From Lachnospiraceae bacterium (GTDB taxonomy: Bacteria > Bacillota > Clostridia > Lachnospirales > Lachnospiraceae), in the NCBI GenBank assembly GCA_021199235.1, contig JAJQIL010000001.1, positions 1 through 39,522 on the forward strand: a stretch of DNA of 39,522 nucleotides. Reading direction: 5' to 3'. Positions within the stretch are counted from its first letter, which is position 1. Each line of letters opens with the position of its first letter. Shown here piece after piece: positions 1-39,522 of this stretch. The notes under the pieces were generated by a model. That model searched no databases. It saw only the letters and a program-made list of their open reading frames with translations, and was not told where the DNA came from. The translations under genes and the position numbers were made by a program.

Positions 1-54
1 ATTATTTTGAAGCTCTGCACTGATCAGAAATAACGTGAATCTTTATTTTCTGTA

Positions 55-83
55 TTGACTCACATTTTATCTTGTGATATATT
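55..83 (+). promoter_or_regulatory. Promoter of rpsO
   Basis: A TTGACT -35 box (55-60) and a TATATT -10 box (78-83) are separated by exactly 17 bp, close to the sigma-A consensus. The predicted start near position 90 leaves a leader of about 178 nt before the rpsO start codon, room for the folded leader described separately. Confidence 0.75.
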
Positions 84-89
84 GACCTA

Positions 90-267
90 GTGTGATTTTG
101 TAACTGCGAAGATACTGAACAGTTACCTGATTTTCAGCCGATGCCCGGATACAGGATTTCTCCAGCCGTTTCCTGGTGTCAGGTGATTATGTCTTCGGCT
201 CAGGAGACAGAAGACGCAGACCGGAATGTTCGGACTGCAGAATAATTTATCAGGAGGATTTATTTCA
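90..267 (+). promoter_or_regulatory. Structured 5' leader of rpsO (probable S15 autoregulatory leader)
   Basis: Several nested helices can be drawn by eye. GTAACTG (100-106) pairs with CAGTTAC (120-126), ACCTGA (125-130) with TCAGGT (179-184), GTCTTC (191-196) with GAAGAC (210-215), and GCAG (216-219) with CTGC (235-238) enclosing CCG/CGG. The first two helices overlap at 125-126, so they may be alternatives. The ribosome-binding site AGGAGG at 252-256 lies just downstream. S15 represses its own synthesis through its mRNA leader in several bacteria. That this leader does the same is inferred from the amount of structure and its position; I did not match it to a named leader family. Confidence 0.5.
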
Positions 268-534
268 ATGATTTCCAAAGAAAAGAAAACTGCTATCATC
301 AACGAGTACGCGAGAACACCGGGTGATACCGGTTCGCCGGAGGTACAGATCGCAATTCTTACAGCGCGCATTCAGGAGCTGACCGCTCATCTGCAGGCGA
401 ATCCGAAGGATCATCATTCCAGAAGAGGACTTCTGAAGATGGTTGGTAAAAGACGTGGCCTGCTGGCTTACCTGAAGAAGACAGATCTGGAAGGGTACCG
501 TACTCTGATCGCAAAGCTTGGCATCAGAAAATAA
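268..534 (+). CDS. rpsO: 30S ribosomal protein S15
   Basis: The 88-residue product is a full-length S15, which binds 16S rRNA early in assembly of the small-subunit platform. The family hallmarks are present: an N-terminal helix with the [11 protein letters not shown] segment, the [16 protein letters not shown] signature in the middle, and the terminal [12 protein letters not shown] helix. The ATG at 268 is chosen because AGGAGG lies about 10 nt upstream; the frame is open further upstream to 226, but that extension is not S15-like and lies in the leader. The gene is followed by a strong terminator and then pnp. The rpsO-pnp order is common in bacteria, but here about 390 bp separate the two. 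Confidence 0.97.
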
Positions 535-540
535 TGTTTA

Positions 541-572
541 CAAAAGGGCGGACCTCACATCCGCCCTTTTTA
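541..572 (+). terminator. Rho-independent terminator of rpsO
   Basis: AAAAGGGCGGA (542-552) pairs perfectly with TCCGCCCTTTT (560-570) around a 7-nt loop, and the U-run is part of the descending arm. It begins 7 nt after the rpsO stop codon. Confidence 0.9.
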
Positions 573-957
573 CAGTGAATCGTATTTTTCGCGTAATATA
601 TGTTTCTTTACTGCAAAAACCGGTTCACCGGGGCAATCATGCAGCGACGGCCGAGACCACTGAAAAGCTGACAGAAGGGTATTTCATATCCGATTTTTAT
701 TGTGTTGGACAATCCTATCGCCGCACTGTCATTTTTTCAGTAGTTTCGGAGCCTGGCTCATGGTTGTTCTCCATGCATCAGATTTCTGTTCTGGTTCTTT
801 TCGATGATGTCTTTTCTTCTGGCTTAACCCATATCGGTCTATGCCGGATCTGATTCTCAGAGATCACGATCTTAAGTCATTATCTGGAGACGGAAAGAGA
901 CAGAACTCCCGGAAGGCAATATGCCCTGCATTCCATTAATCAGAAAAGGAGATTATC
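573..957 (+). other. rpsO-pnp intergenic region, no gene seen
   Basis: This 385-nt stretch should hold the pnp promoter and leader, but I see no convincing -35/-10 pair. The frame open from within rpsO to 853 has no family resemblance and no ribosome-binding site. A short GGCAATATGCC palindrome (917-927) sits upstream of the pnp ribosome-binding site. PNPase often controls its own leader in other bacteria; I see no large hairpin here to support that. Confidence 0.5.
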
Positions 958-3048
958 ATGTACAAGAGCTATTCAATGGAGCTTGCCGGAAGAACACTTA
1001 CCGTCGATATCGGGCGTGTGGGTGCGCAGGCAAATGGTTGTGCGTTTATGCACTACGGAGATACGACCGTACTTTGTACGGCGACGGCTTCCGAGAAGCC
1101 GAGAGACGGGATTGACTTTTTCCCGCTCAGTGTAGAATATGAGGAGAAATATTACGCGGTAGGAAAAATCCCCGGGGGATTTAATAAAAGAGAGGGTAAG
1201 GCTTCTGAGAATGCGGTTCTGACCGATCGTGTTATCGACCGTCCGATGCGTCCGCTGTTTCCGAAGGATTATCGCAATGACGTTACCCTTGACAATATGG
1301 TCATGTCTGTCGATCCTGAGTGCCGTCCGGAGCTGACAGCCATGATCGGCACCGCAATTGCCACCTGCATTTCGGATATCCCGTTCGATGGTCCGTGCGC
1401 GATGACGCAGATGGGGCTGGTCAATGGCGAGCTGATCGTGAACCCGTCTCAGGAACAGTGGGACAACGGGGATCTGCAGTTGACTGTCGCTTCTACACGT
1501 GAGAAGGTCATTATGATCGAGGCCGGAGCCAATGAGGTGAAGGACGATCTGATGATTGATGCCATCTATAAGTGCCATGCAGTGAATCTGGAGCTGATCG
1601 CTTTTATCGATAAGATCGTAGCTGAGGTTGGCAAGCCGAAGCACACTTATGAGAGCTGCGCAGTTCCGGAAGAACTGTTTGAGGCGATCAGGAAGATCGT
1701 GCCGCCGGAAGAGATGGAAAAGGCTGTATTTACCGATGTAAAGCAGGTTCGTGAAGCGAATATCCGTGAGATCACGGCGAAGCTTGAAGAGGCATTTGCC
1801 GACAACGAAGAATGGCTGGCTGTTCTTTCCGAGGCAGTATATCAGTACCAGAAAAAGACGGTTCGCAAGATGATCCTGAAAGACCATAAGCGTCCGGACG
1901 GCCGTGAGATCACGCAGATCCGCCCGCTGGCTGCAGAGGTTGACATCATTCCGAGAGTGCATGGTTCTGCTATGTTTACCCGTGGCCAGACACAGATCTG
2001 CACGGTGACGACGCTCGCACTGCTCTCCGAAGTACAGAAGATTGACGGACTGGATGATAATATCAATTGCAAGCGTTATATGCATCATTACAATTTCCCG
2101 TCCTACTCTGTAGGCGAGACGAAGGTCAGCAGAGGTCCCGGACGCCGCGAGATCGGCCATGGTGCTCTGGCAGAGAAGGCTCTGATGCCGGTACTTCCGA
2201 CCGAAGAAGAATTCCCGTACGCGATTCGCACCGTATCTGAGACCTTCGAGTCCAACGGTTCGACTTCACAGGCAAGTGTCTGCGCGTCTACTATGTCCCT
2301 GATGGCAGCCGGCGTACCGATCAAAAAACCGGTAGCAGGTATTTCCTGCGGTCTGGTGACCGGAGAGACCGATGACGATTATATCGTATTGACAGATATT
2401 CAGGGCCTCGAGGACTTCTTCGGCGACATGGACTTTAAGGTAGCCGGTACTCTGGACGGTATCACGGCTATTCAGATGGATATTAAGATTCACGGCCTGA
2501 CCCGCCCGATCGTTGAGGAAGCGATTTCCCGCACCCATCAGGCGAGAGAGTATATCCTCAAAGAGATCATGATGCCGTGCATCGCTGAGCCGAGACCTAC
2601 AGTCAACAAGTATGCACCGAAGATTATGCAGATGACGATCGACCCGCAGAAGATCGGTGATGTGGTTGGCCAGAGAGGCAAGACGATCAATACGATCATC
2701 GAGCGCACCGGCGTGAAGATTGATATCAACGACGACGGCTTTGTATCCATCTGCGGTACCGATCAGGCAATGATGGATAAGGCGGCGGAGATGATCCGCA
2801 TCATTGTGACTGATTTCGAAGCCGGACAGGTATTTGACGGCGTGGTTGTCAGCATCAAGGACTTTGGCTGCTTCGTAGAGTTCGCTCCGGGCAAAGAGGG
2901 CATGGTGCACATCTCCCGGATTGCAAAGCACCGCATCAACCGTGTTGAGGATGTGCTGACCCTTGGCGATAAAGTCAGGGTAGTCTGCCTTGGCAAGGAC
3001 AAGATGGGCCGCATGAGCTTTTCCATGAAGGATGTAAAGCAGAACTGA
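958..3048 (+). CDS. pnp: Polyribonucleotide nucleotidyltransferase (PNPase)
   Basis: PNPase degrades RNA 3'-to-5' using phosphate and releases nucleoside diphosphates; it works as a ring-shaped homotrimer in RNA turnover. The 696-residue protein has the full family layout: a first RNase PH-like domain (about residues 1-225), an all-alpha linker, a second RNase PH-like domain (about 310-550) with the acidic GDMDFKVAGT active-site region, a KH domain whose GxxG loop reads GQRG at residues 571-574, and a C-terminal S1 domain (about 620-692) with VSIKDFGCFVEF. The ATG at 958 is preceded by AAAGGAGA about 6 nt upstream. A bidirectional hairpin separates it from the convergent aroA. Confidence 0.97.
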   Translation: MYKSYSMELAGRTLTVDIGRVGAQANGCAFMHYGDTTVLCTATASEKPRDGIDFFPLSVEYEEKYYAVGKIPGGFNKREGKASENAVLTDRVIDRPMRPLFPKDYRNDVTLDNMVMSVDPECRPELTAMIGTAIATCISDIPFDGPCAMTQMGLVNGELIVNPSQEQWDNGDLQLTVASTREKVIMIEAGANEVKDDLMIDAIYKCHAVNLELIAFIDKIVAEVGKPKHTYESCAVPEELFEAIRKIVPPEEMEKAVFTDVKQVREANIREITAKLEEAFADNEEWLAVLSEAVYQYQKKTVRKMILKDHKRPDGREITQIRPLAAEVDIIPRVHGSAMFTRGQTQICTVTTLALLSEVQKIDGLDDNINCKRYMHHYNFPSYSVGETKVSRGPGRREIGHGALAEKALMPVLPTEEEFPYAIRTVSETFESNGSTSQASVCASTMSLMAAGVPIKKPVAGISCGLVTGETDDDYIVLTDIQGLEDFFGDMDFKVAGTLDGITAIQMDIKIHGLTRPIVEEAISRTHQAREYILKEIMMPCIAEPRPTVNKYAPKIMQMTIDPQKIGDVVGQRGKTINTIIERTGVKIDINDDGFVSICGTDQAMMDKAAEMIRIIVTDFEAGQVFDGVVVSIKDFGCFVEFAPGKEGMVHISRIAKHRINRVEDVLTLGDKVRVVCLGKDKMGRMSFSMKDVKQN

Positions 3049-3084
3049 TCGCAGGATATGCGTCAATAAACTTATAAGTCATGT

Positions 3085-3123
3085 AAAAAAACCGGCTGCG
3101 CGTTAAGTGTGCGGCCGGTTTTC
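3085..3123. terminator. Bidirectional terminator between pnp and aroA
   Basis: AAAACCGGC followed by TGCGC pairs with GTGCG followed by GCCGGTTTT around a short loop. The stem is flanked by A-rich sequence on the left and T-rich sequence on the right, so it can stop transcription from both sides. It lies between the convergent ends of pnp (3048) and aroA (3138). Confidence 0.85.
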
Positions 3124-3137
3124 ATTATAGAAATATT

Positions 3138-4487
3138 TTATCGGCAGACTCTGGCCAGATCCTCATAAAATCCCGGATAGCTGATGTTGACAATTTCCGC
3201 GCCCTGAATGTCCATTTCACCAGAACACGCCAGTGCTGCGACCGCGAAGCTCATGGCGATGCGGTGATCCATATGGGAGTCGATGACAGCGCCGTGGAGC
3301 GGCTTTCCGCCTGTGATGATCATACCGTCCGCTGCGGCCTCAACCGGGCAGCCAATACGGGTTAAATTATTGGTCATGACGGCAATACGGTCTGATTCTT
3401 TGACGCGCAGCTCGGCGGCGTCCCGAATCACGGTCGTACCGTCCGCGAAAGCGGCGAGAACGGCCAGAACAGGCAGTTCATCGATCAGGGTGGGGATAAG
3501 GTCGCCTCCGATTTCTACGGCCTTCAGAGAGCTGCTGCGCACGAGCAGATCGGCACAGGGCTCAGCTCCGGTGTGATCCTCATTTAAAAGCGTGATATCG
3601 GCGCCCATCTCCCGGCAGACGCGAAGCATACCGTCCCGGGTCGGATTGATACCGACATTTTTAAGAAGCAGTTCAGAGCCGGGTACAAGTAAGGCAGCAG
3701 CGATGAAATAAGCTGCGGAGGAAATGTCTCCGGGGACATGAATCTTCTGGCCGGTGAGCTTCGGTTCGGGAGAGATGGAAACGGTGAATCCACTGCCTTT
3801 CACACAGGAAGCATTTCTGTCATTTATGCCTGACATAACCTCAGCATTGCTTTGTGATCCGACATTCTCTTTTACATCAGCGCCGAAATACCGCAGCATC
3901 AGCTCGGAATGGTTTCGTGAAACAGCTGGTTCTGTGACGCTGGTAATGCCGTCTGCGTACAGACCGGCGAGCAGGATACAGGATTTTACCTGTGCGGAGG
4001 CGACAGGCGAATCATAATGCGCACCATGCAGCTTTTTTCCATGGATCTGCAGAGGCGCACAGCCGTTTCGCCGTACAGAGATGACATCTGCGCCCATACC
4101 CGTGAGAGGCGTCATCACGCGTTTCATTGGCCGTTTCTGAATAGTTTCGTCTCCGGTGATGACGGAATTGAAGTGCTGTCCGGCAAGAATGCCGGAGAGC
4201 AGGCGAACCGTCGTTCCGCTGTTGCCTGCGTCGAGAATTTCCAACGGAGCTGTCAGACCGTGCAGACCTTTACCGTGAATCAATACATGCGTATCTTTTT
4301 GCTCAATCTCAATTCCCATCTGCCGGAAGCAGGAGATGGTCGAGAGACAGTCTGCTCCGGTAAGAAAATTAGTGACCTCGGTTGTCCCATCCGCAAGCGC
4401 GCCGAACATCACGCTCCGGTGCGAGATGGATTTATCCCCCGGTATGGAAAGCTCCCCGCGAAGCGGACCTGTGTATTTAATAATCAT
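3138..4487 (-). CDS. aroA: 3-phosphoshikimate 1-carboxyvinyltransferase (EPSP synthase)
   Basis: This enzyme transfers the enolpyruvyl group of PEP to shikimate 3-phosphate, the sixth step of the shikimate pathway. Seen in the 449-residue product: the N-terminal GDKSISHRS motif, DAGNSGTTVRLLSG (the PEP-site GNxGT loop), a central GDISSAAYFIAAA segment, and RVKESDRI near the C-terminus. The ATG at 4487 is chosen because a GGGAAAGGAA Shine-Dalgarno lies just upstream and the protein then begins MIIKYTGPLRGEL as expected; the open frame runs 16 codons further up without support. A stretch of about 20 polar residues before KLTGQKIHVPGD (around residues 215-240) looks longer than usual. It follows tyrA by 114 bp in the same direction and probably shares its promoter. 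Confidence 0.95.
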   Translation of the reverse strand: MIIKYTGPLRGELSIPGDKSISHRSVMFGALADGTTEVTNFLTGADCLSTISCFRQMGIEIEQKDTHVLIHGKGLHGLTAPLEILDAGNSGTTVRLLSGILAGQHFNSVITGDETIQKRPMKRVMTPLTGMGADVISVRRNGCAPLQIHGKKLHGAHYDSPVASAQVKSCILLAGLYADGITSVTEPAVSRNHSELMLRYFGADVKENVGSQSNAEVMSGINDRNASCVKGSGFTVSISPEPKLTGQKIHVPGDISSAAYFIAAALLVPGSELLLKNVGINPTRDGMLRVCREMGADITLLNEDHTGAEPCADLLVRSSSLKAVEIGGDLIPTLIDELPVLAVLAAFADGTTVIRDAAELRVKESDRIAVMTNNLTRIGCPVEAAADGMIITGGKPLHGAVIDSHMDHRIAMSFAVAALACSGEMDIQGAEIVNISYPGFYEDLARVCR

Positions 4488-4601
4488 AATTCGATAAATT
4501 CCTTTCCCTGATTCATTTGTCTGAATGCATATCATTTACAACTTGAAAGTTACAAAGAAAATCCACTGAATCATTGTTGTAATGATGACATACTGCTGCA
4601 T

Positions 4602-5702
4602 TTACCGTTCCCATACCTGATACTTCTGCTGACGGAGCAGTTCGGCCGCAGCTCTGGACGGCGCTTCCTCATAAAACTCGATCCGCAGCACACCTTCCTC
4701 GAATTCTCTGCTCTGTACGATCCCGATATTCTTAATACTGATGCCGTTTTTCGCAAGTATGGCCGCGATCGTGGCAATCGAGCCGGATTCGTCGAGTATA
4801 TCGCAGTAAATACGGTATGTCTTTTTGAAGTTTCCTGGTCCGCTGGATGAGAAGGAATTGCGGTAATCGCGGGATTTTTCAAACATTTTATAAATTGCCT
4901 CGCCGTCGCCTGCCCGCATGGCGTCACGGGAATCCGTGAGAAGGCGGATAAATGTATCCATGACATCGGCAATGTTGTCGCTGTTTGTCAGGCAGATCTG
5001 TTCCCACATCTCCGGGGAGGAGGATGCAATCCTTGTAATATCTTTAAAGCCTCCGGCTGCGAGTGTTTTCATCAGTTCCTCTTTGGAATCCAGATCATGG
5101 ACGGTATTTACCAGGGAAGCTGCGATCAGATGCGGCAGATGACTGATTGCCGCGGTCGCAAAATCATGCTGCCGGTAATCAAGTACGATCGGCAGCGCAC
5201 CAATCGCGGAAGCCAGGGCGCGCAGCTGTTCCACCCACGCATCCGGCGTGCCCGGCGAAGGCGTCAGGATGTAATAAGCATTCTCAAAAAGATGCGCCTG
5301 TGCGTAATTCAGGCCGGACTTTTCCGAACCGGTCATCGGGTGTCCGCCGATAAAACGTCCATTCAGCCCCATCCGTTCCACTGCCATGTGAATGTCTGTT
5401 TTGACGCTGCCGACATCCGTGAGTATACAGTCTGTACGTACCGTATCTTTCAGCTGCTCCAGCGCCGCGACGTTGCTGCCCACCGGTGCACATAAAAAGA
5501 TACAGTCGCATTCGGCAAACCGGGTATCTGCTGCAGAAGAGCAGATGCTGTCAATAATGCCTTCCGACAGGGCGTTTTCTGTTGTCTTTGCTGTACGTGT
5601 ATATGCCATAATACGGCAGTCCGGAAAAGAACGTTTTAATGCTTTTGCCAGTGATCCGCCAATCAGTCCCAGACCGACAAAGCCGAATGTATGTAATTCC
5701 AT
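4602..5702 (-). CDS. tyrA: Prephenate dehydrogenase with C-terminal ACT domain
   Basis: It oxidatively decarboxylates prephenate to 4-hydroxyphenylpyruvate with NAD(P)+, the committed step to tyrosine. The 366-residue protein begins with a Rossmann fold, GLGLIGGSLAKALK (from about residue 10). It then has the GGHPMTGSEKSG motif (about residues 118-129) typical of the family, a helical dimerisation domain, and a C-terminal ACT domain (about 293-366) containing SIATIAAILAKNGISIKNIGI. ACT domains in this position usually mediate feedback control by tyrosine; that is family knowledge. AAGAAAGGAAA sits just before the ATG. It is the first gene of a probable tyrA-aroA operon with a near-consensus promoter. 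Confidence 0.95.
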   Translation of the reverse strand: MELHTFGFVGLGLIGGSLAKALKRSFPDCRIMAYTRTAKTTENALSEGIIDSICSSAADTRFAECDCIFLCAPVGSNVAALEQLKDTVRTDCILTDVGSVKTDIHMAVERMGLNGRFIGGHPMTGSEKSGLNYAQAHLFENAYYILTPSPGTPDAWVEQLRALASAIGALPIVLDYRQHDFATAAISHLPHLIAASLVNTVHDLDSKEELMKTLAAGGFKDITRIASSSPEMWEQICLTNSDNIADVMDTFIRLLTDSRDAMRAGDGEAIYKMFEKSRDYRNSFSSSGPGNFKKTYRIYCDILDESGSIATIAAILAKNGISIKNIGIVQSREFEEGVLRIEFYEEAPSRAAAELLRQQKYQVWER

Positions 5703-5781
5703 AATAATTTCCTTTCTTAAGTTACACAGTATATTTCAGAACACCAGCCTTCAGACTGCGGGATGTCCGAAATCTTTTAGA

Positions 5782-5810
5782 ATTTTACTATTTTACGCGG
5801 AAAATGTCAA
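5782..5810 (-). promoter_or_regulatory. Promoter of the tyrA-aroA operon
   Basis: Read on the minus strand, TTGACA (5810-5805) and TAAAAT (5787-5782) are spaced 17 bp apart. The leader to the tyrA start is only about 75 nt, and I see no T-box or other riboswitch in it. Confidence 0.7.
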
Positions 5811-5855
5811 TTCCGGCTTCCGTGAAAAATAAATTGTTAAAATTGAATAAAATGC

Positions 5856-5884
5856 TTGAACTGTTTGTATATTTTTAGTAGAAT
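5856..5884 (+). promoter_or_regulatory. Promoter of the EF-G-like gene
   Basis: TTGAAC (5856-5861) and TAGAAT (5879-5884) are spaced 17 bp. This promoter is divergent from that of tyrA; the two -35 boxes are about 45 bp apart. It leaves a leader of about 120 nt before the gene. Confidence 0.7.
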
Positions 5885-5920
5885 GTAACTATGTGAGGCA
5901 AAAACGTGTTTGTGAAAAAA

Positions 5921-5942
5921 TAGAGTGCGCAGTGCGCATCTA
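5921..5942 (+). promoter_or_regulatory. Leader hairpin upstream of the EF-G-like gene
   Basis: TAGAGTGCGC (5921-5930) pairs with GCGCATCTA (5934-5942) around a 3-nt loop, giving about 10 base pairs including a G-U pair. It has no following U-run, so it is not a terminator. It lies in the predicted untranslated leader; its role is unknown. Confidence 0.4.
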
Positions 5943-6011
5943 TCGGCCTGTTTCGTATGGTACGTGCACGTTTGGCGCATGAGCGAATAAATAAAATGGA
6001 GGATGAAGATT

Positions 6012-8084
6012 ATGAATGTTTACACCACTGACAAGATCCGCAACGTCGTAATTCTCGGACACGGCGGCTCGGGTAAGACTACCCTGACCGAAGCCATGGC
6101 ATATCTGTCCGGTATTACCAGTCGTCTGGGCAGCGTGACTGACGGCAATACGATCAGCGATTATGATAAAGAGGAGATTAAGAGAAAGTTTTCAATTACG
6201 ACGACGATGGTGCCGATCATCTGGGGCGATACTAAGATCAATATTCTGGATACACCGGGCTATTTTGATTTCGCCGGTGAAGCTGTCGAAGCGTGCGCGG
6301 CTGCGGATGCGGCGGTGATTGTTGTAAACGGTAAGAACGGCGTTGAAGTCGGCACACAGAAAGCATGGGATCTGTGCGAGAAGTTCAAGCTTCCGCGTTT
6401 CTTCTATGTATCGAACATGGATTTTGATAATGCCAGTTACCGTAAGGTCGTGGAGTCACTGACTGAGCTTTACGGAAAGCGGATCGCGCCGATTCATGTG
6501 CCGTTCCGTGAGAATGAGAAGTTTGTCGGTTATGTGAATGTCGTAAAGATGGCAGCCCACAGATATGTGAATAAGCAGGAGAAGGTGGAGTGCCCGATCC
6601 CGGAGTATCTGCAGAGCTACGTTGACAAATACCGTGAGAATCTGATCGAGGCAGTCGCTGAGACAAGCGAAGAGTTCATGGATCGCTATTTCAACGGCGA
6701 GGAGTTCTCTGAGGCGGAGATCATGGCTGCCCTTCATACGAATGTGGGCGACGGTTCAATCGTACCGGTGACGATGGGTGCCAGCGTCAATCTGCAGGGT
6801 ATTCTGATCCTGCTGGATGATATTGTAAGCTATATGCCGTCTCCGGAAAAGCGCAAATTCGCGGGTGTGAATACAAAGACCAAGGAAGTGTTTGAAGCGA
6901 ATTATGATTTCTCCAAGGTGAAATCCGCTTATGTGTGGAAGACCCTGGTGGATCCGTTTATCGGAAAATATTCCTTTATCAAGGTTGCTTCGGGTGTAAT
7001 CAAGGGCGATGATACCCTTTATAATGATGAAAAAGGTTCTGAGGACCGTGTCGGCAAGCTGTACGTGATGGAAGGCAGCAAGCCTGTAGAGGTGAAAGAA
7101 CTTCACGCAGGCGATATCGGCGCCATCGGCAAGATCGAAGCATCGACAGGAGACACGCTTTCCACCAAGACCACTCCGATCGCCTATGGAAAGATTGAGA
7201 CGCCGGTTCCGTATACCTACAAGAGATATGAGCCGAAGGTGCGCGGCGAAGAAGATAAGGTTGCTCAGGCGCTGAATAAGATGGCGCAGGAAGACCTGAC
7301 TCTGAAGGTGGTCAATGACGGTGAGAACCGCCAGACTCTGCTTTATGGCCTCGGCGACCAGCATCTCGATATCGTGGCAAGCCGTCTTCTTACAAAATAT
7401 AAAGTTGACATGATTCTGGAGAAGCCGAAAGTGGCGTTCCGTGAGACCATTCGCAAGAGTTCGGATGTAGATTCCAAATACAAGAAGCAGTCCGGCGGTC
7501 ACGGACAGTATGGCCATGTAAAGATGCGTTTCTCACCGATGGATTCTCTGGATCAGCCCTATGAATTTGATCAGGAAGTTGTCGGCGGCGCAGTTCCGAA
7601 GAACTACTTCCCGGCTGTAGAAAAGGGCATCGCGGATTCCTGCCAGAAGGGACCTCTTGCCGGATATCCGGTAGTTGGTGTCAAAGCCGTCCTTTACGAT
7701 GGTTCCTATCATCCGGTAGATTCCTCTGAGATGGCGTTCAAGACCGCTGCTTCCCAGGCGTTTAAGAAAGGCTTCATGGAAGCCAGCCCGGTACTTCTTG
7801 AGCCGATCGCATCCATGAAGGTGACGGTTCCGGATAAGTTCACCGGCGATGTCATGGGAGATCTGAATAAGAGACGCGGCCGTGTGCTTGGCATGAATCC
7901 GGACCATAAGGGCAATACGATCGTTGAGGCAGACGTGCCGATGTCCGAACTGTACGGCTATTCGACCCAGCTTCGCTCCATGACTGGCGGTTCAGGAGAC
8001 TTTACTTATGAATTTGCCCGTTACGAGCAGGCGCCGAATGATGTGCAGGAGCGTGAGATTGCGGCGAGAAATGCTGAAGAGTAA
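6012..8084 (+). CDS. Elongation factor G-like translational GTPase (EF-G2 type)
   Basis: The 690-residue protein has the five-domain EF-G layout: G domain (about 1-270), beta-barrel domain II, and domains III-V with the conserved QSGGHGQYGHV and YSTQLRSMTGGSGDFTYEF segments of domains IV and V. The P-loop is GHGGSGKTT, characteristic of the second EF-G-like group rather than the canonical factor, and G3 is DTPGYFDF. The NKxD guanine-specificity motif reads SNMD at residues 134-137, so it is degenerate. The ATG at 6012 is preferred over that at 6003 because GGAGG (5998-6002) is 9 nt before it and directly abuts the earlier one. The gene stands alone, not with rpsL/rpsG/tuf, which also argues against it being the main fusA. 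Its exact cellular role cannot be read from sequence. Confidence 0.85.
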   Translation: MNVYTTDKIRNVVILGHGGSGKTTLTEAMAYLSGITSRLGSVTDGNTISDYDKEEIKRKFSITTTMVPIIWGDTKINILDTPGYFDFAGEAVEACAAADAAVIVVNGKNGVEVGTQKAWDLCEKFKLPRFFYVSNMDFDNASYRKVVESLTELYGKRIAPIHVPFRENEKFVGYVNVVKMAAHRYVNKQEKVECPIPEYLQSYVDKYRENLIEAVAETSEEFMDRYFNGEEFSEAEIMAALHTNVGDGSIVPVTMGASVNLQGILILLDDIVSYMPSPEKRKFAGVNTKTKEVFEANYDFSKVKSAYVWKTLVDPFIGKYSFIKVASGVIKGDDTLYNDEKGSEDRVGKLYVMEGSKPVEVKELHAGDIGAIGKIEASTGDTLSTKTTPIAYGKIETPVPYTYKRYEPKVRGEEDKVAQALNKMAQEDLTLKVVNDGENRQTLLYGLGDQHLDIVASRLLTKYKVDMILEKPKVAFRETIRKSSDVDSKYKKQSGGHGQYGHVKMRFSPMDSLDQPYEFDQEVVGGAVPKNYFPAVEKGIADSCQKGPLAGYPVVGVKAVLYDGSYHPVDSSEMAFKTAASQAFKKGFMEASPVLLEPIASMKVTVPDKFTGDVMGDLNKRRGRVLGMNPDHKGNTIVEADVPMSELYGYSTQLRSMTGGSGDFTYEFARYEQAPNDVQEREIAARNAEE

Positions 8085-8131
8085 TGACAATCTCGTAATT
8101 ACATGAATAATTAATCGAATGTAGTACATGA

Positions 8132-8157
8132 GAAAGGCGGCCGGATGGCCGCCTTTC
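8132..8157. terminator. Hairpin between the EF-G-like gene and rnfB
   Basis: GAAAGGCGGCC (8132-8142) pairs perfectly with GGCCGCCTTTC (8147-8157) around a GGAT tetraloop. It lies between two convergent genes, but the U-runs on both sides are short, so termination efficiency is uncertain. Confidence 0.65.
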
Positions 8158-8213
8158 ATCATGTTGCATGGCTTTTAATATATTATGTTTAAATACTGTA
8201 CAGTCGATTTTCT

Positions 8214-9002
8214 TTACAGCATCTCAATCGCTTTTGCCGGGCATTTCTCCGCGCATTTGCCGCAGCCGACACATTTCTCATAGTCGATATGAGCGATATT
8301 GTTCTCGACCGTGATCGCATCGTGTTCACACTGCTTTACACAGAGCTTGCAGCCGATACAGCCGACATCGCAGCTCTTTTTCACGACAGGTCCGCGATCC
8401 TTATTGGAACAGCGAACCGCATAGGAAGCCTTCGCCGGGATCAGCTCAATCAGGTGCTTCGGACATGCAGTCACGCACTGCCCGCATCCTTTGCACATTG
8501 TGCGGTCGATTACAGCGACGCCGTTCTGTATGCGGATGCCGCCGAACTGGCAGGCCGCAACACAGGAGCCAAAGCCCAGACAGCCATAATCACATTCCCA
8601 GGGCGAGAGACCGCTGGAAACGGCTGCCGCACAGTCGTGGATGCCGATATAGTTGCTTCGGTTGGCGGTATGCTCACAGGAGCCGAGGCACTTCACATAA
8701 GCTACCTTTTTTTCCTGTGCTTCCGCGCTTACGCCCATGATCTGGCTGATTTTTTCGGCTACAGGCTCGCCGCCGACGGGGCATCCGCTCACAGGAGCCT
8801 CTCCTTTAGCGATTGCAGCCGCCATCGCGTCACAGCCCGCAAAGCCGCAGGCACCGCAGTTATTTCCGGGCAGGTATTCACGCACAGCGAGTTCCTTTTC
8901 GTCTACCTCTACCTTAAACTTTTTTCCGACCGTGATCAGGAGCATTCCCATCACAAAGCCGATTACCGCCACAGTAACCGTGGCTATCAGAACAGGATAC
9001 AT
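8214..9002 (-). CDS. rnfB: Rnf complex subunit B (iron-sulfur)
   Basis: RnfB is thought to accept electrons from reduced ferredoxin at the cytoplasmic face of the Rnf complex. The 262-residue protein has an N-terminal membrane helix (about residues 3-25), then a CGACGFAGC cluster motif with a following Cys. After a less regular Cys region (YGCLGFGSCVAAC) come three ferredoxin-like 4Fe-4S motifs: CKGCGQCVTACP, CIGCKLCVKQC and CVGCGKCAEKCP. The ATG at 9002 is 6 nt from GGAGG; an in-frame TTG two codons upstream abuts that site and is unlikely. It is the last gene of the operon, 15 bp after rnfA. Confidence 0.94.
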   Translation of the reverse strand: MYPVLIATVTVAVIGFVMGMLLITVGKKFKVEVDEKELAVREYLPGNNCGACGFAGCDAMAAAIAKGEAPVSGCPVGGEPVAEKISQIMGVSAEAQEKKVAYVKCLGSCEHTANRSNYIGIHDCAAAVSSGLSPWECDYGCLGFGSCVAACQFGGIRIQNGVAVIDRTMCKGCGQCVTACPKHLIELIPAKASYAVRCSNKDRGPVVKKSCDVGCIGCKLCVKQCEHDAITVENNIAHIDYEKCVGCGKCAEKCPAKAIEML

Positions 9003-9017
9003 ATTCAACCTCCCTCA

Positions 9018-9599
9018 TCAAAATGACAGTCCGCTGAATCCCATAAACGCGATAGACATCAGGGCAGCAGAGAGCAGCACGACCGGAGCGCCGCGGAACG
9101 GAGCCGGAATCGCAGATTCATCGATCCGTTCACGGATACCGGCAAGCAGCACGATAGCGATGGTGTAGCCGATTGCCGTACCAAAGCCTGCAACGACGCT
9201 TTCTACAAAGCCATAGCCATCCTGAACGTTTGTCAGTGCAACGCCAAGTACGGCGCAGTTTGTGGTGATCAGAGGCAGATAAATGCCAAGTGCCTGATAG
9301 AGCGGCGGAGCCACTTTTTTCAAAAACATTTCTACTATCTGCACCAGTGTCGCGATCACGAGGATGAATACAATGGTGTTCAGATACGTCAGGTTCAGCG
9401 GTTCCAGAATAAACGTATACAGGAGATTGGCTACCGCAGACGCAATCGTCATGACAAAGATGACCGCCGCTCCCAGACTGGCTGAGGTCTTAATCTGCTT
9501 TGATACGCCAAGGAAGGAGCAGATGCCGAGAAACTGGCTTAATACGACGTTATCCACCAGTGCCGTGGTAATGATGATCAGAATCAAAGATGAATTCAT
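9018..9599 (-). CDS. rnfA: Rnf complex subunit A (membrane)
   Basis: The 193-residue, very hydrophobic protein has about six membrane segments and matches the RnfA/NqrE family. It carries LGICSFLGV in the first helix and TTNCAVLGV in the fourth, the two conserved membrane cysteines that, with those of RnfE, are thought to hold an iron-sulfur centre inside the membrane. Its start codon overlaps the end of rnfE by 4 nt (9596-9599), indicating translational coupling. Confidence 0.95.
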   Translation of the reverse strand: MNSSLILIIITTALVDNVVLSQFLGICSFLGVSKQIKTSASLGAAVIFVMTIASAVANLLYTFILEPLNLTYLNTIVFILVIATLVQIVEMFLKKVAPPLYQALGIYLPLITTNCAVLGVALTNVQDGYGFVESVVAGFGTAIGYTIAIVLLAGIRERIDESAIPAPFRGAPVVLLSAALMSIAFMGFSGLSF

Positions 9600-10309
9600 G
9601 CCTTAGTTGCCTCCTCCTTTTTATCCTTGCATGGACTGTCTGCTGTTGTCGGTGAACTGTGGCTGATCTGGCAGGTTGCGCAGCAGCCGCCGCAGCCTTC
9701 TACCTTTTTGTTCGCTTCTGTATGAATATGTACGGCGTTCATGATCGCGATGATGAACGCGATCACCAGAAAAGCGCCGGGAGCCTTTACGAAGATGGCT
9801 ACTGGCGGTATGGAATCTGGAATCACTGTGATGTTAAACGCGGTACCTGCGCCGAAGAATTCACGAACCAGACCGATGACTGTCAGTGCGATTGTAAAGC
9901 CAAGCCCCATGCCGATGCCGTCAAATGCTGCCAGATCCGGCGTGTGCCTGTTCGCGTAGGCTTCCGCACGGCCGAGGATGATGCAGTTGACCACGATCAG
10001 CGGAATATAGATGCCCAGTGAGTCGTAAAGTCCCGGCGTATAGGCCTGCATCAGCAGATCGACGACTGTCACCAGCGAAGCGGTGATGACGATGTAAGCC
10101 GGAAGACGTACCTGATCCGGGATGACATTGCGCATCGCCGAGATAATAATGTTTGAAAAGATCAGTACGATCATTGTGGAGACGCCCATGCCAAGTCCGT
10201 TGATGGCCGAGGTAGTGACCGCGAGAGTAGGACACATACCGAGCATCAGGACCAGACAGGGATTCTCTTTTACGATGCCGTTGTATATTCGTTCCAGATA
10301 TGGATTCAT
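9596..10309 (-). CDS. rnfE: Rnf complex subunit E (membrane) with Cys-rich tail
   Basis: The product is the RnfE/NqrD-type membrane subunit, symmetric partner of RnfA, with about six membrane helices and the paired cysteines in MLGMCPTLAVT and VVNCIILGRAEAY. GGAGGG lies about 6 nt before the ATG. At 237 residues it is longer than a typical RnfE of about 200. The extra length is a cytoplasm-like hydrophilic tail with five more cysteines (GCGGCCATC, then SPCKDKK) and a charged end. The tail may bind metal or be a flexible extension; nothing in the sequence decides this. Confidence 0.93.
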   Translation of the reverse strand: MNPYLERIYNGIVKENPCLVLMLGMCPTLAVTTSAINGLGMGVSTMIVLIFSNIIISAMRNVIPDQVRLPAYIVITASLVTVVDLLMQAYTPGLYDSLGIYIPLIVVNCIILGRAEAYANRHTPDLAAFDGIGMGLGFTIALTVIGLVREFFGAGTAFNITVIPDSIPPVAIFVKAPGAFLVIAFIIAIMNAVHIHTEANKKVEGCGGCCATCQISHSSPTTADSPCKDKKEEATKA

Positions 10310-10331
10310 GGAAATCCCTCCTTATTTTCTA

Positions 10332-11879
10332 TTATCCAATGTACTCAGCAAAGAATGCCAGCGCCGTATTGACCGCATTGACAACTGCTCCCGATGAGGT
10401 GGATGCTCCGGAAATCGTGTCAATCTCGTTGTCCTCTGTTGAATCACCGGATTTATTGAGGACAAATGCGTCGGTGCTGACCCCTTCGAACTGCCCCTTA
10501 AACGAGTCCTCATCTACACGCATACCCATACCGGCCGTCTCTGTCAGAGTAGTAAAGGCGAGTTTTATCACGGTCCCGTCGGTGGTAAGACCTACAGAAA
10601 GCGTGATGTCACCGTCGTATCCGTCGCTGCTTGTGACGCTTAAGACATAGCCGGCAACCTCACCTTCCGCATCATAGCCGACGACTGCGGTGTTGACATA
10701 TGTACGTCCGAACGACTCATCGTAAACATCATCGCCGAGTGCTTCAATTGCCGCATCCAGATCATCGTCAAATTCAAAGGAAACCGCATCCGGACAAACT
10801 TCCTGATAAGAGGCCAGAGTATCCGCAAGCTCCTGTTCTTCAATTTTAGATTTCGTCATTGCATAAATTCCGCTTAAAGCAAGTCCGGCAACAAGCGTGA
10901 TCACGGTCAGATTGATTGCCGCTTTCGGGAATTCCCGTTCCTTATATTCGCCATTGTTGTAGCCGAGTGGTTTTGGCACAGGAATCTTATCAATGAACGG
11001 TACTAGCATATTAGAGATAATAATCGCATAGCTGAACGAATCCGCGGAAGAACCGAATACACGGAACAGACCGCCAAGCAGGCCGACCAGAGCACCGTAG
11101 ATCAGGTGTCCTCTTGACGTTACCGGACTGGTGACCGGATCGGTGGCCATAAAGAACGCTCCCATCAGAAGTCCGCCGCCGCAGATCTGCAGCGCCAGAT
11201 AAGAGGGAGCAAAACCGCCCTCGCCGAAAAGCCCCATAAATAAGGTAAAGACTGCAATGCAGGATACCGGAATCTCCCAGCTGATGCCGCCTGTAGCAAG
11301 TAAAAACAGACCGCCAAGCAGCAGCGCGAGAGCAGAACTGCCAATAACTCCGGTGGAACCTCCCAGGAAAACATTCATCACATTGACCGATTCTCCGGCA
11401 TTGAATGCAGCGAGCGGCGTTGCCGTACTGACAGAGTCCACACTGTAATTCGTCATGGCTGTGCCAAATGATATCAACAGGAAACAGCGCGCTGTAAGTG
11501 CCGGATTCAGGAAATTCTTTCCGAGTCCGCCAAAGAGGCATTTAACGACAACAATTGCAAAAACACTTCCAAGAATCGGAAGATAGAGCGGCGCTTTGGG
11601 CGGAAGACAGAGGGCAAGCAGAAGCCCTGTCACGACTGCACTGCCATCCGTGATTGTATTCGGGCGTTTTGTGATGCGGTCAAAAATGTATTCTGAAGCC
11701 ACAGCAGATAACACGGACAGCAGGATCACCAGAAACGCGTGAAATCCATATCGTATGACGCCGACGATCGTGACCGGCATCAACGATAAAATCACATCCA
11801 GCATCACTTTGCCGGTGGTCAGTTTTCTGTCGCGCACATGAGGGCTGGAAGAAATATTCAGTAACTGATGTTCATTCAT
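10332..11879 (-). CDS. Fused Rnf subunits D and G
   Basis: One uninterrupted 515-codon frame encodes what is usually two proteins. Residues 1 to about 305 are RnfD/NqrB-like: many membrane helices and STATP at 151-155, the site where Thr154 is expected to carry covalent FMN. Residues about 319-515 are RnfG/NqrC-like: one membrane helix (AINLTVITLVAGLALSGIY) and an extracytoplasmic FMN-binding domain ending in DTISGASTS (487-495), the flavinylation motif, with Ser495 rather than Thr as the likely acceptor. GAGGGATGA precedes the ATG. Gene order rnfC-D/G-E-A-B is otherwise standard. No ApbE flavin transferase gene lies in this window. A sequencing or assembly slip at the joint is the main alternative to a real fusion. 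Confidence 0.9.
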   Translation of the reverse strand: MNEHQLLNISSSPHVRDRKLTTGKVMLDVILSLMPVTIVGVIRYGFHAFLVILLSVLSAVASEYIFDRITKRPNTITDGSAVVTGLLLALCLPPKAPLYLPILGSVFAIVVVKCLFGGLGKNFLNPALTARCFLLISFGTAMTNYSVDSVSTATPLAAFNAGESVNVMNVFLGGSTGVIGSSALALLLGGLFLLATGGISWEIPVSCIAVFTLFMGLFGEGGFAPSYLALQICGGGLLMGAFFMATDPVTSPVTSRGHLIYGALVGLLGGLFRVFGSSADSFSYAIIISNMLVPFIDKIPVPKPLGYNNGEYKEREFPKAAINLTVITLVAGLALSGIYAMTKSKIEEQELADTLASYQEVCPDAVSFEFDDDLDAAIEALGDDVYDESFGRTYVNTAVVGYDAEGEVAGYVLSVTSSDGYDGDITLSVGLTTDGTVIKLAFTTLTETAGMGMRVDEDSFKGQFEGVSTDAFVLNKSGDSTEDNEIDTISGASTSSGAVVNAVNTALAFFAEYIG

Positions 11880-11889
11880 GTCTCATCCC

Positions 11890-13224
11890 TCACTTTCTTT
11901 TTGCGGCCATAATCTCGGCCTTTGCCTGTTTGAACAGCTGCATCAGAGGCCGCTTTGCCGGACAGATGTAGGTACAGGAGCCGCAGGCGATACAGTCGAG
12001 GCCATAAAGCTTATGCTCATATTTCTCATAATCTTTTTTCTCAGCGGCATCCGCCATCATCTGCGGGATCAGGTGGATCGGACAGACTCTGGAACAGCGC
12101 CCGCAGCGGATACAGGCCGTCTGCTGTGTCTCGGCATTTTCCACCTCATCCTCGGCAAGCAGCGTAAGCGCATTGCCTGCTTTGGTGACCGGTGCATCAA
12201 GAGAAGGCATCGCGATGCCCATCATTGGTCCGCCGCTCAAAGCTTTTTTCAAAGTCACTCCGGGCTTCATGCCGCCCGCCGCTTCAACAAGTTCGGCGCA
12301 GGAGGTCCCGATGGGGACTTCGAATGTGGCCGGATTTGCGACTGCGTCGCCGGATACCGTAAAATAACGTTTCATCAGCGGTTCGGAATAATAACACGCC
12401 CGATAGATCGCATAGAGCGAAGCTACGTTGCAGACGATGCAGCCGACGTCAGCAGGCAGCTGACCGAATTTCAGGTCACGTCCGCTGACTACGGAGATCA
12501 GGTTGCGCTCGCCGCCCTGCGGATATTTGGTCATGACCGGCTGCACCATAACGCCTTTTTCACCGGCACAGACCGCTTCCATCGCTTTGATGGCCTCCGG
12601 CTTGTTGTCTTCTATCGCGATCACGCCCATAGCGTCCGGGAAAAGCTGCAGTACAAGTCTCAGACCTTCGTAAATGCCGCGGCTCTTTTCCTGCATCAGA
12701 CGGTCATCACAGGTGATGTACGGCTCGCACTCAGATCCGTTGGCGATGATATATTCAATCGAATCCGGATTCTTGGAAGTGAGCTTGACATGAGTCGGAA
12801 ATCCGGCTCCTCCCATACCTACAATACCTGCGCGTGAAATCGCATCCAGAATGTCCTTGCTGGAAAAGGTACCGGCGTTGTGTTTCTGCCCCACACCTTC
12901 GGCAGGCGTATATTCGCCGTCATTCTCAATGACAATGCACATAGCCTTAGCTCCGGAAGCGACGCGGCGTTCCTCAATGGCTTTTACCATGCCTGAACAG
13001 GAGCTGACAATGTTTGCCGACACAAACCCGTCGGCTTCTGCAATCACCTGCCCTGCTAATACCTGATCGCCCTTAGCCACAACCGGCTTCGCCGGTTTGC
13101 CAATATGCTGGTTTACCGGAAATACCAGGTCTCCTTTGGGTAAAAATAGCTTCACCGGGCTGCCCAGAGAAAGCTCCTTGTATTCCGGGGGATGAATTCC
13201 GCCTCGAAACGTTTTAAGCTTCAT
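11890..13224 (-). CDS. rnfC: Rnf complex subunit C (NADH-binding, iron-sulfur)
   Basis: RnfC is the NAD(H)-oxidoreducing arm of the Rnf complex, which couples ferredoxin oxidation to an ion gradient. The 444-residue protein starts with FRGGIHPPEYKE, a family hallmark. It has the glycine-rich GMGGAGFPTHVK nucleotide/flavin-site loop (about residues 132-143) and ends with two 4Fe-4S motifs, CIRCGRCSRVCP and CIACGSCTYICP. The ATG at 13224 has GGAGG about 7 nt upstream; the open frame reaches 13500 but that extension is not RnfC-like and would cover the divergent promoter region. First gene of the rnf operon, 10 bp ahead of the D/G gene. Confidence 0.95.
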   Translation of the reverse strand: MKLKTFRGGIHPPEYKELSLGSPVKLFLPKGDLVFPVNQHIGKPAKPVVAKGDQVLAGQVIAEADGFVSANIVSSCSGMVKAIEERRVASGAKAMCIVIENDGEYTPAEGVGQKHNAGTFSSKDILDAISRAGIVGMGGAGFPTHVKLTSKNPDSIEYIIANGSECEPYITCDDRLMQEKSRGIYEGLRLVLQLFPDAMGVIAIEDNKPEAIKAMEAVCAGEKGVMVQPVMTKYPQGGERNLISVVSGRDLKFGQLPADVGCIVCNVASLYAIYRACYYSEPLMKRYFTVSGDAVANPATFEVPIGTSCAELVEAAGGMKPGVTLKKALSGGPMMGIAMPSLDAPVTKAGNALTLLAEDEVENAETQQTACIRCGRCSRVCPIHLIPQMMADAAEKKDYEKYEHKLYGLDCIACGSCTYICPAKRPLMQLFKQAKAEIMAAKRK

Positions 13225-13595
13225 ATGTAAGTCCTCCTTAGAAAATCGCATAAATACTCTATAATATATTACCAGTTTTTTGAATGCTTTTCTGTGTATG
13301 ATTTTTGGATTTTTTTGAACAATTTTTATCCGCGGCTGACACCAGGTGATTTCTCTTTTAAGATAAAGAAGAATATAAAGACAAGTCGGAAAAATCGTTG
13401 GAAAAGTTTTTATAAAAATGCTTTTATTTTCTGCTTTTCTGTGGTAATATAGCACATAGCTGTGGTCATGTACCGATCTGGCCAAATCATGAGAATGCAC
13501 AGCGACTTTTCATTTGAGAAAGCTGTCTGTATTCAGAAAAATGGCTCGATTCAGAACTACAGAAGTATATGGAACATATAAGGAGGACGCTTAAA
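13225..13595. other. Divergent promoter region between rnfC and scfA
   Basis: This 371-nt AT-rich region must carry the promoters of both the rnf operon (minus) and scfA (plus). Possible -10 boxes are TAATAT at 13445-13450 (plus) and a TATTAT-like element near 13260-13270 (minus), but neither has a convincing -35 partner at the right spacing. No gene, repeat or riboswitch was recognised. Confidence 0.45.
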
Positions 13596-13739
13596 ATGAA
13601 GCACATCAAAACATTAAATACGAAGCCTTTACAGAGCACCCTGAAAAAGGGCGGCTGCGGCGAATGCCAGACTTCCTGCCAGTCAGCTTGCAAGACCAGC
13701 TGCACGGTTGGCAATCAGTCATGTGAGAGCAATAAATAG
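13596..13739 (+). CDS. scfA: SCIFF family ranthipeptide precursor
   Basis: A 47-residue peptide with six cysteines (positions 21, 24, 28, 32, 36, 43) in its C-terminal half matches the SCIFF family (six cysteines in forty-five residues). The N-terminal MKHIKTLNTKPLQ is the leader the maturase recognises, and the GGCGECQTSC...SCTVGNQSC core is where thioether crosslinks form. AAGGAGGA lies about 8 nt before the ATG. It is directly followed by its radical-SAM maturase gene, as expected for the family in Clostridia. The mature product and its function are not known from sequence; SCIFF peptides are classed as ranthipeptides. The gene is below the length cut-off of many gene callers. Confidence 0.95.
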   Translation: MKHIKTLNTKPLQSTLKKGGCGECQTSCQSACKTSCTVGNQSCESNK

Positions 13740-13775
13740 TCATTCCGACCACGTATATAGAATGATAGCAAACGA

Positions 13776-13820
13776 AAGAACCGTGCCGTGCGGATCCGCA
13801 GGATGCACGGTTCTTGTTTG
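13776..13820 (+). terminator. Hairpin between scfA and scfB
   Basis: AAGAACCGTGC (13776-13786) pairs with GCACGGTTCTT (13805-13815); a second palindrome, TGCGGATCCGCA, sits inside the loop. A weak T-rich tail (GTTTGT) follows. If leaky, it would let the peptide be made in large excess over its maturase. Confidence 0.7.
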
Positions 13821-13857
13821 TACATTATAAACTGTAACTTAAGAGAGGTGTCATGCT

Positions 13858-15450
13858 GTGATCCATCAATATAAAAATAATGGATACAACATTGTTTTGG
13901 ACGTGAACAGTGGTTCGGTTCATCTGGTCGATGAGCTTACATACGAAGTGATTGCCCAGCTCGATCAATGGCAGTCCGAGGGGAAAACGCTTTCGCTTCA
14001 GCCTGCTTCAAATGGTTCTGATCAGGAAGCTGCTTCTGATAAGGATGCCGCTGATGTTATTGCCAAAGGCTGGTCACAGGAGATTGAAACGCATATTGTT
14101 GATGCGTTGGCTGATCGATTTGATCTGACAGAGATACAGGAAGTTCTCAGTGAATGTGCTCAGCTGACCGATCTCGGCGTGCTGTTTACAGAAGATATTT
14201 ATGAAAAATCCATCATCGATTATAAGGCACGGCCGACGGTGGTCAAGGCACTCTGTCTGCATATCGCGCACGACTGTAACCTTGCCTGTCGCTATTGCTT
14301 TGCGGAGGAAGGCGAATATCACGGCCGGCGGGCTCTGATGAGTCTGGAAGTGGGCAAAAAGGCGCTGGATTTTCTGATTGCCAATTCTGGATCCAGGCGT
14401 AATCTTGAGGTGGACTTTTTCGGCGGGGAACCGCTGATGAACTGGCAGGTTGTAAAAGATATCGTGAAATACGGCCGTGAACAGGAAAAGCTCCATAATA
14501 AAAACTTCCGCTTTACCATGACCACGAACGGCGTTCTTTTAAATGACGAGATCATGGAATTCCTGAATCGGGAGATGGCGAATGTCGTACTCAGTATTGA
14601 CGGACGGAAGGAAGTACACGATTATATGCGGCCGTTCCGCGGCGGAAAGGGCAGCTATGATCTGGTCATGCCGAAGTTCAAATATTTTGTGGAACTTCGC
14701 GAAGGAAAATCTTTAAAATCTTTTGAAGAAAATGAAGCTGGTGAAGGTGCAGCACATGCGAATCCTGCGCTTACAAAGCAGGAACCATCCGGGAAAAGAA
14801 AGGCCGCGGGGTCTACCGCTTCCGAGAAGACCTGGTATGTCCGCGGTACATTTACGCATCATAACCTTGATTTCTGCAATGACGTCCTGCATCTTGCGGA
14901 TGAGGGCTTTGACCGGATTTCCGTGGAGCCGGTAGTCGCAGAGGATTCCGAAGATTACGCGATCCGCAAAGAGGATCTGCCGCAAATCTTTTCGGAATAT
15001 GACCGACTGGCGCAGGAGATGGTAAAGCGAAACAAAGAGGGCAGAGGATTTACCTTTTTCCACTTTATGATCGATCTGACCGGCGGCCCCTGCGTATACA
15101 AACGTTTGTCCGGCTGCGGTTCGGGGACAGAGTATCTCGCGGTCACGCCGTGGGGCGATCTGTATCCCTGCCACCAGTTTGTTGGGCATGAGGAATATCT
15201 TCTTGGTAATGTGGATGAAGGCGTGGTGCGGACGGATATTGTGGATCAGTTTAAGGCCTGCAATGTCTACACAAAAGAGAAATGTAAAAACTGTTTTGCA
15301 AAATTTTACTGCAGCGGCGGCTGCGCGGCAAATTCTTATAATTTCCACGGCACGATTCAGGATGCGTATGATCTGGGCTGTGAGATGATGCGTAAACGCG
15401 TGGAATGCGCGATTATGATAAAAGCGGCGGAAGAGGAAAAATGCAAATGA
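13858..15450 (+). CDS. scfB: SCIFF maturase, radical-SAM thioether-forming enzyme
   Basis: This 530-residue enzyme should crosslink the ScfA cysteines to other residues using S-adenosylmethionine. The N-terminal MIHQYKNNGYNIVLDVNSGS is the peptide-recognition start typical of SCIFF maturases. The radical-SAM cluster motif CNLACRYC is near residue 140. The C-terminal SPASM region carries the auxiliary-cluster cysteines (GPCVYKRLSGCG, YPCHQF, CKNCFAKFYCSGGC). The start is GTG at 13858, with AGAGGTG 7 nt upstream. The protein is longer than the usual roughly 450-460 residues because of two polar segments: about 37-63 and about 282-323, the latter just before WYVRGTFTH. The active-site motifs are intact. 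secDF begins 19 bp after the stop. Confidence 0.95.
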   Translation: MIHQYKNNGYNIVLDVNSGSVHLVDELTYEVIAQLDQWQSEGKTLSLQPASNGSDQEAASDKDAADVIAKGWSQEIETHIVDALADRFDLTEIQEVLSECAQLTDLGVLFTEDIYEKSIIDYKARPTVVKALCLHIAHDCNLACRYCFAEEGEYHGRRALMSLEVGKKALDFLIANSGSRRNLEVDFFGGEPLMNWQVVKDIVKYGREQEKLHNKNFRFTMTTNGVLLNDEIMEFLNREMANVVLSIDGRKEVHDYMRPFRGGKGSYDLVMPKFKYFVELREGKSLKSFEENEAGEGAAHANPALTKQEPSGKRKAAGSTASEKTWYVRGTFTHHNLDFCNDVLHLADEGFDRISVEPVVAEDSEDYAIRKEDLPQIFSEYDRLAQEMVKRNKEGRGFTFFHFMIDLTGGPCVYKRLSGCGSGTEYLAVTPWGDLYPCHQFVGHEEYLLGNVDEGVVRTDIVDQFKACNVYTKEKCKNCFAKFYCSGGCAANSYNFHGTIQDAYDLGCEMMRKRVECAIMIKAAEEEKCK

Positions 15451-15469
15451 AAAGAGGAGGAAGCAGATT

Positions 15470-17776
15470 ATGAAAATGAACAAGAAGAACGCGAGGATTA
15501 CCCTCGTCGTCATGGCAGTGCTGTTGATTTTCTTCGCACTTCTGACGACAGTCGGTCTCGGCACCAGTCACAGGGGTTCTGCGAGAAACATCATTCTGGG
15601 ATTGGATCTGTCCGGCGGTGTGAGTGTCACCTATCAGGTCGTGGATGAGAATCCGACATCCGAAGAAATGAGCGACACGGTCTACAAACTGCAGCAGCGT
15701 GCGGATACGTACAGCACAGAGGCGAATGTATACCAGGAAGGCTCAGACCGGATCAATATCGAGATTCCGGGTGTGACGGATGTCAATGAGATCCTGGAAG
15801 AGCTGGGACAGCCCGGTTCTCTGGAATTCCAGCTGGACGACGGCACGGTAGTGCTGACCGGTTCCGAGGTTGATACGGCTTCTGCCGGAACACAACAGGA
15901 TGATCTCGGAAATACCGAGTACGTTGTAAAACTGGAGCTGACCAGCGAAGGTGCGGAGGCGTTCGCGACCGCGACTTCTGAAAATGTCGGCAACTATATT
16001 TATATTGTATATAATGATGAAGTGATCAGCGCTCCTGTGGTAAATGAAGCAATTACGGGCGGCACAGCGATCATCTCCGGAATGAGCGGCGCCGCGGAAG
16101 CGCAGAGTCTGGCTTCTTCCATCCGTATCGGTGCGCTTTCCCTTGAACTGGAAGAACTCAGCTCGAAGGTAGTAGGCGCTCAGCTCGGCCAGAATGCGAT
16201 CAAGACGAGTCTGATCGCCGGAGCTATTGGCATTGCGATCGTCATGATCTTCATGATCGTCGTCTACGCGCTGCCCGGTATTGTGGCTGCGTTCTGCCTG
16301 CTCCTTTACATTTGCATGTTTCTGATCTGCCTGAACGGGTTTGATATGACACTGACGCTCCCCGGTATCGCTGGTATCATCCTGACAATCGGTATGGCCG
16401 TGGACGCGAACGTCATCATCTATGCACGCATCCGCGAGGAGATTTCCGCAGGGAAATCCGTCAAGGGCGCGATTGACACCGGTTACAAGAAAGCGTTCAG
16501 CGCGATCCTCGATGGCAATGTTACCACCCTGATCGCCGCATTTGTACTGAATATGCTCGGCACCGGCTCTGTCAAAGGTTTTGCCCAGACGCTTGCACTT
16601 GGTATTGTGCTTTCCATGATCACAGCCCTGATTATTTCCAGACTGATCATGAACGCCCTTTATCAGGTTGGCCTCCGTGATGAGAAATATTATGGCAGGG
16701 CAAAGACTTACAAGTCCTTTGATTTTGTTGGACACCGCCATACGTTTTTCGCGATTTCCATCGTGCTGATCCTTGTCGGTCCGGTATGCATGGGAGTTAA
16801 TTCGGCGATGGGCAACGGTGCTCTGAACTTAAGCCTGGATTTCAAGGGCGGTACTTCTACAACGGTATCTTTCAATGAAGAAATGACGCTTGACGAGCTG
16901 GAAGCCGATGTTAAGCCGATCTTTACGGAAGTGACAGGCGATGCGGAGATACAGTTCCAGACAGTACAGGATTCCACAGATGTCTATATCAAAACCGCTG
17001 TGCTTGACCTTGATCAGCGCCAGGAGGTATCCGAGGCCCTGCAGGAAGCATTCGATCTGGAGGAGGAAGCGATTACATATGAGTCCATCTCCGCGACGGT
17101 CAGCAATGAAATGCGTCAGGACGCAGTAGTAGCAGTCATTGTGGCTGCGATCTGTATGCTGATCTATATCACCATCCGTTTCCATGACGTCCGCTTTGCG
17201 GGCAGCGCGGTACTTGCTCTGCTGCATGATGTACTGGTAGTATTTGGCTGCTATGCTCTTGTTCGCATCTCAGTTGGCAGTACATTTATTGCGTGTATGC
17301 TGACAATTGTCGGTTACTCAATCAACGCTACGATCGTCATTTTCGACCGTATCCGTGAGAATCAGAAGCTGATGGCGGGAGAGTCCCTTGCGGCGATTGT
17401 GAACACCAGTGTTACGCAGACCCTGACTCGAAGCATCTATACCTCGTTTACAACGTTTATTACCATCTTTATGCTGTACATTCTCGGCATCGCGACGATC
17501 AAGGAATTCGCGCTGCCGCTGATGGTCGGTATCGTAGCCGGTGCTTATTCGTCTGTGTGCGTGACCGGTTCTCTGTGGTATGTAATGAAAGCTCATCAGA
17601 AGCAGACAGCTGCAGAAGGCGGCACGGCGTCCGTCAACACAGGCGAGCTTGCATCCCGCAATGTAAGTGCTGCAGCGGATGCTGATGACTCTGCGTCTTC
17701 GAAATCGAATACCTCCGCATCCAATGCGTCACAGGGTACGGCAAAGAAGACGAAAAAGAAGTCGAAGAAGAAATAA
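15470..17776 (+). CDS. secDF: Protein translocase subunit SecDF (fused)
   Basis: The 768-residue membrane protein is a natural SecD-SecF fusion, which uses the proton or sodium gradient to pull exported proteins out of the SecYEG channel. The SecD half (about 1-400) shows GLDLSGGVSVTY after the first helix, a large extracytoplasmic domain, and TLPGIAGIILTIGMAVDANVIIYARIREE. The SecF half (about 415-725) shows the second SLDFKGGTSTTV and VGYSINATIVIFDRIREN. Twelve membrane segments are expected. The C-terminus is an unusual Ser/Ala/Asn-rich linker ending in a lysine-rich tail (about 730-768). GAGGAGG lies 9 nt before the ATG. SCIFF maturase followed by secD/secF and recJ is a recurring order in Clostridia. 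Confidence 0.96.
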   Translation: MKMNKKNARITLVVMAVLLIFFALLTTVGLGTSHRGSARNIILGLDLSGGVSVTYQVVDENPTSEEMSDTVYKLQQRADTYSTEANVYQEGSDRINIEIPGVTDVNEILEELGQPGSLEFQLDDGTVVLTGSEVDTASAGTQQDDLGNTEYVVKLELTSEGAEAFATATSENVGNYIYIVYNDEVISAPVVNEAITGGTAIISGMSGAAEAQSLASSIRIGALSLELEELSSKVVGAQLGQNAIKTSLIAGAIGIAIVMIFMIVVYALPGIVAAFCLLLYICMFLICLNGFDMTLTLPGIAGIILTIGMAVDANVIIYARIREEISAGKSVKGAIDTGYKKAFSAILDGNVTTLIAAFVLNMLGTGSVKGFAQTLALGIVLSMITALIISRLIMNALYQVGLRDEKYYGRAKTYKSFDFVGHRHTFFAISIVLILVGPVCMGVNSAMGNGALNLSLDFKGGTSTTVSFNEEMTLDELEADVKPIFTEVTGDAEIQFQTVQDSTDVYIKTAVLDLDQRQEVSEALQEAFDLEEEAITYESISATVSNEMRQDAVVAVIVAAICMLIYITIRFHDVRFAGSAVLALLHDVLVVFGCYALVRISVGSTFIACMLTIVGYSINATIVIFDRIRENQKLMAGESLAAIVNTSVTQTLTRSIYTSFTTFITIFMLYILGIATIKEFALPLMVGIVAGAYSSVCVTGSLWYVMKAHQKQTAAEGGTASVNTGELASRNVSAAADADDSASSKSNTSASNASQGTAKKTKKKSKKK

Positions 17777-17852
17777 AGAATTTGATCTGTTATAGCAGTA
17801 CACGGTCTGCCGGATTCGGTGGCATCGTGTGCCGAAGTAAGATGAATATTTG

Positions 17853-17884
17853 CCAGCCGGGAGAAAATTCTTCCGGCTGGTTGT
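17853..17884 (+). terminator. Hairpin between secDF and recJ
   Basis: CCAGCCGG (17853-17860) pairs perfectly with CCGGCTGG (17873-17880), followed by TTGTGTT. The tail is only moderately T-rich, so it may be an attenuator rather than a full stop. Confidence 0.6.
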
Positions 17885-17960
17885 GTTCATGCGCAGGAGT
17901 CGACAAACCGTCGCCTGTTCGATTGCATTTATAGTACATTTACCAGGAGAGAAATCAAAT

Positions 17961-20117
17961 ATGCATAAAAAGGAAAAATGGTACATCACAGCGAAAAAGG
18001 CAGATTTTGCCGCGCTGGGAGCCGCATATGGGATTGATCAGGTGACCGCCAGACTGATTCGCAACCGTCTGGAATGGCCATCTGTGGCCGCCCCGGCCCC
18101 CTCTCAGACTGATGACAGTCTGGACGCATCGGTGAATAACGGCGATATGGCACACGCACAGCCGGAGACCATCATTGGCCTGAATGCCGTGGGACAGTAT
18201 CTGCATGGAGGATTGGAGGATCTGCACGATCCTGCGCTGATGAAAGGATGCCCGGAAGCGGCGGCGCTTCTGATCGAGAAAATACAGGACCAGAAAAAGA
18301 TTCGTATCATCGGCGATTATGATATCGACGGCGTCTGCGCGACCTATATTTTATACCGCGCGATTCTGGCCTGCGGCGGCTGCGTCGATTATGAGATTCC
18401 GCACAGGATGAAGGACGGATATGGGCTCAGTATGCATCTGATTGAGCTGGCGTATCAGGAAGAGGTGGATACGATCCTGACCTGTGACAACGGCATCGCC
18501 GCGATTGATGAGATCGCTTTTGCCAGGGAAAAGGGCATGACAGTGATCGTGACTGATCATCATGAACCGTTATTCATTACCGGAGTCTTCAGTCATTCAG
18601 GAAACTCAATTGAGGCCGTCGATCAAAGCCTCCTTTCCGTACAAAATATGGACATCGATTGCGGCAATGAGGATCCGGCATTACGTATATTCTCACCGAC
18701 AGAGCAGCGAATCTACCGTCTTCCACCGGCTGATATTATCGTCAATCCGCATCAGCCGGGATGCCCTTATCCCTATAAAAAACTCTGCGGAGCCGCCGTC
18801 GCATGGAAGGCCATTTGCGAGCTGCATGAGCAGATGTGTGTCACAGACAAGAACAGGAACAGTAATCTGTCGCAAAACAATCTGCCTCAGTCTCGTTTCA
18901 CTGATAATGCGGATTCACAGCAGGATGGGCTGACCAATGGCCTGATCGATGACCTTCTGACCTTTGCAGGCTTTGCAACGGTTGGCGATGTTATGGATCT
19001 GGACGGGGAAAACCGGATTCTCGTAAAAGAAGGACTGAAACGTCTGCGTACCACGAACAATCAGGGTATGGCCGCACTGATCCGCGCAAATGAGCTGAAT
19101 CCGGAGTCTGTTACTTCCTATCATATTGGTTTTGTGCTGGGACCCTGCATTAATGCAAGCGGACGTCTGGACACGGCAAAGCGCTCTTTGAAACTTCTTT
19201 TATCCGAATCAAGAGAGGAAGCGGAGAAGATTGCCGGAGAACTGAAAGAATTAAATGATGAGCGGAAAACGCTTACCCAGCAGGCGGTCGATATGGCCTG
19301 TGCGCAGATTGATTCTGATGAGAGCTACTCCCGTGACCGGGTTCTTGTCCTCTATCTCCCAGACTGCCATGAGAGTATCGCGGGTATCGTTGCAGGGAAA
19401 GTGCGCGAACGTTATTACAAGCCGGTGTTTGTCATTACGGATGCTCATGCTGCTTCCGCATATGCAGCATCAAATGCTGAAAGTCAGGAAACGGAATCCA
19501 TGAATGATACAGAAACCACCGGAAAGGATAACCTGGCCAAAGGTTCCGGCCGTTCAATCGAAGCCTATTCCATGTTTGAGGAGATGGTAAAATGCCAGGA
19601 TCTGTTTCTCAAATTCGGCGGACACCCGATGGCAGCCGGATTTTCCCTTGAACGCAGCCGGATTCCCGAAATGCGCCGGCGGCTGAACGAAATTTGTACC
19701 CTGACAGAGGATGATCTGACCGAAAAGGTGCACATTGACATCGCCATGCCGATCCATTATATATCCGAAAAGGTGATCGACGAGCTCAGCCTTCTGGAAC
19801 CGATTGGGAAAGGCAATGAAAAACCGCTTTTCGCGGATACCTCTCTTTCTTTGCTTTCTGCCCGAATCATAGGGAAGAACAAAAATGTCGTTAAAATGCG
19901 TGTTCAGAATAAGAACGGCAATTCCATAGACGCGTTATATTTTGGAGATCCGGCGCCTTTTCAGGAGTATCTCACAGAAAAATACGGAAAAAACGAGGTA
20001 CAGAATCTTTTCTGGGGACGGATTAATCACATTCAGATGGATTTTACCTATTATCCGTCAGTCAACGAATATATGGGTCGAAAGTCGCTGCAGATCGTGA
20101 TTAAAAATTATCGTTGA
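17961..20117 (+). CDS. recJ: Single-stranded-DNA-specific exonuclease RecJ
   Basis: RecJ degrades single-stranded DNA 5'-to-3' in recombination and repair. The DHH-family metal motifs are present: GDYDIDGVCATY (motif I), CDNGIAA (II), VTDHHEP (III) and the later GSIEAY-type DHHA1 region with FGGHPMAAGFSL. A C-terminal OB-fold-like segment follows. The ATG at 17961 has AGGAGAG about 10 nt upstream and gives the plausible start MHKKEKWYI; the open frame runs up to 17850 through the hairpin. At 718 residues the protein is well above the roughly 570-600 common in the group. Polar, Ser/Asn/Asp/Gln-rich insertions are visible at about residues 46-65, 203-253, 293-327 and 495-529, all between rather than within the catalytic motifs. 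Confidence 0.93.
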   Translation: MHKKEKWYITAKKADFAALGAAYGIDQVTARLIRNRLEWPSVAAPAPSQTDDSLDASVNNGDMAHAQPETIIGLNAVGQYLHGGLEDLHDPALMKGCPEAAALLIEKIQDQKKIRIIGDYDIDGVCATYILYRAILACGGCVDYEIPHRMKDGYGLSMHLIELAYQEEVDTILTCDNGIAAIDEIAFAREKGMTVIVTDHHEPLFITGVFSHSGNSIEAVDQSLLSVQNMDIDCGNEDPALRIFSPTEQRIYRLPPADIIVNPHQPGCPYPYKKLCGAAVAWKAICELHEQMCVTDKNRNSNLSQNNLPQSRFTDNADSQQDGLTNGLIDDLLTFAGFATVGDVMDLDGENRILVKEGLKRLRTTNNQGMAALIRANELNPESVTSYHIGFVLGPCINASGRLDTAKRSLKLLLSESREEAEKIAGELKELNDERKTLTQQAVDMACAQIDSDESYSRDRVLVLYLPDCHESIAGIVAGKVRERYYKPVFVITDAHAASAYAASNAESQETESMNDTETTGKDNLAKGSGRSIEAYSMFEEMVKCQDLFLKFGGHPMAAGFSLERSRIPEMRRRLNEICTLTEDDLTEKVHIDIAMPIHYISEKVIDELSLLEPIGKGNEKPLFADTSLSLLSARIIGKNKNVVKMRVQNKNGNSIDALYFGDPAPFQEYLTEKYGKNEVQNLFWGRINHIQMDFTYYPSVNEYMGRKSLQIVIKNYR

Positions 20118-20137
20118 CGCATGCATATAACTATTTC

Positions 20138-20167
20138 TTGACAAAGACAGTCTTACAGGCATAAAAT
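20138..20167 (+). promoter_or_regulatory. Promoter of leuS
   Basis: A perfect TTGACA -35 box (20138-20143) and a TAAAAT -10 box (20162-20167) are spaced 18 bp. The leader is about 95 nt, too short for a full T-box, and no T-box sequence was seen, so control by uncharged tRNA is not supported. Confidence 0.75.
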
Positions 20168-20268
20168 AGCGGTTGAGTGAAAAGGCATGTTACAAAATCA
20201 GAAAATTCCGGATTTCATCCTTATATATAAAGGTCGTGAACATCCGGTTAAAATGGAGGAGTGAAAAA

Positions 20269-22683
20269 ATGGCAGCACCGTACAACCACAGAGCCATCGA
20301 GCAGAAATGGAAAGCGCACTGGGAGGAGCACCCGGTGAATGTTGACGATGGAAAGAAGCCGAAATATTACTGTCTGGATATGTTTCCCTATCCGTCCGGC
20401 AACGGCCTTCATGTAGGCCACTGGAGAGGATATGTGATCTCCGATGTCTGGAGCCGCTATAAACTGATGCAGGGCTATTACCTGATCCATCCGATGGGCT
20501 GGGACGCTTTCGGACTTCCGGCGGAGAATTTTGCGATTAAAAATCACGTTCATCCGGCCATTTCGACAGCCGAGAATGTGAAAAAGATCAAGCAGCAGAT
20601 TCAGGATATCTCAGCGATCTATGACTGGGACCGTGAGGTCAATACGACCGATCCTGAGTTCTATAAATGGACACAGTGGATTTTTGTACAGATGTTCAAA
20701 AATGGCCTTGCCTATGAGAAGGAATTCCCGATCAACTGGTGTCCGTCCTGCAAGACCGGCCTTGCGAATGAGGAGGTCGTAAATGGCTGCTGTGAGCGCT
20801 GCGGCTCTCCGGTAACGAAGAAAAACATGCGTCAGTGGATGCTGCGCATTACCAAATACGCGGATCGTCTGCTGAATGATCTGGATAAGCTTGACTGGCC
20901 GGAAAAGGTTAAGAAGATGCAGACCGACTGGATCGGCAAATCCTACGGTGCGGAAGTTGAATTCCCGGTGGACGGCCGTGACGAGAAGATTACGGTCTAT
21001 ACGACCCGTCCGGATACGCTTCACGGAGCGACCTTCATGGTGCTTGCACCGGAGCATGCGCTTGCCGCCTCTCTGGCAACACCGGAAACGAAGGAAGCAG
21101 TTGAGAAGTATATCTTTGACTCCTCGATGCGCTCCAATGTTGACCGTATGCAGGACAAGGAGAAGACCGGCGTGTTTACCGGCTCCTATGCGATCAATCC
21201 GCTGAACGGCAAAAAGATCCCGATCTGGCTGTCCGATTATGTACTGGCAGATTATGGTACCGGCGCGATCATGTGCGTTCCGGCACACGACGACCGCGAC
21301 TTTGAATTTGCAACCAAATTCAATATCCCGATCATTCAGGTCATTGCCAGGGATGGTCAGGAGATTGAGAATATGACCGAAGCCTATACGGCTGCTTCCG
21401 GCACGATGATCAATTCCGGCGAGTGGAACGGCATGGAATCTGCTGTGCTGAAAAAGGAAGCGCCGCACATCATCGAGAAGATGGGCATCGGCCGTGCAAC
21501 AGTCAATTACAAGCTGCGTGACTGGGTATTCTCCCGTCAGCGCTACTGGGGCGAGCCGATTCCGATCATCCACTGCCCGCACTGCGGCAATGTTCCGGTG
21601 CCGGAGGAGGAGCTTCCGCTGCGCCTGCCGGATGTGGAATCCTATGAGCCGACCGGCACAGGCGAATCGCCGCTGGCCGCGATCGATGAGTGGGTGAACT
21701 GCAAGTGCCCGGTCTGCGGAGCGGACGCCAAGCGCGAGACGAACACAATGCCGCAGTGGGCCGGATCCTCCTGGTACTTCCTGCGCTATGTGGACAACAA
21801 AAACGACAAAGAGCTGGTTTCCCGTGAGAAAGCGGATAAATATCTGCCGGTCGATATGTATATCGGAGGTGTGGAGCATGCGGTGCTGCATCTTCTGTAT
21901 TCCCGCTTCTACACCAAGTTCCTGTGCGACATCGGTGTGATCGACTTCGATGAGCCGTTCCAGAAGCTGTTCAATCAGGGTATGATCACCGGTAAGAACG
22001 GCATAAAGATGAGTAAGTCCAAGGGCAATGTAGTCTCCCCGGACGATCTCGTTCGCGACTATGGCTGCGATTCCCTGCGTATGTATGAGCTGTTCGTGGG
22101 ACCGCCGGAACTCGACGCCGAATGGGACGACCGCGGCATCGACGGCGTATACCGTTTCCTGAACCGTTTCTGGAAGCTGGCGTGCGACAGTCTGGAAGCG
22201 AATGTGGCAGAGACAAAAGAGATGGTCAAGCTTCGTCACAAGCTCGTGTACGACATCACACAGCGTCTGGAAAGCTTCAGTCTGAATACCGTAATCTCCG
22301 GCTTCATGGAGTACAACAACAAGCTGATCGATCTGGCAAAGAAGACCGGCGGCATCGACCGTGAGACGATTGAGTCATTTATCCTGCTTCTTGCGCCGTT
22401 TGCTCCGCATATCACCGAGGAATTGTGGGAGATGTACGGACATGCCGATTCTGTCTTTCACAACGAATGGCCGAAGGCAGACGAAGATGCGATGAAAGAG
22501 GATGAGATCGAGATTCCGGTGCAGATCAACGGCAAGACAAGAGTGGTCATCACCATCCCGGTCGACATCTCCAAAGAGGACGCGATCGCCAAAGGCAGGG
22601 AGGCACTCGGCGATAAGCTTTCCGGCAATGTTGTCAAGGAAATCTATGTGCCGAAGAAGATTGTGAACCTGGTTGTAAAATAA
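20269..22683 (+). CDS. leuS: Leucyl-tRNA synthetase
   Basis: The enzyme charges tRNA-Leu with leucine. The 804-residue protein is a bacterial-type class I synthetase: the HIGH motif is HVGH at 48-51 (in PYPSGNGLHVGHWRGY). A zinc-ribbon-like set of cysteines follows (CPSCKTGLANEEVVNGCCERCG), then the editing (CP1) domain with TTRPDTLHGATFMVLAPEH, a second Cys set (CPHCG, CPVCG), and KMSKS at 580-584. The C-terminal PVQINGKTRVVITIP domain completes it. The ATG at 20269 is 8 nt after TGGAGGA; the open frame upstream to 20173 has no support. It has its own promoter and a strong terminator. Confidence 0.97.
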   Translation: MAAPYNHRAIEQKWKAHWEEHPVNVDDGKKPKYYCLDMFPYPSGNGLHVGHWRGYVISDVWSRYKLMQGYYLIHPMGWDAFGLPAENFAIKNHVHPAISTAENVKKIKQQIQDISAIYDWDREVNTTDPEFYKWTQWIFVQMFKNGLAYEKEFPINWCPSCKTGLANEEVVNGCCERCGSPVTKKNMRQWMLRITKYADRLLNDLDKLDWPEKVKKMQTDWIGKSYGAEVEFPVDGRDEKITVYTTRPDTLHGATFMVLAPEHALAASLATPETKEAVEKYIFDSSMRSNVDRMQDKEKTGVFTGSYAINPLNGKKIPIWLSDYVLADYGTGAIMCVPAHDDRDFEFATKFNIPIIQVIARDGQEIENMTEAYTAASGTMINSGEWNGMESAVLKKEAPHIIEKMGIGRATVNYKLRDWVFSRQRYWGEPIPIIHCPHCGNVPVPEEELPLRLPDVESYEPTGTGESPLAAIDEWVNCKCPVCGADAKRETNTMPQWAGSSWYFLRYVDNKNDKELVSREKADKYLPVDMYIGGVEHAVLHLLYSRFYTKFLCDIGVIDFDEPFQKLFNQGMITGKNGIKMSKSKGNVVSPDDLVRDYGCDSLRMYELFVGPPELDAEWDDRGIDGVYRFLNRFWKLACDSLEANVAETKEMVKLRHKLVYDITQRLESFSLNTVISGFMEYNNKLIDLAKKTGGIDRETIESFILLLAPFAPHITEELWEMYGHADSVFHNEWPKADEDAMKEDEIEIPVQINGKTRVVITIPVDISKEDAIAKGREALGDKLSGNVVKEIYVPKKIVNLVVK

Positions 22684-22701
22684 TTATTTCAATAATACGA
22701 T

Positions 22702-22738
22702 AACGCCGCAGAGCATGGTTATTCTGCGGCGTTTTTTT
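22702..22738 (+). terminator. Rho-independent terminator of leuS
   Basis: ACGCCGCAGA (22703-22712) pairs with TCTGCGGCGT (22723-22732), followed by a run of seven Ts. A textbook terminator 20 nt after the stop codon. Confidence 0.93.
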
Positions 22739-22828
22739 CCCTGATTTTTTTTCTTTTTGATTTTCATACATCATGCAGACCTTTTGATTACAGTGATATC
22801 AGACTGCCGGGCGCGAAGGATTGTATTA

Positions 22829-23209
22829 TTATGATGTCGCTGCTTTTTCAAAGAACAGTCCTGTAAGAAACCAGATCGGTGCGTAGTCCAACCGGATGAC
22901 GCCATTCACCTGATAAGGAGAATCACTGTAATCCCAGGGGCATTTTCCCCTCTTTTTCAAAAATGATCCGGATGTATATTCCACTGCGAAAATTCCCAGC
23001 ATATAAATGAATCCTCGTGTAAATGTATCAAATTTTTTCAATACATGAGAAAGCGGAGCAATCAGGGATGCCAATCCGTAGATAGGAAACATCCGCAGGG
23101 AAGAGATTCCTGTCAGTTTCGGATCATGATTGATCAGGGAATGAAGACCGGTCTAGAACACTTCCATACACCAGCCGTACATTCCACAGCGTATAAAACG
23201 GTTTTTCAT
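22829..23209 (-). pseudogene. CmpB-like ABC-transporter membrane protein, interrupted by an amber codon
   Basis: Read from the ATG at 23209, which has AGGAGGT just upstream, the frame encodes MKNRFIRCGMYGWCMEVF and then TAG at 23153-23155. It continues in the same frame as TGLHSLLNHDPKLTG...RMFPIYGLASLIAP to 22829. The whole resembles the putative ABC-transporter type IV / CmpB family of small membrane proteins (GWCxEV, MFPIYG, the FxxRGKCPWDYSDSPYQVNG segment). In that family the residue after EVF/EVI is usually Trp, so a single TGG-to-TAG change would explain the break. Translation from the internal Met (23092) would give only 87 residues without the first helix. Whole product would be 126 residues. 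Loss of function is inferred; a sequencing error is possible. Confidence 0.75.
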
Positions 23210-23280
23210 TTGTACCTCCTGCTGCTGTATTTGCCGCAACTGCACAGGTAGTGTTTGAGAATAACCGAAATAATATACGT

Positions 23281-24324
23281 TCAGGAGACGCATGACAGAA
23301 TCTTCCTGCTCAAAGCAGCGGAAAGCTGGTGAATACAAAAGCCGGAAAGAAAAGACAGCACAAATACAAGCCCGGTCGCAAGAAGTCCTCTCCACCAGTA
23401 TTCTGAAGCCGGATAGCCTTTATTCCAGGAGAAGATTGTCTGATCAAATACGCAGGAAATCAGGTACATTTCCAGAGTAACACTGGATATTACTGCTGCA
23501 GCCCTGCAGATCAGTTGAGATCGACATTCAATCTGATAGAAAGCCAGAAACAACAGCACTGTGATCCCCGCAGTCCCTGCGTGGTTATAACTGATCGTAT
23601 AGCCATCCCCCATTTTAGCGCCATGACCGGTCGCCTGATTGATCAGTGCAAAGACCAGGGCAATTGCTGCAACACCTGCAAAGCACAGGATGCGATTCAC
23701 CTTCGGCTGATAGGTTCGGATATAACAGCCGATCATATAATAGGTAAGAAAATACAGATTTACCCAGTAATTCGGTATGATATTCAATGTGTTTTCACCA
23801 TCCAGAATCAGAACATTCACAGTTTTGGGAAGGATTGTAAGGAAAACCATGACTGCCAGCATCAGCTGGTGCATTTTCTTTGAACCGGCTGCTTTCCACG
23901 CAAGATTTACAAACGGACTAAGAAGCAAAAGACCAATATACATTTCGATATACCATCCGTAATTTGCGCCGGAATAATCAAAGAATTCCACCGCCCAGGC
24001 ATACAGGCTTTTCTCTGTGCCATCGATGAGAATTTTATATCCGATGCAAATAAAGGAAATGACCGCCCATGAAATAAGAATTGGCAGCAGCGAAAAATAA
24101 TATCTACGGGACCATGGCTTTTCGCATTTCAGATAGCCGGTGATCATAAGAAACATCGGGACACAGCTCATAAAAATGATTCGACCGCAGACTGCGGCAA
24201 TCATAAAGGGACTGTCTACCGGCTGACTGTAAAATCCATTTCGAAGAAAAAAATGCAGCCAATAAAGCAGGCACAAAGCCAGAATGCGGACTGCGTCCAT
24301 ACCAAATAATCGTTTCTTTTCCAT
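23281..24324 (-). CDS. Acyltransferase family 3 membrane protein
   Basis: The 347-residue protein has about ten membrane helices and an N-terminus (FGMDAVRILALCLLYWLHF) that fits the acyltransferase-3 family, which O-acylates cell-wall or exported glycans and small molecules. The conserved early His is present in YWLHFFLRNGF, and SCVPMFLMITGYL matches the next helix with its Arg/Gly pattern. GGGAGGAA lies before the ATG. The substrate cannot be deduced. It is followed 71 bp later by the broken CmpB-like gene in the same direction, so the two may have been one transcript. Confidence 0.85.
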   Translation of the reverse strand: MEKKRLFGMDAVRILALCLLYWLHFFLRNGFYSQPVDSPFMIAAVCGRIIFMSCVPMFLMITGYLKCEKPWSRRYYFSLLPILISWAVISFICIGYKILIDGTEKSLYAWAVEFFDYSGANYGWYIEMYIGLLLLSPFVNLAWKAAGSKKMHQLMLAVMVFLTILPKTVNVLILDGENTLNIIPNYWVNLYFLTYYMIGCYIRTYQPKVNRILCFAGVAAIALVFALINQATGHGAKMGDGYTISYNHAGTAGITVLLFLAFYQIECRSQLICRAAAVISSVTLEMYLISCVFDQTIFSWNKGYPASEYWWRGLLATGLVFVLSFLSGFCIHQLSAALSRKILSCVS

Positions 24325-24513
24325 AACTCATTCCTCCCGATAAAGCTCCACTCGATTTCGATGAAATTGTAATTTCTGTTCAAAAACACATTAATGATAA
24401 CATTGTAACACCATTTCTGTTAGATTTCTTTGTTAAATCCTTAATTTTCTTCAAAGACTGTTCTTAATGCCGATTGCATAGGAAAAGGAACCGGAAAAAT
24501 TGATGCTGCTGTA

Positions 24514-24541
24514 TTGAAAAATAATGGAATTATTGTATGAT
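24514..24541 (+). promoter_or_regulatory. Probable promoter of the GH125 gene
   Basis: TTGAAA (24514-24519) and TATGAT (24536-24541) are 16 bp apart, about 60 bp before the start codon. The rest of 24325-24513 is AT-rich and should hold the divergent acyltransferase promoter, which I could not place. Confidence 0.5.
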
Positions 24542-24601
24542 TGTAAACAGTGAAGATTACTGAACAGCGGCAAAAATATGATCAGAAGGAGCAGTATTTC
24601 C

Positions 24602-25921
24602 ATGCATAAGGATTCGATATCAGAAGAACAATTAAGTGAATTACCCTCTGTGAAAAAGCTGATTTCTGCGGTAAAAAAGCAGCTGGAAGAAGAAGGACTG
24701 GAGGTTGGGCAGACATTTGAAAACTGCTTTAAAAGTACGCTGGATACGACCATCCGGCAGGAAGAGGATGGGACGACCTTTATCATCACAGGTGATATTC
24801 CTGCGATGTGGCTGCGGGATTCAACCTGTCAGGTGCGGCCCTACCTGCTCCTGTCCGGAGAAGACGATATGATTGCGGACATGCTGGAAGGTCTGATCCG
24901 GCGGCAGATTCGGTGTATTCTGACCGACCCTTACGCGAACGCTTTCAACGAAACGGCAAACGGGCAGGGCTGGCAGGACGACAGGACGGATATGAAGCCG
25001 GAGGTGTGGGAGAGAAAGTTTGAAATTGATTCGCTGTGTTATCCCGTTCAGCTTGCCTGGCTGTTCTGGAAAAACAGCGGCAGAATCTCTCATTTTACAG
25101 AAGAATTTCTGGCAGCCGCAAAGACGATCATGCGGGTGTTCCGGACAGAGCAGGACCATGAAAACCGGTCGGATTATCGTTTTGAGCGGAGCAACTGCGT
25201 CTATACCGATACCCTTTCAAGAGATGGAAAGGGAGCGCTGGTAAAACCAAATACCGGTCTGATCTGGTCCGGTTTCCGGCCAAGTGATGACGCCTGTGTC
25301 TACGGATATCTGATCCCATCCAATATGTTTGCGGCCGTGATCCTGGAATACTTGGCAGAGATCGCAGCTTCCGTCTATCAGGATGAGCTACTTGCCTCCG
25401 AAGCAGCGGCTTTCGCAAAAGAACTGCGGGCGGCGATTGAGAGGGAGGCTGTCGTGCCGATGGGAGATAAGCTGGAGCCTTTTTACGCATATGAGGTCGA
25501 TGGATATGGACAGTATCTGATTATGGACGATGCAAATATTCCCAGCCTTTTGTCCATCCCGTATCTGGGCTATTGTCCGGCGGACGATCCTTTGTATCAG
25601 AACACAAAGAAGGTCATCTTAAGCGAAATGAATCCTTATTATTTTAAAGGCCGCCGTCTGGAAGGAATCGGAAGTATCCATACACCGGGCTCAAAGGTCT
25701 GGCATTTGGCCATGGGAATGCAGGGGCTGGTCGCAGAGGATCGGAACGAAAAGAGAAAAATGATCCTCGCAATGGCTGATACTGACGCAGGAACCGGCTT
25801 TATGCATGAGAGTATTGACGCGGATGATCCGCAGATATTTAGCCGCCCATGGTTTGGCTGGGCAAATGCCATCTTTGCGGAGCTGGTGCTGGATTATTGC
25901 AGCTATCCTGTCAGAAAATAA
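24602..25921 (+). CDS. GH125 exo-alpha-1,6-mannosidase
   Basis: Family GH125 enzymes remove terminal alpha-1,6-linked mannose, for example from N-glycan cores or fungal mannan. The 439-residue protein matches over its whole length: an early [20 protein letters not shown] segment at the substrate pocket, the ANGQGWQDD region, [12 protein letters not shown], the [17 protein letters not shown] segment and the C-terminal [14 protein letters not shown], where Glu403 is the likely catalytic base. There is no signal peptide, so it should act in the cytoplasm on imported oligosaccharides. The ATG at 24602 has AAGGAG 10 nt upstream. No transporter or regulator for mannosides lies beside it. Confidence 0.93.
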
Positions 25922-25958
25922 ATTCCGGTTGAAGTAGTAACGATCTGAAATCGAATAG

Positions 25959-26018
25959 AAATCCTCGTGAAGAGATATGGGAATCCATATGATTCATGAG
26001 GATTCTTTCTATTTTGAA
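25959..26018 (+). terminator. Terminator of the GH125 gene
   Basis: AATCCTCGTGAA (25960-25971) pairs with TTCATGAGGATT (25993-26004), and ATATGG/CCATAT extends the stem inward. A T-rich tail (CTTTCTATTTT) follows. Confidence 0.75.
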
Positions 26019-26023
26019 TATTT

Positions 26024-26089
26024 TCTAAATACTGCTTGACATAGATCCGCACTTATGATATACAGTATTTAGAAAAAAATCTAAATACT
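26024..26089 (+). promoter_or_regulatory. sdpR-sdpI promoter with three copies of a palindromic half-site
   Basis: TTGACA (26036-26041) and TATACA (26059-26064) are 17 bp apart. The half-site TCTAAATACT occurs at 26024-26033, just upstream of the -35 box, and again at 26080-26089. Its exact inverted copy AGTATTTAGA is at 26064-26073, overlapping the -10 box. The last two form a perfect 10-bp inverted repeat with a 6-nt spacer across the transcription start. This is the expected layout for autorepression by the ArsR-type protein encoded directly downstream; binding itself is inferred. Confidence 0.75.
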
Positions 26090-26103
26090 ATGAAAAGGAG
26101 CTG

Positions 26104-26448
26104 ATGCTTTTGAGCTTTGCGGAGACGTTTAAGGCTTTGTCAGACCCTGTGCGGCGGGACATACTGGAATTATTAAAAAAGAAAAGCCTGTCCGCCGGAG
26201 AGATCGGGAGCCATTTTGACATGACTGGTGCAACTATTTCGTACCACCTGAGCATTTTAAAAAAAGCCGGACTGGTCGAGGAAACTCGTGTCAAAAACTA
26301 TATTTATTATGAACTGAACACCTCTGTTCTGGAGGAGATTATGGTCTGGCTGGCGGATTTACAGGGATATTCCTCTGCTAATAGAAAGACAGAAGTCCTT
26401 CGCAGCGACACACAGCAGAATTTGTCTCCAAAAAACGAGGATGCGTAG
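26104..26448 (+). CDS. sdpR: ArsR/SdpR-family transcriptional repressor
   Basis: A 114-residue winged-helix protein opening with LSFAETFKALSDPVRRDILELLKK. This is the SdpR-type autorepressor branch of the ArsR family, with recognition helix GATISYHLSILKKAGLV. No metal-binding cysteine motif (ELCVCDL type) is present, so it is not a classical arsenic sensor. Two starts are possible: ATG at 26104 is only 3 nt after AAGGAG, while TTG at 26110 is 9 nt after it and fits the family N-terminus better. In Bacillus subtilis SdpR represses the sdpRI operon until SdpI sequesters it; the same logic is inferred here from the adjacent sdpI. The C-terminal 30 residues are polar and variable. Confidence 0.85.
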   Translation: MLLSFAETFKALSDPVRRDILELLKKKSLSAGEIGSHFDMTGATISYHLSILKKAGLVEETRVKNYIYYELNTSVLEEIMVWLADLQGYSSANRKTEVLRSDTQQNLSPKNEDA

Positions 26449-26467
26449 AAAGAGGGAGAATAGAAAA

Positions 26468-27100
26468 ATGTTGAAACAATATCGTAATAGAATTCTGATA
26501 ACAAGTATTGTGATCCTGCTGCCGGTTTTGATTGGCCTGATCAACTGGAATGTGCTGCCGCTGAACATGCCGACCCATTTTGGCTTTGACGGCGAGGCGA
26601 ACGGATGGAGCAACAAATATTTTGCAGTCTTTGGCATCCCGTGCTTTGTGCTTGTCATGCATATGATCTGCGTGTTCGCAACGCTCTTTGATCCCAAAAA
26701 GCAGGAAATCAATGACAAATTACTTGCACTTTTATTCTGGATCTGCCCGGCGACCAGCTGGTTCTGTGCTGCGCTCATTTACAGCAGCGCACTGGGAATC
26801 GCCATCGATGAGATGATCGTCGTGGATCTTTTTATGGCCGCATTCTGTATTGGCATTGGCAATTATCTGCCGAAATGCAGGCAGAATTATACGGTGGGAG
26901 TCAAGCTTCCCTGGACTCTGGCGGACGCAGAGAACTGGAACAAGACCAATCGGCTTGCAGGCTGGCTTTTTGTAGCTGACGGCTTTCTGTGGCTTATTTC
27001 TGTTTTTACCGGATGTGTTGCGGTGCCTTTGGCAGGAATCTTTCTGGCGGCTGTCATTTCGACTGTGTACTCGCTGGTGATTTATCTGAAGAAAAAATAA
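26468..27100 (+). CDS. sdpI: SdpI-family membrane protein (immunity/signalling)
   Basis: The 210-residue protein has six to seven membrane helices. It contains the DUF1648 start (LPVLIGLINWNVLPLNMPTHFGFDGEANGWSNK) and the SdpI signature YTVGVKLPWTLADAENWNKTNRLAGWLFV. In B. subtilis SdpI protects against the SdpC toxin and recruits SdpR to the membrane. No sdpC-like toxin gene is present here, so this looks like an orphan protection or sensing pair. The ATG at 26468 follows AGAGGGAGAA; an upstream in-frame ATG at 26441 overlaps the end of the repressor gene and has a poorer site. Confidence 0.88.
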   Translation: MLKQYRNRILITSIVILLPVLIGLINWNVLPLNMPTHFGFDGEANGWSNKYFAVFGIPCFVLVMHMICVFATLFDPKKQEINDKLLALLFWICPATSWFCAALIYSSALGIAIDEMIVVDLFMAAFCIGIGNYLPKCRQNYTVGVKLPWTLADAENWNKTNRLAGWLFVADGFLWLISVFTGCVAVPLAGIFLAAVISTVYSLVIYLKKK

Positions 27101-27124
27101 CGAAATTATGAGAGTTTTCTGTCC

Positions 27125-27196
27125 CGATTTTAGGGAAATCGAGGACGCAGCCCGCGTGGGCGAGTAGGAGCCGAGAAACCGCCTCCTGCTCGATTT
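27125..27196. terminator. Structured intergenic region between convergent sdpI and the GcvT-like gene
   Basis: CGATTT/AAATCG (27125-27130 / 27136-27141), CGAGTAGGAG/CTCCTGCTCG (27161-27170 / 27183-27192, one G-U pair) and an outer AAATCGAG/CTCGATTT (27136-27143 / 27189-27196) can form alternative stems. The U-runs are poor, so it may be a weak bidirectional terminator. Confidence 0.45.
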
Positions 27197-27223
27197 GCTT
27201 ATGATTTTAAAGAAGATGAAGAT

Positions 27224-28411
27224 TTACTTTGAAAAATGCGGTATTTCTTCTACATCTTTCTTTTCGTTGCGGATAAAGTTGCTGTTGTAGGGATAGCGGG
27301 CTATCTTTGCACGAACCTTCATCTGGTGGGTTCCCGGAGTTCCCCAGAGAATTTCCAGTTTATCGCCTTCCTTTGCGTATTCGGAGTCAATAAATGCAAG
27401 GGAGATCATACTGTTGTAAGTATAGGAAATGATCCGACCGGAAGTAATTCCGATTTCCTGCTCTCCGGAGAACACTTTGTCTGCGCGGTAACTGAAGCTG
27501 AAATTCTGGGTGGTTGCGAAATAATTCAGATCGTAAGGTGCTGAAATATCATCGCATGGATCTGCTGCCGGGTCGAGCCTTGTAGCAAATACTTTTCCAA
27601 CATCTTCCGCATTCCATTCAAGAGTTACAACCGTACGGTGCGGTTTATCCGCCATTTCTTCCAAAGCCTTTCTGCCGACAAAATCATGATTGAATTTCAG
27701 CAGAAATTCCCAGCCTACATCATAAGGCGTCACAAAACGCTGTTTCACATCATCTCCGGCGCTACCGACCAGAATACGGTTAAGGTTATAGAATGCGTAT
27801 TGCGGGAGGCTGCAGCAGTGCTTTGCGAGTCCTTCGCCGGATTCCAGCCACGGAAGCGGATAGTGAAGATTGATGTTCGGGAAGCCTGCTTCTGTGTGAT
27901 TGAAAAGGTTATAGGTCTGAAGGCCAAGGCGGCGCGCATTAAATTTTTTGCCGCTTTCCCAGACCTTGTGGTAGATTGCTTCAAAATCAGACATCGGGCC
28001 ATGGATTTCATAAGCCAGATTACCGGACATGCCAAGACGGATCACGCGGACATCCATGCCATCTACGGTCTGAATACGATGCCTTGCGAATTTGATGTCA
28101 TGGAGGTCTGCCTGAAAAGCATCCTCAAGAATCTCCAGAGACTTTTCTCCGTCAATCTGGATAAAGTATTCCTGACCGGAAATATCTTCACCGTGTACGT
28201 CCAGATCAGAAGATTCCACATAGTAAGAAATGACAGGATTGATCCAGTAGGTTCTGTAGCGGTCTTCTGCTATGCGGATTACTACACCATCACATAAGAT
28301 CTGACCTTTTTCATTGCACAGTACCGCGTGGCGCAGCCCTTTCAGGCCAAGTGTGCTAAAATCATTTGTGCAGACCGAGTTCAGCAGTTTGGCTGCATCG
28401 GGGCCATACAT
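27224..28411 (-). CDS. GcvT/LigM-like folate-dependent methyltransferase, 5'-truncated (probable pseudogene)
   Basis: The 395-residue frame matches the aminomethyltransferase / O-demethylase fold shared by GcvT, DmdA and LigM. It shows YGPDAAKLLNSVCTNDF, an HAVLCNEKGQILCDGV strand pair, RLGMSGNLAYEIHGP and the C-terminal EEIGITSGRIISYTYN barrel. Such proteins move a one-carbon unit to tetrahydrofolate. The frame begins inside the family: about 60 N-terminal residues that normally precede xGPDAxxLL and contribute to folate binding are missing. There is no ribosome-binding site before the ATG at 28411, and an in-frame TAA lies 13 codons upstream. The fic promoter begins about 47 bp away on the other strand. 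Substrate unknown; likely inactive. Confidence 0.75.
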   Translation of the reverse strand: MYGPDAAKLLNSVCTNDFSTLGLKGLRHAVLCNEKGQILCDGVVIRIAEDRYRTYWINPVISYYVESSDLDVHGEDISGQEYFIQIDGEKSLEILEDAFQADLHDIKFARHRIQTVDGMDVRVIRLGMSGNLAYEIHGPMSDFEAIYHKVWESGKKFNARRLGLQTYNLFNHTEAGFPNINLHYPLPWLESGEGLAKHCCSLPQYAFYNLNRILVGSAGDDVKQRFVTPYDVGWEFLLKFNHDFVGRKALEEMADKPHRTVVTLEWNAEDVGKVFATRLDPAADPCDDISAPYDLNYFATTQNFSFSYRADKVFSGEQEIGITSGRIISYTYNSMISLAFIDSEYAKEGDKLEILWGTPGTHQMKVRAKIARYPYNSNFIRNEKKDVEEIPHFSK

Positions 28412-28457
28412 TCCGGATATGCATGCGCAAATGATAAAATCTGCTGTTTAAGCAGTA

Positions 28458-28509
28458 TTGACTATTGGGGGACAATATGCTATAAAATTGCTTATAATTG
28501 TTCCCCAAT
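28458..28509 (+). promoter_or_regulatory. Promoter and inverted-repeat operator of the fic gene
   Basis: TTGACT (28458-28463) and TATAAA (28481-28486) are spaced exactly 17 bp. ATTGGGGGACAAT (28464-28476), between the boxes, and ATTGTTCCCCAAT (28497-28509), just before GGAGG, are inverted copies with 12 of 13 positions matching. The arms straddle the -10 box and transcription start, an arrangement typical of a dimeric repressor site. In RNA only the right arm would be fully transcribed, so an attenuator is less likely. Confidence 0.7.
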
Positions 28510-28521
28510 GGAGGTAAAGCA

Positions 28522-29469
28522 ATGGCAGCGCAATACAATGAAATACAGGAATTGCTCAGAAGACGTGCTGATCTGTATGCAAGACTGAATTTGATGCCTT
28601 ATGACGGTACACCCGAAATCAAGGAACGGGGAGATGGGAAATACCTCTATGTCAGAAAGCGTGTGGCAGGTAAGCATACTTCTACTTACGTTGGAGCATA
28701 CACCGACGAGCTTTATAATCTTCTCCTGCGCAATGCCAGAGAAGCCCGTGAGATTCGCAAAGAACTTCGCAGTGTTGAAAAGCAGCTTGCAGCTGCCGGA
28801 TATTCGGAGGATGAACTTCCAGCTGCAGTCGTTACCAACATTTCATTTGCCCGGGCAAATATGAAAATGAATATTTACGACCAGGCCGTTCTGGAAGGCG
28901 TTGCAACTTCTTTCCCGCAAACGGAAGAGATCATAGAAAACGGCAAAGTATCCGGTATGACTGCTGCCGATGTTCAGAAGATTTTGAATTTGAAACACGC
29001 ATGGGAGTTTATCCTTGACCGGGATGTGATTGCCAGCCGTAGTGACTACTATATGCTTAGCCATATAGCCAGGATCGTTAATGAGGGCTTCTTTGAGGAA
29101 GGCGGCCGTATTCGTGGCGTTCCTGTTACCATCGGCGGTTCATCCTATGTTCCGCCGCTGCCCATAGAGATAGATGTAAAGGATCAAATTCAGGAAATCA
29201 CCGAAGAAAATGACGATGCTGTCAATATCGCCATTAAACTGTGTCTGTACTGTATGAAGACACAGATCTTTCTGGATGGAAACAAACGGGCCTCTGTCAT
29301 TTTTGCGAATCATTATCTTATCGCTCATGGCGGAGGATTTCTGGTGATTCCCGAAAACCATGTTCCAGAGTTCAAAAAGCTGCTTGTAAAATACTATGAG
29401 GGAGAAGACACCTCGATTATTGCTGCTTTTATGAAAAAGAACTGTTGGAGAACAATGGGTAGTTCATGA
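28522..29469 (+). CDS. Fic-domain protein with Gln in place of the catalytic His
   Basis: Fic proteins usually transfer AMP or another nucleotide-linked group to target proteins through an HxFx(D/E)GN(G/K)R loop. In this 315-residue protein the loop reads QIFLDGNKR at 248-256, so the catalytic His is Gln248 while Phe250, Asp252, Gly253, Asn254 and Arg256 remain. The N-terminal part (1-95) has a RRRADLYARLNLMPYDGTPEIKER segment and a KYLYVRKRVAGKHTSTYVG beta segment; a charged helix (TEEIIENG, near 135-142) resembles Fic inhibitory helices but does not fit their consensus exactly. The ATG at 28522 is 7 nt after GGAGG. The His replacement may be a trait of this sub-family rather than a local mutation. 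Its stop overlaps that of the convergent MATE gene in TCATGA. Confidence 0.85.
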   Translation: MAAQYNEIQELLRRRADLYARLNLMPYDGTPEIKERGDGKYLYVRKRVAGKHTSTYVGAYTDELYNLLLRNAREAREIRKELRSVEKQLAAAGYSEDELPAAVVTNISFARANMKMNIYDQAVLEGVATSFPQTEEIIENGKVSGMTAADVQKILNLKHAWEFILDRDVIASRSDYYMLSHIARIVNEGFFEEGGRIRGVPVTIGGSSYVPPLPIEIDVKDQIQEITEENDDAVNIAIKLCLYCMKTQIFLDGNKRASVIFANHYLIAHGGGFLVIPENHVPEFKKLLVKYYEGEDTSIIAAFMKKNCWRTMGSS

Positions 29470-30819
29470 AGCCGTTCCATTCCGTCTTTTCCTGCGCAGC
29501 CACGCGAAGCAGACGCCGTAAAACAGAATCCCGTAAAGCGTAGAGATCGGCACCGTCAGTCCGATATAGAACAGCGAAGTGCCGGGCAGGGATGCCATAT
29601 AAAGCGCGATCGGAATTCGGACACAGAAGGAAGCCGTGATGCCCTGCAGCATGACCGGCACACTGTTTCCGCAGCCGTTGAAATAACCGCTCGTACTGAA
29701 CATGACACAGGTAAGAATGCAGTCAAAGCTGAACCCGCGCAGATAGCTGGCGCTTTCTGCAATGACCTCCGCATCCGAGGTAAACAGCGAAGCCAGTGTG
29801 GAGCCGCCGAAAAATCCGGCCAGAAATACAAATACTCCGATGCACACGCCGGTGCACATCGCAGTCAGATAGCCGCGCTGTGCCCGTTTTTGCTGTCCGG
29901 CGCCGATATTCTGCGCCACAAAAGCGGAGACGCTTTGCATGACGGAGGACGGAATCAGCATAATGAAGGAAACCAGCTTCTGAGCGACACCATATCCTGC
30001 GGAAGGCATCAGCCCCATCCCGTTTACGATTGAATTGATCACCAGAAACGAGATCTGGCTTAAAGTCTCCTGCAGAGCGATGGGAATGCCGATATGCAGG
30101 ATTTTTTTCAGTTCAACCGGATAGATGCGGCACTGGCTCAGGGAAAACTCAATCGGCATTTTCTGCCTGCGGATGATTCCCAGAGATATGACAACCGAGA
30201 CGAGCTGCGCAAAAACTGTGGCAATCGCAACACCCGCCACATCCATGCCGAGAAGACCGGTCAGAAGCAGGTCGGCGGCAATATTTACCACACAGGCAAT
30301 GCTCACAAAAATGAACGGCAGATTCGCGTTCCCTATGCCGCGAAGAATGCCGCTGATCACATTATAAGTGATGATGACCAGCAGTCCTCCGGAACAGATA
30401 CGCAGATACAGGACCGCTTTATCCATTGCGCTTTCCGGCACCTGCAGAAGCCGGACGATCATTCCGGCCGAAGCTTCCAGCACGACGGTCAGGACTACGC
30501 CGATGATGACGAAAAGAACGATGGTCGTGCCGACCGCGTTACCTGCTGCTTTCGGATTCTTTTCCCCGATATGCTGCCCAATCAGCACCGTGGAGCCCAT
30601 TGCCAGACTTGTGATGATAAACGTGACCATCTGCATAAAGCTGCTCGCCGTGCCAACGGCGGAAATGCTGGCTGCGTCGCCGAACTGGCCGACTACAAGC
30701 AGATCGACGGCTCCATAGGCGGCCTGCAGGATCAGCGCGCCCAGCACCGGACCCGCAAATCGAATCAAAGAGCCGAAGATGGGTCCTTCTGTAAATGAAA
30801 TTTCTTTTTTTCTGGACAT
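29464..30819 (-). CDS. MATE-family multidrug efflux transporter
   Basis: The 451-residue protein has twelve predicted membrane helices in two repeats of six. It has the MATE start GPIFGSLIRFAGPVLGALILQAAYGAVDLLVVGQFG and the mirrored GIPIALQETLSQISFLVINSIVNGMG in the second half. It should export cationic drugs or metabolites using a sodium or proton gradient; the substrate is not deducible. GGAGGAA lies about 8 nt before the ATG. No regulator is adjacent, and no clear promoter was found in 30820-31000. Confidence 0.93.
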   Translation of the reverse strand: MSRKKEISFTEGPIFGSLIRFAGPVLGALILQAAYGAVDLLVVGQFGDAASISAVGTASSFMQMVTFIITSLAMGSTVLIGQHIGEKNPKAAGNAVGTTIVLFVIIGVVLTVVLEASAGMIVRLLQVPESAMDKAVLYLRICSGGLLVIITYNVISGILRGIGNANLPFIFVSIACVVNIAADLLLTGLLGMDVAGVAIATVFAQLVSVVISLGIIRRQKMPIEFSLSQCRIYPVELKKILHIGIPIALQETLSQISFLVINSIVNGMGLMPSAGYGVAQKLVSFIMLIPSSVMQSVSAFVAQNIGAGQQKRAQRGYLTAMCTGVCIGVFVFLAGFFGGSTLASLFTSDAEVIAESASYLRGFSFDCILTCVMFSTSGYFNGCGNSVPVMLQGITASFCVRIPIALYMASLPGTSLFYIGLTVPISTLYGILFYGVCFAWLRRKRRNGTAS

Positions 30820-31094
30820 ATGTAAATTCCTCCGGTATGTTATTCCAATATGCTTATCTCATGATACAAAATCATCAACCGAATTTCAAGTATTCTTTCA
30901 GCAATAAACGTTTCCATTGCGAAACGATTTTGAACAGGCTTTTTTAATGGTGAGGGCACGGATCAACCGCAATTTCGCATTCTTTACAGTGGAAGAAATG
31001 AAGCAAATATGATATGATGGCTTCGATAGCAACACAGGCATGCAGCAGTCGCAGCCTTTTCTTTTTAATTAAAACCGTCAGGAATAAGTTCAAA

Positions 31095-32042
31095 ATGATT
31101 ATGACAGATGACATTAAAGCCTCAAAAGAAGAATATGATTTTCGGGTTTCGTCCGATGAGGCTGGGGAACGCCTTGACAGCCTGCTTTCGGATTGTCTGG
31201 AATCCTACAGCCGCTCCTTTCTGCAGACGCTGATCCGAAACGGTGCAGTTACGGTAAACGGCAAGAATGCAAAGCCCAGATTAAAAATTGCAGAATCTGA
31301 TTTGATTCATGTGGAAGTTCCTCCGCCGGATCCGCTGGATATTCTTCCGGAAAATATTCCGCTGGATATTTTGTATGAAGATGATGACCTGATCATTGTA
31401 AATAAGCCAAAAGGCATGGTGGTTCATCCGGCAGCGGGACATTACAGCGGGACGCTGGTCAATGCGCTCCTTTATCATTGTAAAGACAGCCTTTCCGGAA
31501 TCAATGGAGTTCTCCGTCCGGGAATCGTCCATCGGATCGACCGCGACACCACAGGTTCTCTGATCGTCTGCAAAAATGACGCAGCACACAGGGCCGTCGC
31601 CGCACAGCTCAAAGAGCACAGCATCACCAGAAAGTATCGGGCAATCGTCCATGGGCGTCTCACGGAGGATGGAACCATACATGCAGCCATCGGCAGACAC
31701 CCGCAGCGGCGAAAGGAGATGGCAGCCAACGTTGCCGGCGGAAAAGATGCCGTCACGCATTACCATGTGCTGGAGACTTTTTCACAGTTTACGTATATAG
31801 AATGCCAGCTGGAGACCGGCCGCACACATCAGATCCGTGTGCATATGAAAAGCATCGGGCATCCTTTACTGGGCGACGAAGTCTACGGACCGTCAAAATG
31901 TCCGATAGCGGGTCTGCAGGGACAGACGCTGCATGCAATGACGATTGGACTGATCCACCCGACCAGTGGAGAATATCTGGAGGTAGAGGCGCCGCTGCCG
32001 GAGTATTTTGAGCAGCTGTTAAAGAAGCTGCGGAGTATGTAG
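31095..32042 (+). CDS. RluD-type pseudouridine synthase with S4 domain
   Basis: The 315-residue enzyme converts uridines to pseudouridine in RNA; RluD-like members act on 23S rRNA. It has an N-terminal S4 RNA-binding domain (GERLDSLLSDCLESYSRS...NGAVTVNGKNAK) and a catalytic domain with GIVHRIDRDTTGSLIV, in which the Asp of HRIDRDTTG is the nucleophile, followed by ETGRTHQIRVH. The start at 31095 is preferred because AGGAA lies about 10 nt before it; an open extension to 31014 overlaps the promoter-like TATGAT region. The rRNA position modified cannot be read from sequence, so the symbol is left blank (RluD is the closest match). Confidence 0.92.
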   Translation: MIMTDDIKASKEEYDFRVSSDEAGERLDSLLSDCLESYSRSFLQTLIRNGAVTVNGKNAKPRLKIAESDLIHVEVPPPDPLDILPENIPLDILYEDDDLIIVNKPKGMVVHPAAGHYSGTLVNALLYHCKDSLSGINGVLRPGIVHRIDRDTTGSLIVCKNDAAHRAVAAQLKEHSITRKYRAIVHGRLTEDGTIHAAIGRHPQRRKEMAANVAGGKDAVTHYHVLETFSQFTYIECQLETGRTHQIRVHMKSIGHPLLGDEVYGPSKCPIAGLQGQTLHAMTIGLIHPTSGEYLEVEAPLPEYFEQLLKKLRSM

Positions 32043-32185
32043 CAATCTGTGTCGCGCTATCCTTTTGTCGCTTGAATTATTTAGTAGTTCCTTCATCAAG
32101 GTAATTCTCATAAATCTGAAGCGTAATGAAATAATCCGGAGTTTATTAAAATATTTAGGGATTAATGAACTATTTGAAGTTTAAT

Positions 32186-32218
32186 ATTAGTTTACATAAT
32201 CGTTTTATGTAAACTAAT
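32186..32218. repeat. Palindromic dif-like site upstream of dtd
   Basis: ATTAGTTTACATAA (32186-32199) and TTATGTAAACTAAT (32205-32218) are a perfect 14-bp inverted repeat around the 5-nt spacer TCGTT. The inner TTATGTAAACT equals, as I recall it, the XerD-binding arm of the Bacillus dif site. No U-run follows, so it is not a standard terminator. It lies about 90 bp before the dtd start and could also be an operator. Confidence 0.65.
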
Positions 32219-32304
32219 TCGAGATTATTTTGCTTGATGACATTTTTGACGCGACAGCTATACAATTGCTCATATATTTATAAAAAATCAGGAGGATACA
32301 AGAC

Positions 32305-32742
32305 ATGAAATTTGTTATTCAAAGGGTTACCGAGGCGTCCGTCGAGGTTGCAGGAGAGACAGTCGGAGAAATTGGGCAGGGATACTGTGTGCTGATCGGA
32401 GTGGGAAAGAACGACAGCCGAACCGATGCCGACAAGCTTATCAAGAAAATGATCGGTCTGCGCATTTTTCCTGATGATGCAGGTAAGATCAATCTTTCAC
32501 TAAAGGATGTTGGCGGCAGTCTTCTTCTGATTTCACAGTTTACCCTCTATGCGGACTGTAAAAAAGGAAATCGCCCGTCCTTTATCGAGGCAGGCGATCC
32601 TGTAATAGCAGAAGAGCTGTATGAATATATCATTGAAGAATGCAGAAAGTCGGTTCCAATCGTGGAAAAAGGCGTATTCGGCGCTCATATGAAGGTCAGT
32701 CTGTGCAATGATGGACCGTTTACCATACTTCTGGAAAGCTGA
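32305..32742 (+). CDS. dtd: D-aminoacyl-tRNA deacylase
   Basis: The enzyme hydrolyses D-amino acids (and glycine) mischarged onto tRNA, using the tRNA itself in catalysis. The 145-residue protein is full length for the family and has both signature loops: SQFTLYADCKKGNRPSF near residue 78 and the C-terminal NDGPFTILLE cross-subunit Gly-Pro motif. CAGGAGG lies about 10 nt before the ATG. It sits between two palindromes that share the half-site GTTTACA/TGTAAAC, downstream of rluD and convergent with the recombinase gene. A TTGACG box at 32246 has no convincing -10 partner, so the promoter is unresolved. Confidence 0.95.
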   Translation: MKFVIQRVTEASVEVAGETVGEIGQGYCVLIGVGKNDSRTDADKLIKKMIGLRIFPDDAGKINLSLKDVGGSLLLISQFTLYADCKKGNRPSFIEAGDPVIAEELYEYIIEECRKSVPIVEKGVFGAHMKVSLCNDGPFTILLES

Positions 32743-32773
32743 TTACATATACCATCGTGTATTAATTTGACTG

Positions 32774-32802
32774 TGGTTTACAGAAGTATATTATGTAAAC
32801 CA
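32774..32802. repeat. Palindromic dif-like site between dtd and the recombinase gene
   Basis: TGGTTTACAGAA (32774-32785) and TTATGTAAACCA (32791-32802) are inverted copies matching at 11 of 12 positions, around the 5-nt spacer GTATA. It has the same half-site and spacer length as the palindrome at 32186-32218, and its right half GTATATTATGTAAAC resembles the centre and right arm of the Bacillus dif site. It lies 31 bp after the dtd stop and about 46 bp from the end of the recombinase gene. Confidence 0.65.
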
Positions 32803-32848
32803 TTATAATGAATCAATTGAACATCTGTACAATGATAATTGCGGTTAT

Positions 32849-33907
32849 TTATGCTTCCCTCAGCTTGACAGCGCTTGCAGCTTTCCTGCGGCGGTCCTCA
32901 TCCATCGCCGCATAATGCTTTCGGGTCGTGTTGACATCCTTGTGACCCAGGACATCCGCAACGAGGTAAATGTCGCCTGTCTCTTTGTAAAGGCTGGTTC
33001 CGTATGTGCTGCGCAGCTTATGCGGCGTGATTTTCTTGGTCGTCGTGACTTCACGGGCATATTTTTTCACCATATTCTCGACTGCCTGCACGCCGATCCG
33101 ACGGCGCTGGGTAGAGTAGAAGAGAGCGTTCTCGTGCCCGGCAATCGGCGTGATGGCCTTTCTTTCCTCAAGGTAATTGCGAAGCGCAGTCTCTACCTCA
33201 TCGCCGAAGTAAACCATCATTTCCGACCCGCCTTTGCGGACGATGCGGATGCCGTTATTTTTAAAATCAATGTCATTCACATCCAGACCAACGCATTCCG
33301 ACACACGGATGCCGGTTCCAAGCAATAATGTGACGATCGCCAGATCACGAACCTTTGTTTTTTCATAATAGACCTTTTTCTGTCCGGTCAAAGAATCCCC
33401 GGCATGCTCAATGTAGTCCAGAAGCTCCGCGGTTTCATCCGCGTCAAGGCGTATGATTTCTTTCTCATGGAGCTTCGGCATATCGACCAGCAGCGTCGGA
33501 TTCGTGTGGATCATTTCATGTTTGTAAAAATATGCATAAAAACTGCGCAAAGCCGACATTTTACGTTTCAGACCGCGTTCGCCGTTCGTCACGGTTTTAT
33601 TGTCTTCATCCTTATAGACCTTCAGATATTCCTGATATTCCTCAATATCCAGCGCCTGCAGCTGATCCAGCACATCAACCGTAAGCGTCGTCACATCCTT
33701 ATCGCGGAACGTCGGATTCTCCGAAACCAGGAACTGAAAAAAAATCCGGATATCATACGCATAGGAAATGCGCGTCCTTGTCGAAGTCGTCGGCTCAATT
33801 GCCCGAAAATAATCCTTCGCAAAGCCCGGCAGCGTCTTCAGAACTTCACGCAGCCGAAGTACATTGTCCACATTTACCTGTTCATGGTAGGTCATATTTT
33901 TATCCAT
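32849..33907 (-). CDS. XerD-like tyrosine recombinase
   Basis: A 352-residue site-specific recombinase: SAM-like core-binding N-terminal domain (about 1-140, with TRTRISYAYDIRIFFQFL) and a catalytic domain carrying the first Arg in GTGIRVSECVGL, a Lys in RKGGSEM, HKLRSTYG, LGHKDVNTT and the nucleophile Tyr332 in RKHYA. All catalytic positions are intact. The ATG at 33907 follows GAAAGGG by about 10 nt; the frame opens up to 33937 without a ribosome-binding site. No phage or integrative-element genes surround it, and similar proteins seem widespread on Lachnospiraceae chromosomes (from memory), so a housekeeping Xer-like role is plausible. The nearby dif-like palindromes are candidate binding sites. 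A strong promoter lies about 240 bp upstream. Confidence 0.9.
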   Translation of the reverse strand: MDKNMTYHEQVNVDNVLRLREVLKTLPGFAKDYFRAIEPTTSTRTRISYAYDIRIFFQFLVSENPTFRDKDVTTLTVDVLDQLQALDIEEYQEYLKVYKDEDNKTVTNGERGLKRKMSALRSFYAYFYKHEMIHTNPTLLVDMPKLHEKEIIRLDADETAELLDYIEHAGDSLTGQKKVYYEKTKVRDLAIVTLLLGTGIRVSECVGLDVNDIDFKNNGIRIVRKGGSEMMVYFGDEVETALRNYLEERKAITPIAGHENALFYSTQRRRIGVQAVENMVKKYAREVTTTKKITPHKLRSTYGTSLYKETGDIYLVADVLGHKDVNTTRKHYAAMDEDRRRKAASAVKLREA

Positions 33908-34071
33908 AACTGAAAACCCTTTCTGCAAAATATCCATACTTGTTTTTATAAGCTTAGATGGAATGAAAATGAATTAATACTTAACGTTTCATATTTATTA
34001 ATTAATCCCTGCATGTTTTTCAAATGACATTTGTAATCAAAACAGTTTAACTCTATATTTTTAAATTTTCC

Positions 34072-34124
34072 CATGTTTTTTTATTAGATGGAACACATAG
34101 TGCTCCATCTATAAAAAAAACATG
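34072..34124. repeat. 53-bp near-palindrome in the recombinase leader
   Basis: Two 25-nt arms (34072-34096 and 34100-34124) are inverted copies with about 22 matching positions around a central ATA. Each arm runs from CATG through a T-run to AGATGGA and CAC. It lies between the recombinase promoter and its start codon, within the predicted transcript. No U-run follows outside the arms, so it is not an ordinary terminator. A partial third copy (CCATCTAA then ATAAAAA on the minus strand) occurs near 33940-33962. Confidence 0.65.
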
Positions 34125-34153
34125 TGTTTGTCGTATAGATGTATTCCGTATTT

Positions 34154-34181
34154 ATTATACTTCTGCTTTTTGTTTTGTCAA
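34154..34181 (-). promoter_or_regulatory. Promoter of the XerD-like recombinase gene
   Basis: On the minus strand a perfect TTGACA (34181-34176) and a perfect TATAAT (34159-34154) are 16 bp apart. The transcript would start near 34147 and have a leader of about 240 nt that includes the 53-bp palindrome. The rest of 33908-34279 is AT-rich with no gene. Confidence 0.75.
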
Positions 34182-34279
34182 GTAAAACATGCAGCTTCAT
34201 CCCCAAAAACCCGGACCAATCTGCCGTTTACAAAAAATGTAATGAACAGATCTGATCCGGTTGATTTCTGATTTCAGAT

Positions 34280-36379
34280 TTACCGAAGTTTCAGCTGAAA
34301 CAGCCTTGCAGCCGTTTTCTGCGGGAAACGTATTTTTAACACACCGTCCTCACAAAAATATTCACAGCGGCCGTCGCCCGGATACAGAACGGATACATTT
34401 GCGTTTTTCATATTTTCCGGCAGCGGAATCTCTGCATAATCTGTTTTGGGCGCAAACACAGACAGATACGCGATATCTGTATCTGCATCCTGGATTCCAT
34501 ATGCCAGGACCTCGTCACGCACATGCCCGAAGCCCAGCGGGAAAAACGGCACGCCATTGCGGATATGCCCGCGTATAGACTTATAGAGGTCGATCCCTTC
34601 CCGCATCAGGTTCATGGCGGGTTCATCCATATCCCAGACCATTCCGCTGATGTAAGGACGCAGCAACAGGCCGTTTACCATATTCCAGATCACATGTTCT
34701 TCATCCGTTTTATAAGGAAATACCCACATTCCGGCCTGTTCCGGAGTCACAGCACTGGCCACGTTCGCCGCAATATAGGCATTGTGGACGGCGTCAGTCT
34801 GGTCACTCGTTGACTGTAAACTGAGCAGGCTCAGCATGCCGTAATCCATGCGCTGCGCGCCGGAGCCGCAGTTTTCGATCACCAGATCCGGATAATCCCG
34901 GAACAGGTTTTCATACCACTGATGCAGATACTGATAATGCTCCATAATCGCATCGGAACAGCTGTCAGAGTTCAGGTCACTGCCAAAGCCCATTGTTACA
35001 TTATAATCTACCTTGAAATACTCCACCCCATAATGCCGGATCAGGCGGTCAACGACGCCTCTGCAGTACGCACGGACATTCGGATTACGGAAATCCAGAA
35101 GATACCGCCCGTTGTCTTTGTGTCGTTTGCCGTGGCGGCAGATAAACCAGTCGTCCGGCAGATCCTTTGCCAGCTGACAGGTGATCCCCATCACCTCAAT
35201 CTCCAGCCACAGGCCCATCTTCATGCCCAGACTTTTCGCATAATCACAGACCGATTTCAGGCCGTTTGGAAAACGCTGTTCGGATTCTTTCCATTCTCCG
35301 ACACGGTTCCACCAGAAGCCGTCGTCATACCAGCCGCAGTCCAGACAGTAATATTCACAGCCTAAGTCCGCCGCTTTTTTCATGATGGCATGCTCCTTTT
35401 CCTCGGTCGGGTCGCCCATCAGACAATTCATATAATCATTAAATACGACGTTCAGCTTTTCATCGTCCTGATTTTTCCTGCGAATTGCACGGCGATAGCG
35501 TGTAAGCGCCGCCGTCGCTTCGCTGGCGCCGCCCTTAACGACGCCGAATGCGGCCGGAACCGTGGTAAAGGTGTCTCCCGGCTTCAGATTCTTCCACCAG
35601 CCGTGTTCCCGCTCGGTAGGGCCGCTTAAGGCCAGATACAGGCATTTCCCGTCTCCGGAACCATATTCCGCATGCCACTGCCCTGAGCTCTCAATCTCAA
35701 AACAGTACAGTTCTCCTGTCTCACGGTCAGCCGCAAAGCCCATCGGCAGATATTCGCAGGTCGACCAGGAACTGCTGCTTCCATACCAGAAACGGTTGTT
35801 GCCGAAGCCCGGAAGATTGAAACCGTCCACGGTCATACCGGACAGGTTCAGATCCGCAGAATCATGCCGGATCCACTGTGCCTCAGAAGCCCAACTGTTA
35901 TGCGGGACATAGATATCCGTTTTATCATAATAGGCAGTTTTTCCGTTTCCGCAGATTCTCTGATAAATGAATGAGGAAACATACTCCAGTCCCACATCTT
36001 CTGATCCATTGTTTGTCAGATCAGCCCAGATACGGGTGACCGGAACGTCGTTATAAAACCGCATGTGATACACCGCTTCCAGTGCATAGCCGGTTTTCAT
36101 GTGAATGAGCAATTCCCTTCCATCACGATATTCTTTAAACTCATGATATTCATATCGAAAATCCAGGGATGCGCCTTCCATGTTGTGTTTGTAGCCATGC
36201 ATGGCTCTGGTGGATGTCCCTGTAAGCTGCACTTCCAGGATTGGATGCGGTATGTCACGCAGGCTTAACGCGGTTTTGCTTTCTGTCTCCGTCGAAAAAT
36301 CAAGGAGCTCCACCACCTGATTTTTTCGAACTCCGAATGCGATAGAAAGACCATTTTCTTTTATGATAAAGTTTCCCAT
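34280..36379 (-). CDS. GH36 alpha-galactosidase
   Basis: The enzyme releases terminal alpha-1,6-galactose from raffinose-family sugars or galactomannan. The 699-residue protein has the GH36 layout: an N-terminal beta-sandwich domain, a catalytic barrel with the nucleophile in YFKVDYN (Asp458) and the acid/base in SDQTDAV (Asp526), the DCGWYDDGFWW loop, and a C-terminal beta domain. The ATG at 36379 has GAGGAGAG just upstream and gives MGNFIIKENG, the usual start. The frame remains open upstream through 62 more codons to 36565, which encode the start of a pilin-like domain rather than GH36 sequence. No signal peptide in the chosen form, so it should be cytoplasmic. No dedicated transporter or regulator is adjacent. 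Confidence 0.92.
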   Translation of the reverse strand: MGNFIIKENGLSIAFGVRKNQVVELLDFSTETESKTALSLRDIPHPILEVQLTGTSTRAMHGYKHNMEGASLDFRYEYHEFKEYRDGRELLIHMKTGYALEAVYHMRFYNDVPVTRIWADLTNNGSEDVGLEYVSSFIYQRICGNGKTAYYDKTDIYVPHNSWASEAQWIRHDSADLNLSGMTVDGFNLPGFGNNRFWYGSSSSWSTCEYLPMGFAADRETGELYCFEIESSGQWHAEYGSGDGKCLYLALSGPTEREHGWWKNLKPGDTFTTVPAAFGVVKGGASEATAALTRYRRAIRRKNQDDEKLNVVFNDYMNCLMGDPTEEKEHAIMKKAADLGCEYYCLDCGWYDDGFWWNRVGEWKESEQRFPNGLKSVCDYAKSLGMKMGLWLEIEVMGITCQLAKDLPDDWFICRHGKRHKDNGRYLLDFRNPNVRAYCRGVVDRLIRHYGVEYFKVDYNVTMGFGSDLNSDSCSDAIMEHYQYLHQWYENLFRDYPDLVIENCGSGAQRMDYGMLSLLSLQSTSDQTDAVHNAYIAANVASAVTPEQAGMWVFPYKTDEEHVIWNMVNGLLLRPYISGMVWDMDEPAMNLMREGIDLYKSIRGHIRNGVPFFPLGFGHVRDEVLAYGIQDADTDIAYLSVFAPKTDYAEIPLPENMKNANVSVLYPGDGRCEYFCEDGVLKIRFPQKTAARLFQLKLR

Positions 36380-36809
36380 ACTTCTCTCCTCTTCTGCTTC
36401 GCTTTTGACTGCACTTCCGGTGTATCCATTCGTGATGGCATTACCTGCAGCGTCCACTTCTGTAATCTCAAACCGGAACTGTCCGGCTTCAATGGCACGG
36501 CCGCTCAGGGTTTTCACAGCGTTCAGAACAATCTGTTTCTTCTGCAGTTTCCTCTTCCACTCCAACTTCCGTTTCAGTATCCGGCTCCTGACCGGCTTCT
36601 GATTCTGTCACAGAATCCGCTTCCTCTGTATCATCTGAATCCGTGATTCCTGCTTCCGCTGCTGTCTCCGCTTCCGTCTGCAGGACGGTCTCAGCCGTCG
36701 GCTCGCTTTCTGAATATTCTGCAAACGACAAAATATCCGTTTGACCGATAGCCAGCGCAGCTGCCAGCAGGACTGCCAGAAAACGACTTGAATTACGAAA
36801 ATTTCTGTA
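36380..36809 (-). pseudogene. Remnant of a secreted pilin/adhesin-like protein, frameshifted
   Basis: On the minus strand 36809-36489 encodes a signal-peptide-like stretch (RFLAVLLAAALAIGQTDILSFA) followed by an acidic Glu/Thr/Ala-rich linker, but no start codon: TGA at 36812-36810 precedes it directly. Near 36530-36540 the sense shifts to another frame, which reads IVLNAVKTLSGRAIEAGQ and then FEITEVDAAGNAIT. This resembles the first strands of the FctA/Spy0128-type isopeptide pilin domain. Only about 45 of its usual 110 or so residues remain before the sequence runs into the GH36 gene in the same frame. At least three lesions are therefore present: lost start, frameshift and 3' truncation. 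Confidence 0.6.
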
Positions 36810-36918
36810 TCAGAACCGATATCCGTGTTATTTTTTATATAATAATTATAGTTTCTGAAGAACACGGTTTCCTCACAATTCACGAATATTTATTCATAAT
36901 AATTTCCCATCCGACAGG

Positions 36919-37005
36919 AAAAAGCTCCTGTCTGGAGTAAAAGCATTTTTAAAAAGCATTTTCAAAATACGTTTCTAAAAAGCATTTCCAATCAGGAGCT
37001 TTTGT
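36919..37005 (-). terminator. Long-loop hairpin after the DUF1002 gene
   Basis: AAAAGCTCCTG (36920-36930) pairs perfectly with CAGGAGCTTTT (36993-37003). Transcribed from the minus strand it ends in CAGGAGCTTTTT, as a terminator should, but the loop is 62 nt. The loop holds three direct copies of AAAAAGCATTT-like sequence (36939-36950, 36951-36963, 36977-36989). Confidence 0.5.
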
Positions 37006-37062
37006 GATTTAAAAAGGTAGTATTTCTCGTTAACGGGTATGATTCAGCAGCCGAACTGTCAG

Positions 37063-37117
37063 TGCTTCTCTACCGTTACTCAACCATTACCCGACAGTTA
37101 CTCGACAACTACTCAAC
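37063..37117 (-). repeat. Five tandem 11-bp units at the end of the DUF1002 gene
   Basis: Read on the minus strand the units are GTTGAGTAGTT, GTCGAGTAACT, GTCGGGTAATG, GTTGAGTAACG and the divergent GTAGAGAAGCA, without gaps. The first unit contains the last codons and the TAG stop of the DUF1002 gene; the others lie just beyond. Confidence 0.75.
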
Positions 37118-39202
37118 CGTGACGCTATACGTAGCCTCACCAACCAGCTGCTGAACCGTTTCATCCACGGAATCATAATAAGATACATGAATCTCCGTCT
37201 CACCGCTCTGAGCAAACGTGATATTGAATTCGACGGAAAGGGACGCCGGAACAGGATCGGTCAGGGTTTCCGATTCGTCATTTGTTACAGTGATCGTTGT
37301 CAGTTCCGTGACATCTGTTCCGTCTACCGTAACGCGGTCAATCACCGCAGATGCCGCAGATGCGGTGTCCAGATAGATTACACCGTTAATCGGCGTGCCG
37401 GCTGTAACGCCATCCACACTCTCCATCAGGCCGATTCCATAGCCGAGCGTATCAAACTGCCAGCTTTCCGTCTCCGCCTGGAGTGAAGGCTGCACAGCTG
37501 CGCTGCCGTCCGCTGTCGTAAGGATGTTGTCGCCAATCAGGATGTAATACGAGCAGTTCGGCTCCAGAACATTTTCCAGATAGATTCGGAATATCATGCC
37601 TTCTGTCCATCCCAGCTCCGCCAGTTCTTCGATATCGGTAATCGTCTCAGATGTTACCTTTGTCTCATCATTCATGGCAATTTCTTCAATCAGGGAACCG
37701 TCTTCCATATTATATAAAGAAATGGTTCCGCTGCCGGCGACAAGGTCAGTGCGTGCAGTAGAAATTGTGAGAGTATTCAGTCCTGCTTCTACGTCCGTAT
37801 TTTCAGCAGCCCCGTCCTCGGTATAGGGACTCAGTACAAGTTCTGATGTTGAGATTACTTCGACGATACCGGACTCTTTCTGATCTTCTGTTACAGCCGC
37901 CTCTGTCTCAGTGACATCGATAATAATGGCATCGGAAGCTTCGGTGCTCTCATCCACAGCACTGTTCTCTGCTGCGGCTTCTGTCTCCGCGGATTCAGAG
38001 AATGTGTCAGACGTACTGTTATCTTCAGTCGTATTGCCGTAAGAATCGGAAACTGTAATATCAAAACCAAAATCATCTGAGGAAGCATCTGTCTGCGCCG
38101 CTTCCGTTTCAACAGCAGCTTCCGTCTCTGCGGCAGCCTCCGTCTGGGCAGTCGATTCTGTCTCTGCGAGTGCGGAATCATCTGTCGCGTCAAATACTAC
38201 ATCCGAACCAAGTGCGGAATCATCTGTATTCAGCAGGATACTGTCCTCTGAAAGACTGGATGAATCCGATGCGGAATCTGACGAAGAGTCAGAGCTGGAG
38301 TCAGCAGATGCATCCGTAGTTGAGTCGGAAGAGGAATCAGAACTTGAGGAAGAATCTGTCGTAATATCAATATTGATATCCACGGATGTGGAAGAAGAAT
38401 CGGAACTGCTCTCATCAAGAAGCGTCTCTACATTGTCCTCCACACGTTCCAGAGTCTCTTTCATTTCCTCATAATCATATTCCTGCGCTGCAATCTGTTC
38501 CATCAGCTCTATGATCAGCGCACGATCCTCATCAGAAAGTGTGATCTCTTCTTCCTCTGCTACGGTATCGACTATGACCTCGATATCACCGGTATCAACT
38601 ACATTTCCTTCGATCACCTGGATTTTTGTCTCATTGATAATCTGAGTGGCTTCCGCCTGTCCGACGCTCTCAGCAACAGATGTCGTGGCGACGAGTTCCT
38701 GTGTTGCGGTCTCTTTTTTCGTCTCATCCAGAGTCTCACCGGAAGCCGTCTCATATGCCATGAGGATACCAGTCAAAGCACCGGTTCCGGATACAGCAAA
38801 TGGTGCAGCCGCAAGGACTTCACAGTTTACGACACCTGCTGTTGAAAGAGTTGAGGCGATCATATTGCTCGTCACATAAGTAAGATTTGCGGTCTTTACC
38901 TGAATACCGCCTGATGTAGTCGGATTCACCAGCGCACAGCTGTAGGTTCTGGTGCCAATCTGTTCCAAAGGAATATAGGAACCAAGATGTTCTCTCTCAT
39001 CTTCATTTGTGATCGTCAGCGTCTCATAATTCGACTCACCTTCGAGTCCGAAATACTTCAGGATCATTGTCTTTTGCTCATCGGACAGATTTGCTCCGAG
39101 TGTAACGACCTTCGTACTGTCTGCGAAAGCAGGAACAGAAGGTACTGCTGCGGCAACACAGGCCACACTTAAAAGAACTGCGGCAATTTTTTTCTTCAAC
39201 AT
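37109..39202 (-). CDS. Secreted DUF1002 protein with low-complexity linker
   Basis: The 697-residue protein starts with a clear signal peptide (MLKKKIAAVLLSVACVAAAVPSVPAFA, cleavage near residue 27). Residues about 30-215 match DUF1002 (LSDEQKTMILKYFGL, YIPLEQIGTRTYSCALV). A helical stretch (about 220-265) leads into a Ser/Asp-rich region (about 266-330) and then Glu/Thr/Ala-rich repeats (TEAAAETEAAVETEAA). The C-terminal 250 residues look beta-rich, ending SYSVTVE-like. No LPXTG anchor is seen, so it may be released or held otherwise. AAGGAGAA lies before the ATG. The function of DUF1002 is unknown to me. The acidic linker resembles that of the pseudogene at 36380-36809. Confidence 0.85.
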   Translation of the reverse strand: MLKKKIAAVLLSVACVAAAVPSVPAFADSTKVVTLGANLSDEQKTMILKYFGLEGESNYETLTITNEDEREHLGSYIPLEQIGTRTYSCALVNPTTSGGIQVKTANLTYVTSNMIASTLSTAGVVNCEVLAAAPFAVSGTGALTGILMAYETASGETLDETKKETATQELVATTSVAESVGQAEATQIINETKIQVIEGNVVDTGDIEVIVDTVAEEEEITLSDEDRALIIELMEQIAAQEYDYEEMKETLERVEDNVETLLDESSSDSSSTSVDINIDITTDSSSSSDSSSDSTTDASADSSSDSSSDSASDSSSLSEDSILLNTDDSALGSDVVFDATDDSALAETESTAQTEAAAETEAAVETEAAQTDASSDDFGFDITVSDSYGNTTEDNSTSDTFSESAETEAAAENSAVDESTEASDAIIIDVTETEAAVTEDQKESGIVEVISTSELVLSPYTEDGAAENTDVEAGLNTLTISTARTDLVAGSGTISLYNMEDGSLIEEIAMNDETKVTSETITDIEELAELGWTEGMIFRIYLENVLEPNCSYYILIGDNILTTADGSAAVQPSLQAETESWQFDTLGYGIGLMESVDGVTAGTPINGVIYLDTASAASAVIDRVTVDGTDVTELTTITVTNDESETLTDPVPASLSVEFNITFAQSGETEIHVSYYDSVDETVQQLVGEATYSVTVE

Positions 39203-39361
39203 ACGCTATTCTCCTTATCATTAAAATTGTTGTTGCTGCTGTGGATGCATTGAAATAATAAAACTTCATTGTATCTGCAAAAAGAAATCCCGCACAAATA
39301 CATCACAGTGCTTTAAAGCTGTATGAATACTGAGCAGTTACGAAATGCTCAATTTTCGTAC

Positions 39362-39390
39362 AGTATATCACCCCCGGTTTGCAAATACAA
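39362..39390 (-). promoter_or_regulatory. Probable promoter of the DUF1002 gene
   Basis: On the minus strand TTGTAT (39390-39385) and TATACT (39367-39362) are 17 bp apart, giving a leader of about 150 nt. The remaining sequence to 39522 is AT-rich; a TTGACA at 39476-39471 lacks a -10 box at the right distance. No gene was seen in 39203-39522. Confidence 0.5.
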
Positions 39391-39522
39391 GAAAGCAATT
39401 CCGATGGAATTATTAAGGTTTTCATAACGAAAAAACTTACTATATAAAAGAGCGCATGGAAAACATTTGTTGTCAAGCGTTTTTGAAAATGTCCTGAAAA
39501 ATTTTTAACATAAGCCCCGGAG

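Follow-up and report, generated by a model that had tools for sequence, protein, structure and literature searches.

The two inverted repeats that flank dtd at the replication terminus of a Lachnospiraceae bacterium have arms of the XerD type, and we propose that they serve a XerD that acts there as a non-recombining terminus protein and likely unloads SMC complexes, with chromosome dimers being resolved by a XerS-like enzyme at a site of its own. We give this reading as a whole a probability of about 60%. The sites, their place at the terminus, their clustering, their co-occurrence with XerD, the replacement of the catalytic lysine in XerD and the separate XerS-type site are read directly from the sequence. 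The window, by which we mean the whole stretch of 39,522 nucleotides that was analysed, is contig C28 of a genome of 3.47 Mb (161 contigs, 95% complete); its relevant features, and the xerD gene on another contig, are collected in Table 1.

Table 1. Coordinates of the palindromes, the probable dif, the recombinase genes and their neighbours.
Feature	Position	Strand	Description
Cumulative GC skew peak (replication terminus)	31001..33000		GC skew of the window
RluD-like pseudouridine synthase	31014..32042	+	Beyond dtd; neighbour outside the system
Site A	32186..32218		Perfect 14-bp inverted repeat, 5-bp spacer; ATTAGTTTACATAA-TCGTT-TTATGTAAACTAAT
dtd, D-aminoacyl-tRNA deacylase	32305..32742	+	Between sites A and B; neighbour outside the system
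Site B	32774..32802		12-bp inverted repeat, one mismatch, 5-bp spacer; TGGTTTACAGAA-GTATA-TTATGTAAACCA
XerS-like tyrosine recombinase, 362 aa	32849..33937	-	Best NCBIfam model NF003462 (XerS)
Probable true dif of the XerS-like recombinase	34107..34140	-	ATCTATACGACAAA-CACATG-TTTTTTTTATAGAT
Promoter-like sequence	34154..34181	-	12/12 to consensus; just upstream of the XerS-type dif, reads toward the recombinase gene
XerD-like gene, single	G000:C38:25855-26736		Contig other than the window's; TIGR02225, 327.3 bits (cut-off 329.6)

Results

Two palindromes at the replication terminus

The cores of the two sites, GTTTACATAA-TCGTT-TTATGTAAAC at 32190-32214 (centre 32202) and GTTTACAGAA-GTATA-TTATGTAAAC at 32776-32800 (centre 32788), have the spacing, spacers and centres given in a preliminary description of this DNA. 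That description had counted two copies of the half-site in the window, each paired with its exact inverted copy. We count three exact copies of TTATGTAAAC, at 32190-32199 on the minus strand and at 32205-32214 and 32791-32800 on the plus strand; the fourth arm (32776-32785, minus strand) reads TTCTGTAAAC, one mismatch away from TTATGTAAAC, so that the exact pairing holds for site A and not for site B. With up to one mismatch allowed, the half-site matches at eight places in the window, whereas shuffled sequence gives 1.6 on average. The whole-genome search for paired half-sites that had been suggested, run over all 3.47 Mb with one free base per arm and a gap of 4-8 bases, matched sites A and B only (reversed control, 0). 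In PMC3025954, the B. subtilis dif is given as ACTTCCTAGAATATATATTATGTAAACT, and its XerD arm is identical to the half-site, as the preliminary description had said; over 11 bp, site A agrees with that arm at 11/11 positions on both sides and site B at 10/11 and 9/11.

The start of dtd lies about 90 bp past site A. A weak third palindrome match in the window (14184-14208, three mismatches) falls inside a reading frame (FTEDIYEK) and looks like a coding coincidence. Elsewhere in the window, at 28498-29469 on the plus strand, a predicted protein of 323 aa contains an FLDGNKRA stretch, which we take to be a Fic/Doc-like motif.

At about 32.5 kb in the window GC skew changes sign, from mostly positive values on the left to negative ones on the right, and the cumulative curve peaks at 31-33 kb. 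Where a relative's locus offers 4 kb or more on each side of the recombinase gene, the sign of the skew flips at the gene in 56 of 57 cases, the exception being L037; 23 loci with too little flank were excluded. The 3.3-Mb contig G084:C2 (genome of L069) was followed in 20 sampled stretches: skew is positive to 350 kb, is negative from 360 kb, weakly at first and then clearly, and stays so to about 2.0 Mb; it is close to zero at 2.3 Mb and positive again from 2.64 Mb onward. The switch between 350 and 360 kb encloses the recombinase at 353.5 kb and the XerS-type dif at 354.5 kb. On the contig of L035 (G017:C1), the lasting switch at about 161-165 kb lies at the XerS-type site, but the skew already reaches a higher local maximum at 54 kb. 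With a sign flip in the window, at 56 of 57 loci of relatives and in G084:C2, this DNA is the terminus/dif region, in keeping with the dif-type system of the preliminary description.

A XerS-like recombinase with a separate conserved site

The recombinase scores 210.6 bits with its best model, below the cut-off of 267, and the Arg, Lys, His, Arg, His, Tyr set of tyrosine recombinases is readable in it by eye. A single-recombinase system, as envisaged in the preliminary description, agrees with its being nearest to the XerS kind. Genome contigs were scanned for its relatives, and the best 80 of 473 were taken. In 76 of these 80, the gene is preceded by a 34-bp imperfect inverted repeat with the consensus ATCTATACGACAAA-N6-TTTTTCAAATAGAT and a few variants; the copy in the window is about 170 bp upstream and three mismatches from the consensus. 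A scan allowing up to five mismatches over the inner arms found the site in 75 of 80 loci (reversed control, 0), and L064 is the 76th. Of the four loci without the site, L008, L029 and L082 have at most 144 bp of upstream DNA, and none is present in L032. In whole genomes, the main consensus was found in 27 of 30 chosen genomes at 28 places (reversed control, 0), 27 of which adjoin the recombinase gene; two of the three genomes without it, G017 and G069, carry a variant. We regard the repeat at 34107-34140 as the probable dif of the XerS-like recombinase. The 12/12 sigma-70 match abuts this dif, which suggests that the recombinase bound there could control its own gene; as a raw count, a match of at least 10/12 occurs in 31 of 76 rows, the window included.

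The 28th place, G007:C76:12389-12422, is a second XerS-type dif. It has a different spacer and lies away from the recombinase contig, possibly on a plasmid or on an element that exploits this dif. The metagenome-assembled genome (MAG) G066, which supplied L045 and L054, holds two XerS-like genes, each with an upstream XerS-type dif, and is either a case of two modules or a mixed bin. Among seven other families with XerD (L147-L153), G036 and G038 have the XerS-type site at up to five mismatches upstream of the gene; in G041 and G054 it lies further away on that side.

Palindromes cluster at the terminus of relatives

Across 81 rows (the 80 loci and the window), 62 palindromes were found within 10 kb of the recombinase in 43 rows and none in reversed controls, with up to three mismatches allowed for the form with a 5-bp spacer and up to two for a form with an extra left-arm base. 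The number, position, spacer and neighbours of the palindromes vary. There are one to four palindromes per locus, 7 bp to 9.3 kb from the recombinase on either side; their positions turn over even among close relatives, and the nearest relative, L007, has only an equivalent of site A at up to three mismatches. In the loci, 46 of 60 palindromes lie outside reading frames of at least 80 aa. Every spacer is at least 3/5 A/T and 34 of 53 are distinct; in 13 of the 15 loci with two or more sites of the 5-bp form all spacers differ, the shared ones being TTTTT at both sites of L037 and two of three in L038, on opposite strands. In L044, two identical asymmetrical sites of the extra-base form, GTTTACAGTAATAACATTATGTAAAC, stand in opposite orientation 1.1 and 2.6 kb upstream of the recombinase.

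A stringent pattern run over 60 whole genomes gave 22 places in 17 genomes (reversed control, 0), all of them on the contig that carries the orthologous recombinase and no more than 8 kb from it; the 17 are among the 36 genomes of the window's genus, with 0 among 24 of other families. At up to three mismatches, 20 chosen genomes yielded 30 places against 11 in the reversed control, 16 within 10 kb of the recombinase, 13 elsewhere and one, on G031:C98, assigned to neither group; five of the 20 had no place at this threshold. Fourteen places have at most one mismatch; six of them are remote from the recombinase and share a single 25-mer sequence, and the three copies examined are all inside a conserved reading frame (FTEMIYVN). 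For the extra-base form, 35 genomes gave 17 places in 12 genomes (control, 1), 13 of them on the recombinase contig within about 21 kb of the recombinase. In the seven other families with XerD (L147-L153), sites at up to three mismatches were found only in G038, which has two with a 6-bp spacer beside the recombinase. With the stringent pattern all 22 places are near the recombinase, and the many copies at unrelated promoters that the preliminary description had named as its refuting case did not appear, though weaker matches occur elsewhere; scattered operators were rejected as an explanation.

The gene dtd was found in 53 of 80 loci in varying positions, and not in the available flanks of seven loci with palindromes (L030, L032, L033, L034, L035, L037 and L072). 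Exchange between sites A and B around dtd was rejected on these grounds, and the same seven loci speak against the earlier suggestion that the palindromes control dtd.

XerD is conserved without its catalytic lysine

When the genome was searched with the XerD profile, matches other than XerD and the XerS-like gene reached at most 78.5 bits, so that no third Xer-like gene and no XerC was seen, as judged from matches to the XerD profile, in a genome that is 95% complete. Aligned to E. coli XerD (1a0p), the protein has Asp at K172, which we take to be the catalytic lysine of E. coli XerD, and Gln for the first His of HxxR. In 64 distinct XerDs from 87 retrieved loci (among those left out were the XerDs of G025, G068, G079, G128 and G131 and the fragments in G032 and G059), the K172 position holds Asp in 46, Glu in 15, and Ser, Tyr and Asn in one each; Lys occurs in none. 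Of the other residues, Arg247 is invariant among the 64, Arg148 is kept in 62, His270 and Tyr279 are kept in 60, and the HxxR His is kept in 46.

Four XerDs (G001, G008, G013, G014) end near residue 255-259, without His270 and Tyr279; in the corresponding genes (L111, L089, L100 and L096, respectively), the last 35-39 codons are gone and the rest is conserved. Palindromes are perfect in G013 and G014, and G008 and G001 have a one-mismatch and a two-mismatch palindrome, respectively, each on the recombinase contig. Over residues 1-255, dN/dS was 0.04-0.17 in 26 of 28 pairs of eight close XerDs, these being the computable pairs, with dS saturated in many. XerD is under purifying selection. We read the low dN/dS together with the replaced catalytic lysine as preservation of the protein after loss of its chemistry. 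As most XerDs retain both Arg, His270 and Tyr279, we call recombinase activity of XerD no more than unlikely. Other families contributed 24 genomes, eight of which have XerD, in one case as fragments. SMC is encoded in all six genomes searched for it, which included this genome and genomes without XerD.

XerD and the palindromes often occur together

The search for XerD covered the genome of every one of the 80 loci, L045 and L054 sharing one. With the window included, palindromes are present in 39 of 57 rows with XerD versus four of 24 without (Fisher p = 2.3e-5); the kinship-corrected association, with five independent pairs, too few to decide, has a median p of 1. In a tree of 80 rows, which keeps L049 and omits its twin L050, a clade of 15 rows that includes records named Mediterraneibacter, Schaedlerella and Ruminococcus turbiniformis is without XerD and has palindromes in 0 of 15; it has kept the XerS-like gene in 15 of 15 and the XerS-type site in 14, the remaining locus, L082, being too short upstream to show it. 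A second clade has six rows: XerD and palindromes are both absent from L039, L040, L043, L051 and L075 and both present in L057. No palindrome was found in the available flanks of 18 of the 57 rows with XerD. Four rows have palindromes without XerD (L019, L028, L029 and L052), the first three of which are nested in a XerD-bearing clade, so that XerD is perhaps missing there from incomplete MAGs.

Discussion

From these data we infer XerD binding, SMC unloading and dimer resolution at the XerS-type site. We hypothesise that sites A and B are docking sites for the XerD encoded on C38, in which each TTATGTAAAC arm would hold one XerD monomer, and that the XerD of this order has lost recombinase chemistry and would have a terminus-binding role instead. 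Binding of XerD to the palindromes is highly probable. Its most likely job would be the unloading of SMC complexes that reach the terminus; by analogy with B. subtilis XerD, we hold this to be the probable purpose of XerD at the palindromes. Chromosome dimers would be resolved separately, by the XerS-like enzyme at 34107-34140.

The preliminary description raised the possibility that the palindromes are recombination sites of the adjacent XerS-like recombinase acting alone, which the neighbouring gene, the terminus position and symmetrical arms suited to one recombinase would favour. This has become very improbable: the recombinase has a different conserved site just upstream of its gene, on which ground the palindromes were rejected as its dif, and they are missing from 20 of 24 rows without XerD despite the recombinase, the 15-row clade among them. 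The differing spacers within 13 of 15 loci and the turnover of palindrome number and place point the same way. Recombination at the palindromes by a XerD homodimer would account for a XerD arm on both sides, and the Tyr and both Arg are kept in most XerDs; we nevertheless consider it very unlikely, given that the catalytic lysine is replaced in 64 of 64 distinct XerDs, mostly by Asp or Glu, that palindromes are present in the genomes of the four XerDs without Tyr, and that the spacer is 5 bp versus 6 bp in the B. subtilis dif, counting 11-bp arms.

Palindrome-bound XerD could also help the XerS-type system, as an architectural or regulatory factor in its recombination or in the expression of xerS. 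The clustering of palindromes near the xerS-like gene and its dif would fit this, as would the promoter-like sequence abutting the dif, but distances from 7 bp to 9.3 kb on either side of the gene do not, and the Mediterraneibacter-type clade retains recombinase and dif without XerD or palindromes; we regard such a role as unlikely. That the palindromes are operators of an unrelated regulator of dtd or other local genes, as the position of site A before the dtd start might suggest, is highly improbable in view of the seven palindrome loci without dtd in their flanks, the varying position of dtd, the restriction of stringent places to the neighbourhood of the terminus, and an arm identical to the XerD arm of the B. 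subtilis dif.

The palindromes have the arm and the location of candidate XerD binding and SMC-unloading sites, with weaker matches elsewhere in genomes. B. subtilis XerD is described in PMC12322038, PMC8357415, PMC9733580 and PMC8242196 as a sequence-specific SMC unloader at the terminus, and the system described here shares with it SMC in the genome and XerD-type arms at the terminus, frequently at two or more sites. It differs in that no XerC was seen, XerD is without the catalytic lysine, there is a XerS-type module apart from XerD, and the sites are palindromic with a 5-bp spacer, the B. subtilis sites being compared by description only. PMC13342612 places SMC unloading at dif itself, which we count against our explanation. 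The main weakness of the explanation is that genomes without XerD still encode SMC, so that unloading by XerD is neither universal nor indispensable. Work by Karaboja in 2021 reportedly found that SMC unloading uses XerD-specific sites, with catalysis, XerC and dif dispensable.

With the classical XerC/XerD dif of B. subtilis and E. coli, the palindromes share the XerD arm TTATGTAAACT and the terminus position. Unlike that dif, which has distinct arms around a centre of 6-8 bp, both of their arms are XerD-type, without a XerC arm, the centre is 5 bp in place of 6 bp, and there are up to four sites per terminus. A competent pair of XerC and XerD, which the classical system requires, was not found: XerD has Asp for the catalytic lysine and no XerC gene was seen among the matches to the XerD profile. 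The XerS-type module, in turn, is like XerS/difSL of streptococci and lactococci, which is described as a gene-and-site module in PMC5357621: a single recombinase of about 360 aa (362 aa here, about 356 aa in the XerS family) stands beside a putative recombination site at the terminus, and the site is an imperfect inverted repeat with TTTTC/GAAAA-like elements. It departs from XerS/difSL in a protein that scores below the model cut-off, in a site about 34 bp long whose 14-bp arms enclose a 6-bp centre, versus 31 bp with an 11-bp centre, and in the XerD-type palindromes that adjoin it.

In Bacillus, XerD serves two functions at the terminus: it resolves dimers together with XerC, and it unloads SMC. 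If our explanation is true, evolution has split these functions, with the XerS-type module resolving dimers and XerD remaining as a DNA-bound terminus factor. The wider statement, that the XerD of Lachnospirales has turned into a catalytically disabled terminus protein with palindromic docking sites of its own, that SMC unloading has been split from dimer resolution, which was taken over by the XerS-type module, and that one large clade has lost XerD and the sites together, is one to which we would give even odds. Within the scope of a search by title and abstract that covered few subscription papers, there was no report of XerD-arm palindromes beside a XerS-type system, nor of the loss of the XerD lysine in Lachnospirales. 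On our explanation the XerS-type dif is told apart from XerD-arm look-alikes that homology-based prediction of dif could mispick, and a gene annotated as 'site-specific recombinase XerD' may, if the explanation is true, not recombine. The system would then offer a natural test that SMC unloading needs no recombination and would provide a sequence code for terminus sites across a large group of gut bacteria.
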